Shown here piece by piece: positions 1 to 51,923 of a DNA stretch of 51,923 nt. The notes under the pieces were generated by a model that searched no databases, had not been told where the DNA came from, and was given only the letters and a program-made list of their open reading frames with translations. This DNA is from a virus. The first letter of the stretch is position 1. The number at the start of each line of letters is the position of its first letter. The stretch covers positions 1 to 51,923 of the IMG/VR virus record IMGVR_UViG_3300017996_000002. The stretch is one strand, 5' to 3'. Made by a program: the position numbers and the translations under genes.

Positions 1-103
1 ACCGCCGGTTGCGCCGGATGCATTTGACCCTGCCGCACCTGATCCGCCGCCGCCGCCGCCACCCGAGCCCGCACCGACTTGACCCGATGAACCACCACCA
101 CCA
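1..103. repeat. terminal redundancy, left copy
   Basis: These 103 bases are identical to 51821-51923. The minus-strand reading frame through them runs on in the same frame from base 1 into base 51820, so the window is a circular or terminally redundant molecule of 51,820 bp cut inside a glycine-rich gene. An exact overlap of this size may be an assembler closure or a real short terminal repeat. Sequence alone cannot separate these. Confidence 0.9.
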
Positions 104-1401
104 CCAAAAGCGTAGGCAAGAGAGCCAAATGATGACGATCCGCCTTGACTGCCGGATGAGCCTGGCGAACCGCCAGTTGCCGCGCCCGCGACAGTGACCG
201 TTTGCGGTGAGGAAACTTCGGCGGCGGTAAAATCTTTTATGCCAATATATCCGCCGCCGCCGCCGCCGCCGCCGCTTGCGGCTGTGCCGCTAGTGGTTGT
301 AATGCCGCCACCGCCACCGCCACCGCCACCCACGGCAATGACACGTACGAATTTATAGCTGGCAGCCGCGGCCGTCCATGTACCGCTTGAGGTGAACACT
401 TGTACGTCAACCGCCGACGAAGTGCCCGCTGTCAACGCCATCCATGCGGGCGCCGCACTGGCCAAGCCGGTGCCCGTCTGTGATAGAACTTCCGGTGTCG
501 TGGTCGTGTTGCCCGCGAGGACTGCGAGTGTATTTGTGGCCGAACCGTAGCGCATATCACCCAACGTCGCCGTGACCAGCCCGTCGCCCCCGTGTGTTAC
601 CCCGAGAGTGCCGGTAGCATTCGATACATTGGGCGCACCGTTCGCATTCACATAGGTCGTAATCTGCACAGGCGTGCAGTACACGGCGGCCAACGACTGC
701 ACGCACGGAATTTGCTCGGTTCCGGTCAGAACCGCCGCGGCCGACAGGCCCGCAATGGTTGACTCTAATGTGACCGCAGTAAGATTGGTCGCGTTAGCGA
801 GATTGATCGCGCTAGGCGTATCAAGCGCGGGCGTCGTAAGTGACGGCGAGCTCGACAAAACAACATTACCCGTGCCCGTGCTCGCCCCGCATGCGCCCGC
901 GCCCGTTAGGTATGTGCCGGCGACTCCCGTGCAACCGAATAGCCCGTAGATATCCGACGCGCTCGCCGCCGCTAGTGCTCCCGCCGCGCCCTTCAATGGG
1001 CCGGTAATTGACGTGCTGAGTGTAATTGCCGGCGTAGTCGTTGACGTTGCCACGGAGCCTGAAAGCCCATTCGCGGATACGACAGATGCGCTTGTGACAG
1101 TGCCGATACCGCTAGGCAGGTCCGCTAATACAATCGAGCGCATAGAGGCCGCGCCCGCAACGCCGTTGGGCGTCGCTAGGAATTGGTTCGCCGTCTCACT
1201 ACCGCACCACGTAAACGTCAGCGTGCCGCTGATCGTGACGGGGCCGCCCGAGACGCATAGGGGCGCCGTCGCCGAAGCCGCGACGCTTGTCACGGTGCCC
1301 GAACCGCCCCCGCCGCCCGAGGCTGGCGGCTGATTCTTGATGATCGCAGACGCATTGAAGCCGACCAAAAGGCCGGCGACTAATCCTAGTAAGCGCCTCA
1401 T
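1..1401 (-). CDS. glycine-rich tail-fibre-like protein, N-terminal 467 residues (continues at 51820)
   Basis: The gene starts at ATG 1401 and stays open to base 1, then continues from 51820 to a stop at 51341, giving 626 residues in all. It begins with a short basic, hydrophobic segment ending near NASA, which looks like a signal peptide. Next come a Gly linker and a GTVTSVA-type stretch common in environmental phage fibre proteins. From about residue 340 it reads VFTSSGTWTAA and then runs of 6-9 glycines, typical of collagen-like or glycine-rich adhesin tips. Its ATG overlaps the stop of the upstream gene (1398-1401, ATGA), so the two are translationally coupled. The likely role is host-surface binding at the virion periphery. 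The signal peptide is odd for a virion protein. The fibre role is inferred from composition. Confidence 0.75.
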   Translation of the reverse strand, partial: MRRLLGLVAGLLVGFNASAIIKNQPPASGGGGGSGTVTSVAASATAPLCVSGGPVTISGTLTFTWCGSETANQFLATPNGVAGAASMRSIVLADLPSGIGTVTSASVVSANGLSGSVATSTTTPAITLSTSITGPLKGAAGALAAASASDIYGLFGCTGVAGTYLTGAGACGASTGTGNVVLSSSPSLTTPALDTPSAINLANATNLTAVTLESTIAGLSAAAVLTGTEQIPCVQSLAAVYCTPVQITTYVNANGAPNVSNATGTLGVTHGGDGLVTATLGDMRYGSATNTLAVLAGNTTTTPEVLSQTGTGLASAAPAWMALTAGTSSAVDVQVFTSSGTWTAAAASYKFVRVIAVGGGGGGGGGITTTSGTAASGGGGGGGGYIGIKDFTAAEVSSPQTVTVAGAATGGSPGSSGSQGGSSSFGSLAYAFGGGGGSSGQVGAGSGGGGGGGSGAAGSNASGATGG

Positions 1402-1820
1402 AGCCCGACTCCCGGCGTGAATTCGACAACGCCGCTACTCGATTCAAGGATCACCGCTGCAACGCCCGCGCCGGCCGGCGGCGTCATGACGATAACGGAA
1501 CCCGGCGCTACGGGATAATCTGCTGTTGCCGTACCCGGCGAACCAACCGAAGCCGTACACGCTGCGGCCTGAGCGCAAAATACGACGTGCGCGATACCGG
1601 TTGTACTGTTATAGACTTCGATTTGCGGTATTAAGGTATTTGTAATGGCTGCAAGCGCGACACTGGCGGACGCGGTCGACGCGGATAAAATGCTCGTTTT
1701 GGCGCGCGCTTGGAACGCTACCGTTGATTGCGGCGCCGGCTCAGGCGCGGGGCCGTAGGGAAATTGCGCGAACGCCGGCAAGGCGAAAAAGGCTAAGAGA
1801 GCTAAGGACTTGAGGCGCAT
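1398..1820 (-). CDS. signal-peptide-bearing small protein of the fibre cassette
   Basis: 140 residues. ATG 1820 is chosen because it begins a textbook signal peptide (MRLKSLALLAFFALPAFAQ, cleavage after AFA). The longer frame to 1961 has no coding character. The mature part is Ala/Val/Ser-rich and low in charge, with one Cys pair (FCAQAAACT) and a C-terminal half resembling the beta-rich end domains of fibre-associated proteins. It is the first gene of the minus cassette 1820 to 50474 and overlaps the next gene by ATGA. I do not recognise the family. It may be a fibre partner or an exported envelope protein. Confidence 0.65.
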   Translation of the reverse strand: MRLKSLALLAFFALPAFAQFPYGPAPEPAPQSTVAFQARAKTSILSASTASASVALAAITNTLIPQIEVYNSTTGIAHVVFCAQAAACTASVGSPGTATADYPVAPGSVIVMTPPAGAGVAAVILESSSGVVEFTPGVGL

Positions 1821-1836
1821 GGCAGTGTTCCCGGGT

Positions 1837-1901
1837 TGTGACGCGGTCGACAATTCCGCCATATCGTACGCTAGCCTTGGCGGTTTGGCAAAACTGTGAC
1901 G
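1837..1901. promoter_or_regulatory. divergent intergenic region with two TGTGACG boxes
   Basis: TGTGACG occurs at 1837-1843 and 1895-1901, between the minus fibre cassette and the plus gene at 1944. The same heptamer stands 7 bases upstream of the CGAC-N6-GTCA element at 5697, 18664 and 48690. Here the downstream palindrome is missing or degenerate. It is probably a control region for both directions. No convincing -10 was assigned. Confidence 0.4.
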
Positions 1902-1943
1902 TGGGACACTCAAGCCCGGCGCTCGAAGGCCGATACTCTCTAC

Positions 1944-2057
1944 ATGGACAAGCGAATACAAAACGAACGGAACGCCAACGCGGCACTAGCAGCGCAAGCG
2001 AATCGCCCGAAGCTCACGCCCGAACAACTGGAAATCTTAAGGAAACTAGGACTATGA
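1944..2057 (+). CDS. 37-residue small protein coupled to the next gene
   Basis: ATG 1944 to TGA 2055-2057. The product is hydrophilic and helical, ending LTPEQLEILRKLGL. The stop overlaps the ATG of the following gene (ATGA at 2054-2057), the arrangement used throughout this genome. A GAAGG lies at 1925-1929, rather far from the start. Function unknown; it could be a leader peptide that sets expression of the secreted protein. Confidence 0.45.
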   Translation: MDKRIQNERNANAALAAQANRPKLTPEQLEILRKLGL

Positions 2058-2524
2058 ACCGCCAAATTATCAGCCCTCGCGCCTTCGCGCTACTCGGATT
2101 CTTGATAATCCTCACGCTCTTGTACGTCGCGAACGCGCAAGCCGCCGAGTGCCCCAAGTGTTCACCAGCCGTGCAAAGCATCTTAGAGCCTATTGGATGC
2201 GACACGCCCGCGCCGCCGGGTTTCTTAGATCCAGTCTCATGCGGGACGATTGCGGACGTCGTCTTAAATTATGCGTTCCGGCAAGGCGTGTACTGCGCCA
2301 ATCCTAACGTGTGGGTTGACGATATTTCGACACTCGTACGGATTAACTGCATGAGCGGGAGTTATGGCATGCGCCTCGTGCCCGGCCGTCACGGCTTCGA
2401 AGCATCGTTGTTTACGAAGATTAAGAGCCGTGATTTTTGGCTCGTTTGGGTTGACTCCGCGCGTACCGATACATGCGCAGCGCTACACGCTCGCTACATC
2501 GCCGGTTTTTGCGTGAACTACTAG
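2054..2524 (+). CDS. exported cysteine-containing small protein
   Basis: 156 residues from ATG 2054. Residues 1-30 form a signal peptide or signal anchor (basic start, then LLGFLIILTLLYVANAQA, cleavage predicted after AQA). The mature part holds several Cys (ECPKC, IGC, VSCG, YC, INC, DTC, FC), which fits disulfides in the periplasm. The start is fixed by ATGA overlap with the preceding small ORF. The stop is only 8 bases from tnpB. I do not recognise the family. An envelope-acting phage protein is plausible but not shown. Confidence 0.65.
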   Translation: MNRQIISPRAFALLGFLIILTLLYVANAQAAECPKCSPAVQSILEPIGCDTPAPPGFLDPVSCGTIADVVLNYAFRQGVYCANPNVWVDDISTLVRINCMSGSYGMRLVPGRHGFEASLFTKIKSRDFWLVWVDSARTDTCAALHARYIAGFCVNY

Positions 2525-2531
2525 CCTTGCC

Positions 2532-3575
2532 ATGCTCCTAGTGTATCGCTACCGTGTCAAGTCCCTCGAAGGGTTGCTTAAGGCTCAATCGCGAGCGGTG
2601 AACTTCGTCTGGAATTACTGCAACGAAACCCAAAAGTCGGCGTTGAAGTGGAACAAGCGCTGGCCGTCCGGTTTTGACTTGAACAAACTCACGGCAGGCA
2701 CTAGCAAGGAACTGCGCTTGCACGCGGGCACGATCAACTCGGTGTGCGAGCAATATGCCAAGTCGCGCAGTCAGAAAAAGAGGCCCTTTCTTCGCTGGCG
2801 CGGCAAAAAGTCCTTGGGCTGGGTGCCGCTCAAGGGTCGAGATTTGAGGCGAGAAGGCGATGCGTTCCGCTTCGCGGGCAATACATTTCGTGTGTTCTAT
2901 TCGCGTCCATTGCCGGACGGCAAGATCAAGGATGGCAGTAGCTTTTCGTGCGATGCGCGCGGTCGCTGGTTCTTGAACATTGTGATTGAAGTGGCCGATG
3001 CGACGCCTCGCCAAGTTGCTACCGCTATTGGTATTGATTTGGGATTGAAAAACTTCGCCGCTCTTTCCACTGGCGAAACTATCGGTAATCCGCGCCATTT
3101 GAGAAAACTTGCGGGCGATCTTGCCGTAGCGCAGCGTGCGGGCAAGAAGGGCCGCGCGCGCAACATTCACGCCAAGATCGGCAACGCGCGAGCCGACTTT
3201 CACCACAAACTTTCGTTCCGCATCGTGCGAGAGTTCGATTACATCGCGGTAGGCAACGTCAATGCCGCCGGACTCGCCAAAACCAACATGGCGAAATCCG
3301 TTCTCGATGCAGGTTGGTCTAGCTTCCGCAACCAACTCCGCTATAAAGCTATTAAGCACGGCGCATGGTTCGCAGAGGTTAGCGAATATGGTTCTACCCG
3401 AGTCTGTTCGTCTTGCGCATGCGAGACGGGGCCGAAAGGTGTCGCAGACCTCGGAATAAGAAACTGGATATGCAGTGAGTGTGGTACTTCGCATGATCGT
3501 GATACTAACGCTGCTCTAAATATCCTTTTCCGTTCGGGACATCGAACGCCTGTAGAGGGAATCCCCGTCCTTTAG
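2532..3575 (+). CDS. tnpB: TnpB, RNA-guided nuclease of an IS200/IS605-family element
   Basis: 347 residues, full length for this family. TnpB proteins cut DNA using a guide RNA made from the element's right end. The N-terminal half carries the family signatures KSRSQKKRPFLRWRGKKSLG (about 77-96) and VPLKGRDLRREGDAFRFAGN. RuvC-I aspartate is D169 (GIDLG). RuvC-III is HDRDTNAALNI (D324). A zinc ribbon is formed by C292, C295, C314 and C317. At the RuvC-II site the usual Glu is replaced: IAVGNVN has Gly at 241. Subfamilies with a displaced acidic residue exist, and E285 (VSEYGST) is a candidate. The 3' end runs directly into the right-end hairpin. It stands 8 bases after the exported-protein gene with no visible left end. 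Probably a degenerate or domesticated insertion. Confidence 0.9.
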   Translation: MLLVYRYRVKSLEGLLKAQSRAVNFVWNYCNETQKSALKWNKRWPSGFDLNKLTAGTSKELRLHAGTINSVCEQYAKSRSQKKRPFLRWRGKKSLGWVPLKGRDLRREGDAFRFAGNTFRVFYSRPLPDGKIKDGSSFSCDARGRWFLNIVIEVADATPRQVATAIGIDLGLKNFAALSTGETIGNPRHLRKLAGDLAVAQRAGKKGRARNIHAKIGNARADFHHKLSFRIVREFDYIAVGNVNAAGLAKTNMAKSVLDAGWSSFRNQLRYKAIKHGAWFAEVSEYGSTRVCSSCACETGPKGVADLGIRNWICSECGTSHDRDTNAALNILFRSGHRTPVEGIPVL

Positions 3576-3592
3576 GGCGGGGAGCATGTCAA
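3563..3592 (+). repeat. right end of the tnpB element, probable guide-RNA 3' region
   Basis: An 8-bp stem (3563-3570 with 3575-3582, loop TTTA, one G-T pair) overlaps the tnpB stop and is followed by GGAGCATGTCAA. TCAA is the classical 3' cleavage end of IS605-type elements. By analogy the guide RNA spans this end, and its guide would begin at 3593. Guide use is inferred. Confidence 0.65.
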
Positions 3593-3810
3593 AAATAAAT
3601 GTCCTTCAGATTCGATCAATTCAGTTACCAGTGAACGCGCTCAAGGGCACGTCGAGTCGCTTACTCCGAGCGTCACGCCCAGATATCGCCGGGAAATACT
3701 GGCGCGGCGTGCTGTGGTCACCGTCCTATTTTGCAGTGAGCGCGGGCGGAGCGCCGCTGGCGACCATCAAGCAGTACGTCGAGGCTCAGCGCACAGCCAA
3801 AACGCCGTAG
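3586..3810 (+). pseudogene. tnpA: tnpA (Y1 transposase) C-terminal remnant
   Basis: The 74-residue frame carries the end of an IS200-type TnpA: ALKGTSSRLLR, then YWRGVLWSPSYF, then GGAPLATIKQYVEAQ, where the Tyr of QY is the family nucleophile. The N-terminal half with the HUH metal-binding motif is absent. The fragment starts within the right end of the tnpB element, so the upstream part was lost when that element arrived or later. The spacing before ALKG also looks shortened. Not functional as a transposase. Confidence 0.75.
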
Positions 3811-3829
3811 TCGCCGGACCCCTCTACCT

Positions 3830-3849
3830 CCCCGCCATTCATGGCGGGG
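3830..3849. repeat. IS-end-like hairpin
   Basis: A perfect 9-bp inverted repeat (3830-3838 with 3841-3849, loop TC) follows the tnpA remnant and has the same CCCCGCC stem start as the right-end hairpin at 3563. It is probably the end of the element that carried tnpA. It could also act as a terminator, but there is no long T run. Confidence 0.5.
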
Positions 3850-3922
3850 TTTCACGGGGCTTCTGACGATGAGCGACAAGCGCCCGCCCTACGTGTTCGA
3901 GTTCCCGTCTCGGGCGCCCGAT

Positions 3923-4129
3923 CTAGTCAAAGCTTTCCGACGTCGGCGCCCGGACGTTATCGAGTTTTGGCGGGCCGCTGATCTCGACGCTGACGGTGAG
4001 CCCGTCGACCGCACCCGCCCTGTTGACGAGTAGTCCGCCGCTGATACGCGGCACGCATTTGTGCGGCGCGTCGAACTCCTCGGCGATCTCAGCCTTGAAG
4101 GCGTCGAGCTTGTCGTCACGCTCGCTCAC
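3923..4129 (-). CDS. 68-residue hypothetical protein
   Basis: Starts at GTG 4129, overlapping the stop of the upstream gene (GTGA at 4126-4129). The product opens with an acidic helix (DDKLDAFKAEIAEEFD), then ISGGLLVN and TVSVEISGPPKLDNV. Codon use resembles the neighbours. Function unknown. A plus-strand 54-residue frame at 3869-4033 overlaps it and is less likely to be real. Confidence 0.55.
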   Translation of the reverse strand: MSERDDKLDAFKAEIAEEFDAPHKCVPRISGGLLVNRAGAVDGLTVSVEISGPPKLDNVRAPTSESFD

Positions 4130-4581
4130 TCGTCGCCCTCATGCTCAGCCTCGCACGCCTCGGGGATGGGCTCGGGCTCGTGCCCTACCATCTTGAGGTA
4201 CAGCCGCTCAGCCTCGTCAGGCGTCACGTCCTTGCCGATCACTACATCGTCGGGCTCGCGGGTCGGGCTCACTTCCACCCGGGCGAGCCGCGGTAGATTG
4301 AACTCCATGATTGACTGCAACGCGTCAATGAACCCTTTCGGATTCGGCGATGTGCCGCGGCTCAGCACGGCGCCCGTGCGCGCGTCGACCACGCGGGGCG
4401 TCCCGTCGCGTATCGCTACCAGCGCAGCATAGGCGCTCGGCATGAGCGCGTTCACCATCTGCGAGATCATGAAGCGCGTTATTTCCGTGTTGCGATTCGG
4501 TGATCCCTTGGGCCGGCCGATCTTAGGCTTAGCCGTTGAGCTTTCCACCACGGATATGACGCTTGGGTCGTTGGGTTTCAT
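4126..4581 (-). CDS. hypothetical protein with GRPKGSPN motif; possible small terminase-like
   Basis: 151 residues. An N-terminal basic KIGRPKGSPNRNTEITRF segment (about 20-37) resembles AT-hook-like starts seen in many phage small-terminase-like proteins. It is followed by a helical middle and an acidic tail (EAEHEGDE). No small terminase is found beside terL, which makes this a candidate, but the gene is far from terL and has no recognised HTH. It is driven by the minus promoter at 4616-4644. Assignment is speculative. Confidence 0.5.
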   Translation of the reverse strand: MKPNDPSVISVVESSTAKPKIGRPKGSPNRNTEITRFMISQMVNALMPSAYAALVAIRDGTPRVVDARTGAVLSRGTSPNPKGFIDALQSIMEFNLPRLARVEVSPTREPDDVVIGKDVTPDEAERLYLKMVGHEPEPIPEACEAEHEGDE

Positions 4582-4615
4582 GTTCGCGTAAATCCTGATT
4601 TTTTAGTGAGGGCTT

Positions 4616-4644
4616 AAGATAGCAGCGCGCCAGCCAACAGGCAA
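4616..4644 (-). promoter_or_regulatory. sigma70-type promoter for the 4581 operon
   Basis: Reading leftward: TTGCCT (4644-4639), 17 bases, TATCTT (4621-4616). The gene begins 35 bases downstream. Each hexamer matches consensus at 4 of 6 positions. Confidence 0.5.
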
Positions 4645-4670
4645 ACCCGATTGACTTATAGTTATTATTA

Positions 4671-4698
4671 GTGCCTGAAGGGTACCCTGGCACTTTTT
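4671..4698 (+). terminator. terminator-like inverted repeat
   Basis: Arms GTGCC (4671-4675) and GGCAC (4689-4693) enclose the palindrome AGGGTACCCT (4679-4688) and are followed by TTTTT. The form is that of a rho-independent terminator, but no plus-strand gene ends here. It may instead be part of an origin or insulate the divergent promoters. Confidence 0.4.
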
Positions 4699-4714
4699 AA
4701 TCTCTGTTCCTTTC

Positions 4715-4768
4715 AAAATATTTATAGTAGTATGTATCATTCTGTTCTTATACTACTATAGATATTTT
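4715..4768. repeat. long AT-rich hairpin in the divergent intergenic region
   Basis: 4715-4733 and 4750-4768 are inverted repeats matching at 18 of 19 positions, with a 16-base loop. ATACTACTA from the right arm recurs at 4815-4823, over the -10 and start region of the 4838 promoter. The stretch is far more AT-rich than the rest of the genome. Candidate origin element, operator or RNA structure. Confidence 0.6.
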
Positions 4769-4788
4769 CAGATATGTTGAGAGAAAAA

Positions 4789-4816
4789 TTGACTATCCCC
4801 TGTCGTCTTTGATAAT
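4789..4816 (+). promoter_or_regulatory. sigma70-type promoter for the 4838 operon
   Basis: TTGACT (4789-4794), 16 bases, GATAAT (4811-4816). The transcript would begin near 4823, just before the ribosome site AAAGGA and ATG 4838. It carries no TGAC-N6-GTCA element, so it may be constitutive and early. Confidence 0.65.
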
Positions 4817-4837
4817 ACTACTAAAGGATACCTACTC

Positions 4838-5326
4838 ATGTCTAAGTTAGATGAACTTGATGCGAAATACGCTAGAGAACTTCGCGACGCCGCGCGTGAG
4901 GCCGAGCGCCCCGCGCGTGAGGCCGCCGCCCGGGCGATACTAGAAGCTAAGTTAGAGAGCAAAGCCCGGCGTGATAAAGCGCGGGCCGCCCGTGACGCGG
5001 CTCGCGCTCGGCGCGAACCTGTCTTTGATTCCGGATTCCCTTGCAAACGCGGGCACAACTCGGCGCGCTATACGTGCAACGGCGGCTGCCTTGAATGCCT
5101 CGGAATAGCAATCCCTAAGATTGACGATCACGTGCAAGATCGCATTGCAATTGAATGGATCGTGCGAAAAGGATTGACTGCTCCGATCGGTGCCCCGCTA
5201 TTGAACTATTTAACAGAATGCTTTGTGACGTATTTCGATCATCACGGCGATAAGAACGTGCTCGAACGTCACAAACTCGAAGCGATGCGCGCCACGGGAA
5301 AGCCCTACGGCGTCGACGTCGGCTAA
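4838..5326 (+). CDS. coiled-coil zinc-binding protein
   Basis: 162 residues. Residues 1-60 are a charged Ala/Arg/Glu helix, probably a coiled coil. About residues 68-87 carry PCKRGHNSARYTCNGGCLEC, a Cys/His cluster of the type seen in phage proteins that resemble recombination endonuclease VII. The rest is helical with no HNH catalytic core visible. It is the first gene after the AT-rich region and is led by a good promoter and AAGGA site, so it is probably early. Likely nucleic-acid binding; nuclease activity is unproven. Confidence 0.6.
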   Translation: MSKLDELDAKYARELRDAAREAERPAREAAARAILEAKLESKARRDKARAARDAARARREPVFDSGFPCKRGHNSARYTCNGGCLECLGIAIPKIDDHVQDRIAIEWIVRKGLTAPIGAPLLNYLTECFVTYFDHHGDKNVLERHKLEAMRATGKPYGVDVG

Positions 5327-5520
5327 TGGCTCAGAAGATCAGGCGCCGGGCTCGGATAGGCGGCCGGCGCCGTCCCCTGAAGCCGTGGGAAGCCGCCAGG
5401 CTGGCGCGCAACTCCCGCGAGGTGTGCCGGTGCGACTGTATGCCGTTCCCGCACCGTGCGGGCTCACGTTCCGTTGTGCGGATAGGCCGATCGTCTATTA
5501 CAGTCAAATGTGACGCTTGA
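5326..5520 (+). CDS. 64-residue arginine-rich Cys protein
   Basis: ATG 5326 overlaps the upstream stop (TAATG), so the two are coupled. Very basic N-terminus (KIRRRARIGGRRRPLKPWE), then CRCDC. Probably binds nucleic acid; family unknown. Confidence 0.55.
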   Translation: MAQKIRRRARIGGRRRPLKPWEAARLARNSREVCRCDCMPFPHRAGSRSVVRIGRSSITVKCDA

Positions 5521-5571
5521 CGCGGCGCACATCCGGTAGGGTTGGACCTTAGCCCAAGGATATCCCCCACC

Positions 5572-5694
5572 ATGAACCGCCCGCCCATCCTATGCAATTG
5601 CGCGCCTGACGCTCAGCACCATGAATACGACATATGGAACGAACACGACGGCGAGGGCTCACTCGAAGGCTCGGGCGACGGGGATGATTATTAG
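5572..5694 (+). CDS. 40-residue acidic protein
   Basis: ATG 5572, preceded by AAGGA. The product has CNCAPDAQHHEYD and an acidic, Gly-rich end (SGDGDDY). A TGTGACG box (5509-5515) and TTGACG (5517-5522) lie upstream, but no good -10 was seen. Function unknown. Confidence 0.4.
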   Translation: MNRPPILCNCAPDAQHHEYDIWNEHDGEGSLEGSGDGDDY

Positions 5695-5696
5695 AA

Positions 5697-5739
5697 TGTG
5701 ACGTGGGTCTCGACGCCTCGGTCAGTTATGCGCGATAAT
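5697..5739 (+). promoter_or_regulatory. promoter with CGAC-N6-GTCA operator, for the sliding clamp
   Basis: TGTGACG (5697-5703), 7 bases, CGAC-N6-GTCA (5711-5724). The -35 is TCGACG (5710-5715), then 18 bases, then GATAAT (5734-5739). The same layout recurs at 18664 and 48690. The pseudo-palindrome covers the -35, as expected for a repressor site. Confidence 0.65.
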
Positions 5740-5772
5740 ACTCGCGTCTAAACAATCGAGGAGCTTTTACAA

Positions 5773-6576
5773 ATGTTTAAATTACCAATCGACCTGAACG
5801 CCATCAAGGCGCTCGAATTGTTCGCCGGCAAGGACGACGTATTGTTCGCCGGCAAGGACGACGAGCGGCACTACTTGAACGGCATCTGGGTCTGCGCAAT
5901 CGATGCGCGCACCGTGCGCGTGGTCGCGACAGACGGGTATACCTTGGCCGAGCATCGCGTCGCGCTGCAGGAGGGCGGCATGGAGTTCACCGGTGGATTC
6001 CCTCAGTCGGGGATCATCCCGCGCGACGCGTTCAAAGCACTCAAGGGCTTTACCGTCTTATCAATCGAGCCGGGCTCCAAGGGCACATTCGACCCGCCAC
6101 GCTACTCAATCAATGACGGCGAGCGCGTCGGCAAACTGATCGACGGCACGTTCCCTGACATCGATCGGATATGGCCGTCGTCTGTCAGTCTCGAAGCAAC
6201 ACATTTGGATCCGGACTACGTCGCACGCGTCGGCAAGGCGGCGCACCTGCTTGCCGGTAAGGGCCTGCTCCGCTCGGCCTTTTTTCAGAACGGGTCGAAC
6301 CCCACGGTGTTCAAAGTGCGCGACGACTTCGCGGGCCTCATCATGCCCGAGCGCACGGACAAGGCGAGCATGCCTGAGTGGACGCCGACCAAGTCGCTCG
6401 GAGATCCGATCCGCGAGGCCGCCAAAGAGACAGTGATTGCGCTGCGCGATCTGTATGACTGCGCCGCCGCCGGCATTCTGCCGAAGTCGACCGACGATGT
6501 TCTTAGCAACGCGCGTAAGTTACTGACGCGGATCGGGATCATGACGCGTGACGACATCGCGGGCATTAACAACTGA
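5773..6576 (+). CDS. DnaN-like sliding clamp (beta-clamp domain protein)
   Basis: 267 residues. The pattern YLNGIWV, then VVATDGYTLAEHRV, then SGIIPRDAFKAL, then GTFPDIDRIWP matches phage homologues of the DNA polymerase III beta subunit, shorter than the bacterial 366. It would tether the phage family A polymerase (16430) to DNA. A 24-bp tandem duplication near the start repeats LFAGKDD. The C-terminal 60 residues are an extra helical region. It is expressed from its own operator-bearing promoter at 5697. Confidence 0.7.
   Translation: MFKLPIDLNAIKALELFAGKDDVLFAGKDDERHYLNGIWVCAIDARTVRVVATDGYTLAEHRVALQEGGMEFTGGFPQSGIIPRDAFKALKGFTVLSIEPGSKGTFDPPRYSINDGERVGKLIDGTFPDIDRIWPSSVSLEATHLDPDYVARVGKAAHLLAGKGLLRSAFFQNGSNPTVFKVRDDFAGLIMPERTDKASMPEWTPTKSLGDPIREAAKETVIALRDLYDCAAAGILPKSTDDVLSNARKLLTRIGIMTRDDIAGINN
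5818..5863 (+). repeat. 24-bp tandem duplication inside the clamp gene
   Basis: 22 identical bases at 5818-5839 and 5842-5863 (period 24) duplicate LFAGKDD in frame. The exact identity suggests a recent event, or an assembly artefact. Confidence 0.8.
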
Positions 6577-6589
6577 GGAGATTTTGCAA

Positions 6590-6688
6590 ATGTTCAAGCG
6601 ATTACAGATTTTCGTCGAGGAGGGCTTGACGATCGCGTGCATTCTCGCGCTGATCGGCTATGTCTGGTACATGGTGCTTAAGTGTTGA
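6590..6688 (+). CDS. 32-residue single-span membrane protein
   Basis: A GAGGAG site (6576-6581) precedes ATG 6590. LTIACILALIGYVWYMVL is one transmembrane helix, with a basic N-terminus and a short tail. It follows the clamp gene by 13 bases. Role unknown; small membrane proteins of early phage operons often block superinfection or alter host membranes. Confidence 0.5.
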   Translation: MFKRLQIFVEEGLTIACILALIGYVWYMVLKC

Positions 6689-6794
6689 GGCTCATACGGC
6701 GTTGGATACAACGACGTAAAGCTTGGGGCGTTTCATACGACCAGCGTTGGCGCCCGAGCGTCAAGCGCAATCAAGCGGGGAGTTTCTAAGAGAA

Positions 6795-6847
6795 TCCGAC
6801 CCGTCCGCCTAGCGCCGCATGATGCAGCGCTAGGCGGACGGGTCGGA
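6795..6847. terminator. 21-bp perfect inverted repeat between convergent operons
   Basis: 6795-6815 and 6827-6847 are exact reverse complements, with an 11-base spacer that itself contains GCAT/ATGC. It lies between the plus clamp operon and the minus replication operon, so a bidirectional transcription stop is likely. It lacks a T tract on either side. A structural or recombination role is possible. Confidence 0.55.
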
Positions 6848-6862
6848 AAGGTTGAGGGCGGG

Positions 6863-6976
6863 CTATAAGCCCTCGTAATCGTCCACGTCTTTGATGAAGT
6901 CATGCGACTGCGCGACGTGATTCGAGCGCAGCACCACGATTAGAGCGACCACGTACAAAAATAGACCAATCCACAT
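6863..6976 (-). CDS. 37-residue single-span membrane protein
   Basis: AGGAG precedes ATG 6976. WIGLFLYVVALIVVL is one helix at the extreme N-terminus, followed by an acidic cytoplasmic or periplasmic tail (DFIKDVDDYEG). It is the last gene of the minus replication operon. Function unknown. Confidence 0.55.
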   Translation of the reverse strand: MWIGLFLYVVALIVVLRSNHVAQSHDFIKDVDDYEGL

Positions 6977-7010
6977 ATTCGCTGCTCCTAAGTGAGAACC
7001 CGATCACATC

Positions 7011-9350
7011 TTAAGCCCGCTGAGCCGTCTCGTACAAAGTTTTTATGAGACCTACGTCACGAATCTCGCTGCTCGCATGGCCGGCGATTATGAACAGCCT
7101 CGGATTGCTTGCCGGTGTCAATTGGATGCCCTCGGGTGCGCCCGGGTGTGGGCCGTACCCCAAGGCCGCCAACATTTCGCGGCACTTGTTGGGCGTCATG
7201 GTGCCTCGGCGTACTGAACCTATGAGGGCGCGTAGCGAGTCGAAATTGATCCAGCCGCCTTTGAACCCGACCCGCTTCGCGCGTATCGCCTCGAACACTT
7301 CTTGCTCAGCCGCTCCTAGCCCGAGTTCGATCGCCTCGGCAGTGCTCGACGTGATGGGCGCAAATTTACATTCGGTCGCCGGATTGAAATTGTCGTCAAT
7401 GGGGTCGGTCGCGAGATAATGCGCGATGTGTGCCCATCCTTTGCCGCCGAGTTTCGGGTGCGCCCATGTCCACAAGCGCCGGAAGTATTTCGACTTTGGC
7501 TCGTCAATAGAATCGCGCAGCCCGTCGCGTACGAGATCGCCCGCGTATTGTTGAGCCGAGAAAAAGGGCGCGATGCGTCGATCGTCCGGTTCTTTACGTA
7601 TACCGTCCTTCGAATTCGAGTTGAGAATCGCATTGAAGCAAACTTCGCGCGTCATTTTGTCAATGCCCTTGGGTTGTATCTCAATTCGCGGGCTCGTGAT
7701 CATCGGCTTGAGCGTTTCCCATAACTCGCCGTGATCGTCCTTAATCTTCACGTCTTCAAGCGCAATGAATAGGCACGCGTGAAGCGATGCGTTGAACTGC
7801 GAATCGATATTTTTAGGCGTCGGGCGTTGCGTGTATTTTTCACCAATGCAGTATTCCATCGTGTCCGATACAAACGACTTGCCGTTACCGGGTGCGCCTT
7901 GAAGGAACGGCCACCACATGGACTTTTCGCCTTTATGCTGCATCATGAACTTAAGATAGCTGAGCAATATATGCCAATCGGGAACGCCCTTACGCTCAAC
8001 GGGCCAGAGCTTGCGCAAATGGTCGAGGAACAACGAGACGTCGCCGGGCTCCATGATGATCTCAAGAGGCGCGTACGAATTGATACGGCGTCGGTCGTCG
8101 CGTTCGGTGATTTGCCGAGGCGCGATGCGTGGATCGAATTCGAGCTCGTGCACCTTGACCGGCGCCACGATACCCGAGTTTGTGAATGCTTCCCACGCGC
8201 TCGCGGTCGGCTTTGCGCCCGTGCATGAGATCAAGAACTCGCATCCCGGGTGACGAATGTCGAAACGCTTTTGATCCAGCAAATAGCCGTCGCTCGTCAT
8301 GATTTTGCAAACGTCTTCCACGTACACATATCCCTCGAAGCGCCGTAATTGCTCCGAGCCCGTGATCACGCCTGGGCCGTCATATGTTGGGCCGCCGGGC
8401 TCGGGACTAGGCGGGGGCGGAATCAGCGGACTGCTCGGAGGCTGCGGGATGGGAACAGCCGGCGCGATGGTCACGGTCGCAACGAGCGACGATACGACGC
8501 GCTCAGTAGCTCGATCGTAGCCGGCGGCCCGCGCGTCCATGTATAAGCTCGCGAGCGTACGAGGGCGTAGGGCGGTGTTCTTGCCGAAACTGTCCCAAGT
8601 CACGCGGCAATCGTCTGTGCCCTCGTACGTGCTCGCTGTTGCGCTCCAATCGTCCCAAATATCGAACCCGTCTTGCGCACCCTTGCTCGCGTAGTGGATC
8701 GACATTCCCGCCTGATACCAGACTTCGCGGTCGGTCGGGTCGATGAACTTGAGCGCCGCGGGCAATTCGTCGCGCTGCATGGGCCAATACTCAACCGCGC
8801 CGCCCACATTCGAGACTGCGAGGGGGGCCGCCGGTACGGCCGCGGGCTTCGGTGTCGCCTGAGTGACGAGCGCGTGTAATGAGGCTGGCATGGGTTTGAG
8901 CGTGCCCGTGATCGGGTACCCGTGGGAGGGCCAATAAATGATATAGCCGCCATTGCCGCGGGTATCAATGCTCTTGCATTTGACGCCGTCAATCGTCAAG
9001 GCTTGCCGGCTTGCGAGGGTATCGCCTGCGAATACGTAATGATGCCCGCCGCTGCGCGTGGTGTGGACAACTGAGCTATTGAGCACGTCCGCATACACCG
9101 CGAGAAACGCCGAACTTAGCTCATCGGGCTTGCTGGCCGTGTCATCGTCGATTACCACGATTCCCGAGACGGCGCCCGTAGGCACGCCGACCAACGAGTC
9201 AGGCTGAGCCGTCCACCATGCCAAGACTTGCGCCGGATCGCGCGTCGCGTCTTTAAAGCCGTGCTCCGTACGCGGCCGTTTGCTAACCGGGTCGCACGGG
9301 AATACAGGATATAAGGTCCGAGCTATCTCTAGCGCGCGGGTCACGATCAT
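7011..9350 (-). CDS. primase-polymerase / SF3 helicase fusion
   Basis: 779 residues, the central replication enzyme. Residues 1-165 are a bifunctional Prim-Pol domain with VVIDDD (65-70), SGGHHYVF (100-107) and RGNGGYIIYWPS (131-142). Residues about 188-270 are a PriCT-2-type domain (AGMSIHYASKG, then TWDSFGK). A proline-rich linker covers 298-320. The C-terminal half is a D5/DUF5906-type helicase: Walker A GAPGNGKS (485-492), Walker B CLFIALED (526-533), then NAILNSNS and an Arg-finger-like DDRRIAPFF. It would open DNA and lay primers at the origin. It starts 10 bases after the TetR-like gene and has no strong ribosome site, so coupling is likely. Confidence 0.9.
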   Translation of the reverse strand: MIVTRALEIARTLYPVFPCDPVSKRPRTEHGFKDATRDPAQVLAWWTAQPDSLVGVPTGAVSGIVVIDDDTASKPDELSSAFLAVYADVLNSSVVHTTRSGGHHYVFAGDTLASRQALTIDGVKCKSIDTRGNGGYIIYWPSHGYPITGTLKPMPASLHALVTQATPKPAAVPAAPLAVSNVGGAVEYWPMQRDELPAALKFIDPTDREVWYQAGMSIHYASKGAQDGFDIWDDWSATASTYEGTDDCRVTWDSFGKNTALRPRTLASLYMDARAAGYDRATERVVSSLVATVTIAPAVPIPQPPSSPLIPPPPSPEPGGPTYDGPGVITGSEQLRRFEGYVYVEDVCKIMTSDGYLLDQKRFDIRHPGCEFLISCTGAKPTASAWEAFTNSGIVAPVKVHELEFDPRIAPRQITERDDRRRINSYAPLEIIMEPGDVSLFLDHLRKLWPVERKGVPDWHILLSYLKFMMQHKGEKSMWWPFLQGAPGNGKSFVSDTMEYCIGEKYTQRPTPKNIDSQFNASLHACLFIALEDVKIKDDHGELWETLKPMITSPRIEIQPKGIDKMTREVCFNAILNSNSKDGIRKEPDDRRIAPFFSAQQYAGDLVRDGLRDSIDEPKSKYFRRLWTWAHPKLGGKGWAHIAHYLATDPIDDNFNPATECKFAPITSSTAEAIELGLGAAEQEVFEAIRAKRVGFKGGWINFDSLRALIGSVRRGTMTPNKCREMLAALGYGPHPGAPEGIQLTPASNPRLFIIAGHASSEIRDVGLIKTLYETAQRA

Positions 9351-9360
9351 ATTTTACAGC

Positions 9361-9642
9361 TTACGCGTTGAAAAAATTGGCGGCTTCTTTCCGCAGCGCG
9401 AGCGGCGCCCGCTTCACGTGCTCGTTGCCGTCCACAAGCCCTTGCCGAATGATAACGAAGTACCGGCGCTTAATCGCTTCTTTCATGATCGCCGTGCGCA
9501 AGTCGGTCATTGTGCCAAAGTGGTAAGAGATCGTTCCCGTTGCAAGTTTCGCCTTGGCTGCGAGTTCGCGCCGGGTCAGATTGCGGTATCCGACGCGTTG
9601 CGCCAGTAGCACGGCCTCGTCGAGTATCAGTTGTTTGCTCAA
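9361..9642 (-). CDS. minimal TetR-type DNA-binding regulator
   Basis: 93 residues. The start is TTG 9642 behind an AGGAG site 8 bases away. Residues 4-60 match the TetR N-terminal domain: LDEAVLLAQRVGYRNLTR, then ELAAKAKLATGTISYHF (HTH, recognition helix about 35-42), then MTDLRTAIMKEAIKR. Normal TetR proteins are about 200 residues with a ligand-binding, dimerising C-domain. Here only some 30 residues follow, so ligand control is unlikely and dimerisation must differ. TetR-family operators are often TTGACC-type palindromes. Such sites (TGAC-N6-GTCA) recur at phage promoters, two of them at this operon's own promoter, so autoregulation is likely but inferred. Confidence 0.8.
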   Translation of the reverse strand: MSKQLILDEAVLLAQRVGYRNLTRRELAAKAKLATGTISYHFGTMTDLRTAIMKEAIKRRYFVIIRQGLVDGNEHVKRAPLALRKEAANFFNA

Positions 9643-9674
9643 GTTCTTAACTCCTATGTTTCTGGGAGAACACG

Positions 9675-10040
9675 CTAATCTTCGCCCGTTGTGAATGCGG
9701 CGTTGCCGCCAAGTGCGTTTACTTTGTCAATAAAGCGCTTCTGCGCAACTTCGTGCGGGTCATTGGGATTGAACTTCCAGCCCTCCGGTTTGCACTCGCG
9801 CACAAGCGCCCGGCCGATCGTTTGGCCCACCATATCGGCCGTGATCAGCACGGGCTCGATACCACACAAATCCGAAGATTTGCATTTCTCGTTAAATTTC
9901 TTGCTGATGTTCCCGAGGCCGTACCGTACCTGAACCCCGCGAGCGTCCTTGAAGGCGCCCGAGTTATTCCGCAGCAACCATGCGCCCCGCTGAGCGGCCT
10001 TGAGTTGTTCGCGTGCCTGTACTGTGCGCTCGTCGGTCAT
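9675..10040 (-). CDS. VRR-NUC domain nuclease
   Basis: 121 residues, a full single-domain VRR-NUC protein. WLLRNNSGAF, then VRYGLGNISKKFNEKCKSSD and IEPVLITADMVGQ, then the catalytic ECKPEGWKF and QKRFIDKVNALGGNAAF follow the PD-(D/E)XK nuclease pattern. Family members act on branched DNA, so it may resolve replication or packaging intermediates. It overlaps the helicase stop by ATGA and lies in the same operon. Confidence 0.85.
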   Translation of the reverse strand: MTDERTVQAREQLKAAQRGAWLLRNNSGAFKDARGVQVRYGLGNISKKFNEKCKSSDLCGIEPVLITADMVGQTIGRALVRECKPEGWKFNPNDPHEVAQKRFIDKVNALGGNAAFTTGED

Positions 10041-11731
10041 GCTTGCACCACGTTACGCGCGAGTAGATACGACTGAATGCGCCCCTCAAGTTCGAATGCG
10101 TCCTTAGCGTTGAGTATCTGAGCGCTGATGATATCGACGCCGAAATCGTAATAGAAACGCTTTTGCGCCTCGCGCAGTAGCAGTCCCAAATGTGCCATGT
10201 AGCCGCCGTAAAGGGCCATGAGCGCACGCAATGACTGTTGCCCTACCTGGCGCTCGTGATGCGTACGGACTATTACACCCGAGGCCGCGGCGGGTGCCGC
10301 TGCGGGTATACGTGGCGCCCCGTCGACCCGAGCGAGTTCGCGGCGCAATGCCGCGAGCACCGTACCGTCGAGTTCGATCATATCGCCGTCGACTTCGTCC
10401 GGCGTCGCGCGCCCTTGGATTATGACGGGTGAGCTGCAATAGGGACATGCGATCAGGAACCGCTCGAAGGGCTGTAGACATTCCAAGCACGTGCGCAACA
10501 GCGATTTTTGCGAGTTGCCGCGCTTCGTCTTGGGATCGTCGAGCGTGTAGATTTGCGGGATATCAGGTAACCCGTGGCGTAGGACATTCTGCACGTGGTC
10601 GATAATGATTGCCTTGGGCTTGCCGCTCGCGGCGATGTATGCAAGGCGCTCGGCGTCCGTGTACGAGCCCCAATTCTTGAATATCTCGGGCGCGATCAGC
10701 ACGCGCAGCGCGCGGCCGATTTGCTGCGCAAAAAGTTGAAATGAGTTTGTGGGCCGGGCCATTGAGATCACTTCTACGCCCGGCACGTCGACGCCCTCGC
10801 CGAGCACGTCGACGCTCACAAGCTGCATTATCTCGCGATTGCGGAACTTATGCATGAGCGCGGCGCGGATGTGGAGCGGCGTTTCGCCCGTGATGATCTG
10901 AGCTTCCACACCGGAGGCGCAATACTTTTTCGCGATCTCGGTCGCGCTTTGAATATCGACGGCGAATGTAATACCGAGTTTGCCGGGCGCAAACTTGCGG
11001 TACGCGTTCACGATATCGCCGACTATGCGCGGGCTCGCGTGAATGGCCGCGCGTACTTCTTTCGCGTTGTATTCGCCGGATTCCGTGACATGGAAGCCCT
11101 GTAGATTCACGTCAGTTGACGGACATATGAAACGATAATCCGTAAGGAACCCGCGATCAATGAGGCTGCGACAGTCAGGGCCAATAATGAGACGATCCAC
11201 AACGCCACTTGCGCCGCGACCGAGACCGCGTCTATCGCCACGGACAGCGTGAGCCGTAGGCAAGAGCCCGCGAGCGTTCGGAAACATCGCAAGAGCCTTG
11301 CCCCACTTGTTCGCTTCGAGTACATGGTGCCCCTCGTCAATGATCACTAATCCGACATTTTGGAACCAAACATCAGCCGACGAGTCCCGGCGAATAAGCG
11401 TATCGACGCCCGCGACGCGTGTTTTTGCGCGCGGATCGTGGTACGTGGTCCCATGTAGCGACAACTCGGCCGTAATGATTTGGCGGACGATCGGGGCGGG
11501 CGCAATGATAAAATGCGGAACGGCTTCACGGTTTAAGGCTAGCGCAAGTTGCGCGAGCAATTCCTGACGGTGAGCTATGACCACGGTCGGGACGTCAAGC
11601 CGTTCGATAATGTGCCCAATTATGACAGTTTTCCCCGAGCCGGTCGGCGACGTCATCATGACGTTACGGGCGCCGTCGGCCCAAGCGTCGACCACGTCAC
11701 ATTCTAGCCTTTGTTGGAAATCACGAAGCAT
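10037..11731 (-). CDS. SF2 DEAD/DEAH-box DNA helicase
   Basis: 564 residues, first gene of the minus replication operon. Walker A is SPTGSGKT (28-35), motif II VIIDEGHH, and helicase C motifs follow: FAVDIQSATEIAKKY, then VSVDVLGEGVDVPGVE, then QQIGRALR. Motif III reads PTAHAVRGD rather than TAT, which I believe occurs in related phage helicases. A zinc-ribbon-like pair, CLEC and CPYC, lies near residue 405-425. The C-terminal 80 residues are family-specific. Probably unwinds at the origin or remodels forks. Transcription starts from the double-operator region 11747-11789. Confidence 0.85.
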   Translation of the reverse strand: MLRDFQQRLECDVVDAWADGARNVMMTSPTGSGKTVIIGHIIERLDVPTVVIAHRQELLAQLALALNREAVPHFIIAPAPIVRQIITAELSLHGTTYHDPRAKTRVAGVDTLIRRDSSADVWFQNVGLVIIDEGHHVLEANKWGKALAMFPNARGLLPTAHAVRGDRRGLGRGASGVVDRLIIGPDCRSLIDRGFLTDYRFICPSTDVNLQGFHVTESGEYNAKEVRAAIHASPRIVGDIVNAYRKFAPGKLGITFAVDIQSATEIAKKYCASGVEAQIITGETPLHIRAALMHKFRNREIMQLVSVDVLGEGVDVPGVEVISMARPTNSFQLFAQQIGRALRVLIAPEIFKNWGSYTDAERLAYIAASGKPKAIIIDHVQNVLRHGLPDIPQIYTLDDPKTKRGNSQKSLLRTCLECLQPFERFLIACPYCSSPVIIQGRATPDEVDGDMIELDGTVLAALRRELARVDGAPRIPAAAPAAASGVIVRTHHERQVGQQSLRALMALYGGYMAHLGLLLREAQKRFYYDFGVDIISAQILNAKDAFELEGRIQSYLLARNVVQA

Positions 11732-11746
11732 TATTTGCTCGGGCTG

Positions 11747-11789
11747 TTGACACGGCCGTCATTTAGCCTGAGACTGACGGCTCGGTCAA
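11747..11789. promoter_or_regulatory. double operator between divergent replication operons
   Basis: Two perfect TGAC-N6-GTCA elements lie at 11748-11761 and 11775-11788, centres 27 bases apart. Leftward promoter: TTGACC (11789-11784), 17 bases, CTAAAT (11766-11761), 30 bases before ATG 11731. Rightward: TTGACA (11747-11752) is a consensus -35 but the -10 is poor. The operators cover both -35 regions, so one protein could control the helicase/TetR/primase operon and the 11814 operon together. Confidence 0.7.
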
Positions 11790-11813
11790 CTACTAATTTA
11801 CGGAGCCCTTCAC

Positions 11814-12695
11814 ATGCAAATTATGCTTGACACAACGACATATGAGCACCCGGCCGCGCTGCGCGCCCTGGCGAAGTTCATTGAAGCGATAGCCGCAATT
11901 GAAGACGCGACACCCGCCGCTGTCTCTGCTAGCGGTATCGTAGAGATCAAGGACACAAAGGCCGCCGCTGAGTTCTTCGGGACGGACGGCAAGGCCGATA
12001 CGGTCGCGAGAGAGACGGCGACCATTCTCGACTTTAAGACGTCGGACAGTCTACCGCCCGACCACTTCGAAAAAACTGGCACGGCCGCGCCGCCCGTGAT
12101 TCCGCCGCCGTCGGCCGGCCTCTATACGTCGAGCGGTACAACGGCGGCGATTCCGCTACCGCCTGTGCCCGTGCCTGTGCCTGTGCCCGTGCCGCCGTCT
12201 GCATTGCCGCCCATCCCGAAGCCGCCCGGCGAAGCGCCCGCGCCTTTGTTCGACTTGGCTGGCGTTCAGTATGACGCAAATCTGCACAGTTCGACGAAGT
12301 CGAAGACGATCGATGGCCGATGGAAAGCACGCCGCAACCGAGGCGGGTCGCAGATTCCGCCGGCCGGCGCCGTCACAGTTGTTGCTGCGCCCCCGATCCC
12401 GCCGCCGCCCGCTTCGGTGAGTCCCCAATCCGACGACGGGGACGACATCGACGTCGAGGATGATTCCGGCGAACCTACTGGACTACCGGCGGGGTCGGCG
12501 CCGATCGGCATGACAACTGCCGCGGATTTTCTGAAGTTCATTGATAAAATCACCGAAGGGCTAAACGCCAGTACGGTGACACAAGCGAAGATTGCGGAAG
12601 TATTGACGCGATTCTCGATCGATTCACTGTTCTCGCTGAGCGCGCGGCCGGAACTTATCGCGGGTGTTTCCGCTGCCTTTGGGTTCGCGCCGTGA
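11814..12695 (+). CDS. proline-rich phage hypothetical protein
   Basis: 293 residues. Three parts: a helical N-terminus (ALRALAKFIEAIAAIED), a proline-rich middle with a PVPVPVPVPVPP run near residue 118, and a conserved block FDLAGVQYDANLHSSTKSKT followed by DGRWKARRNR (about 150-175). The C-terminus is helical (AADFLKFIDKITEGL). I recall similar DANLHSSTK blocks in proteins beside phage recombination genes, but the function is not known. First gene of the rightward replication operon. Confidence 0.65.
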   Translation: MQIMLDTTTYEHPAALRALAKFIEAIAAIEDATPAAVSASGIVEIKDTKAAAEFFGTDGKADTVARETATILDFKTSDSLPPDHFEKTGTAAPPVIPPPSAGLYTSSGTTAAIPLPPVPVPVPVPVPPSALPPIPKPPGEAPAPLFDLAGVQYDANLHSSTKSKTIDGRWKARRNRGGSQIPPAGAVTVVAAPPIPPPPASVSPQSDDGDDIDVEDDSGEPTGLPAGSAPIGMTTAADFLKFIDKITEGLNASTVTQAKIAEVLTRFSIDSLFSLSARPELIAGVSAAFGFAP

Positions 12696-12898
12696 GAATG
12701 CAACAGATAGGGCCGCAACAACCGGAAGCGCAGCCGTCGTATCTATTTCGCTTCGGCGTCGTGGCCCGGCACGTGCTCGGTCTTACGTGGGAATGGATTG
12801 ACATGGACGGCAAGCACGTTTCGTATGTAATAGCCGAACACGTCGACTATGCATCCACGCTCAGCGAACAATTTTTGCAAACTAGGAGTAATCGGTAA
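12692..12898 (+). CDS. 68-residue hypothetical protein
   Basis: GTG 12692 overlaps the previous stop (GTGA). Sequence LFRFGVVARHVLGLTWEWIDMDG, then VSYVIAEHVDYAS, suggests a compact beta-rich fold. Unknown function; coupled in the operon on both sides. Confidence 0.55.
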   Translation: MRMQQIGPQQPEAQPSYLFRFGVVARHVLGLTWEWIDMDGKHVSYVIAEHVDYASTLSEQFLQTRSNR

Positions 12899-13212
12899 TG
12901 GCACGATCGACAAGCGGACGCCTCGCGCGCCGCGGTAAGAATCCGGACGTTCTACAAAAGGCGTTCGAAGCCGGCGCAAAAACCGGATGGGAACAAGGCA
13001 CGGCCGCCTTTGCGAAACGTCTCGCATCGCCCGAGGGCGTTGTGCTTCCCGACGGGCGCATAGCGCGGCTCGTGTATTTCCCGAAGCCCGCGTTTGCGCC
13101 CACGGGCGAACTCGTCGCCGCCGAGGCGCCCGGGCTAGATACGCCAGCCCCGATCGGTATCGTCGACCCGCCGCAAATACCGCTCGGCAACCCCGAGGTA
13201 TCAAACAAATGA
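12898..13212 (+). CDS. 104-residue hypothetical protein
   Basis: ATG 12898 sits in a TAATG overlap with the previous stop. Basic N-terminus (ARSTSGRLARRGKNPD), amphipathic helix (VLQKAFEAGAKTGWEQG), then a Pro/Ala-rich tail. Function unknown. Confidence 0.55.
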   Translation: MARSTSGRLARRGKNPDVLQKAFEAGAKTGWEQGTAAFAKRLASPEGVVLPDGRIARLVYFPKPAFAPTGELVAAEAPGLDTPAPIGIVDPPQIPLGNPEVSNK

Positions 13213-13661
13213 CCCTCAAATATTTACCGCTGATATTGCTCGTGCTCGCGGGCTGCGCGACGCCTTCAAAACTTCCGCACCGCCCCGCGTGGGAGAGTTT
13301 CAATATTCAAGGACACGGCACGGATCATCATTGTAAAGGACCGGATATCGCAAAGCATATGCCGATGTATGTCTACGGCGGGGACGGTACGCCGTTTTTC
13401 CTAGAGTGCATCGCTGAGCACGAAGATGACGAAGACGGCCCGCCCGGACAACTTAGCCGCATGGCGAAAACTGACAAAGTGTGGGCTATCACAATGCCTA
13501 AAATGGAGTCAGTCGAAGTAATGGTGCCGCACGTTACCGAAGGTACTGTGCTGCTATGCTTCCGAGCCGTACGTCAGAATGCGCTCGATTGTTTTTATCG
13601 TAACGATGAGACAGGCCAGATGATTATCCGACACGTCGAATCAAACATGACAGGAGTTTAA
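13209..13661 (+). CDS. phage-encoded lipoprotein
   Basis: 150 residues from ATG 13209, chosen because it overlaps the previous stop (ATGA) and begins with a lipoprotein signal: MTLKYLPLILLVLAGCATPS, with lipobox LAGC and Cys 16. The mature part is moderately acidic with scattered Cys. Known phage lipoproteins often block receptors or act in superinfection exclusion. Its place inside a replication operon makes that role attractive but unproven. An upstream frame start at 12987 is not credible. Confidence 0.7.
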   Translation: MTLKYLPLILLVLAGCATPSKLPHRPAWESFNIQGHGTDHHCKGPDIAKHMPMYVYGGDGTPFFLECIAEHEDDEDGPPGQLSRMAKTDKVWAITMPKMESVEVMVPHVTEGTVLLCFRAVRQNALDCFYRNDETGQMIIRHVESNMTGV

Positions 13662-13663
13662 CT

Positions 13664-13855
13664 ATGTACGCATTTATCATGATGGTTGCGGTTCTTCAGA
13701 GCAACGGCGAATACGCCACGTTCAGCGAGACTTTTAGCGATCCCGAGGCATGCATCGCTAAAATCGAAGTCGTCAAGCATATGGATTTGTCGGCGACCGA
13801 TGCGAAAGCGCACGTAGTATACGCGGAATGCGTCCGCGTCGAGGCGGCCCCGTGA
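13664..13855 (+). CDS. 63-residue small protein, possibly exported
   Basis: Begins 2 bases after the lipoprotein stop. MYAFIMMVAVLQSNGEYATF may be a weak signal peptide or simply a buried strand. One Cys pair (EACIAK, AECVRV) could form a disulfide. Overlaps the next start by GTGA. Perhaps a partner of the lipoprotein. Confidence 0.55.
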   Translation: MYAFIMMVAVLQSNGEYATFSETFSDPEACIAKIEVVKHMDLSATDAKAHVVYAECVRVEAAP

Positions 13856-15033
13856 GCACCGGACACGCACCTGTTCCGCCTTCGTTTCTCGATACCGTGG
13901 TGCATTGTCACGGGTCGCTGGCCCTCGCGCGAGCGAACCCGCAGCCCGATACGGACGCCACGCGCGAGGGCAACGTTGCGCACAAGGTCGCGATGCTGTA
14001 TGCGCTCGCTAGCACGCGAGACGGCATAGCGCCCGAATCTAAATGCTGCGTACTCCCGAAGCTCGGCGACATCATCGACGGAATCCGCGTCGACGCCGAA
14101 ATGGTCGGCGGCGCGAAACTTTACGCCGAGGCGCTCGAAGGCTTCGCCGGGAACCCCGAACAAACAATCCCCATTCACCGAATACATCCGGGTCTAATCG
14201 ATCCTGAAACCGGCGAGATCACGGAAATTTGTTTCGGCACGCCCGACTTTTGGCAATACCGCCATGAGACAAAAACGCTGCGAATTACGGATTATAAATA
14301 CGGACACTTGTACGTCGAAGTTTACGAGAACTATCAGCTAATAGCGTATGCGGCTGGCGCGCTTGAATTGCTCGCGAAAACGGGCGTACTCGAAGCCGAT
14401 ATCATCGTCGAGTTTCTGATCGTGCAACCCCGCTGCTATAGCGCCGATTCGCCCGTGCGCGAGTGGGTTACGTCGGCGTCGAATCTGCGGACGTACATAA
14501 ACGAAGCCGCGCAAGCCGTGGCCGACGCATTGGCGCCGAACCCGAAGACGAAAGCCGGGACGCATTGCCTATTCTGCCCCGCTCGCGGGATTTGCAAGAC
14601 GGCCCACAAGGCGAGCACGGCAATCCTTGAATACGCCGGCACGGTCGAGGCGATGTCCCAAAATCCGCACGAGGTAGGGTTGCGACTCAACCTGATTAAT
14701 GCCGCGATCACGATTCTAAAGGGCGTCGGCACGGGGCTTGAGGAGCAAGCTATGCAGATGATCCGGCGTGGCGCCGTCGTGCCGTGGTTCAAGATTGGGC
14801 ATAGTACGCCGCGCGAAGTATGGACAAAGCCGGCGGCGACTGTCGCAACGCTCAGCGTACTTGCCGGCAAAAAGATAGCGCTGACAGAACAAGCCTACGC
14901 TATGACACCGAAACAAGCGATTAAAGCGGGTATACCCGAGGCGCTTGTGCGGATGTTCAGTACGCAACCGCACGGCAAGGCACGACTCGAAGCTGAGAGC
15001 GACGCAAGTCTAGCAAGAGTTTTTAAACGTTGA
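13852..15033 (+). CDS. DUF2800-type RecB/Cas4-like exonuclease
   Basis: 393 residues from GTG 13852 (GTGA overlap with the previous stop); the frame upstream to 13828 is not needed. PD-(D/E)XK features: REGNVAHKVA near the N-terminus, then LRITDYKYG with the catalytic D-x-K, then VEVYENYQLIAYAAGAL. A Cys cluster HCLFCPARGIC (about 236-246) resembles the iron-sulfur or zinc part of Cas4-like nucleases. With the DUF2815 binding protein next door it makes a typical phage recombination pair. Confidence 0.8.
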   Translation: MSTGHAPVPPSFLDTVVHCHGSLALARANPQPDTDATREGNVAHKVAMLYALASTRDGIAPESKCCVLPKLGDIIDGIRVDAEMVGGAKLYAEALEGFAGNPEQTIPIHRIHPGLIDPETGEITEICFGTPDFWQYRHETKTLRITDYKYGHLYVEVYENYQLIAYAAGALELLAKTGVLEADIIVEFLIVQPRCYSADSPVREWVTSASNLRTYINEAAQAVADALAPNPKTKAGTHCLFCPARGICKTAHKASTAILEYAGTVEAMSQNPHEVGLRLNLINAAITILKGVGTGLEEQAMQMIRRGAVVPWFKIGHSTPREVWTKPAATVATLSVLAGKKIALTEQAYAMTPKQAIKAGIPEALVRMFSTQPHGKARLEAESDASLARVFKR

Positions 15034-15057
15034 CCGCGCGGTCAGTCAGTGTATAAT
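15030..15057 (+). promoter_or_regulatory. promoter with perfect palindromic operator
   Basis: TTGACC (15030-15035), 16 bases, TATAAT (15052-15057). The 14-bp sequence at 15031-15044 is a perfect palindrome of the TGAC-N6-GTCA class and covers the -35. This is the best promoter in the window and serves the single-strand binding protein and polymerase genes. Confidence 0.8.
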
Positions 15058-15096
15058 TTCGTTCGATCGTTTCAATCATAAACGGAGCATTCACAG

Positions 15097-16038
15097 ATGG
15101 CACGAAGCAACGCCGCAAGGCAAGTAGTATTTCCCGGTAGTCGTTTTTTGATGGGCTCAATGTACAAAGCGTCGGACAAGGACGCGGACGGTAAGCCCCG
15201 AATCGTCAAGACAGGACAGAACGCCGGACAGCCCACGCAACAGTTCTTTTTCGCGTTCGGGATTCCCAAAACGCCGGGCTTCACGCACTGGGCGCATGAG
15301 ACTTGGGGTGCTGAAATTTGGGCGGTAGGCAACACCTGTTTCCCTAAGATCGCCGAGGGTGATCAATTCTCATGGAAAATCGTGGACGGCGATTCGCCGA
15401 AGCCAAACAAGAAGGGCATTGCACCGAATAAGCGCGAAGGCTACCCGGGCCATTGGGTCGTATCGTGCGCCTCAACATTCGCGCCGAAGATTCGCACCGC
15501 GGACAACAGCGCAGCCATTCTTGAGCCCGATGTGTGCATGCCCGGAGACTTTATCCAAGTGGCTGCCACAGTCGACGGCAACGCCTCGACACAGAACCCG
15601 GGCGTGTATATAAATCACGACTTCGTTCTGTACCTCGGGCCAAGCGCCGACGGTCGTATCGTATCCGGAGCTGACCCGTCCGCTGTCAATTGGGCGGGTG
15701 CTGCCGCTACGTCCGCGGCTATCATGTCCAAGATCGTCGCAACGCCCGTTGCGCCCGGTGTGGCAGCCGTTCCGGCGCCCCGCCCCGCCGCGCCCGCGGC
15801 CGTCCCTGCCGTTCCGAGCGTGCCGACCGTCCCGGTAGCCGCCCCCACGGCCGTAGCCCCGTCCCCGGGGTTCCTGGCGCCAGCCGGCGCGGTCCCGCGC
15901 CCGCCCGCGCCCGCTGCACCCGTGCATACTTTGACGGCGCTCGCGGCCGGTCATTCGTATGAGACGCTGATCTCTCAGGGATGGACCGATGCGCTGTTGA
16001 TTCAGAACGGGCTTATGCTCGCTGCGGGGGGTGTTTAG
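15097..16038 (+). CDS. DUF2815-type single-stranded DNA-binding protein
   Basis: 313 residues. The N-terminal 190 residues have the Enc34-like OB-fold pattern: FPGSRFLMGSMYKASDKDAD, then QFFFAFGIPKTPG, then WAHETWGAE, then GYPGHWVVSCAS, then PGDFIQVAATVDGN and GVYINHDFVLYLG. A long Ala/Pro/Val linker follows, then a C-terminal SYETLISQGWTDALLIQNGL motif common at the end of such proteins. It coats single strands during replication. Driven by the palindromic-operator promoter at 15030. Confidence 0.8.
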   Translation: MARSNAARQVVFPGSRFLMGSMYKASDKDADGKPRIVKTGQNAGQPTQQFFFAFGIPKTPGFTHWAHETWGAEIWAVGNTCFPKIAEGDQFSWKIVDGDSPKPNKKGIAPNKREGYPGHWVVSCASTFAPKIRTADNSAAILEPDVCMPGDFIQVAATVDGNASTQNPGVYINHDFVLYLGPSADGRIVSGADPSAVNWAGAAATSAAIMSKIVATPVAPGVAAVPAPRPAAPAAVPAVPSVPTVPVAAPTAVAPSPGFLAPAGAVPRPPAPAAPVHTLTALAAGHSYETLISQGWTDALLIQNGLMLAAGGV

Positions 16039-16254
16039 CCTTTCGGCGTTAGTCGCCGAGATACATCGCCGGGCCGCCGGGTCCGGTGATAGTATCGACG
16101 ACGATATCCCGTTTTGATCCATGTTCCCGCCCGCGCGCCAAACGCCCCGCTAGCCCCGAGGGCAAAATGTGACACAGCTTAAAAACTGCAACATATCGGG
16201 GGATGAGGAAAGGTCACGGTAAGGCGCGCGGGAAATGGGGCGAGGGGGAACGCC

Positions 16255-16425
16255 GTGATCTTTCGAATTATTTACGAAATCGATGTAGATACCATGCAAT
16301 ACCGGATCAAATTTAAGGCTGAGGGACTATCCGACGAGGAAAGCTACGCCGAATGTCTTCGTGCGCTTGCGACCCTCGAAGCGCATTTGCTCTACGGGAA
16401 ACCGGCCGCCGCGAGCGTCCATTGA
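16255..16425 (+). CDS. 56-residue hypothetical protein
   Basis: GTG 16255 has a strong purine-rich site (GAGGGGGAA) just upstream. Product: IIYEIDVDTMQYRIKFKAEG, then a helical LSDEESYAECLRALATLEAHL. Ends 4 bases before the polymerase start. Unknown. The 216 bases before it (16039-16254) hold only a weak CGGCG hairpin and a TGTGACAC box at 16168. Confidence 0.55.
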   Translation: MIFRIIYEIDVDTMQYRIKFKAEGLSDEESYAECLRALATLEAHLLYGKPAAASVH

Positions 16426-16429
16426 CGTG

Positions 16430-18655
16430 ATGATTCCAACGTTCGATTTTGAGTTCCGCGGCGACGCCGGATACGTATACGATTACGCCGGCCGCAAATG
16501 GGGACCGTTGCCCGGATTTTCGAAACAGAAAAAGGGGTTGCCCGCAGTCGGCTTGCATGCGTTCGTCGAGCATTACTCTTTTCGACCATTGCTCCTCGCG
16601 TACGATTTGACGCCCGAGCTAGGCGGCGCCACGGTGAAGCAATGGGAACTCGGGCAAGACTTCGACGTCTTGCAGCCGCTATTCGCCCACCTACGGGCCG
16701 GCGGTTTGATAGAAGGGCATTACGTCGCGACCGAGCGCGTTGTCTGGAATCGCTATTGCGTCCCCGTGTACGACTGGCCGCCCATCACAATCGAACAGAC
16801 GCGGTGCAGTTCGGTGAAGTCGAGGGCTGCCGGATACCCTAGCTCGCTCGGCGATGCAACAGCCGTGCTTAAAACGCCGATACAAAAAGATCCGGAGGGC
16901 AAACGGCTGATGAAAATATTTTCAATGCCGCACAAGTGGACGAAGAAAATACCGCGGACGCACACGCAACCGCGCGAAGCGCCCGAGGAGTGGGCGCGGT
17001 ACAAATCGTACAACGTCGACGATATTGTGTCAGCGTCGCAACTATCCGCGCGTTGCCCGGATCTCACGCCGTCCGAATTGCGCCTATGGTTCCTCGACCA
17101 ACAGATCAATGATCGCGGAATGGCTGTCGATCGCAAGGGCGTCAAGGATTGCATCGCAGTTGTAAATCAGGCTTACGCGAAGTACGGCGCCGAACACATC
17201 GCGCTAACCGGCGGCATTAAACCGACCGAACTTTTACAGATGAAAAAGTGGCTCGCGGCGCGCGGCGTTCATATGTACGATATGACCGAAAAGACAATCG
17301 ACGAGACGGCCGACAAGCTTGGCGCCGCGACGTCCCTATCGCCCGAGCAAGCCGGAGCGTTGCGCGCATTGCGCATCCGCCAAGTGCTCGCGAGCGCCAG
17401 CGTTAAGAAGCTTTTCGCCCTCGACGCTATGACGGCGCGCGATGGGCGCGTGCGCGAAATGTATATGATGCATGCCACGCACCACGGCCGGACCGGCGGA
17501 TATGGCCCGCAGCCAGCGAATTTGTATAAGGGGGAATGGCACACGCCCGAGGAGGTTAACGCCGCGCTTACCGTGCTGGCGTCGCGTTCGCTCGATACCG
17601 TCGAACGAGCGTACCCGAAATTATCGGCGCTCGACGTGGTCAACAATTGTTTGCGCTCGCTGTTCGTCGCGGCTCCCGGGCATACGCTGATCTCGTCGGA
17701 TTATTCGGCGATTGAGGGCGTCGTGCTCGCGGCCCTCGCGGGTGAGTCGTGGGTACTCGAAGTGTTCCACACGCACGGGATGATATACGAGGCGCAAATT
17801 GCGCGCATGATCGGCGTCCCGTTTGAAGATTTCGTAAAGCATCGGGTCGATACCGGCGGCACGGCGACGTACGGCCCTGATGGTAAGCTGATCGGTATCA
17901 AGGGCGGCAAGCATCACCCGTTACGCCAACAGGGCAAGCTCGCGGTCCTGTCCGGCGGCTACGCGTCATGGATCAACGGCTGGAAAAAATTCGGGGCGGA
18001 CGAATATTATGATGGGGACCGCGAGATCAAGGCCGCGATTATGTCATACCGAAATTCTGTCCCGGCTATCGTCGAATTTTGGGGCGGACAGACGCGCGAT
18101 AAGTTTCGCAACAGCGAACGCGAGGAACTTTACGGGCTCGAAGGCGCCGCCATAGCGGCCGTGTTGAAACCCGGCGAGTGCTTCCGAGTGGGCGCCATAG
18201 CCCTCCAGATGGGAGGGGACACCCTTTACATGCAATTGCCGAGTGGTCGGACGATTCCGTATCATTCGCCGCGCCTACGCCCCGCCACGCGGGATTACGC
18301 GAGCCCGTGGGAATTGGCCCTAACATACGAGGGCTGGAATTCGAACCCCGAAAAAGGGCCGCCCGCTTGGATCGAAATGGACTTGTACGGCGGCGTGTTG
18401 ACTCAGAACGCGACCGGGGGCACGGCGCGCGATATCCAGATGCACGGCATGGAAAACGTCACGGCCGCCGGGTACCCGATCGTCATGCACACCTATGACG
18501 AGACCGTGGCCGAGGTTCCGCTAATCGAGACGCTGTCCGCGAAGTCCGTCGCAGGGCTCGAACAAGGGCTAAACGACTTGCCGGCGTACGCGAAGGGCTG
18601 GCCCATATTCGCTAAGGGCGGATGGCTCGGCCCGCGCTATGGTAAATGGGATTGA
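16430..18655 (+). CDS. family A DNA polymerase
   Basis: 741 residues from ATG 16430; GTG 16427 is an equal alternative and the longer frame is not needed. Polymerase motifs: A SSDYSAIEGVVLAALAGE (422-439, D424), B RQQGKLAVLSGGY (499-511), C MHTYDETVAE (686-695). The N-terminal 3'-5' exonuclease region is degenerate: LAYDLTPELGG stands where DxET is usual, while YKSYNVDDIV (191-200) resembles the last exo motif. It replicates the phage genome, probably with the clamp at 5773. Gly-rich loops between A and B are family-typical. Confidence 0.9.
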   Translation: MIPTFDFEFRGDAGYVYDYAGRKWGPLPGFSKQKKGLPAVGLHAFVEHYSFRPLLLAYDLTPELGGATVKQWELGQDFDVLQPLFAHLRAGGLIEGHYVATERVVWNRYCVPVYDWPPITIEQTRCSSVKSRAAGYPSSLGDATAVLKTPIQKDPEGKRLMKIFSMPHKWTKKIPRTHTQPREAPEEWARYKSYNVDDIVSASQLSARCPDLTPSELRLWFLDQQINDRGMAVDRKGVKDCIAVVNQAYAKYGAEHIALTGGIKPTELLQMKKWLAARGVHMYDMTEKTIDETADKLGAATSLSPEQAGALRALRIRQVLASASVKKLFALDAMTARDGRVREMYMMHATHHGRTGGYGPQPANLYKGEWHTPEEVNAALTVLASRSLDTVERAYPKLSALDVVNNCLRSLFVAAPGHTLISSDYSAIEGVVLAALAGESWVLEVFHTHGMIYEAQIARMIGVPFEDFVKHRVDTGGTATYGPDGKLIGIKGGKHHPLRQQGKLAVLSGGYASWINGWKKFGADEYYDGDREIKAAIMSYRNSVPAIVEFWGGQTRDKFRNSEREELYGLEGAAIAAVLKPGECFRVGAIALQMGGDTLYMQLPSGRTIPYHSPRLRPATRDYASPWELALTYEGWNSNPEKGPPAWIEMDLYGGVLTQNATGGTARDIQMHGMENVTAAGYPIVMHTYDETVAEVPLIETLSAKSVAGLEQGLNDLPAYAKGWPIFAKGGWLGPRYGKWD

Positions 18656-18663
18656 TGTAGAAC

Positions 18664-18706
18664 TGTGACGGAAGTCTCGACGCTTCGGTCAGTTTTTAGG
18701 CATAGT
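18664..18706 (+). promoter_or_regulatory. promoter with CGAC-N6-GTCA operator, for repeat protein 1
   Basis: TGTGACG (18664-18670), 7 bases, CGAC-N6-GTCA (18678-18691). TCGACG -35 (18677-18682), 18 bases, CATAGT (18701-18706). The 120-base leader to ATG 18827 contains a possible short frame ending in an ATGA overlap with that start, but no clear start codon downstream of the predicted transcript start. Confidence 0.6.
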
Positions 18707-18826
18707 GTTTACATGCTTCGCATCAAACCATCCCCTGAAATGCGAAAAACCCGGCCGCATCCTGACGCCGGCCGTCATCAACGGCGCAACGCCGCTTAAG
18801 ACGATTTTAACAACGGAGATAAACGA

Positions 18827-19603
18827 ATGAAATTGACAAAAGTGATCGTTAAAAAATGGGATGCTTGCGCCGAAGGGTACAAGTATTTCTTAGAGAATTT
18901 CCCGCAAGGCGGGGACTATGCAGCCGTGCAGTCCAAGCTACACGCCGACAAAAAATTTGAATGGGCGTCATGGCTCACGAACGCAGCATGGAAGGCCGCA
19001 TTTGAGACGCCGGCCGAAATGTACGCGCTGACAAAATCGGAAGTCGATCAAACGATTGCAGACGCGAAGGATTCGCCACAATCAGCCACGGGCTACGGCA
19101 GCACGGCGGCGAGTTCGGGCGACGGCAGCAAGGCGGCGAGTTCGGGCAACTACAGCAAGGCAGCGAGTTCGGGCTACGGCAGCACGGCGGCGAGTTCGGG
19201 CGACGGCAGCACGGCGGCGAGTTCGGGCAACTACAGCAAGGCGGCAAGTTCGGGCAACTACAGCAAGGCGGCGAGTTCGGGCAACTACAGCAAGGCGGCG
19301 AGTTCGGGCGACGGCAGCACGGCGGCGAGTTCGGGCTACGGCAGCACGGCGGCGAGTTCGGGCTACGGCAGCAAGGCGGCGAGTTCGGGCGACGGCAGCA
19401 CGGCGGCGAGTTCGGGCTACGGCACCGTTGCCTTTGTGGCTGGCATCGATGGGTCGGCAAAGGCCGGCGACAACGGCTGTATCGCACTGTGCTACTACGA
19501 CGGCAAGCGCAATCGAGTGCTCGTCGGCTATGTCGGCGAGGATGGGATCGAGGCTGACACGTTCTATGTCGCTCGCGGAGGGAAATTAGTCAAGCAAGTC
19601 TGA
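18827..19603 (+). CDS. nonapeptide-repeat protein 1
   Basis: 258 residues. The N-terminal 85 residues are helical (KKWDACAEGYKYFLENFPQG). Residues 89-196 hold 12 tandem 9-residue units of the form G-x-x-S-T/K-A-A-S-S, where x-x is YG, DG or NY. The C-terminal domain ends GIEADTFYVARGGKLV and matches that of the protein at 48765. Ala/Ser/Gly repeats with a fixed period fit a beta-solenoid or a flexible display rod. Its private promoter carries the phage operator. Function unknown; possibly host interaction or a decoy. Confidence 0.75.
   Translation: MKLTKVIVKKWDACAEGYKYFLENFPQGGDYAAVQSKLHADKKFEWASWLTNAAWKAAFETPAEMYALTKSEVDQTIADAKDSPQSATGYGSTAASSGDGSKAASSGNYSKAASSGYGSTAASSGDGSTAASSGNYSKAASSGNYSKAASSGNYSKAASSGDGSTAASSGYGSTAASSGYGSKAASSGDGSTAASSGYGTVAFVAGIDGSAKAGDNGCIALCYYDGKRNRVLVGYVGEDGIEADTFYVARGGKLVKQV
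19091..19414 (+). repeat. 12 x 27-bp tandem coding repeat
   Basis: Twelve in-frame 27-bp units beginning GGC, each ending GCG(A)GCGAGTTCG-like. Variation is confined to codons 2, 3 and 5 of each unit. This is a coding minisatellite, not a CRISPR array, as there are no unique spacers. Confidence 0.9.
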
Positions 19604-19607
19604 GGGT

Positions 19608-19639
19608 AAAAAAAAGCCCCCTATTATGAGTAGGGGGCT
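19608..19639 (-). terminator. intrinsic terminator of the minus late operon
   Basis: A 9-bp perfect stem (19615-19623 with 19631-19639, 7-base loop) is followed, reading leftward, by eight T. It ends transcripts coming from the lysis genes just upstream. It may also weakly stop plus transcripts from 18827, where no T run follows. Confidence 0.85.
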
Positions 19640-19678
19640 AGCTGTACGCGCGAGGGGGAGTGAGTCTCGCGACGTGTT

Positions 19679-20119
19679 TCAGAGGGAGTCGACAAGCGAC
19701 GCCGTATAAGCCTTGAAATCTTCGGAGGTGTAAAAATGTTCTTGCCGTAGGTCTTTGTTGTCGCCGTCCCATGAGGAGCGGCCGTACTTGTGGACGGCGT
19801 ACCAGTATTCAAAGGCTCCTACGTTCGACATTCCCTCGGCTTTGAGCGCGGCACGCAACGTGTTGTCAGCCCAATCCTTGCCCCGAGTCCGATCGCCGCC
19901 GTAAAGCCAATCGTGAAGCGCTGCGGGGCGTCTGGATAGGCCGTCGCGATCGAGGTTCGGTAGCCAGTCGATCATATGGGGAATCGACGCCATATCTGTG
20001 ATGAAACCTTGGGGGACGGTGATCATTTCCCCATGGTCCGTCCAAACGAGGGGCGCCCCGAACCGCCAAAGGTCGGGGCGCTTATCGATCGCTATCAAGT
20101 CGAGTTCGGTCAGAAACAT
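19679..20119 (-). CDS. DUF1353 protein
   Basis: 146 residues. VPQGFITDMASIPHMIDWLP, then RRPAALHDWLYG, then WADNTLRAALKAEG is the DUF1353 signature of many phage lysis or tail-end clusters. HDWLY suggests a metal- or substrate-binding site, but no activity is established to my knowledge. Last gene of the minus late operon, 40 bases before its terminator. Confidence 0.8.
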   Translation of the reverse strand: MFLTELDLIAIDKRPDLWRFGAPLVWTDHGEMITVPQGFITDMASIPHMIDWLPNLDRDGLSRRPAALHDWLYGGDRTRGKDWADNTLRAALKAEGMSNVGAFEYWYAVHKYGRSSWDGDNKDLRQEHFYTSEDFKAYTASLVDSL

Positions 20120-20120
20120 G

Positions 20121-20558
20121 TTACCCGCCCGCGTCGGTGATCACCCACTTGCACACGGTAGCGATTGCGAGTTGCGTACTTGACGAAATAGCGCCCTGAG
20201 TCGCGATTGATATCTGAGCTTGTATCGCCTCGGTAACGGCCGCGGTCAAGATACCCGCGAGAATCTGATCAGCCGCGGGCAAATTGAGCGCGAGAACTTT
20301 GTTGTTGATCAGTTTCTCGACGTCGGGCAAAGCGACGGACACGCCGGTATCAGCGGCAAGTACGGCCTTCGCGATTGAAACAATACGCGCGGCTTTCACG
20401 GCGTCGCCTTTGACTACCGAAGCAACAGCCACGGCGACGGCGGCCTGTTCGAGCGGCACGGCGGCCGGCGACTGGGTGTAGGCGTTGATCGCCGCGCATC
20501 CGTCGAGGGTGAGCATGGACAACATGCATAAGGCGAAACTCGATCGGGCGTTTCTCAT
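20121..20558 (-). CDS. lipoprotein in the lysis cluster
   Basis: 145 residues. MLSMLTLDGCAAINAY near residues 12-27 is a lipoprotein signal with Cys 21. The rest is Ala/Val-rich helical, with VEKLINNKVLALNLPAADQI. The place, after holin and endolysin genes and overlapping the holin stop (ATGA), suggests an outer-membrane lysis factor such as an o-spanin. However, it is longer and less Pro-rich than Rz1 and no i-spanin partner is clear. Confidence 0.6.
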   Translation of the reverse strand: MRNARSSFALCMLSMLTLDGCAAINAYTQSPAAVPLEQAAVAVAVASVVKGDAVKAARIVSIAKAVLAADTGVSVALPDVEKLINNKVLALNLPAADQILAGILTAAVTEAIQAQISIATQGAISSSTQLAIATVCKWVITDAGG

Positions 20559-20794
20559 GGCTTCGGATCTCCAATGGTGGGGGAAAGCGTGATGGCTGCC
20601 GGCTTCTTTTCCTGATACGCGATCAGTATGACGGCGACGACAGTCGACACGGTATGAATTGCAGTCGCGGACAATCCGAGACTCGCGAGAAAATCCGGCG
20701 TGATGTACGGTAAAGCATTCCCGATGATCCCGATAGCGGCGCCGAAGTAATTCGAGATTTGTTTTAACTGAGGCTTGACAATTGACTCAGACAT
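20555..20794 (-). CDS. putative holin
   Basis: 79 residues with two hydrophobic segments: FGAAIGIIGNALPYI (about 17-31) and IHTVSTVVAVILIAY (about 46-60), then a charged tail (QEKKPAAI). The length, two spans and place directly after the endolysin fit a class II-type holin that opens the inner membrane. Family not identified. Confidence 0.65.
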   Translation of the reverse strand: MSESIVKPQLKQISNYFGAAIGIIGNALPYITPDFLASLGLSATAIHTVSTVVAVILIAYQEKKPAAITLSPTIGDPKP

Positions 20795-20804
20795 GTGATT
20801 GCTC

Positions 20805-21329
20805 CTACTTAATGGCGGCAGTATACACCGTTAGTAGGCGGCGCATCCACCCCAATTCGAACACCGCCGAATTGAGCTTCGCATAATGCACGGCCCGATG
20901 GGCGGCGTACTCTAGCGCTAAAGCGTCATGATCCGCGTGCGCCGTTATGGCGGCTATTGTACCCGCCCCGACTACCTGATCAACTTTGACGTTGAGCGCC
21001 TGTTGCAGAAGCATTACGGCGGTTCCCGGCCCTTCGTTGACGCCACCGTCAAACGCGAGCGCGGCCACGCCGGACGCGGTCCCCACGATTTGGGCCGCGC
21101 CGGTCGTGACCCACTGATCGCATTCGTACAAATGCGTGACGTGCGCGACAGTCAGATCCTTAACGTTCGCCGGCATGGTTGGGTCCGAATGTTGCCCGTG
21201 GGCGTTGACGTGGTCGAGATATTTTTGCGTGATTCCCATGTTGGTAGGGCCGCCCGGGTCTTTCGGGTTGTTCACATACCCGCCCTCAAGCTTGATCGTC
21301 AACGCGATTATTTCGGCTTGCGTCATCAT
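20805..21329 (-). CDS. endolysin, GH108 N-acetylmuramidase
   Basis: 174 residues. N-terminal KLEGGYVNNPKDPGGPTNMG contains the catalytic Glu of the EGGYxxxPxDPGG signature of glycoside hydrolase 108. The C-terminal half (FDGGVNEGPGTAVMLLQQAL, then VVGAGTIAAI) is the PG_binding_3 part. It cleaves the glycan strands of peptidoglycan at lysis. No signal peptide, so it needs the holin. Confidence 0.9.
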   Translation of the reverse strand: MMTQAEIIALTIKLEGGYVNNPKDPGGPTNMGITQKYLDHVNAHGQHSDPTMPANVKDLTVAHVTHLYECDQWVTTGAAQIVGTASGVAALAFDGGVNEGPGTAVMLLQQALNVKVDQVVGAGTIAAITAHADHDALALEYAAHRAVHYAKLNSAVFELGWMRRLLTVYTAAIK

Positions 21330-21339
21330 CTGGAAACCC

Positions 21340-21603
21340 TCAATGTTTTACCCATTCAATTAGTCCCGTGACTGAGGCTCCGACAGTCGCCGCCGCGCAT
21401 GTCACGGCCCATAGCGCGCCCTTGCCACGGTCTAACGTGCCGTTTAATTCGGTTACGGCTGTCGTCAATTTCGCGACCTGAACCGCGAGAGCGTCTATCT
21501 TGACGTCGTGGGCGGCCCGCGTCTCGCGCAACGCCGTGACTTGCTCGCGCAAATCGTGGATCGTATCGGCGTCGGCTCGTGCCATCATGTGAATATCGCT
21601 CAT
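21340..21603 (-). CDS. XhlA-like coiled-coil membrane lysis accessory
   Basis: 87 residues. Residues 10-58 form a heptad-rich coiled coil (LREQVTALRETRAAHDVKID, then QVAKLTTAVTELN) and 62-82 a single transmembrane helix (GALWAVTCAAATVGASVTGLI). This is the hemolysin XhlA layout. It could equally act as an inner-membrane spanin. Lies between the fibre and endolysin genes. Confidence 0.65.
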   Translation of the reverse strand: MSDIHMMARADADTIHDLREQVTALRETRAAHDVKIDALAVQVAKLTTAVTELNGTLDRGKGALWAVTCAAATVGASVTGLIEWVKH

Positions 21604-21604
21604 A

Positions 21605-22795
21605 TCAGTTGCCCGTCGCGATGTAGAAATAATCTTGCGTCACACCCACATTGCACGTAAAGCCCGTCTTACTCGGCAAGCCGGTCAGGTAATACGTTGC
21701 GCCCGCGCCGACGGGCGTCATGGTAACGGCCGTGCATGCATTCGGGAATGCCGGCGAGAACGCGACCGAATTTGAGCCGTTCGTCAGCGCTACAATGCCG
21801 CTTCGAACAATTTGCGTCGCGGCCTGTGCCGCCACAACAGCCTTTACGAATGCCGTTGTGGCAAGCTTCGCCGAATCGTCCGAGGTTGCCGGCGTCGGCG
21901 CCGTGGGGACGCCCGAGAGCGTCGGGGATGCGAGGGGGGCATAGGTTGCCAGGGCTGCCGCGAGCGCGGCCTTTACGAACGCCGTCGTGCCGATTTGGGT
22001 TGAATTTGACGCGGTCGGCGCGGTCGGCGCCGTGGGCGTGCCTGTCAATGCCGGCGAATTGATCGGGGCGAGGCCGGCTGTTGATACGCCGGTATTCCAT
22101 AAATCCCCGCCGTCCGAATATACGCTCGTCGGCGTGTTGGATCCGGCTGGTATTGTTACGGAGTTCGAGCCCCCGTTTACGGCGGCCGATATGGTAAACG
22201 CGCCCGCCATAATATTGACGATAATCCAATTGCCTATAAGCCCGGCCGGAAACACTATCTGTAGATTGCCGGTCAGCGTTCCCTCAAGAATTATAATCGG
22301 TTTGGAAAAAATATTCGGCGGCAAAGCGACACTGCCCGAAGCGACCGCAACCAATCCCGCGCCGTAATTAGCTACGGGAGCCCATCCGGCATTCCCCGAA
22401 CTCGTGTCGGGATTTGCCGAATTGCCGGCCGATTGATTTAACCAATAGCCCGTTCCGTCGGCCCTGGCGACTAAGGCGCCGACGGGGTATCCGCCAATTG
22501 CGGAAGCGCGCGCCGCGTTAAATGCGGGTAAAGCGCCAGCCGCGAGCGCCGCGATGTTTGCCGTGATCATGTACAAAATACCATTCATGTCCTGCCCGAA
22601 GAACGGTAACCCGCCCGAGGCTTCGGCCGTCATGGTCGACGGCGGGAATGCATCCGTGAACGAAGCTTGATTCGGCGTAACCAAAATCTGCGACGGAACA
22701 GGTATCGGCAACGTTATATAAGTCGGATTCGATGCGCCCGAGCCGAACGGCTGAGTGATCAAATTATTGGTTGCATTTGGGTCGGGCGTGGACAT
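21605..22795 (-). CDS. tail fibre protein
   Basis: 396 residues. N-terminal attachment region, then two copies of the phage fibre repeat: SPALTGTPTAPTAP with IGTTAFVKAAL and SPTLSGVPTAPTPA with LATTAFVKAVV (about 249-320). The last 70 residues (IVRSGIVALTNGSNSVAF, then VTMTP and YYL) look like a Gp53-type receptor-binding C-domain. Likely trimeric and host-binding. It follows the baseplate genes, as expected. Confidence 0.8.
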   Translation of the reverse strand: MSTPDPNATNNLITQPFGSGASNPTYITLPIPVPSQILVTPNQASFTDAFPPSTMTAEASGGLPFFGQDMNGILYMITANIAALAAGALPAFNAARASAIGGYPVGALVARADGTGYWLNQSAGNSANPDTSSGNAGWAPVANYGAGLVAVASGSVALPPNIFSKPIIILEGTLTGNLQIVFPAGLIGNWIIVNIMAGAFTISAAVNGGSNSVTIPAGSNTPTSVYSDGGDLWNTGVSTAGLAPINSPALTGTPTAPTAPTASNSTQIGTTAFVKAALAAALATYAPLASPTLSGVPTAPTPATSDDSAKLATTAFVKAVVAAQAATQIVRSGIVALTNGSNSVAFSPAFPNACTAVTMTPVGAGATYYLTGLPSKTGFTCNVGVTQDYFYIATGN

Positions 22796-22812
22796 AGTTT
22801 TCTCAGTTTACG

Positions 22813-24780
22813 CTAAGGGGTTACGATCGTAAAGGCGACGCCCGGGGGAACGGGAATCACGCCGGATTGCTGCAAAATCGCCAATTGGATGGGCGTAGGC
22901 GTAAAATTCAGATTGAAACTCATAGCCATGACGCCCGTGCTTTGCACATATGCCTGACCGACACCGTAGAGAATTTGCAATAACTGATTCAAAGCCGGAA
23001 CCGTGGTCGCGGCAATATTGGCGAACGCCTTCGCGAGAATCAATTGACGGTACGAATTATCGCTTAGCAAATATGCTTGCGTGGCGTTGTGCCCCGTGTA
23101 CATCGCGCCGTCGCCGCCGAGAGTCGGACCTCGATTATCGGCCATCGTCTGCCAGTCTTGCGACGGATAAACTTGAGGCGGAATATCGAAGCCGACGTAC
23201 GGCGTTGTATTTGGAATCTGCAACAACCGCGATACCTTCACGATTCGCCCGAGTATGTCTAGGCCGAACCCTTGAGCCGTATCAACGTTCCACACGTATG
23301 TCAAGAAATTTGCGAAGTTCGCCGATTGATCACAATATTCGTTCATGTTGTCAATGAGCTTGAGCAACGTAGGTGAGTTCGCGTACTGCGAAATGACGGT
23401 AGGCTCGTAATTGAAAAGCGTATCAGTCGGGGGCGGCCCCGAGGAAACCACGAACCCGACGAGCGAGCCCACGGCGATCCAAATGGGGAACGGAATTCCC
23501 GGCCCGATGTTTTGTGAAAGCACTATACCGGCCGGAACCGTGGTCGAGGCGGCAATACCGATCGCGCCCGGGAGTAATCCGAGATTCGCGAGCGCGGTCA
23601 GGGCGTCGGCTTCGCTCAATCCGATAAGGTCCGGAACCTGAACGGCCGCGCGGCCCTGCGATATCTCAAGACTGATGGACGATCCAGCCGTCGCATATGT
23701 ACCGCCGAGCGGCGATTGCAGCACGACGTTACCCGGGATGATTAGAACATCATCGATAGCAGTTACGTCGCCGAGCACGAAGCCCGCGGCTTGAATAGCG
23801 GCGATTGCGAGAGCTTCGGACAAGTTCTCGACATTAGGCACGAGCACGCCGGCTGATTCAGTGAGATTGACGGGAGAACCGAAAGGGGTAACAGTTCCGC
23901 CGATAGGGGATTGAGAAAGTACGGTAGTCGGCGGCGATGCGCTCGCGACAGTCGTCACAGTTCCGACGATAAGGCCGGCGGCTATAATGTCCGCTTGTGC
24001 AATTGCGTCGAGTAATCCGAGCACATCCGGAACGGTCGCCGTACACGAGACTGTCGGAAAAGCCGCGACCGGTGGTGTGAAGTTCGTCGAATATCGAGTG
24101 ACGCCCGACGTGATGCGAATGTCCGAAAAGTAATTAGGAGAGCCGCCCGCGCCGCCGACGAATGCACTAGTGTCAGCATCATAGTAACCGTTGAGTGTGA
24201 CATGCCCCGCTATCGGAGTAAGCGCATACAACGCGCTATCAGGCGTCCACCCCGAGCCCACGCCGTCAATGAATATCTGTAAATTTACATAACCCGGATG
24301 CGTTGCATTAGGGCGGGCTTCCGCCGCGAAATGATGCCAGGTCGCGGCGGTAAATCCCGACACTACCGATACGCTAGTATTGAAAGCATTGACGTTAAGC
24401 GTTGCATTGCCGCTACCGTCACTCCCGATTAAAAGACCGCTTAACTGTCCCGAAATTTCCTCGCCTATCGTCAATAGTTGCTGAACAAAGCTTGCAGTTG
24501 CGGTCGCGTAAATCCATCCTTCTACGGTCCACGCGCTGACGATGCTTAGGTCGAATACCGATCCCGCGATAAAAGGTGCGGAGTACACCACGGAAGGAAG
24601 GGGGGAACTGAATGGGCTTTCAAGTGATTCTGCCAGCCCCACGGGATTCGCAGGGGACGACACATACGACGCTGCAGATAGAAGCGTAAACGGCGGATTG
24701 GCTACATTCGACGAATCGTCGGCATTGCCGTTCAACGGCAGCAACAAAACAACGCTAGACCAATTAGGATCGCAACTCAT
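22813..24780 (-). CDS. baseplate protein with LamG-like and three PASTA domains fused to DUF2612
   Basis: 655 residues. Residues 1-245 have a concanavalin/LamG-like pattern (WTVEGWIYATA, then TWHHFAAEARP, then FSDIRITSGVTRYSTNFTPP). Three PASTA-like domains follow at about 249-309, 313-375 and 381-447, each beginning VPDVLGL, VPNVENLS or VPDLIGLSE and ending with Gly-Ser-type turns. Residues 455-655 match DUF2612 (ILGRIVKVSRLLQIP, then DNSYRQLILAKAFANI), a baseplate protein of contractile phages. PASTA domains bind peptidoglycan stems or muropeptides, and LamG-like domains bind glycans. So the baseplate may carry cell-wall recognition. The order is unusual. The start overlaps the upstream stop by ATGA. 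Confidence 0.8.
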   Translation of the reverse strand: MSCDPNWSSVVLLLPLNGNADDSSNVANPPFTLLSAASYVSSPANPVGLAESLESPFSSPLPSVVYSAPFIAGSVFDLSIVSAWTVEGWIYATATASFVQQLLTIGEEISGQLSGLLIGSDGSGNATLNVNAFNTSVSVVSGFTAATWHHFAAEARPNATHPGYVNLQIFIDGVGSGWTPDSALYALTPIAGHVTLNGYYDADTSAFVGGAGGSPNYFSDIRITSGVTRYSTNFTPPVAAFPTVSCTATVPDVLGLLDAIAQADIIAAGLIVGTVTTVASASPPTTVLSQSPIGGTVTPFGSPVNLTESAGVLVPNVENLSEALAIAAIQAAGFVLGDVTAIDDVLIIPGNVVLQSPLGGTYATAGSSISLEISQGRAAVQVPDLIGLSEADALTALANLGLLPGAIGIAASTTVPAGIVLSQNIGPGIPFPIWIAVGSLVGFVVSSGPPPTDTLFNYEPTVISQYANSPTLLKLIDNMNEYCDQSANFANFLTYVWNVDTAQGFGLDILGRIVKVSRLLQIPNTTPYVGFDIPPQVYPSQDWQTMADNRGPTLGGDGAMYTGHNATQAYLLSDNSYRQLILAKAFANIAATTVPALNQLLQILYGVGQAYVQSTGVMAMSFNLNFTPTPIQLAILQQSGVIPVPPGVAFTIVTP

Positions 24781-26039
24781 ATGAGCGTCACCGCGATATT
24801 AGCCGCTACAATCGTAGGAGCCTGATCAATCCCCATTTGCAAGCTATTCGAAGCCGGCGACGCCGTGAAGCCGATTAGAATCGAAAGTATCGATACCTCG
24901 GGGCCAATGAGTGAGACCGGCGCGTAAAATTTACTTGCGAGAACTATCGCGCCTATGCGGGCGCGCAACGACCCGTCCGCGCCCGTAAAACTGGCAATGA
25001 TCGCCTGTTGCACGAGCGTTACGATATTCGCCGGCAAGTTCGCATTGGTCGCAAGCTGCACGGCGAAATAGATCGGCGTAGCGGCCGGCGCGATGTACGC
25101 GACCGTGTACGTAGGGATCGGATACTGATAGCCGCTCGTATCTTGAATTGACTCCGTAATCACGGTCGCGCCCGCGCTTCCGGTCGCTGTCTGGTAGCCC
25201 GGTCCGATATTCGCGGCTTGCCATAGCGCGGTTGCCACGGCGACGCCGCTACCGCCGACCACGGCCGCGTAAATGCTGCGCGCCGCGCATGGATACGAAG
25301 TTGAATTCGGGTTGCCGTTGAAAGCGCCACTTTGAACGCTATCCGTATTGTTCTGAGTCACGAATACATCGATCACATTCGGCACGGCGAAAAGCTTCGC
25401 GTAGATTGCCGGCAACGAGCCTTGCGCGTTGATTCCGACTGACTGCTGTCGACGGTACTCGAACGCGGCCGGCGTCTCGACGTTGGCGCCCGCGACACCC
25501 GGCGACGTATTGTTGACAGCGTCCCATCCGGGGATTGCCTGATAAATCGTCGTGACCGTATCCGCGGGGCACGCAGTCGGGCCGGCGACTTGCGCGGCGA
25601 ACGGTAGCGTGATTGTACCGCTAACCGGGATCACGCCCGCCGCTTGGCATATGTAGATATTCCCGCTCGTGTCTTGAGCCATCGCGCCTATCGGAATCGG
25701 CGTATTGAACGCGCCGACGCATTGCAGATTGACAACGGTGGGCACGGCCGGGAGTCGAGTCAAAAAATAGATTCGGCCGATCGCGTCCTGCATGAAGCCC
25801 GTCGCCGTATCCGGGTCCACTTGATTGACGAATGTCGCAAAGGTCGTATTCGCATTAGCAACGATTGCCGTCGTGCTCGTCGCGAGTTGTCCTTGCGGCG
25901 CCGTTAGGGCCGGATTCAAGTTGCCGCCAAAAGCCGCATTTTGATCTTGCTGCACGCCCGCGAGGATCGCTGATTCTTGCGGGATTACAAGCCCGGTCGG
26001 AGTAAATTGAACTTGGGGTACGTTGGTAGTGTTCGACAT
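24777..26039 (-). CDS. baseplate wedge protein J-like
   Basis: 420 residues from ATG 26039; the frame extends to 26138 but has no coding features before MSNTTNVPQVQF. Baseplate_J features: TATGFMQDAIGRIYFL, then GVAGANVETPAAFEYRRQQS, then GSLPAIYAKLFAVPNVIDVF. Forms the baseplate wedge with its neighbours. Position between gp25-like and DUF2612 genes is standard. Confidence 0.85.
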   Translation of the reverse strand: MSNTTNVPQVQFTPTGLVIPQESAILAGVQQDQNAAFGGNLNPALTAPQGQLATSTTAIVANANTTFATFVNQVDPDTATGFMQDAIGRIYFLTRLPAVPTVVNLQCVGAFNTPIPIGAMAQDTSGNIYICQAAGVIPVSGTITLPFAAQVAGPTACPADTVTTIYQAIPGWDAVNNTSPGVAGANVETPAAFEYRRQQSVGINAQGSLPAIYAKLFAVPNVIDVFVTQNNTDSVQSGAFNGNPNSTSYPCAARSIYAAVVGGSGVAVATALWQAANIGPGYQTATGSAGATVITESIQDTSGYQYPIPTYTVAYIAPAATPIYFAVQLATNANLPANIVTLVQQAIIASFTGADGSLRARIGAIVLASKFYAPVSLIGPEVSILSILIGFTASPASNSLQMGIDQAPTIVAANIAVTLI

Positions 26040-26041
26040 GA

Positions 26042-26410
26042 TCAAATGCTCACTGTGCCGGTGTTCCCGCTGGTATCGATAAATTGGACTTGCCCCGTAA
26101 CCGTGCGGGTCTCGGCCGAGTACAATTCTATCACACACGTCGCGCTAGCGACGCCCGGAACTGTGAGGGCCGCCGCTATGAACATTTCTTGAAAAATGTT
26201 AGCCGGCGGCGTCTCGCCGAAGATTTGCCCGAAGTAGTCAACGCCCTGAGTCGTGTCGTAGTAGACCTCACCGAGCACGGTCCTGCACGCCGACGCCACA
26301 TCTTGAGAGAGCGAGTAGGGCGCCGAAGCCATCGCGATATTGCCCGAGGCGTCGAGGGTCAAGTCCCATAAACCTACGTCGAGTAAAAGTGTGTTGTATG
26401 GCGCGGCCAC
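26042..26410 (-). CDS. baseplate protein, gp25/W-like position
   Basis: 122 residues from GTG 26410. LDVGLWDLTLDASGNIAMAS, then LSQDVASACRTVLGEVYYDT, then PGVASATCVIEL fits the lysozyme-like wedge protein family found directly before J. It has no enzymatic residues I can point to. Confidence 0.75.
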   Translation of the reverse strand: MAAPYNTLLLDVGLWDLTLDASGNIAMASAPYSLSQDVASACRTVLGEVYYDTTQGVDYFGQIFGETPPANIFQEMFIAAALTVPGVASATCVIELYSAETRTVTGQVQFIDTSGNTGTVSI

Positions 26411-26411
26411 G

Positions 26412-27167
26412 TTATGCGACTCCCGTAATAATTCCGTCGACGACAGTCACTGTTCGACTGTCCCCCGTGGCAAATGTGCCGGAAAATCCGTTACCAGCCT
26501 GTACGATATTGCCGTGTAATGTACCTGACACCAAGGCACCGCCAGTTACTACCAAGCCGCCGTTCGCCTCAACGGAACTCGTAAAGGTCGCTGTTCCCGT
26601 AACGGCTAATGTCGTGTCGAGCGTCGTCGCTTCGGTAACTTCTAGCGGCCCCTCTACCTTATTCGCGGGCGACTGCAACGTAATCGCGGTCGGCGAGACC
26701 GCAGTGATTCCATTAGACGCAAGCTCGATATATTGCGTCGGCGTCCCGTTGAGCATGCCCGACACATAGATCGCGTCTGCCCAATCGAATATGCGGGCGC
26801 TACTCGGATTCGCCGCGGCGCGTGCGTTCTTGACGCTGGTAATGTCGCGCGAGGCGAACGCAGCCATACCGATATCATTGACCGCGGGATCGCAGATAAA
26901 CGCGCTCGTGCCGCCTTGAGCGCGATTGAAGGGCACGCCGTATATGACGTCATGCGGGATGGCCGTGCGGTTGCCGGTCATCAAATTTACGAGCACTTGA
27001 ACGTCGACCGTCCCCGTGGGTCCAACGCCGCCGCCATGAACTGCAACGACTTTAACTATGCTGACAGTCTGCATGCCGCGCAATGCGGCTTGCACGATAA
27101 AATCGAGCGTGTTGTATTCGCTCGTGTCGCTTGACGCATTCGCTTGACCGTATACCGGGTTACTCAT
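26412..27167 (-). CDS. baseplate spike protein, gpV/gp138-like
   Basis: 251 residues from ATG 27167. N-terminal OB-like part (VSIVKVVAVHGGGVGPTGTV) with YGVPFNRAQGG, then GDIGMAAFASRD-like region, and a C-terminal repeated Ala/Thr/Gly beta-helix (TLDTTLAVTGTATFTSSV). This is the membrane-piercing spike of short-spike myophages. The start overlaps the stop of the hub gene. Confidence 0.8.
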   Translation of the reverse strand: MSNPVYGQANASSDTSEYNTLDFIVQAALRGMQTVSIVKVVAVHGGGVGPTGTVDVQVLVNLMTGNRTAIPHDVIYGVPFNRAQGGTSAFICDPAVNDIGMAAFASRDITSVKNARAAANPSSARIFDWADAIYVSGMLNGTPTQYIELASNGITAVSPTAITLQSPANKVEGPLEVTEATTLDTTLAVTGTATFTSSVEANGGLVVTGGALVSGTLHGNIVQAGNGFSGTFATGDSRTVTVVDGIITGVA

Positions 27168-28147
27168 GTTCCCACCGTTGGCGCATTCGGCGGATACAAA
27201 ATCATATCGGAGAACCACGCGCCGCCAGGCACGAATGCTTCAAGCGTGTTCGTGATCGCGGTCACGACCCAGTTGCCATTCGCGATTGAGTTAAGCTGAG
27301 TCGACGCGGTCAATGTTGCGTCGATCACGACATCCGAACCTTCGATTGTAATCGGCGTCTTGACGCGAAACGCTGGATTATAGAGCGAGCGCACGGATAA
27401 GAACCCGTTCGCTTGTGGCTGCGGATAGCCGACGAGCCCCGTTGTGGGGCTGAGAATTTGCGATGCCCCAAAGCTCGCCTGCCCGCGCGGTGAGACGGTA
27501 ACGGTTGTCGTATTGCTATCCGAATCGAAAACCGGATCAATATTGAACGCCCGGCAAACCGCGCGCAACTGTTCGCCGCTCGCTTGCGGATAATAGGTCG
27601 GACCGCTCGTCGAAATCGTCACGCCGTTATTGATCGCCGTAATTCCCATTTTTATAGCGATCACGGAAATGATATCGAATACGCTCGTGCTGCCCGGGAA
27701 GCTCGACGGCGTCGCGGGATTTATGAGTGTATAGCTTTGATTCATGGCCGTTATTACGAGTGGCACGTCAGGAATTGCCGAGTAGTCCGGGCCGGCGGTT
27801 CGTATGTTGCCGGCGAACGCCGCGGCCCACCCATTGCCGCTATTCGCTTCGATCAGTACCGTGTTAGGTAGCCAGCCCGTTTTGCCGGCGCTCACCGTTT
27901 GCACCGCCAGCGCATTCATGTCGCCCTGAGTCATGCCGTAAATTTTCAGCGTCGCCTCGGGAAACGACGGGAAGCCCGCGCCGCGAATGACTGCGATCAT
28001 GCGCAAGCCGGTCAGCGTCAATTTGTTCCCGAGCACGGCCCCGTTCGCGCCCACGAATACGGCGTTGCTATTCGTCAGCGTGAACGTGACGCGTAGTTGT
28101 TTGGCGGTAAAACTACCGTTAAAGAGCGACAAGATCGGACGCCTCAA
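27164..28147 (-). CDS. baseplate hub protein
   Basis: 327 residues if it starts at TTG 28147, overlapping the upstream gene by 29 bases; TTG 28132 is an alternative. LRVTFTLTNSNAVF, then LTLTGLRMIAVI, then MTQGDMNALAV, then TVTVSPRGQASFG resemble the hub proteins of Mu- and Pam3-type tails (gpD/gp44 role). Forms the central hub that carries the spike. Confidence 0.7.
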   Translation of the reverse strand: MRRPILSLFNGSFTAKQLRVTFTLTNSNAVFVGANGAVLGNKLTLTGLRMIAVIRGAGFPSFPEATLKIYGMTQGDMNALAVQTVSAGKTGWLPNTVLIEANSGNGWAAAFAGNIRTAGPDYSAIPDVPLVITAMNQSYTLINPATPSSFPGSTSVFDIISVIAIKMGITAINNGVTISTSGPTYYPQASGEQLRAVCRAFNIDPVFDSDSNTTTVTVSPRGQASFGASQILSPTTGLVGYPQPQANGFLSVRSLYNPAFRVKTPITIEGSDVVIDATLTASTQLNSIANGNWVVTAITNTLEAFVPGGAWFSDMILYPPNAPTVGT

Positions 28148-28478
28148 GGTAGAGTAAAAGGAACTGTGAGCCTAGCCCCGTATAGTACGGTGGCGATCCG
28201 GAAAATGTGGGCGGCCCCGTGCCTTGCACATCCAGGAACATAAAATCGCCGACCACGCCGAGATATGTACGGTCGAGCAGTAAACGTGTCCGGTCAAGCA
28301 TGCGGACCGCGGTCACGATAGGCACGCCGTTGACGATCAAGTCGAGGAACAAACCGGCCGCTACGCCATACTCGTCGACGATCGGTTGTTTCTGGTATAT
28401 CGCTATCTGGCAACTTTGGCCGCCAAGCACGGCGATAAAAGTCTGCGACGGAACGGCGTTGATTTGTAATTGCTTCAT
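28119..28478 (-). CDS. baseplate plug protein, Pam3 gp18-like
   Basis: 119 residues. QINAVPSQTFIAVLGGQSC, then LFLDLIVNGVPIVTAVRMLD, then GDFMFLDVQGTGPP follows the plug protein of cyanophage Pam3-type baseplates. Seals the tube end at the hub. Neighbour order agrees. Confidence 0.75.
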   Translation of the reverse strand: MKQLQINAVPSQTFIAVLGGQSCQIAIYQKQPIVDEYGVAAGLFLDLIVNGVPIVTAVRMLDRTRLLLDRTYLGVVGDFMFLDVQGTGPPTFSGSPPYYTGLGSQFLLLYLEASDLVAL

Positions 28479-28482
28479 GAGA

Positions 28483-29214
28483 TCACCCTACCGGAACCGG
28501 CGGCACGATCGCAGCGACAGCGGCTGACTGCACCGCCGATACCGGCGTCTGTGCGTTGTTCTGCCCGTTGTTGATAGGTGGGATCGCGCTCGGCACAGAT
28601 GCATTCGACAGCGACGGGACGCCGGCCGTAGTGCCATACTGCTGATCGATTTCGATGATCTGCACGAAGAACAACTCAACGTCAAACATAGTCGCATTCG
28701 CTGCGCCGCGCCGCGAGAGTTCCGGGCGTGTCACGCAACAATTGAGATATGATTTTTCCGGCGTCACGATCGTATACGTGCTAAGCGACGCGGCGATAGC
28801 GTCAATCTGCTGTAAGAATTGGTTGCGGCTCGCGAGCGAACCGCCCTTCGTCAACACAACAGAACTTTCATACGGCAACAGAACCTTGTTAAAACTCGCG
28901 AAGCTTCCGCGCTGTATCTGGTAACTCGATACCTTGAACTCTTGCCGCCATCCGAAATCTTGCATGCTGTCGGCGTTCACGGCTAGATTGTTGTTCGAGT
29001 CGAACACGCCCCATATCGGCGCGGCTTGCGTCGCTTGCCACAAGGCGCCCTGACTTGACGGCGTGCCGATGGTCGGCGGCGTTGACGCCGGGGATAGGAG
29101 CGAACGCGCGAGTTGCGGTACACCCGGCAATTGGGGGACGTTCGGATACGGGGGTATAGGGACGGTGATCGAGATTCCGAGGCCGGCGCCCGCGCCTTGA
29201 GTGATAAAGCTCAT
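28483..29214 (-). CDS. baseplate protein, Dit-like position
   Basis: 243 residues. Pro-rich N-terminus (PIPPYPNVPQLPGVPQLARS), then APIWGVFDSNNNLAVNADS, then FGWRQEFKVSSYQIQRGSFA, then TYTIVTPEKSYLNC. This pattern is seen in Dit-like proteins of simple contractile tails. Connects tube and hub. ATG overlaps the tape-measure stop. Confidence 0.7.
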   Translation of the reverse strand: MSFITQGAGAGLGISITVPIPPYPNVPQLPGVPQLARSLLSPASTPPTIGTPSSQGALWQATQAAPIWGVFDSNNNLAVNADSMQDFGWRQEFKVSSYQIQRGSFASFNKVLLPYESSVVLTKGGSLASRNQFLQQIDAIAASLSTYTIVTPEKSYLNCCVTRPELSRRGAANATMFDVELFFVQIIEIDQQYGTTAGVPSLSNASVPSAIPPINNGQNNAQTPVSAVQSAAVAAIVPPVPVG

Positions 29215-30815
29215 GATTGCCCCGCGTCCGCTTGCGTCACTGTCGCTTTACGGTTCAGCGCGTCCGCGGTTGCGCTCGCGACTGCGTTAGGATCCGATGC
29301 GTTTGAGTGTACTTCGATTTTGCCAACAGTGACGGTTGTCGTGTTGCCGGCCGCGGGTGCCGCCGCTACGGGTCCACCACCAGGCCGCCCCGTGATTGCG
29401 GGCGTAGCGCCAGCTTGAGCGGCCCGATATGCCGAGTCCGGCAACTTGCTTTCAACAGCAACCATCGCATTGATCAGGGACGATATATCGGCCTCGGTAA
29501 GTTTCTCATTCGCGCCTTTGCCCGTGAGCCGAGACGCCCGCTCGATATACGCGGCCGTTTCATACGGGTGTTTCTTCGTATCCGTGCCCTCGTACGCTGA
29601 AATGAGCTTGGCGATTGTATCGTCACCTTTCTTGAATTTGCGCTCAACCGTGCCGAGCATGGCGGCTTGTCCCGCGGCAAGCGTGGCGAATATGCGGAAC
29701 CCGTCCGCATCGCTCAATTGATTGCCCACGGCTTTGATGTTTCCGGGGTTATTGTTCCGTTCAGCCCGGCTGCGGGTATCCGGTAGCCGAGTTACCGGGG
29801 GGACCGGACGAGTGATCGTCCCGCGCGCCGTACCGCCGACGCTCGGGGCCGCTGGCGGGCTGTAGCCCTCGGCGCCCGCCGCTGCATAGGGATCGGTGCC
29901 AAGCGCCGCGGCCTCGGCTTCTGAGGGTGTCGTATCGCTGGAAAAGGACAGCGTTTTGACAACTTCGGCCACGGTCGCGAGCGCGCCCTTGATAGCCGGC
30001 GTCGAGAATTTCAGAATCTTATTCCCCGCCTGATCGACGGCTTGGCCCACTTCACGCCATGACGACACAAGCCCCTCGGCATTCTTCGCCGATTCCTTTG
30101 TCGTTTCGTTGTACTTCGTGGCCGTCGCGATCTGTTCGTCGCGCAGCTTCTTTTCTTCAAGCAAAAAGTCGATCACGCCCTGAGAGAGGCCGGCCGCGGC
30201 CATCATATTGGCGCGATCCGCCTCTGACATGTTGCCCATTTTTTTAGCTAACTCATCGAGTATGGTCCCCGTGTCCAAAAGATTTTGATTCGCGTCTTCG
30301 TAATTGACGCCCTTCTGTTGCAACAGTTGCAGCAATGGGCCGATCTCACCTTTCAACTTCTTAGCCGTGAATTCCTGCGATAACTTCGCAAAACTCGCTT
30401 GCGCGTCTTCGGCCTTGCCGCCGGCAAGCTCAACAGCTTTTCCGTAAATGTTGAGGGCGTCCGCGCCCACGCCGATGCGCGTAGCCGTGCGCCCGAGCGC
30501 CGCCTGTCCGGCGTTCAGTTCGCCGAGGTATTTCGCCGCGCCGCCTAGAGTCTCGAAGCCGAGGAACGCCGCCGCGAGCCCGCGCCCGAGGTTCCCTATT
30601 GAGCCCGTGAGTTCATCCGTGCGTTTTTTGCGGTCAAGCGTATTCTGTTTCTCAAGGCGGGCGCGTTCTTTTTCCTCGCGATCGTTTTTCTTATTGACGC
30701 GGTCGCGCTTCGCCAGCGTCTCGGCGTCGATCTTGTCGACGTCCTTAGATGCGCGTTTGTACTCGGCCATATCGAGTTCGAGTTGTACGACAAGAGCGTC
30801 AATAACCGTGGGCAT
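29211..30815 (-). CDS. tape measure protein
   Basis: 534 residues, short for the role, so a short tail of roughly 80 nm is expected. Residues 15-75 are a charged coiled coil. A hydrophobic stretch (GLAAAFLGFETLGGAAKYLG) and helical Ala/Leu-rich segments follow. Residues about 350-465 (RNNNPGNIKA, then FRIFATLAAGQAAMLG, then AKLISAYEG, then AAYIERASRL) look like a murein-acting or lysozyme-like NNPGN domain. It sets tail length and may help DNA pass the wall. Confidence 0.85.
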   Translation of the reverse strand: MPTVIDALVVQLELDMAEYKRASKDVDKIDAETLAKRDRVNKKNDREEKERARLEKQNTLDRKKRTDELTGSIGNLGRGLAAAFLGFETLGGAAKYLGELNAGQAALGRTATRIGVGADALNIYGKAVELAGGKAEDAQASFAKLSQEFTAKKLKGEIGPLLQLLQQKGVNYEDANQNLLDTGTILDELAKKMGNMSEADRANMMAAAGLSQGVIDFLLEEKKLRDEQIATATKYNETTKESAKNAEGLVSSWREVGQAVDQAGNKILKFSTPAIKGALATVAEVVKTLSFSSDTTPSEAEAAALGTDPYAAAGAEGYSPPAAPSVGGTARGTITRPVPPVTRLPDTRSRAERNNNPGNIKAVGNQLSDADGFRIFATLAAGQAAMLGTVERKFKKGDDTIAKLISAYEGTDTKKHPYETAAYIERASRLTGKGANEKLTEADISSLINAMVAVESKLPDSAYRAAQAGATPAITGRPGGGPVAAAPAAGNTTTVTVGKIEVHSNASDPNAVASATADALNRKATVTQADAGQS

Positions 30816-30819
30816 TTGC

Positions 30820-31448
30820 CTAGCCTTCGTTCACTGTGCGTCGGTTGTGGAAGTCGACGCCGATAACTTCGGCTAAATCAAACGCATCGCGGACGCCGTA
30901 TACCGACTGCAATTCATGCAACGTCGCCATGCCCGACGATACTATCATACCAATCAGGGGCGGCAAGTTTACATAACTGATAAGGCCGCGCGGCCGGGCT
31001 TCGAACAGCCTTAACCCGTACTCGGGTCGGACGCGGCCACGGAAAAACCCGTGTGAAGGGTAAACAGCGCTTTGTGCAATAAGAAAAAAGTTTTGACTTC
31101 CTCTATGGGGCAATTTGGCCCTTGTAGGATCGGCTGCGTCGGGTGCTTCGGATCATGCTCATATCGAGCGCACGCGAGAAGCTCCGCTAAAAGGGGCGCT
31201 AATTCACCATAGGACGCTTCTAGCAAGGCGGACGCGGCGAAAGGGGCCAATGCCGCCCACCCCGCGCCGAGAGCGCCCGTAGGCAGTTTGCCGCCGCCGG
31301 CCGTAATCGCGAGGAGCGCACGCAACGCCCAATCTTGGCCCGAGTACGCGTCCATTTCCGTGAGCACAAACGTTTTGCCGTTGTCTCGCTCGCCGAGGGC
31401 TTCCACGCGGACGCCCGGGATCGTCAATTTTTCGACTCGTCGAGTCAT
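30820..31448 (-). CDS. tail assembly chaperone, frameshifted long form
   Basis: The G-T type product made when ribosomes slip back one base at 31083-31089. The first 122 codons come from the frame starting at 31448. The remaining 87 codons come from the -1 frame ending at 30820 (about 209 residues; YPSHGFFRGRVRPEYG, then LQSVYGVRDAFDLAEVIG). Chaperones of this kind coat the tape measure while the tube forms. The frameshift is predicted from the slippery site and the overlapping frames. Confidence 0.75.
31011..31448 (-). CDS. tail assembly chaperone, short form
   Basis: 145 residues. KLTIPGVRVEALGERDNGKT, then LTEMDAYSGQDWALRALLAI fits the phage tail chaperone family found between tube and tape measure genes. 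The same start gives the longer frameshifted product. Confidence 0.75.
   Translation of the reverse strand: MTRRVEKLTIPGVRVEALGERDNGKTFVLTEMDAYSGQDWALRALLAITAGGGKLPTGALGAGWAALAPFAASALLEASYGELAPLLAELLACARYEHDPKHPTQPILQGPNCPIEEVKTFFLLHKALFTLHTGFSVAASDPSTG
31083..31089 (-). other. -1 ribosomal frameshift site
   Basis: Minus strand reads T TTT TTC in the zero frame (preceding codon ACT), a canonical X XXY YYZ heptamer. Slipping by -1 joins the frame that stays open to 30820. No downstream pseudoknot was examined. Confidence 0.8.
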
Positions 31449-31506
31449 GCACTACTCCCGTAGTTTTGATCGCCCGTTGATGCGTGGTCGGGCGCCACCT
31501 AGCCGC

Positions 31507-31944
31507 TTAGACGTTGCTCACGTCGGACGTTTCCCATTCGATCATGTACGTCTGACCGTCAAATACTTGTTTTGCGTCCGGCATGACTTTGGCTCGCGAT
31601 AGCGTGCCGTTGGTAAGCGCGTACGCTTTGCCGAGGCCGGGTGCCCATATTGAGGCCGAGTCCGCCGGCAAGTCATCCCGCGCCGCTTTCATGGCCGCAA
31701 GCCACTGATCGAATACGGCGATCGAGGGGCTGTCCGCTTGCAGATGCACAAGCATCTTCGTAAGATACGGCGTGTAGCCGCTCGATTTCTTGCCGTCAAC
31801 GCCGATTTTCGCAATAGCCGGCGTCACGTCTTCCGTGCCGAAAGCATCGTCAACCATGTAGCCTTGCACGGTAACGGGCACGCCGAACACGGCTTCGTTG
31901 GTAATCGAAAATTCGCTGTTCGCGCTCGTGATTGTGATAGCCAT
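31507..31944 (-). CDS. tail tube protein, DUF3277-type
   Basis: 145 residues. ITITSANSEFSITNEAVFGV, then YMVDDAFGTEDVTPAIAKIG, then RAKVMPDAKQVFDGQTYMIE. The length and the place after the sheath match the tube protein of DUF3277 type. Polymerises into the inner tail tube. Confidence 0.85.
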   Translation of the reverse strand: MAITITSANSEFSITNEAVFGVPVTVQGYMVDDAFGTEDVTPAIAKIGVDGKKSSGYTPYLTKMLVHLQADSPSIAVFDQWLAAMKAARDDLPADSASIWAPGLGKAYALTNGTLSRAKVMPDAKQVFDGQTYMIEWETSDVSNV

Positions 31945-31958
31945 GACTCAAAAACCCC

Positions 31959-33704
31959 TTAGAGAATATCCGTTGACGACATGCTGATCTGCTGAACGCT
32001 TCCGCCGTCCGTGTACCAGAAGTTGATAACCGGAGATCCGCGGTTGCCGCGAACGATGGAACCCGGGTCGAGAATTTGCAAATACCAGCCGATATTCTGA
32101 ATTGTGGCCGTGGCGTTCGGGTCTCCGGTCGCGCTGTTGAGCGCCGCCGATTGCGTCCCGCTCAGAGTCACGCCCTTGACGATCGAACCGAAATTCAAGG
32201 CGGCTTTGATCGGCGTCAAGAGCGCGCCGCGAATCAGATTGTACCCGCGCGTGACATACGGTACGGCCGGTACAGACGCCAGCAAATTCATAAGCGCAAG
32301 CTGAAAGCTCGCGTTCAGGTAGATTTGATTGATATACGTGTCGGCCCACGCGAAGGCGCCGGAAACTTGACCCGGCTGGTTCTGAGTAAATTGCGCGTTC
32401 GCCGTGGCGAATTGCGCATAACAGTTGTACCCGTTGCCGAGCAAATTGTTGTACGAAGTCTCGTCGGTAATCTGAGCGGCCAATCCGGCTTGCCCGCGAA
32501 ATGCAAACGTGGTGCGGCCGTTCGTTTGAGCGAAATTGATGGATCCGGCGATAGCCGTTTGCAGCGCTGCCATGACGCCCGTTCCGCTGTTGTCGTACAC
32601 GGGCATGATCCCGTCATCATTAGCGGCGTCCACGATCGCGCCGAACGTGGTCGGCTGATTCGCTTGAAGCGCCAGTACGTTCGAGTCTTGTGCGACGTAC
32701 AAATAACGCTTGTTCGTAGTTTGCACCCACGCGGTAAATGCGAGTTTGACGACGTCCGTTACTTCGGCGACGGTCAAAAAGGTCGCCCAATTCTGAGTAA
32801 GCGAAGTGAGGCCGGTCATAAGGGCGGCAGGAACCGCAATCGCGGCGCCAGCGGATCCCACGGCGCCGGTTGCGACCGTGAGATTCAACCCCGTGGTGAG
32901 GCTGTCCGTGGTCGGGAAAGCCACGGCCGAATTTACGCCCGTGGTCGGAGACGTGACCACGTACGCTTGTCGAAGCGAATCGTACGAGACGACGCCGACG
33001 CCGGCAACGTTTGCGGCTTTGCCGGTCGGGCTTGAGCTAAAGCCGGTGTTCGTGCTGACGTTGACCGTGCCCGTGCCCAAAAGTGCGGTGTACGTGCCGA
33101 AGCTCGTAATGGTCAGGCCCGGGTCCGCGCCCGAGGCAAGGATCACATCGCCGACGTTCAAGTGTCCCGACGTAGTCGTGACAATGGTCGCGATAAGTCC
33201 CGCGGCCGTCTGGTATGCGGTACCTACCCAACGGCCGGGGGCCGTTACATCTTGCAATCCCGCGGTCAACATCGAAGCCGCATTGCTCGGGCTCGTCGCG
33301 GTCGATAGGTTGACCGTGTTCGAAACTTGGGGGATTCCGTCGATACTGATCGTGATTACGCCGGAAAGCGCGTTGAGTTGCGCGAGCGTCTGAGCCGCGA
33401 CCGAGCCGCCGCGGACGTAGCCGGCGACTGCCGCGCTGTTGTATTGAGCAAAATAGAGCACGCTCGGGACGTACGTGCATCCGTTGTATCCCGCAAAATA
33501 GACATTTGCGAGTTTCGTTTCCGGGGCCAAGGCGCCGAACCATGCAGCGACGGCCGCCGCGCTCGGGAACGGCTGAGCCGTGCCGATGGGGATCGAAGGG
33601 TCGTTCGTGAGATAGACCGAATTCAGCGAAAGCGGATTGCCGCCCGCGCCTAACACGCCGGGTATGACTTGTGCAAGGCGCGAAGCCGGTATGCTATTGC
33701 TCAT
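31959..33704 (-). CDS. tail sheath protein, DUF3383-type
   Basis: 581 residues. Opens with IPASRLAQVIPGVLGAGGNP, then FPSAAAVAAWFGALAPE, then LPVLYFAQYN-like region, and ends NIGWYLQILDPGS with VINFWYTDGGSVQQI, all features of DUF3383 sheaths. A Ser/Thr/Gly-rich inserted domain occupies about 145-240. Contraction of this protein drives infection, so the phage is a myovirus. Confidence 0.9.
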   Translation of the reverse strand: MSNSIPASRLAQVIPGVLGAGGNPLSLNSVYLTNDPSIPIGTAQPFPSAAAVAAWFGALAPETKLANVYFAGYNGCTYVPSVLYFAQYNSAAVAGYVRGGSVAAQTLAQLNALSGVITISIDGIPQVSNTVNLSTATSPSNAASMLTAGLQDVTAPGRWVGTAYQTAAGLIATIVTTTSGHLNVGDVILASGADPGLTITSFGTYTALLGTGTVNVSTNTGFSSSPTGKAANVAGVGVVSYDSLRQAYVVTSPTTGVNSAVAFPTTDSLTTGLNLTVATGAVGSAGAAIAVPAALMTGLTSLTQNWATFLTVAEVTDVVKLAFTAWVQTTNKRYLYVAQDSNVLALQANQPTTFGAIVDAANDDGIMPVYDNSGTGVMAALQTAIAGSINFAQTNGRTTFAFRGQAGLAAQITDETSYNNLLGNGYNCYAQFATANAQFTQNQPGQVSGAFAWADTYINQIYLNASFQLALMNLLASVPAVPYVTRGYNLIRGALLTPIKAALNFGSIVKGVTLSGTQSAALNSATGDPNATATIQNIGWYLQILDPGSIVRGNRGSPVINFWYTDGGSVQQISMSSTDIL

Positions 33705-33764
33705 TGGCGGGATTCCTGAAACTGTTAAACGAAGTCTAGGCCGGTATCATAACTGAGAACTGCG

Positions 33765-34295
33765 TCACGGTCCATAGGCCGTCTGCGCGTCCACAATGTT
33801 GACGGGTCCGACTGCGTCCGCATACTGCTGAGTGGTCGTTACCACGGGGTTGTATTGCAGCCGCGCCGTGACTATCCACCGATCCTCGTATTGCTCCTCG
33901 GCGTTCGTCAGCGGGGCGCGTATCGGGTCATCCGCGTACAAGGGCGCGCACGTCGGCGCGAGCGCGAGACAGCCCACGTTATCGCGTAGCAACGTTGTAA
34001 GAATGTTCGCCCAATCCGCCGCGGCCGGGCTGTAGCAGTCGATCTGTATATCAACCCGCGTGCCTTGCTCGGACGTCTGCGTAGTCGGGCTTGGTCCGGC
34101 CGGCGTCGAGTCGATATTCGTCCGTAGGCGCTTCATAAGAATAGTGCTCATACCGACGAAGGGGCCGTTAGGCATAGGTACGCGGTTATCGAAATTCTGC
34201 ACCACGAACGGCGCCGTAAGTCCGAGCACGGACATGATGAAGTTCCCGAGTGCTGTATAGACTTGCGACTGCGGAATGCTGATCGTTACACTCAT
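33765..34295 (-). CDS. neck terminator protein
   Basis: 176 residues from ATG 34295; the frame continues upstream without coding features. SQVYTALGNFIMSVLG, then VVQNFDNRVPMPNGPFVGMS, then DIQIDCYSPAAADWANILTT fits the gp12-like neck terminator family of contractile phages. Caps the tail where it joins the head. Confidence 0.75.
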   Translation of the reverse strand: MSVTISIPQSQVYTALGNFIMSVLGLTAPFVVQNFDNRVPMPNGPFVGMSTILMKRLRTNIDSTPAGPSPTTQTSEQGTRVDIQIDCYSPAAADWANILTTLLRDNVGCLALAPTCAPLYADDPIRAPLTNAEEQYEDRWIVTARLQYNPVVTTTQQYADAVGPVNIVDAQTAYGP

Positions 34296-34699
34296 GAAGG
34301 CGTGTCCGTTTGAAGGCAGACAACTAGCTCGGTCCATCCGCCATTCTCGACGTTCCAAGGGCCGTTCACGTCTACGACTTTCCAAGTCTGCGAGACTTGC
34401 CCGCGGAACGGCGGGAACTGTAGAAGGTCGCCGCCTTGCGCGAGCACGCGAACGATGCCTTGCGGATTGCCGTATAGGAATACGGTACGAAAGACGCCTT
34501 GCAAATTCTGTTTCTCGACGAGGCGCAAGCCGGCGCGCGAGAGCGGTTGAACTTGGACGCGCACGGGCACGGCCGCGGCAAAACTCGGCGTGCGAGAGAA
34601 GTCGGCGTTCGAAGTCGGCCCGGTCGACGCGCGGTACTGCGCCGTGATATCCGGATTAACGGAAGTGATCGCGCCTCGGACTATGCTATGTAGATTCAT
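34292..34699 (-). CDS. neck or tail-completion protein
   Basis: 135 residues. MNLHSIVRGAITSVNPDITA, then RVQVQPLSRAGLRLVEKQNL, then QTWKVVDVNGPWNVENGGW. Similar proteins occur beside neck terminators. Specific role not certain. Overlaps the next start by ATGA. Confidence 0.65.
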   Translation of the reverse strand: MNLHSIVRGAITSVNPDITAQYRASTGPTSNADFSRTPSFAAAVPVRVQVQPLSRAGLRLVEKQNLQGVFRTVFLYGNPQGIVRVLAQGGDLLQFPPFRGQVSQTWKVVDVNGPWNVENGGWTELVVCLQTDTPS

Positions 34700-34887
34700 T
34701 TCGCCCGCCCTACTTCTACCAATTGCTCGCGCCGAATCAGCGCTAGAATCGTATCCGTCAACTTCAATTCGCGCCGCACGAAATCGAGCCGTATTTCAAG
34801 CGCCGCCTTTTGTTCCGTATAGAACGCGAGTTCCTTCGCTTTGCGCGCCCGATGGTCGACCAAATCCGACAACAAAATGATGCTCAT
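34696..34887 (-). CDS. 63-residue coiled-coil protein
   Basis: An almost continuous charged helix (RKAKELAFYTEQKAALEIRL, then VRRELKLTDTILALIRREQL). Between two neck genes with ATGA overlaps on both sides, so probably a small neck or tail component. Confidence 0.6.
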   Translation of the reverse strand: MSIILLSDLVDHRARKAKELAFYTEQKAALEIRLDFVRRELKLTDTILALIRREQLVEVGRAK

Positions 34888-35390
34888 TTGCTCAACTCAA
34901 AGTCGGGCGCTCGCGCCATCTTACCCGAATCCGTGAGCCCTTTGTTGAACCCCTTAATGGCGACGGTGAAAGGCGCGTTGTCCGCGGGCCACCGTTGAAT
35001 AGCGGCCTCAAGATCATCCCGCATTTGCTGCCCGAGCGCGCGCAACGCCATTTCGCCGTTGAAGTTGTAATGCTTCAAGGACGGCCCGAGCGCCGCGCCC
35101 CAAGCCTTAGATTCGGCTGCGATCGTGGTACGGAAGAACGGCCGAGGCGGCGCGCGCTTCGTCCCAAACTCATTCCAAAATGCAGCTTGAGCGATATTGA
35201 GGGCCGGCGTAACGGTCGGCTTCGCATTGCTACCGACGTGCTTTAGAAATCGCGCGTTCGTCGTCTCGGGGTACTTCGCGCCTTCGAGGAACCCGACGCG
35301 AAGTACGCCGCCGGAGGACAGCTTATGCTCGATAGCCTGTAGAGCGATCGTTACCTTTTTGAAGTCCGGCCCCGAGCGTCGCACGGCCAT
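34884..35390 (-). CDS. head-tail joining protein, HK97 gp10-like
   Basis: 168 residues. LRVGFLEGAKYPETTNARFL, then AFWNEFGTKRAPPRPFFRTT is the typical FEFGT..PPRPF signature of HK97 gp10-like neck proteins. Builds the head-tail connection. Confidence 0.8.
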   Translation of the reverse strand: MAVRRSGPDFKKVTIALQAIEHKLSSGGVLRVGFLEGAKYPETTNARFLKHVGSNAKPTVTPALNIAQAAFWNEFGTKRAPPRPFFRTTIAAESKAWGAALGPSLKHYNFNGEMALRALGQQMRDDLEAAIQRWPADNAPFTVAIKGFNKGLTDSGKMARAPDFELSK

Positions 35391-35391
35391 A

Positions 35392-35889
35392 TCATACGTC
35401 CCAACCGGGGCCGAAAGGGGATGGCAAAGGGCTGTAGTCCGCGCCGGGCGCCGGGATGTAAATCATGGTGCGATATCGGGCCGTCAAAGCCCAATACTGC
35501 GCGCCGTATTTCGTCTGAATGCAATACGCTAGGCTTGCATTCGGGGGCGCCTCGAACTGCGCCGATACGTTTACGGATCCCTCGGCGGCCGCGTCAATGC
35601 GGCCGACGATCCCGACCGGCGGTTGCACATTGCCAGCGCCGTCGTTGGAGCCGTTCGAAAGTAACGTCATGTGAGCGACGAGCAAGAATAGCAGCGCTTG
35701 CCGCTGGTTCGCGTCGCGCACGCGCGAGCCGCACGAGTTGTTGAGCGATAGCGTAGCAAGAGCAAAATTCTGGATCATCGGAGCATTTTGGATGCCCGTA
35801 AATTCCGGGTACGCCGCCACGAACTCAGCCGGCGTGAATGTCACTATGCCGAATGTGGGGGGTGTCGGCGCACACGGAATTACGGCCAT
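35392..35889 (-). CDS. head-tail connector, DUF4054
   Basis: 165 residues. FTPAEFVAAYPEFTGI, then ALLFLLVAHMTLLSNGSNDG, then VGRIDAAAEGSVNVSAQF, then GAQYWALTARYRTMIYIPAP is the DUF4054 pattern. Adaptor below the portal. Confidence 0.85.
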   Translation of the reverse strand: MAVIPCAPTPPTFGIVTFTPAEFVAAYPEFTGIQNAPMIQNFALATLSLNNSCGSRVRDANQRQALLFLLVAHMTLLSNGSNDGAGNVQPPVGIVGRIDAAAEGSVNVSAQFEAPPNASLAYCIQTKYGAQYWALTARYRTMIYIPAPGADYSPLPSPFGPGWDV

Positions 35890-35895
35890 GTCGAT

Positions 35896-36348
35896 TTACT
35901 CCAAATCGGGATCGAACTTGACCACGCCGGGCGTCTTCAATTTCGACGGGTCGGCGGGCTCGAAGCTCGTCGGAACCTTGACCGCGTCGACGCCTTGGGC
36001 TCGCACGCCAGCCTCGTCCTTATACTCGAACAACTGGCCCGCAAGACGCTTGACCATTTGAGGGTGCGCCTTTTTCCACGCGTCCCAAAAATCCTTTGAT
36101 ACCTGAGTGATACCTACGGACGGGGCAAGCTGCGCCGGCAAAAACAAGCCCGCGGCGTACGCCTTGCGCGACCCATCGGCATGCGATGATCCGCGGATCT
36201 GCACCCGCGCATAATTCGCCATTTTTTGGACGCTCGTATAATCGCGCGCATTCGGGCCGTCGCCGTCTTTCTTCACGACTTCGTAGCCGAGTTCCAATAT
36301 CAAACCGTGGGGGAGTTTGCACCCTATCGTCACCATTTCGCTACTCAT
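35896..36348 (-). CDS. structural hypothetical protein of the neck region
   Basis: 150 residues from ATG 36348, which has GGAG 9 bases upstream; TTG 36363 is less likely. VTIGCKLPHGLILELGYEVV, then VQIRGSSHADGSRKA, then ITQVSKDFWDAWKKAHPQ. Similar proteins follow the capsid genes in related phages. Role unknown. Confidence 0.65.
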   Translation of the reverse strand: MSSEMVTIGCKLPHGLILELGYEVVKKDGDGPNARDYTSVQKMANYARVQIRGSSHADGSRKAYAAGLFLPAQLAPSVGITQVSKDFWDAWKKAHPQMVKRLAGQLFEYKDEAGVRAQGVDAVKVPTSFEPADPSKLKTPGVVKFDPDLE

Positions 36349-36352
36349 TTGC

Positions 36353-36898
36353 TTAAGCTCCAAAAAAGGCCGAGGTTGAAATTATCGCTAAGTTGCCGGG
36401 GGGTCCATTACTAGAGACAACCCACGGTGTTAACTCGCAACCCGCCGCCGGGCCGCTCACTGCACTACCATCCAAGAGTGAAGCATACACGGGCTCGCCT
36501 GTATATGCACCGCCAGCGAAGCGGACCCAAAACGGGCCGCTCGCGATCAAGTTTACGCCGAGCCCTTGGCGCACGCGGAATGCGCGAGCGACAGAGTCCC
36601 AAGTCTGCCAAGTCCATCCGTAGCCGACCACGTCCGCCCCGCTCGAACTGCGGAAGGGCTTCACAATGCCGATCGTATCGCCGGGCGCGAGGCGCGTATT
36701 GCGCACGAGTCCGTCGGCGCCAGCCCATCCGAACCGGCCTTGTAACGTGCCGCCCGGCGCCGCGCGCAGCGCGCCGGGGGACGCAAGTACGGACGGCACG
36801 GGGTTATAGAACGTGGGCGCGAGCGAGCGATCTACGGGGGCGGATACGAACGCGCCCTCAAACGGATATCCGTTGAGGGCGCCTGAATTGCCGAACAT
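36353..36898 (-). CDS. structural cement protein paralogue 2
   Basis: 181 residues. LQGRFGWAGADGLVRN, then GLGVNLIASGPFWVRFAGGA and YTGEPVYASLLDG align with the N-terminal half of the 37985 protein (VGRFAFVNPADGAV, then FMINLFSGGDFWARFPAGAT, then GQKVYADPNTG). Both flank the major capsid gene and match the Gp24-like cement family that locks capsomers. Confidence 0.7.
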   Translation of the reverse strand: MFGNSGALNGYPFEGAFVSAPVDRSLAPTFYNPVPSVLASPGALRAAPGGTLQGRFGWAGADGLVRNTRLAPGDTIGIVKPFRSSSGADVVGYGWTWQTWDSVARAFRVRQGLGVNLIASGPFWVRFAGGAYTGEPVYASLLDGSAVSGPAAGCELTPWVVSSNGPPGNLAIISTSAFFGA

Positions 36899-36907
36899 GA
36901 GAGCGCC

Positions 36908-37942
36908 TTACGCGCCGTACATGGACGCGATACCAACGGGGCGATAGATAATCGTACCCCAAGTACCCTGACTCTTTTTCTGTTCCCATGAAGTTGTCTT
37001 CGCGACGATCGCATGCGAGCGCATTTTTTCAGTGAATGCGGATTCGCAAGTATTCTGGCCCTCGACCGGACCGGCGATCAACTGAACCAATTCGAGACCG
37101 GCCGCGACGTTGCCGCCGCCGTTGATCGCGAACTCGGGCACAGTGACGAATTTCATGTTCGGGAAGTTCGTCAAAAGCTGAGTCATGACATTGACGTTGT
37201 ACAGGTTCGTGTTGTTGAAATTCGTTTTGTTCCCCGGGCTGATTCCCATTGTCATGGGGTGCTCGACGTCGATCAAACCGTTGTACTGTGCGATCAACTG
37301 TTGCACGAGCCGCAATACGTCGCCGTAAATGACCGACGCGCTGGCGCCGAACCATGAGGACGTCGGCGCAATCGGGGCCGGCAAGCTCGGATCATTCGTT
37401 CCGCCGTACGACTGCAAACCGGCCACGCCGTACAGGTAGAAGTAATTCTCTTGCTTCTTGAGCGCGAGCACCGAGCCCATGTTGACTTGATTGGCCCAAT
37501 CGATTTTCGACGCCGCGGCGCGTTCCACTTGACGCTCGCCCCAACGGGTATTCGTCTGGTAATGGTAGCTTTGACGCTGCGGATAGTTGATGTTCGCATT
37601 CGACACACCATCCTGCGAGAAGTCGTCATATGACGCCGTTTCGCCGGTTCGTTCCGCCATCAGGAAAAGCGCGGTGTCATCGATCCATGTTCCCTTTTTC
37701 GTCTCGCCGTAGAGTTCCGCGGCCTTCGTCGGCGCAACGGCAACTTCGATGATTTTCGGGTCTACGAAAGTAGTGAACAGCGAGGGCACGCCGGCATTGG
37801 CCGCCGTGACGAGGCCGGGCTGCGCGTCCCATGCCACACTGTGATCCATGAACTTGAGGCCGGTAGCTTCTTGAGCCAGCCCTTTCATGAAATGGATACC
37901 CCAATCTGAGGCAAGCAACTTGTGGTCGAGTGCAATTCGCAT
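36908..37942 (-). CDS. major capsid protein, DUF2184-type
   Basis: 344 residues. FMKGLAQEATGLKFMDHSVA, then RTGETASYDDFSQDGVSNAN, then RQSYHYQTNTRWGERQVERA, then NYFYLYGVAGLQSYGGTNDP, then MTMGISPGNKTNFNNT match DUF2184 major capsid proteins (HK97 fold). Flanked by two cement paralogues. Confidence 0.85.
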   Translation of the reverse strand: MRIALDHKLLASDWGIHFMKGLAQEATGLKFMDHSVAWDAQPGLVTAANAGVPSLFTTFVDPKIIEVAVAPTKAAELYGETKKGTWIDDTALFLMAERTGETASYDDFSQDGVSNANINYPQRQSYHYQTNTRWGERQVERAAASKIDWANQVNMGSVLALKKQENYFYLYGVAGLQSYGGTNDPSLPAPIAPTSSWFGASASVIYGDVLRLVQQLIAQYNGLIDVEHPMTMGISPGNKTNFNNTNLYNVNVMTQLLTNFPNMKFVTVPEFAINGGGNVAAGLELVQLIAGPVEGQNTCESAFTEKMRSHAIVAKTTSWEQKKSQGTWGTIIYRPVGIASMYGA

Positions 37943-37984
37943 TTTCGTGATTCCTGTCTAAAAACCTGTTGAGCCGTTGTTACC

Positions 37985-39154
37985 TTACGAGACCGAGGCC
38001 GAAATCTTCGCGATCTCGTTCGCGCCGCAATTGCTCGCGACGGTGAATTGAGTCAATACCGCGGTACCCGCAACGGTGATTGTCCCGCCCGTGTAATTCT
38101 GTGGGGTGCTGATTCCGTAAACGCCCGTGCCGCCCGCGCTGTCCGAAGTCGTGAAAGCCACGCCCGCAGCCGTCACAAGAGACGCCGCGCTCAGTACGTA
38201 AGTACCGACGCCGCCGGGGGTTCCGCTCGTCTGAGACGCAATCGTAGTGCCCGGAGTGAAGGCGCCGCCGTTGCTCGGCAATGCCGCGCCCACGGACAGT
38301 AAGGACGTTCCCGGAGTGACCGCAGTCACAACGAGAGCGGTCGAGGTTGCCAGCGTGGCGACGCCCGAGAATGGAGTTTGCTGCAAGCCGATCGAAGCCG
38401 GCGAAGTGGCGCCCGTGAAAGCGTCGCCGAACTCGAACGCACCCGCGGCGACTGCCGTGATGTACGCAAGGGCTGATACGCTCGTGACCGCGCCCGAGAG
38501 TGTGCCGGTAGCCGCCGCGCTCATTTGATACGTGCCGAGCAAGCCGGCGCCAGAGCCGGCGGTAACGGTCAACTGCGCAACAATCGTTGTGCCGGCCGGA
38601 ATGTTCGAGGCCGAAATCACGTCGCCAACGGACAACACGCCGTCGGTCGCCGTTCCAATGGTCAACGTGGTGCCGGCTGCAACCGACGCAGTGCCGACGC
38701 CGGTAAATCCGATCGTAGCCGTACCGCTCGCGAGGGCGGGCGCGCTGGCGGCCGAGATCGGCAAGCCGGTGTTCGGGTCCGCGTAAACCTTCTGCCCCGC
38801 GGTTGCGCCAGCGGGGAAGCGCGCCCAAAAGTCACCGCCGCTGAAAAGATTGATCATGAAGCCGCGCGGTACGACGAGCGTATATTCACCCAAGAATTGG
38901 GTGATCAAGGCTTGTTCATTGCGGCCCAAAAAGCCGATCTGATACCCGACCACGTACGACTGCGATACGGCGCCGTCGGCCGGGTTCACGAAAGCGAACC
39001 GACCGACAGCTACGCCACTGGCGGGCGCGACGAGAGTTCCGCCGCCTTGTCCCGGGGGGCCGCCCGCGAGGATGGACGAAAACGGATTCATTGAGGCGAA
39101 ATCGCCTTCAACGCCCGGAGCCGGATACAGATTGACAACTTTTTGAAAGCCCAT
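37985..39154 (-). CDS. structural cement protein paralogue 1 with large insert
   Basis: 389 residues, about twice its paralogue. Residues 1-135 are the Gp24-like cement core. Residues about 140-350 are an Ala/Gly/Thr/Val-rich stretch with repeated ISASNIPAGTTIVAQ-like and TASQTSGTPGGVGTYVLSAA-like elements, typical of surface-displayed beta repeats. The end returns to a core-like TLTQFTVASNCGANEIAKIS. The insert may decorate the capsid surface. Confidence 0.7.
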   Translation of the reverse strand: MGFQKVVNLYPAPGVEGDFASMNPFSSILAGGPPGQGGGTLVAPASGVAVGRFAFVNPADGAVSQSYVVGYQIGFLGRNEQALITQFLGEYTLVVPRGFMINLFSGGDFWARFPAGATAGQKVYADPNTGLPISAASAPALASGTATIGFTGVGTASVAAGTTLTIGTATDGVLSVGDVISASNIPAGTTIVAQLTVTAGSGAGLLGTYQMSAAATGTLSGAVTSVSALAYITAVAAGAFEFGDAFTGATSPASIGLQQTPFSGVATLATSTALVVTAVTPGTSLLSVGAALPSNGGAFTPGTTIASQTSGTPGGVGTYVLSAASLVTAAGVAFTTSDSAGGTGVYGISTPQNYTGGTITVAGTAVLTQFTVASNCGANEIAKISASVS

Positions 39155-39188
39155 GTTACTAATTCCTGTCTATTGAACCGTTGACCAA

Positions 39189-39857
39189 TTACTTGCGGAG
39201 CCGGGTCAACCCGGGGATGTTCTTGACCATGTCGGCAGCCGCGGCGCTATCGCCGACAATCGCAGACGAGGCAGACGAGGCCGAGGCTTTGTCCTTTGCC
39301 ATCGCGAGCATTGCCGGGAACGCCGAAGCGTGCACGCCGTCGGTCGCGACGCCGAGCTTGTCAAGCGCGGCCTTGTAATACAGATCGGCCGAATCGTACG
39401 AGACGACGCCGAGAATACTTTCGACTTCACGAGCGGCGACGTGTTTCGCGTCGTTCGCGGCGATCAGGGCTGCGACCGAGGCCGCGTCCATTGCTTTGTC
39501 CTTGCCGCCCTCTTTGACATTCGTCTCGGCGGGTTTCTTGGCGCCGCCTACCGGGGGCTCGGGAAGTTCGTCAACGCCTTCCGGGTCGAGTTCTTCGTCT
39601 TCGGCTTTCCATTCCGCGTCGCGCGCCTTGTCTTCGGCTTCGCGCTTTTCGTCGCGCGCCTTCTTGTCGGCGGCTCGCTTGGAATCGCGCGCCTTCTTGT
39701 CCTCAGCCTTCTTTTCGGCGGCTGCGGATTCCGACTCGTCGCGCGCCTTCTTATCGGCCGCGATCAGCTTGTCGAGTTCGGCGGTAACTTTGGGAAGCAC
39801 GGCGGCGTCGGTCGCGAGGAATGGCGAGACGGCGGCTAAAATGGCGGAAAGTTTCAT
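39189..39857 (-). CDS. scaffold-like capsid assembly protein
   Basis: 222 residues. The N-terminal 100 residues are a highly charged Lys/Asp/Ala/Glu coiled coil with ADKKARDE-type repeats and the acidic DEELDPEGVDELP. The C-terminal half has VESILGVVSYDSADLYYKAA. Composition and place between protease-like DUF2213 and capsid genes fit a scaffold, though the match to a family is not firm. Confidence 0.6.
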   Translation of the reverse strand: MKLSAILAAVSPFLATDAAVLPKVTAELDKLIAADKKARDESESAAAEKKAEDKKARDSKRAADKKARDEKREAEDKARDAEWKAEDEELDPEGVDELPEPPVGGAKKPAETNVKEGGKDKAMDAASVAALIAANDAKHVAAREVESILGVVSYDSADLYYKAALDKLGVATDGVHASAFPAMLAMAKDKASASSASSAIVGDSAAAADMVKNIPGLTRLRK

Positions 39858-39928
39858 AGTCGGATTCCGTTAGATAAATTTGAAAACTGAGACGTGCATC
39901 ACGTATGGAACCGAATTATGCCCGTGTG

Positions 39929-40792
39929 CTATCGGAATTGCAACAACTGCGCATCGGCAACCATTACGTCGGAACCCGCGCGGCCGGCTTCGACCAAAGC
40001 TATATGGTTCGCGATTAGCGATCGCATGATCCCGTCAAACTTGGAGCCATCTGGCGCCGTGCCTGGCGTCATATCAGCTTTGTACCGATACCCGCACGAA
40101 ATCTCGCGCTTCGTCTCGTCCTCAATGCCTTTGATTGCCTCTCCGTCCCATACGGCGATGTCCGCCTTGAGATACGGCGCCTCGAAGCGCACGTTCGAGA
40201 CCGTGCCGGCGATGTAATATTTTTGCGGAGCGCCAGCGCTGACCGCGATATGCGTAACCATCAAAGGCTTATTTTCGTACGTTGGCGCCGCCGCGGCGAG
40301 TTCCGCCGGATCGCGGTAGAGCATGTACGTTTTCAGCGGGTCGAGTCCGAGCGCGATAGAGTCCGGAATCTCGGAGCCGAGATAGGGGCACACATTCGCT
40401 TTCGATATGTTGACGTTCTCGACGTGCAAATGTTGGTCGAGATCTGAGCGGCGCATCGAGCGGTCAAACGCGAACACAACTCGACGCGTCGAGCGGTCGA
40501 GCGCGAGAGACGCGGGGGGCGCGGAATCGGTCGCGGAACAATCGGCCTCGACTTCGATCTCGTCCTCGTCGCCCGCGTGCGTATGCTGAATCTTAGCGAC
40601 TTGGGCGCGCGTCAGGCGTTCGCAATCGTCCGCCTCGACGTCTATCTCGGCGTCCTCGACTTCGATCTCGTCCTCGCCGCGCGCCTTACGATAAGCAGCC
40701 GCCTTCGCTTGGTCCGGCGGGTGTCCGGCCCTAATCATTTCCGCGATATTGTGGGAAATAGTCTCTTGACTAGACCCGGCTTTAAGTGGCAT
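39929..40792 (-). CDS. DUF2213 prohead-protease-like protein
   Basis: 287 residues from ATG 40792 (MPLKAGSSQETISHNIAEMI); the longer frame to 40882 lacks coding features. Acidic segments (DEIEVEDAEIDVEADD) precede the DUF2213 core: NISKANVCPYLGSEIPD, then KPLMVTHIAVSAG, then IAGTVSNVRFEAPYLKADIA, then KREISCGYRYKADMTPG, then IANHIALVEAGRAGSDV. Thought to act in capsid maturation. Confidence 0.8.
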   Translation of the reverse strand: MPLKAGSSQETISHNIAEMIRAGHPPDQAKAAAYRKARGEDEIEVEDAEIDVEADDCERLTRAQVAKIQHTHAGDEDEIEVEADCSATDSAPPASLALDRSTRRVVFAFDRSMRRSDLDQHLHVENVNISKANVCPYLGSEIPDSIALGLDPLKTYMLYRDPAELAAAAPTYENKPLMVTHIAVSAGAPQKYYIAGTVSNVRFEAPYLKADIAVWDGEAIKGIEDETKREISCGYRYKADMTPGTAPDGSKFDGIMRSLIANHIALVEAGRAGSDVMVADAQLLQFR

Positions 40793-40823
40793 GCGGTCAT
40801 AATACCGGACGCCGGCCGGGTTG

Positions 40824-41789
40824 TCATCTGGCCCGAGCCAGGGCCGATTCCAGCAAGCCCCGAGGTCGGGACGCTTTCGCACGTGCTACGGCCTCGGCGA
40901 CGTTATCGACCGCGGGAAGCACGGCCTTGCTCGTGCATCGGCAATTTATCAACTCGCCAGGCAATACATATGCGCCCTCGTCACTATCCCACATGCCCGC
41001 GCTGATCAGGTAGGCTTTGCCGTCCATCTTAACGTGCGTCTTACGCGGAACCTTACCGCCGGCCGAGTGCATCCATATCGCATGCGTTACACCGATCTCT
41101 TGCCGGCGGGTGCGTTCGATGGTCGCCTTCGCTTTCGCGTTCTGATCGCCGGCAATGAGCGCCGCGCGCTCGCGCGTGATCCCGTACGTTTCGCGTAGGT
41201 CGACAGACAGCGCGTGCATGTCGCCGCCTTTCATGACGGACGCCCATACTTTCGTCTGTACATCCTTGAGGTATTGCGCCGGTATCGAGCGAATCAGGTT
41301 CACTTGTTCGGCAGCCACGGCTTGATAGGCCGCGATGCTTCCCGGCGTCGGATCGAACTTCACGGTAAAACCCGCGTCCTTAAACGCCGCCTTCATTTGG
41401 ATTTGAGTCACGCCGAACGCTTTACGGGCGAACTTACGCGATAGCTCAAGGCTGAGTTTTTCAATTTTCAGCGTCCACTTTTTGCCGATGCGGGTAAGCG
41501 CCCGACGAATGAATAGCGACGAGTTCGGCGGGTCCGCATCCGTCGCCATGTCAGGATACCAGCAAGCAAAATTACCGGCGGCGTCGACACGCAGCGGGTG
41601 AAATACACTTCGGGTATCGTGCGCAAATTCGGCGGGCTCGATAGCCGAATAAGCGCCGAGCACAGCGGCCCGCACGTCCTCATGCATGACATTGACGAAG
41701 GCGATCATCTCGGCCTCGTACCAACGCCGTACCCCGACATTTGGGTGTATGGCGCGGACAGTTACCGGCTTATCCTTGTTTGGGCGCAT
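40824..41789 (-). CDS. head morphogenesis protein, SPP1 gp7-like
   Basis: 321 residues. TIERTRRQEIGVTHAIWMHS, then GKVPRKTHVKMDGKAYLISA, then VLPGELINCRCTSKAVLP is the gp7/Mu F signature (R.THxxMDG, INCRC). A minor head protein placed after portal genes in most phages. Here it is separated from portal by the 41770-45215 cassette. Confidence 0.85.
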   Translation of the reverse strand: MRPNKDKPVTVRAIHPNVGVRRWYEAEMIAFVNVMHEDVRAAVLGAYSAIEPAEFAHDTRSVFHPLRVDAAGNFACWYPDMATDADPPNSSLFIRRALTRIGKKWTLKIEKLSLELSRKFARKAFGVTQIQMKAAFKDAGFTVKFDPTPGSIAAYQAVAAEQVNLIRSIPAQYLKDVQTKVWASVMKGGDMHALSVDLRETYGITRERAALIAGDQNAKAKATIERTRRQEIGVTHAIWMHSAGGKVPRKTHVKMDGKAYLISAGMWDSDEGAYVLPGELINCRCTSKAVLPAVDNVAEAVARAKASRPRGLLESALARAR

Positions 41790-42495
41790 CGGTAATTACG
41801 TGTTGATGCGGAGTGAATGACTCGAACAACTTCTTAAGATGCGCGACGTGTTCGGTGCGGCTGTCCAGATCGGCGCCCGCGTGTGCGTTGATTGGCGGCC
41901 GGTCATCGGTGAGCTTATCGCATTCCCATGCGTCGAGGATGATTCCCGCGCAGCAAATAATACTCGCAAGATGGGGAACTAGCGTTCCCTGCAGCTCGCC
42001 CTCGGCGTCCAGGCCGAGCATGTCGCCGTCGCACCACTCACCCTCTTGCAGTCGCGCCATGTGGCGATAAATCGCGTCGAGGTAAATCGAAATACGCACG
42101 CCCGCGCGCCGCCAGTTGTATTTGCCGTACTTCAAGGCGCCCTCGGTAAAGCCGAGCGCGGCGTATCGCATGACGGCCGTGGGTACTAGATGCATGGAAA
42201 GCTTCCCGGCGCCTACAGCGTCCTTGGGATTCGTGGGCTTCGTGATCGTTCCGGTAAATACGGGCTGCGCGAGCGGCGCAGATAAAGGACAGTCTTTATC
42301 GTGATTCACCGCGGCGCCTAAAGGGCCGCACGAACAACAGCATAAAAATGCGTCGACTTTTTGCGGCGCCGGCACGGGCTCGGCCGGCGGCTTCATATCG
42401 AGCGACCCGCAATTCAGGCAGAATTTGCCGCTGGCGTCCGCGGTGTGCCCATGCACCACGCAATACCGGCTGATCGAATCCGTTTGTGTGCTCAC
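41770..42495 (-). CDS. dATP/dGTP diphosphohydrolase-like protein (MazZ-like)
   Basis: 241 residues from GTG 42495, chosen because AGGAGGG lies 7 bases upstream; ATG 42519 is the alternative. The N-terminal 70 residues hold Cys pairs (CLNCGS, CCCSCG). The core NPKDAVGAGKLSMHLVPTAV, then LGFTEGALKYGKYNWR, then YRHMARLQEGEW, then LASIICCAGIILDAWE is the dGTP diphosphohydrolase N-type domain of phages, a MazG-like all-helical fold. It would trim (d)NTP pools. In 2-aminoadenine phages the relative is MazZ; PurZ was not found here. Confidence 0.75.
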   Translation of the reverse strand: MSTQTDSISRYCVVHGHTADASGKFCLNCGSLDMKPPAEPVPAPQKVDAFLCCCSCGPLGAAVNHDKDCPLSAPLAQPVFTGTITKPTNPKDAVGAGKLSMHLVPTAVMRYAALGFTEGALKYGKYNWRRAGVRISIYLDAIYRHMARLQEGEWCDGDMLGLDAEGELQGTLVPHLASIICCAGIILDAWECDKLTDDRPPINAHAGADLDSRTEHVAHLKKLFESFTPHQHVITDAPKQG

Positions 42496-42496
42496 C

Positions 42497-44113
42497 TTAA
42501 TCCCTCCTATGTCGACCATTTACGATCGTAAAAAGCTGGCGCTTACCGCCTGGGTATATGAGCCCGTCCGTGTGCATCCATGACGAGGGCGAACCCTTTG
42601 CGTAAGGTTGATCAGTCTTCGCGTTGTGACCGACTTGCATACAGCCTTCGTTGATTCCCGGCCCGTGGCCGTGCCCAATCATAGTCTTTTCGCCGATGCG
42701 GCGCATATTCTTAATACTGCCCTTCGAACCATTCGGTCCTTTGTGCCCGTGATATCCGCATTGGATACCTTCAATTATGAGCGACTCGCCGAGCGCGAGC
42801 GCCCGCAGATTCTTTTGCTTGCGCGCCGTGATCAAGAACGGAAACGGGGACGGGTACGAGGGCATACCGTCGACCAACATAGCGCCGTCAACCATAAACT
42901 TAGCGCACCGCAGATAGAAGGCGCGGTTTTTTGTTGCCAGTTTTTTCCAGTCTTTATCTCGCACCCACTGGCGCAAAAAATCGTCGTGATTACACGCGAC
43001 CACGAACGACATTGCCCACGGCGGCGTACGCGTGCCGGCGTAACTGATCGAGAATTTTACTTCCGCCTCGACGTCGTCCATATCCTCGGTAGCTAGGGCT
43101 TGCTCGGCGAACGGGTCGCGGTCCTCATGCGGATTGTGGCTTTGCCCGTCGTCCAAGTCGTGCCACACGAGGCGCCGCGGTCGGTATCGTTCAACTACGC
43201 CCTTGGGTCCGAATGTAGCGACGTCCACGACGGGATCGGCAACCCGGGCGTGAGTATCCCCGAGCACGAGCGCCGCCGGCCTCGGGGCTTTACGGACACC
43301 CGAGGGCGTGAATTTTTTGTCGAAATCGATAAACTCGCCGCGCGAGTTCATATTCAAATGCCGAAGCCAAAAGTACGGCCCTTCGATTTCGACGAGCACG
43401 GCGCCGACCGTATGGTGAAAATCGCCGAGCTTACCCACGCGCGAGCGCGTGTAGTTCTTTTTCGTGATCGCGCCCGTGGTCGTGAGCGCCGCGGCCATCT
43501 TATGCCCGGGCGTCGCTACAGTCTTAAATTGCAACTTCGTGTGTCCGACGATTTTCGACTTCGCGCCAAAGCCTTCAAGGCCGTTGATGGGCTCCGAGGC
43601 CGTCGGGATAATATTTATATCCGCCAAAAACTCAAGGTTTTTGTTGAGCGAACGGCGGACGTTCCATAGATACGGCATGACACGCTCGTCCCACCATTGG
43701 CTCGATTCGTCCCGCGCCGACCATATCGACGTTGGATTGCGGTAGCTCAAGGGCTGGATCAGAAGTTCAGCGTTGAAATGCTTTACGGCATGCATGAGCG
43801 ACGCCCACGCGGCCGGGATAACCGGCGTAGCGTTCTGAGCCGCCGTGATGATAAACGTGGTGCAGTCGGGCCGCAATTCGCGCGTGAAAACGGGGAATTG
43901 TTCCTCGACTACATCGCCGCCGCCGCGCTGCGTTCGAACCTTCGCGCTTTTCGGATTCGTGGTCGAGTAACAATACGATTTTTCGGTGACGCCGGTGCTT
44001 TTCGTCCCGGTCTCTTTAACGCACGCCCAACGCTGGCGGCCGTTTGCGGCGTGCCCATTGCGCAACATGAGCCCGCCGCAGCGAGGGCATTTATACTCAC
44101 CGGATTTTTTCAC
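42497..44113 (-). CDS. T5 A1-like metallophosphoesterase with N-terminal zinc ribbon
   Basis: 538 residues from GTG 44113 (GTGA overlap). Residues 8-31 form a zinc ribbon (YKCPRCGGLMLRNG with RWAC). The middle FIITAAQNATPVIPAAWASL, then NPTSIW, then GEFIDFDKKFTPSGV resembles phage T5 protein A1. Metallophosphoesterase motifs: GDTH (285-288), HD (318-319), NHDD (375-378), GHGHG near 485. T5 A1 is needed for host DNA degradation and the second step of DNA entry. The T5-like assignment is from memory of the family. Confidence 0.75.
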   Translation of the reverse strand: MKKSGEYKCPRCGGLMLRNGHAANGRQRWACVKETGTKSTGVTEKSYCYSTTNPKSAKVRTQRGGGDVVEEQFPVFTRELRPDCTTFIITAAQNATPVIPAAWASLMHAVKHFNAELLIQPLSYRNPTSIWSARDESSQWWDERVMPYLWNVRRSLNKNLEFLADINIIPTASEPINGLEGFGAKSKIVGHTKLQFKTVATPGHKMAAALTTTGAITKKNYTRSRVGKLGDFHHTVGAVLVEIEGPYFWLRHLNMNSRGEFIDFDKKFTPSGVRKAPRPAALVLGDTHARVADPVVDVATFGPKGVVERYRPRRLVWHDLDDGQSHNPHEDRDPFAEQALATEDMDDVEAEVKFSISYAGTRTPPWAMSFVVACNHDDFLRQWVRDKDWKKLATKNRAFYLRCAKFMVDGAMLVDGMPSYPSPFPFLITARKQKNLRALALGESLIIEGIQCGYHGHKGPNGSKGSIKNMRRIGEKTMIGHGHGPGINEGCMQVGHNAKTDQPYAKGSPSSWMHTDGLIYPGGKRQLFTIVNGRHRRD

Positions 44114-44304
44114 TTGGGCTTGACCCGGGCGCCACGGGCGAAGCGCGCGGGCTCGTCCGGCACGGATTTAAGCGGGGCATCGACTGTCCGGCGTATGCTG
44201 GCGACAGCGCGCTTGTACGTCGGCGAATACTCGTCGACCGTCTGGCGCATGGATTGCTTGCGAGGTTTATTGATCAAGGTAAATCGCTCCAAGTAGGCAG
44301 ACAT
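44110..44304 (-). CDS. 64-residue basic hypothetical protein
   Basis: Overlaps the A1-like start by GTGA. Hydrophilic and basic (KPRKQSMRQTVDEYSPTYKR, then RRTVDAPLKSVP). Unknown. A second small frame (44267-44359) overlaps its start. Confidence 0.5.
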   Translation of the reverse strand: MSAYLERFTLINKPRKQSMRQTVDEYSPTYKRAVASIRRTVDAPLKSVPDEPARFARGARVKPK

Positions 44305-44359
44305 AGGAAAGGATCGACAACGCGACGATAGCCATTATGAACCGCTCCGAGGATTTCAT
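44267..44359 (-). CDS. 30-residue single-span membrane peptide
   Basis: ATG 44359 overlaps the stop of the upstream membrane-protein gene (ATGA). FIMAIVALSILSYVCLLGAI is one transmembrane helix. It overlaps 44304 by 38 bases. The overlap pattern favours a real gene, but its size limits confidence. Confidence 0.4.
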   Translation of the reverse strand: MKSSERFIMAIVALSILSYVCLLGAIYLDQ

Positions 44360-44622
44360 CGCTTGCGGTACTTCCACATAAAGAACAACCACGCCGCATT
44401 ACCGGCAACGATGCAAAGGCCGCCGGCAAAACTTAGCCATTGGGCCAAGTGGGGATAATAGTACAGATTCCAGAATCCCCAAAGGGTCATCGCCGCCGTT
44501 GCGAATTTGGACACACCGCGGGCTTGTTTGTCTTTCATGATCGCGCGTACGTGCATCCAAATGGATGCCCCGCCTAAGAATTCAAACGCTCCATTAACCG
44601 CGTCGGGTATCTGTACGATCAT
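44356..44622 (-). CDS. small multi-span membrane protein
   Basis: 88 residues with two or three hydrophobic spans (AATAAMTLWGFWNLYYYPHL, then LSFAGGLCIVAGNAAWLFFM). RGVSKF..AAMTLWGFWN resembles PQ-loop-like phage proteins. Overlaps the HD gene stop by ATGA. Transport of a nucleotide-related solute is only a guess from its neighbours. Confidence 0.6.
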   Translation of the reverse strand: MIVQIPDAVNGAFEFLGGASIWMHVRAIMKDKQARGVSKFATAAMTLWGFWNLYYYPHLAQWLSFAGGLCIVAGNAAWLFFMWKYRKR

Positions 44623-45215
44623 CTCGACAACTCGGCGAAGCGGTGCAAAAATGCGTCGCGCGCCGTGCGCGGCGATAGCGCCCTAGCAGAGAACCACGGA
44701 AGCACAAGCGCGAGATTCGCGCGAAACTCAGCCGTAGGCGTCAACCAATCGGCGGTCACGCCCGAGGGCAATAGGTCGCGCGCCTCGATAAAGAGCGCGT
44801 ACCAATCGGCGCATTTTACGCCCGGACTATGTCTCTTGGGCAGCCCGTAATATGCGCGCATGCGAGCTTCTAGAGCTCCCTCCATACGGCGATAATCGGG
44901 CAATAGGGCTTTCCACGGGGTCGCAATGTCGGATACGTACGCCTCGTGTGCATCGTGCATAAGCCCCTCAAAGGGGGTAGCCGGCGCGATTCTGCACTCC
45001 GGAACTTGCGCGACGAGTTGCGAGACAAGTACGCTATGTTCAGCGACCGAGTAGAACTCCCGCGTGTGGCCCGTAAATCGACACTGCATTGACGCCGCGT
45101 GTGCGATTTCCTCGATATCGAAATGCGGGGCGGCTATGTAGAAACGGCGGCCTTTCACCGTTTGGATAAATAAATTTTTCTCTTTTTCCAAATACAGATC
45201 GGCGGCTTGCTGCAT
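44619..45215 (-). CDS. HD-domain phosphohydrolase (YfbR/DatZ-like)
   Basis: 198 residues. FDIEEIAHAASMQCRFTGHT, then FYSVAEHSVLVSQLVA, then EGLMHDAHEAYVSDIATPWK holds the HD-type metal site: H of AEHS, HD of MHDAHE, and a later D (VKCADWYALFIEARD). Relatives remove phosphates from deoxynucleotides, and DatZ of 2-aminoadenine phages removes dATP. First gene of the embedded cassette, with GGAG before ATG 45215 and the operator promoter at 45242 upstream. Confidence 0.8.
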   Translation of the reverse strand: MQQAADLYLEKEKNLFIQTVKGRRFYIAAPHFDIEEIAHAASMQCRFTGHTREFYSVAEHSVLVSQLVAQVPECRIAPATPFEGLMHDAHEAYVSDIATPWKALLPDYRRMEGALEARMRAYYGLPKRHSPGVKCADWYALFIEARDLLPSGVTADWLTPTAEFRANLALVLPWFSARALSPRTARDAFLHRFAELSR

Positions 45216-45241
45216 ACGTTACTCCGTTTTATGGTTTTCGC

Positions 45242-45270
45242 ACGTTAGCGGAAACTGACCGAGGCGTCAA
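45242..45270 (-). promoter_or_regulatory. operator-bearing promoter inside the structural operon
   Basis: Perfect TGAC-N6-GTCA at 45256-45269. Reading leftward: TTGACG (45270-45265), 17 bases, TAACGT (45247-45242; a weak -10). The -35 overlaps the portal stop codon. Drives 45215 onward without needing the late promoter. Confidence 0.6.
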
Positions 45271-46946
45271 CTCTTATTCTTAGCCGCTTTCGCCGCGAGC
45301 TTCGCTTCATGCTTGCGGTCAAGATCGTTTTGCTCGGCCTCGTGCGCGCGGTCCTTGTCGTTTTCCGCCGTCGGGTCCGCCTCGGGCGTGACGTTCGGGT
45401 CCACTTCAAGCTCGGGGTCTTCGGGTTCCTCGGGCTCGGGCGCCTTGCCGCTCAAATTCGAGTAGCCTGACTGCGGATCGTTCTGCAAGCGCGCTCGCGC
45501 CTCGTCCGGAGTAATGACGCTGTTCGTGATGTACGCGACATCCATATCGGCGTCAGACTTGCGAATCTCGCTCGATTCCTTGACCGTCGGGTCAGATAGC
45601 GATTCCCATTCGTAGCCGATATCGTCGTCAACTTCGCCGAACAAATCGCACTGCACGGCGATCAACAGCGTGTCGTAATGCGGTCCATAGAACTTGTTCT
45701 GAAACGCGCCGATCCAATCGTACCAACACGTAATCTCGCCCTCGCCCGTAGCGCCCAAGCCGGTCGGCGTAATGCCGAATAACTTGATCAATGGGATGTG
45801 GCCGGGAGACGCCATATGTTCTTGAGACTGAGCCTGTAGCTCGCTCAGGCCGGCAATGGGCGTATTGACTTGTACAAGCTCCTCGGAGTCCTTGTCGATC
45901 GCACCCACGCCTTGATTATTGCGACCTTGCACGAACAACTGTAGGCGGCGTAAGAGCCCATCGCCCGCCTCGGGACCGGCGCCTTCTTCGAGCGTGCTTT
46001 GCAGATTCGTCGAAAGCATCGTGATCGAAAAATTATTGACTAGATCATTGACGGCTTTGCGCGTGCGTAGCCACATGGACACGTACGGCTGCATAAGCTG
46101 ACTGAGCGAGATACCGCCGAAGTTGTACGCGGGCTTGAGTAGATCCGGAACCTCGCGACCGACGAACGTAAGGCAACGGGTCGCGTGCGTCTTGCGGCCC
46201 ATGATATACCATGATTGCGGCTTGTAAAAATCGTCGCGCTCGGGATACATCGCGTTCCACGAAAACGGCGTTGACCAATACGGCTCAATGCATTGGAGTG
46301 AGAGCAACGAGCCCTTAGCGATACCCTCGGGCGTGTACTCTAGCGGTAGCTGGCGCTTTTCGTCGCTCGTCTGCCCTTTGATGTTCAGGACGATTTGAGC
46401 GCGGCCGAATTCCCCATCGAGAAGCGCGGCCCGCTCGAACAGTTCGCGGACCTTCAATTCTTTCATGCGCGCGTCGATTTGCGCGATCTTGGCCGACTTG
46501 TCGCCGCCGGATTTCGAAACATGCTTGAGCCATTTGCGCGTCATTTCCGTTGACGTCGTTTCGGCCGGCGCGCGGAACTCGCTTATCTGCGTCAATTCCG
46601 CGAGATACGGATAGCCCGGGAAGAACAGCCCGCAGCCTAGCGCGTTGAATTGGTTGAGCCACCCGAAGACGGGCGCCGCCGAGTCAAGGGCCATTTCTGG
46701 CGCCTCGTCCATTGCGAGCTTGAGCCCGGTTTCAGCGGTCGGCTTGACGCTCGGCCGCACACCCGGGGGAAGCTCGGGCGCCTTGTATTCGGTCCACGTA
46801 CGCGCGTCCGGAGCCATTGCCGCGGCCGTCTGTTCGAGCAGCGCGCGACTGATAAAAAACGGCTTTTTCTTCGGCGCCTCGGGTGCGACAACGACGGGCG
46901 CGGGCGCAAGCCAGCGGGCTAAACGGGTGCGTAGTTTGGTGAGCAT
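45267..46946 (-). CDS. portal protein, DUF1073-type
   Basis: 559 residues from ATG 46946; TTG 46982 just after the terminase stop is the alternative. NQFNALGCGLFFPGYPYLAE, then STEMTRKWLKH, then IQCIEPYWSTPFSWNAMYPE-like and VNDLVNNFSITMLSTNLQST, then GITPTGLGATGEGEITCWYD fit DUF1073 portals. The C-terminal 80 residues are acidic and disordered. Dodecameric DNA port of the head. Confidence 0.85.
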   Translation of the reverse strand: MLTKLRTRLARWLAPAPVVVAPEAPKKKPFFISRALLEQTAAAMAPDARTWTEYKAPELPPGVRPSVKPTAETGLKLAMDEAPEMALDSAAPVFGWLNQFNALGCGLFFPGYPYLAELTQISEFRAPAETTSTEMTRKWLKHVSKSGGDKSAKIAQIDARMKELKVRELFERAALLDGEFGRAQIVLNIKGQTSDEKRQLPLEYTPEGIAKGSLLSLQCIEPYWSTPFSWNAMYPERDDFYKPQSWYIMGRKTHATRCLTFVGREVPDLLKPAYNFGGISLSQLMQPYVSMWLRTRKAVNDLVNNFSITMLSTNLQSTLEEGAGPEAGDGLLRRLQLFVQGRNNQGVGAIDKDSEELVQVNTPIAGLSELQAQSQEHMASPGHIPLIKLFGITPTGLGATGEGEITCWYDWIGAFQNKFYGPHYDTLLIAVQCDLFGEVDDDIGYEWESLSDPTVKESSEIRKSDADMDVAYITNSVITPDEARARLQNDPQSGYSNLSGKAPEPEEPEDPELEVDPNVTPEADPTAENDKDRAHEAEQNDLDRKHEAKLAAKAAKNKS

Positions 46947-46978
46947 GGGCGGGAGTATGGCGGCCGAGCGTCCGGCCG

Positions 46979-48604
46979 TCAAATTTTACCTAGCAAATCA
47001 TCGCTTATGAAGAACTTAGCCTTGCGCGGGGCAAATGCCATCATAGTTGCATCCGCGAGGTTCGGCGACATAGTACCGTCCGGCTGTTTCTCGACTAGAA
47101 TTTTGCCGGCGTTGTTGATCGTGTATACGGGCTGCGACAATTCGATTATGAGCCGCGGTAGCTCGGCCATGTCACCGTCTATACTGATGATCGAATCCGC
47201 CTCGTACGGCAAGCCCTGCGACGCCTTGAACGATTCTTGGAAGCGGAACCGTAAACCACTCCACCATGCTTGAGCCTTGCGGTTCGCGAAAAAGTCTTCG
47301 TTCTTGCGATCGGTGCCGCGTACGATGCGCTCAGGAAATAGCGGCGACTCGGAACCCCTGAACGCGTGGACGTTGACCGGCCGCCCTTTCGGACGCCCAT
47401 CGGGGCCGCGCTCGGTTCGCTTGTCATTTAGCGCCTTCGCGTCGCCGCGCACACCCGCGCCCATGCCGTCCGCGTCATAATCAAAACTCGTCAGCTTGCG
47501 CTCGTCACATAACAGCATGGCCCGTGCCGTCGATTGATATAGGTCGGAGCCGACACCGGACCATTGCTCGACGTGCTTTAGTAAGATTCCCTTGCGATGC
47601 GCCCATGCGTTTTTATCGCGGCCCTCGTCGGCGATATCGAGCGCCGCGACGTCCGCGCCCGTGGGATCTATGCCGAGCTTTTTGTGCAAGTTGATTGCAG
47701 CCACTACCCATTCATTGCGGATAATGACGCCCTCGACCGAAGACGTATAGCTGATCTCGTACTCAGAACTCCATATGACCGGGTCTAGGCTCGCGCGTTT
47801 TTTGTCGGCCCATTCCTGATCGCGGCGCGGATCATCACGCCACGAAAATGTAAATACTTCTAGTTTGCCCTCGTGCCGTTTTTCGGCGAAGGCGTTCGCC
47901 ATGCCGATCACGCTCGACATGTCTTGACGGCAATCTGTATTCGCGGACAGCGACGCGTCGATTAATTTCGGGTGTTCAATGTGCGCCGATTCGTCGACGA
48001 AAAATATCGCGGTACGTCCGCCGCGGCCGATATTATCGCCGCTCTTGCCGATGATTGTCGACCCGGTCGCGGGGAACAGTAGGCGCATATGAGACGTGCA
48101 ATTCTTATTGCCGATATCCCAATCACCTTTAAAGCGACGCGGCAAATTTTGCGCGAACATGCGGCCCTTATAGAACAGCGAATCAGGATCGCCCGACGCG
48201 TCAACGTTTTCCTCTTTCGCTGAGCCGAAGCCAATCGCGACGTTCTTTCCGAGCACGCAAAGCGAAACGCTGTAGCCCATCGCGAGCCACGATATGCCGA
48301 TATCTCGGGATTTCTCCGTAAGACCGTCTTCTTTCGCTTTCCATTTTCGGTGGATGAAGTCCAGCCATTCGCGCTGACGGGGAAACAGAATGAACGGCAT
48401 GATCACGGGGATTGACGTCCCGGCGTTTTTGGGGTTAACGGTCATGCCCCAATCGCTGATGAAATCGGGGATATGCCCGTCAAGATAGTACGCCTTGATA
48501 CTGGCGAACTCGCGCGTGCTCAAGGCGTTTAGGCGCTTGATCGCGTCGGCGCGCTGGCGATAAATGCTGACATAGTCAGGGTGCTTGTAGTCGAGTTTGG
48601 GCAT
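46979..48604 (-). CDS. terL: terminase large subunit
   Basis: 541 residues. FPRQREWLDFIH, then the Walker-A-like EKSRDIGISW, then TAIFFVDESAHIEHP (Walker B with DE), then a RuvC-like nuclease half starting VAALDIADEGRDKNAWAHR with SFDYDADGMGAGV. It pumps DNA into the prohead and cuts it. First gene of the minus late operon. The small subunit is not adjacent. Confidence 0.9.
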   Translation of the reverse strand: MPKLDYKHPDYVSIYRQRADAIKRLNALSTREFASIKAYYLDGHIPDFISDWGMTVNPKNAGTSIPVIMPFILFPRQREWLDFIHRKWKAKEDGLTEKSRDIGISWLAMGYSVSLCVLGKNVAIGFGSAKEENVDASGDPDSLFYKGRMFAQNLPRRFKGDWDIGNKNCTSHMRLLFPATGSTIIGKSGDNIGRGGRTAIFFVDESAHIEHPKLIDASLSANTDCRQDMSSVIGMANAFAEKRHEGKLEVFTFSWRDDPRRDQEWADKKRASLDPVIWSSEYEISYTSSVEGVIIRNEWVVAAINLHKKLGIDPTGADVAALDIADEGRDKNAWAHRKGILLKHVEQWSGVGSDLYQSTARAMLLCDERKLTSFDYDADGMGAGVRGDAKALNDKRTERGPDGRPKGRPVNVHAFRGSESPLFPERIVRGTDRKNEDFFANRKAQAWWSGLRFRFQESFKASQGLPYEADSIISIDGDMAELPRLIIELSQPVYTINNAGKILVEKQPDGTMSPNLADATMMAFAPRKAKFFISDDLLGKI

Positions 48605-48689
48605 TACGTCGGTCCTATGATCGGCCGGAACGAAGTGAGACGTGCCGGCTTATGGTGAATTGAGCGCCTAGCGTACCAGATCACAAAAC

Positions 48690-48732
48690 TGTGACGCAAG
48701 TCTCGACGCGCCGGTCAGTTTGGGGGTAGGAT
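48690..48732 (+). promoter_or_regulatory. promoter with CGAC-N6-GTCA operator, for repeat protein 2
   Basis: TGTGACG (48690-48696), 7 bases, CGAC-N6-GTCA (48704-48717). TCGACG -35 (48703-48708), 18 bases, TAGGAT (48727-48732). The upstream TCACA-N4-TGTGA (48681-48694) is a further inverted repeat lying between this gene and terL, so late transcription could also be touched. Confidence 0.65.
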
Positions 48733-48764
48733 CGGCGCATCTAACAACCGAAGGAGTTTCCCGC

Positions 48765-49535
48765 ATGACGACGATTAAGAGCTACAAAGGCTTTGACCAA
48801 AATTGGAAATGTCGCGATTTCCAATACACGCTAGGCGGCGAGTACGAGCACTCGGGCGAAATCAAAGCATGTAACGCGGGCTTTCATGCATGCGAATATC
48901 CTCTCGACGTGTTTAATTACTATCCGCCCGCGTCGTCGCGTTTTGCGGAAGTCGAACAATCGGGCGAGTTGAGTCGCGAAGAAGGCGATTCTAAAATCGC
49001 TAGTTCAAAAATCCGCGTAAAAATTCAGCTATCGTTCGGCGATCTTATTAAGGCCGCGATTGATTACACGTTCTCTCGATCCAAACCGGAAGGCGAAAAA
49101 GCCACGGGGGATCAGGGCGCGGCTTCGGCCACGGGCTATCAGGGCGCGGCTTCGGCCACGGGCAATCAGGGCGCGGCTTCGGCCACGGGGGATCAGGGCG
49201 CGGCTTCGGCCACGGGCACTCGCGGCGCGGCTTCGGCCACGGGCAATCAGGGCGCGGCTTCGGCCACGGGCAATCAGGGCACGGCTTCGGCCACGGGCTA
49301 TCAGGGCGCGGCTTCGGCCACGGGCTATCAGGGCGCGGCTTCGGCCACGGGCTATCAGGGCCGAGCGAAAGGAATTCTAGGCTGCGCGCTCTTACTGGTA
49401 GAACGCGACGCTTTCGGCGAGATCATCTCGGCGGCCGGCGCTATCGTCGGTAAGAAAGGGATCAAGCCCGATACGTTTTACATGCTCAAGCGCGGCAAAT
49501 TCGTACAGGCGAAACTTACGTCGATAAAATCATGA
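48765..49535 (+). CDS. nonapeptide-repeat protein 2 with DUF7666-like N-domain
   Basis: 256 residues from ATG 48765 behind AAGGAG. Residues 1-95 ([19 protein letters not shown], then [20 protein letters not shown], then [10 protein letters not shown]) match the DUF7666-like family found in phages and bacteria. Residues 115-195 hold 9 tandem 9-residue units, G-x-Q-G-A-A-S-A-T. The last 55 residues end [16 protein letters not shown], matching the 18827 protein. Function unknown. Confidence 0.8.
49107..49349 (+). repeat. 9 x 27-bp tandem coding repeat
   Basis: Nine in-frame units G-D/Y/N/T-Q/R-G-A/T-A-S-A-T. Period and layout equal those of the 18827 repeats, with most variation at codon 2. Confidence 0.9.
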
Positions 49536-49595
49536 AAATCGTTTCGTGGGCGCGGTTCTGCGCTACTAGGGTCAACTGATTAGGAGCGAGCGCAA

Positions 49596-49721
49596 ATGGA
49601 AATCGTTTTAACTGGTATTTTCTTAGGCTTGTTCGCCGCCCTCGGCATAGTCCGATACACGAACAAGCTGATCACGCCGATGCCTCGGGCACGGCAGAAC
49701 CGTAGAAGGACAACACGATGA
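49596..49721 (+). CDS. 41-residue single-span membrane protein
   Basis: AGGAG precedes ATG 49596. IVLTGIFLGLFAALGIV is one helix, then a basic tail (RARQNRRRTTR). Overlaps the next start by ATGA. Confidence 0.5.
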   Translation: MEIVLTGIFLGLFAALGIVRYTNKLITPMPRARQNRRRTTR

Positions 49722-49954
49722 ACACGAAACGGATCGCCGACCCAATTAAGTTATACGCTCCGCCCGAACTCACGGCGGACACGCCGCCAGTTGCGTTCTC
49801 GACCGACGCCCAGATCGCCGAAGTGGTCGGCGTATACGTCGAGGAAATGCGAGCCCGCGGATTTACGATCGGCCCCGAGCATGCCGACGTACTCGCGCAA
49901 GCCGCCCGCATATTCGACGTGTGGCGCGTCGCGTTCGCCCGGGTGCGGTCATGA
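49718..49954 (+). CDS. 78-residue hypothetical protein
   Basis: ATG 49718 in an ATGA overlap. Pro-rich start, then a helical VVGVYVEEMRARGFTIGPEH and VLAQAARIFDVWRVAFARV. Unknown; coupled to both neighbours. Confidence 0.55.
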   Translation: MNTKRIADPIKLYAPPELTADTPPVAFSTDAQIAEVVGVYVEEMRARGFTIGPEHADVLAQAARIFDVWRVAFARVRS

Positions 49955-50151
49955 GTACAGAACCGCGCCCGGTCGAGGGGTGGGCGTTCCCCCATGGTTG
50001 CAAGGACGCGCATTTCTTCCAAGCGAACGCAACGAGCCTATGCGGCAAGTGGCGTTGGCTCGGGGCGATCGACGGGGGCGCGGGAGCATCGAAGGATTGC
50101 CCGCTATGCCGGCGCAAGCTCGACGCTCGGGCCGCAGCCGCGAGCCGATAA
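49951..50151 (+). CDS. 66-residue zinc-binding-like protein
   Basis: ATG 49951 (ATGA overlap). EGWAFPHGCKDAHFFQ, then LCGKW, then KDCPLCRRKLDARA, with Cys/His spacing suggesting one zinc site. Function unknown. Confidence 0.55.
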   Translation: MSTEPRPVEGWAFPHGCKDAHFFQANATSLCGKWRWLGAIDGGAGASKDCPLCRRKLDARAAAASR

Positions 50152-50180
50152 CTCTAACACCGTTGACGAGGGCCGCAAGT

Positions 50181-50450
50181 ATGAGTAAAAACGTAATCAT
50201 GAAATGCCAGTGCCCTAATTGTTTTCCTGTCGCACCCGAACTGCCGCGGCCCGAGTCCAAGGGCGCCGCAATCGATAGGATGCTACGCGCTCACGGGTAT
50301 TTCACGCTCACGAACTTGAACGGTGACCGGATGTACTTTTATCCTCGGGGCGGGATACCCGCGAACGTCGGCGCCTATCTCAGCGTCGGCGACAATCTTC
50401 TGTTTCTTCGCGATTTCCTGATCACTCAAGCGCGCGTGGGCGCGGTATGA
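50181..50450 (+). CDS. 89-residue hypothetical protein
   Basis: ATG 50181 starts MSKNVIMKCQCPNCFPVAPE, with three clustered Cys, then ESKGAAIDRMLRAHGYFTLT, GDRMYFYPRGG and SVGDNLLFLRDFL. No family recognised. Last clear plus gene before the minus fibre cassette. Confidence 0.55.
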   Translation: MSKNVIMKCQCPNCFPVAPELPRPESKGAAIDRMLRAHGYFTLTNLNGDRMYFYPRGGIPANVGAYLSVGDNLLFLRDFLITQARVGAV

Positions 50451-50473
50451 CGTTAGTCGAGGCGCGGTATCGC

Positions 50474-50659
50474 CTAGCCTTGCTCAGCCTTCGTGACAAT
50501 GCCAGCCTCAAGCGTCAAGCGAATCTCACCCTTCTTAGGCCGGACGCGCCCGAGATACGGCATGCCGTCGAAACGCACAACGCGAATTGATTGCTTCCAC
50601 GCCTCGGCAAGTTGCAGTGATCGGGAGTAATTCAACGTCACGAACATTTTCGGGTCCAT
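50474..50659 (-). CDS. 61-residue hypothetical protein
   Basis: ATG 50659, or ATG 50647 (MFVTLNYS). FVTLNYSRSLQLAEAW, then RVVRFDGMPYLGRVRPKKGE. Last gene of the minus fibre cassette. A plus frame of 47 codons (50447-50590) overlaps it and cannot be excluded. Confidence 0.5.
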   Translation of the reverse strand: MDPKMFVTLNYSRSLQLAEAWKQSIRVVRFDGMPYLGRVRPKKGEIRLTLEAGIVTKAEQG

Positions 50660-50663
50660 ACCA

Positions 50664-50774
50664 TTAGTCCGCGAGTGGCACTAATTCTACTCGCTTGACG
50701 GCGGCGAGGGCGTCGAGATAATACAGCGCACTGCCGCCCAACAAAAATAACACTGTTTTTTGTATTTGATTCAC
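50664..50774 (-). CDS. 36-residue single-span membrane protein
   Basis: GTG 50774 overlaps the upstream stop (GTGA). TVLFLLGGSALYYLDALAAV is one hydrophobic helix. Small size; kept because of the overlap pattern shared by the whole genome. Confidence 0.45.
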   Translation of the reverse strand: MNQIQKTVLFLLGGSALYYLDALAAVKRVELVPLAD

Positions 50775-51331
50775 CAGGCAAACCACCCGCCGTATTGCGT
50801 ACTGTAGGTGACTTGAATCGCACCGCTGGCCGTCGCGGCTAACGTTGTCGGTAATCCGCTAATTATGGTTCCTGACGGTGCGGTCCATGTCAGTGCGGTG
50901 ATGGCTTTAGTCGACAGAATATTTAACACGTCGCCATCTTGCGGACCATTGCATAAACCGATCGTGAGTGCAGCCAAGGCCGCGGCGGGTTGAATGAAAA
51001 AATACAATTTCGCTTGCGGTTGCGGCGCACACGGAAGATTGACGGTTGCTCCCGAAACGGGAGAATTCGCAAAAATAATTCCCTGTGCGGGTGTCGGCGC
51101 GGCAGGGGCGGTAAACACCCCGCCCACATAGGTTCCGCCGATTTGTGCATTGGGTTGACCGGTTGCGGATACCAAAATATTGGGAGTTACTACAAACGGG
51201 GTTACACCATCCCATTCCACCAAATTAATGACGATCGTCGACGGATTGACAAGCGCATACAGCGATGAGGCGGCAAACGCTTGATTGGCAAAAAAGCCAA
51301 AAAGAGCAATTGAAAAAATAAGTTTTTTCAT
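50771..51331 (-). CDS. signal-peptide-bearing fibre-associated protein
   Basis: 186 residues, AGGA before ATG 51331. MKKLIFSIALFGFFANQAFA is a clear signal peptide. The mature part has VINLVEWDGVTPFVVTPN, then QIGGTYVGGVFTAPAAPTPA, then QPQAKLYFFIQPAAALAALT, then QVTYSTQYGGWFAW, the fibre-tip or fibre-assembly style common in phages. Third signal-bearing gene of the cassette. Confidence 0.65.
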   Translation of the reverse strand: MKKLIFSIALFGFFANQAFAASSLYALVNPSTIVINLVEWDGVTPFVVTPNILVSATGQPNAQIGGTYVGGVFTAPAAPTPAQGIIFANSPVSGATVNLPCAPQPQAKLYFFIQPAAALAALTIGLCNGPQDGDVLNILSTKAITALTWTAPSGTIISGLPTTLAATASGAIQVTYSTQYGGWFAW

Positions 51332-51340
51332 AGCTATATC

Positions 51341-51923
51341 CTAAAAATAAGTGATGACAACTACGAGCCCCGGCCCGCCCGCGCCGCCGGTTCCCGCTGT
51401 TCCGGTCGATAAGGCCGCACCGCCGCCGCCGCCACCCGAGCCTTGTACACCCGCGCCGCCATTACCGGCCGTATCGGTGAGAATGGCCGATCCGCCGCCG
51501 CCGCCGCCGCTTGCGCCAAATAATCCGATCGCAGTTCCAACACCGCCGGTTGTTCCCGGCGCGGCGCCATTATTATGGTTTGTGCGCCCATCCATAATTG
51601 ATCCGCCCGCCGAGGCGACTAGAGCGACCGGTGTTGCAGCAAGGGCACCTCCGCAACCGCCGCCGGTATTCCCTAAAGCCGTATTGCCGCCGGGACCGGT
51701 ATTCGCCGCACCACCGGATGCTGATCCACCACCGCCGGACGCTGATAAAGCATTAGCTAGCCCTTGCGCTCCGCCGCCTGCACTTCCACCGGCGGTACCT
51801 ACTCCAAAATTCGCACCGGTACCGCCGGTTGCGCCGGATGCATTTGACCCTGCCGCACCTGATCCGCCGCCGCCGCCGCCACCCGAGCCCGCACCGACTT
51901 GACCCGATGAACCACCACCACCA
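51341..51923 (-). CDS. glycine-rich tail-fibre-like protein, C-terminal part (continues from base 1)
   Basis: The last 160 codons (51820-51341) of the 626-residue protein begun at 1401. It is rich in Gly/Ala/Ser with blocks of 5-6 glycines and ends GLVVVITYF, a hydrophobic beta strand typical of the C-terminal ends of glycine-rich phage adhesins. 51821-51923 repeats the gene section at 1-103. The stop is followed 9 bases later by ATG 51331. Confidence 0.75.
   Translation of the reverse strand, partial: GGGGSSGQVGAGSGGGGGGGSGAAGSNASGATGGTGANFGVGTAGGSAGGGAQGLANALSASGGGGSASGGAANTGPGGNTALGNTGGGCGGALAATPVALVASAGGSIMDGRTNHNNGAAPGTTGGVGTAIGLFGASGGGGGGSAILTDTAGNGGAGVQGSGGGGGGAALSTGTAGTGGAGGPGLVVVITYF
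51821..51923. repeat. terminal redundancy, right copy
   Basis: Identical to bases 1-103. Confidence 0.9.

Follow-up and report, generated by a model that had tools for sequence, protein, structure and literature searches.

A putative operator-controlled locus for host-DNA disposal genes in the head operon of a dwarf myophage

Results

Genes between the portal and MuF genes

The DNA analysed here (51,923 nt, hereafter the window) is an entire IMG/VR virus record, IMGVR_UViG_3300017996_000002, with ends identical over 103 bp (terminal redundancy, 1-103/51821-51923). It is the genome of a soil phage classed as a dwarf (phiPLPE-like) myophage. A megablast search of the region against phage records gave no match, which makes even its nearest named relatives distant ones. 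The window has no tRNA genes; a transposase gene (phrog_506) lies at 2532-3575 on the plus strand.

The cassette lies on the minus strand, bordered upstream by the portal gene (46982/46946-45267; Phage_portal_3, 1e-68) and downstream by a MuF-like head morphogenesis gene (41789-40824). Family and profile matches recovered every gene, with its position, that a preliminary description had named from the letters of the DNA. The first encodes a Dmp/YfbR-type HD deoxyribonucleoside 5'-monophosphatase (45215-44619; phrog_318, 1.7e-59; HD motif EHS, HDAHEAY..SD), homologues of which we counted in 244 phage records. It is followed by g88, an 88-aa membrane protein with three transmembrane helices and a predicted SemiSWEET fold (44622-44356). 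A 30-aa single-TM open reading frame (MKSSERFIMAIVALSILSYVCLLGAIYLDQ; 44359-44267), read straight from the sequence, has a start that overlaps the g88 stop. The small basic protein g64 (44304-44110; probable TTG start at 44274) occupies a slot that is kept in relatives. The last two genes encode a T5 A1-type metallophosphoesterase (44113-42497; phrog_1745, "DNA transfer protein"), which carries an IS1/IS1595-type zinc ribbon at its N-terminus, and a dATP/dGTP diphosphohydrolase (dGTP_diPhyd_N; 42519-41770; PF18909, 69.6 bits; cut-off 27). The PHROG label "endolysin; inhibits RNA polymerase" (phrog_2252/phrog_5033) sits on relatives of this diphosphohydrolase and looks misannotated.

Because the HD protein is of the Dmp type (phrog_318), two T5 pre-early proteins, Dmp and A1, have homologues in the cassette. 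Together with one dNTP-pool enzyme, these homologues support a functionally coherent cassette, and the takeover content proposed in the preliminary description was borne out. The cassette genes overlap or almost touch one another, the diphosphohydrolase gene extends 20 nt past the MuF start, and we found no terminator-like site at either border. Late transcripts must therefore traverse the cassette too, and transcripts from the cassette must continue into the head genes. A moron would have a promoter and a terminator of its own; here the promoter is present, the terminator is absent and MuF is overlapped.

An operator-promoter at the portal stop

A sigma70-like promoter precedes the cassette (45270-45242, minus strand), with a -35 box TTGACG, a 17-nt spacer and a -10 box TAACGT. 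The TGA within the -35 box is the portal stop codon. Embedded in the promoter is a perfect TGAC-N6-GTCA palindrome (TGAC-GCCTCG-GTCA). The promoter and the operator overlapping the portal stop were thus as first described; the "perfect copy" was not, as the site matches the consensus of the window elements at 5710, 18677 and 48703 at 18 of 19 bases.

These three elements (repeat family D11) have the same core with CGAC replacing TGAC. Each is a 35-nt promoter element on the plus strand: the CGAC-N6-GTCA variant at 5694-5728 precedes a sliding-clamp-like gene, and those at 18661-18695 and 48687-48721 each precede a phrog_4433 gene. The two phrog_4433 paralogues (18827-19603 and 48762-49535, plus strand) contain 27-bp tandem repeats and are collagen-like. 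The sliding-clamp-like protein (5773-6576, plus strand) also scores to RusA-like resolvase PHROGs, and one of the labels must be wrong. A near-perfect 26-bp inverted repeat with a 1-nt loop (6795-6847) lies between its gene and the primase gene.

In relatives we observed the same operator either just past the portal stop or spanning it. The exact portal-stop operator was present at 14 of 23 loci with a portal-MuF metallophosphoesterase compared to 2 of 63 loci without one (Fisher value 2e-8, which overstates independence because the compared loci are related). It is absent or degenerate in some cassette-bearing relatives (L015, L024, L046 and L031).

Distribution of the operator

We counted TGAC-Nk-GTCA for k = 0-15 with 40 shuffles as the baseline and observed a sharp maximum at k = 6. 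The main operator-bearing relatives carry 6-44 copies each (shuffle averages 0.2-1.0, about 0.6). The window carries six (0.5 expected), fewer than most relatives, and an incomplete relative (G005) carries only two. Two A1-bearing phages of other families, G008 and G009, carry none.

Oriented operators with a -35/-10 pair lie mostly ahead of early or replication genes. In the window, one operator-promoter (TTGACCGCGCGGTCA ... TATAAT; 15030-15058, plus strand) precedes the gene for the ssDNA-binding protein (SSB), its TGA being the exonuclease stop codon. Two further operators (11748-11761 and 11775-11788) lie in the divergent promoter region between the helicase gene and the gene at 11814, which an operator-promoter also precedes. 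In relatives, operator-promoters precede the divergent gene of the helicase region, SSB and many small early open reading frames. Operators occurred at 0.50 per kb outside structural genes and at 0.20 per kb inside them, with a density of 0.57 per kb for the portal-protease interval, and some operators fall inside late coding sequence. These data support the view that the cassette has a promoter/operator in common with the replication genes. By this sequence pattern the cassette is likely to be expressed early; late read-through would also be compatible.

A candidate regulator and its cultured carriers

The candidate regulator is a 93-aa mini-TetR (9361-9642, minus strand) encoded between the primase and endonuclease/helicase genes. 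ORF clustering showed that this protein adjoins the primase in 10 of 11 operator-bearing genomes. Its TetR_N helix-turn-helix (HTH; PF00440) scored 38.5 bits against a cut-off of 24. The protein consists of the HTH and a short tail, and lacks the C-terminal ligand/dimerisation domain of the TetR family. Nine new IMG/VR loci found via the TetR alone held 83 N6 palindromes in 137 kb (0-6 for other spacings), compared to 10 in 845 kb of control loci selected by g88. The operator and the 93-aa TetR-like protein therefore co-occur, an association from which we infer that mini-TetR may bind TGAC-N6-GTCA. We also considered p98, a 98-aa protein of the relatives, as the operator-binding protein and rejected it: the window and G007 have operators without p98, and G009 has p98 without operators.

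The mini-TetR and its synteny also occur in cultured phages of Klebsiella, Edwardsiella and Vibrio. We counted 15 operator sites in Klebsiella phage 1611E-K2-1, 14 in JD001, 12 in Edwardsiella phage MSW-3 and 9 in Vibrio phage CP-T1; Acinetobacter phage AP22, without the TetR, has one. In 1611E-K2-1 most sites stand 44-82 nt ahead of the start of a gene, and the TetR gene is one of these genes. An operator lies just upstream of the TetR gene itself in 1611E-K2-1, JD001 and MSW-3. The window and loci L355, L356, L357 and L359 exemplify how the TetR-type protein goes with the operator in uncultured and cultured phages alike. In 1611E-K2-1, opposite-strand gene blocks occupy the portal-MuF, MuF-protease and tail intervals, each starting behind an operator. 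CP-T1 has similar opposite-strand blocks with operators beside them, and its MuF-protease block contains a Dmp homologue. The late operon cannot carry opposite-strand blocks, so these relatives are expected to express them independently from inside the late region.

A paper on phiPLPE-like phages mentions tetR, and the part of it available to us does not describe the dispersed operator (PMC3391216). The GC-rich repeats of that paper were considered as the operator and rejected, being tandem repeats of another sequence. Counterparts of p98 and the metallophosphoesterases were sought in Jedunavirus, where gp38/gp39 are look-alikes, and gave no HMM match. Within the literature library searched, nothing relevant turned up on Jedunavirus operators or on SemiSWEET in phages.

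The same regulon would also fit a mini-TetR acting as an immunity repressor, with the cassette as a lytic unit that is silent in the lysogen and has no special timing within the lytic cycle. CP-T1 was obtained by inducing a lysogen, and the dispersed operators resemble the stoperators of cluster A phages (PMC6550527). Against this, there is no integrase among the window genes examined, and integrated relatives in bacterial genomes are without the operator. The TetR gene of the Klebsiella phages is part of the replication operon and follows an operator, as a lytic switch would also predict. We regard immunity repression as possible but on the unlikely side, and prefer early lytic expression of the cassette.

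The A1 metallophosphoesterase and its DNA-binding modules

The A1-type protein matched phrog_1745 over residues 69-535 (7.4e-126). Its catalytic residues (GDxH, NH, HG and HxH; D286/H288, N375/H376, H455 and H481/H483) are invariant in the alignment. The zinc ribbon scored just above its cut-off (NF050000, 28.5 bits against 28). A PDB sequence-profile search gave no match. An IMG/VR search with A1 as a single query gave no matches either; its relatives there required an alignment query.

The window has no p98; its A1 has the IS1-type zinc ribbon instead. Most relatives encode p98 (winged-helix-like model, pLDDT 82, weak PDB matches) directly before the metallophosphoesterase. In all 35 p98 loci (L286-L320) the next gene was a metallophosphoesterase, 28 of the phrog_284 type and 7 of the A1 type. 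Among 94 A1 proteins, 34 had the ribbon, 22 had p98, 38 had neither and none had both; the exclusion probability of 9e-6 is nominal because related sequences are counted. This pattern suggests that the ribbon and p98 may be alternative means of aiming A1 at DNA. A shared N-terminal motif like "T-x-x-DF-x3-HDP", perhaps a docking segment, occurs in p98, the phrog_284-type metallophosphoesterase and ribbon-less A1 (L016, 10418-11796; L006, 3881-5703; and others).

g88 and nucleotide disposal

Relatives of g88 are encoded at 136 or more IMG/VR loci. We obtained no match to g88 in Pfam (including SWEET/PQ-loop), PHROG, NCBIfam or PDB profiles, and none of g88, g64 and p98 belongs to a family in phage annotation libraries. 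The AF2 model of g88, built with 42 sequences, had a pLDDT of 95. Its top five structure matches were all SemiSWEET-type (TM 0.81-0.83, probability 1.00), with E-values of only 0.06-0.3.

Dmp was present within the 6-kb flanks of 25 of the best 80 g88 loci compared to 3 of the best 80 portal loci. At 21 of these 25 (within g88 loci L206-L285), Dmp lay less than 1 kb away, always on the same strand, and the two genes adjoin in unrelated phages. T5-like phages yielded no g88 homologue in our search. In such phages Dmp leads to free bases leaving the cell (PMC13250531). Given this neighbourhood and the roles of A1 and Dmp in T5-like phages, the model suggests nucleoside export by g88 as the most economical guess. 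Known SemiSWEETs have sugar specificity, which calls for caution with the nucleoside reading. The preliminary description had proposed nucleotide salvage; Dmp and the SemiSWEET-fold protein point more to disposal.

History of the locus

According to the preliminary description, portal and MuF are normally adjacent. This holds for distant relatives only (gap of 200 nt or less at 20 of 82 loci), as every close relative carries a 2.6-3.4 kb insert between the two genes. In the portal tree (70 rows), a portal-MuF metallophosphoesterase was present in 21 rows, 20 of which clustered together, with the window inside (support of 99/95 for 19 of these 20). The clustering indicates a fixed arrangement across the clade, not an acquisition by the window phage. 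Comparison of the spacing across relatives thus did not uphold a cassette gain by this phage: the locus is clade-fixed and its contents are exchangeable. The relatives are metagenomic contigs, many of them incomplete, each search covered the best 80 loci at most, and tests across relatives are not independent.

In more distant kin (portal about 38-49% identical), the portal often lies close to MuF, or the module follows MuF. Among bacterial genomes, our search found only distant prophages (Paraburkholderia, Bosea, Photorhabdus, Pantoea, Methylobacterium and others), and these prophage relatives had neither the cassette nor the operator. The order of the slots was constant: small protein, DNA-binding module, metallophosphoesterase, nucleotide enzyme. 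The A1 and phrog_284 metallophosphoesterases were swapped at least five times, the first slot four times and the nucleotide-enzyme slot (dNTPase, dNMP kinase, DUF6378 or PAPS-reductase-like) five times. By eye, a zeta-toxin-like kinase domain lies downstream of, or is fused to, the portal frame in two distant relatives, L008 (11238-12497) and L009 (9457-12195), and these two loci also have unknown genes in the portal-MuF interval.

An A1-type or phrog_284-type metallophosphoesterase beside the portal throughout the 20-row clade could instead mark a head function, in DNA packaging or ejection by the portal or as a virion-carried protein, with a promoter that merely boosts the late operon. Consistent with this, Obolenskvirus Scipio has a NinI-type metallophosphoesterase in its portal-MuF interval, and in T5, A1 is required for the second step of DNA transfer as well (PMC13250531). 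We nevertheless consider a head function improbable. A1 lies among replication genes in other phages, its neighbours here are nucleotide enzymes and not structural genes, distant relatives have the module after MuF or none, and the operator is common to replication genes. The repeated swaps and the contents of L008 and L009 favour a tolerated insertion site (moron hotspot) with no joint function and a promoter that came with the cargo, a reading that the fixed functional order of slots, the metallophosphoesterase after p98 at every p98 locus and the g88-Dmp pairing in unrelated phages render equally improbable.

Discussion

On balance, we favour the interpretation that this segment is a clade-wide plug-in locus in the head operon for lytic, early-type genes, probably serving host-DNA disposal under a shared operator. 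The proposed sequence of events is as follows. Mini-TetR would bind the operator and switch the regulon, either from early to late or as a lysogeny repressor. Its own promoter would therefore turn the cassette on early, and read-through would express it again at a later stage. A1, guided to DNA by the zinc ribbon, would degrade host DNA, Dmp would remove phosphate from dNMPs, the SemiSWEET-fold protein would let nucleosides out and the diphosphohydrolase would tune the dATP/dGTP pools. Overall, this would amount to a T5-style route for host-DNA disposal.

A more far-reaching version is that g88 represents an unrecognised phage family of SemiSWEET-fold transporters which, in concert with Dmp and a metallophosphoesterase of the A1 or another type, exports host-derived deoxynucleosides, the whole route standing under a mini-TetR regulon whose operators mark early promoters in late operons. 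We put this forward tentatively and with some doubt. It would make g88 a candidate exporter for host-DNA breakdown products, a step that is poorly understood in T5 too. The preferred reading of an operator-controlled plug-in locus explains, for a large group of dwarf myophages, the accessory genes of the portal-MuF interval by a common operator-promoter, and not by the late operon alone.

A close functional parallel is T5, in which A1 is essential for host DNA degradation (PMC13250531). The A1 and Dmp families stand side by side among the T5 pre-early genes as they do in the window, and by analogy host-DNA breakdown and nucleotide disposal are expected in both. T5 has these genes in its terminal repeat and delivers them to the cell first, whereas those of the window lie inside the head operon behind an operator-promoter. 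The window A1 also carries a zinc ribbon, unlike T5 A1. The autographivirus Cuernavacavirus RHEph02 has genes of the same three families next to one another (A1-Dmp-phrog_2252), but in its replication region and not between portal and MuF, and the 19 kb read contained no TGAC-N6-GTCA. With the SemiSWEETs (PDB 4rng and 4qnc), g88 has the three-helix fold in common (TM 0.83 to 4rng over 82 columns); it differs in its 14-15% identity, the lack of a profile match, its phage origin and its place beside a dNMP phosphatase.

The regulatory layout resembles the stoperators of cluster A mycobacteriophages (PMC6550527, PMC9283540), where many dispersed sites serve one phage regulator; here the TetR is the candidate regulator. 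The cluster A sites are asymmetric 13-mers bound by the immunity repressor, whereas those described here are palindromes over -35 boxes with a TetR-type HTH candidate. Morons and other early genes in structural modules also resemble the cassette, as accessory genes of the late region that have a promoter to themselves. Unlike morons, the cassette has no terminator of its own, has frames that overlap late genes, is clade-fixed and belongs to a genome-wide operator set.

The nearest cultured systems are the tetR-bearing phiPLPE-like dwarf myoviruses (CP-T1, 138 and phiPLPE; PMC3391216) and Jedunavirus (JD001 and 1611E-K2-1), which share the portal family and the replication synteny. They differ from the window in that their blocks are on the opposite strand and have no A1. 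Those examined (CP-T1, 1611E-K2-1 and JD001) likewise have the mini-TetR, operator-promoters and blocks in the portal-MuF and MuF-protease intervals. Because the candidate regulator and the operator occur together in cultured Klebsiella, Vibrio and Edwardsiella phages, the proposed logic can be tested at the bench.
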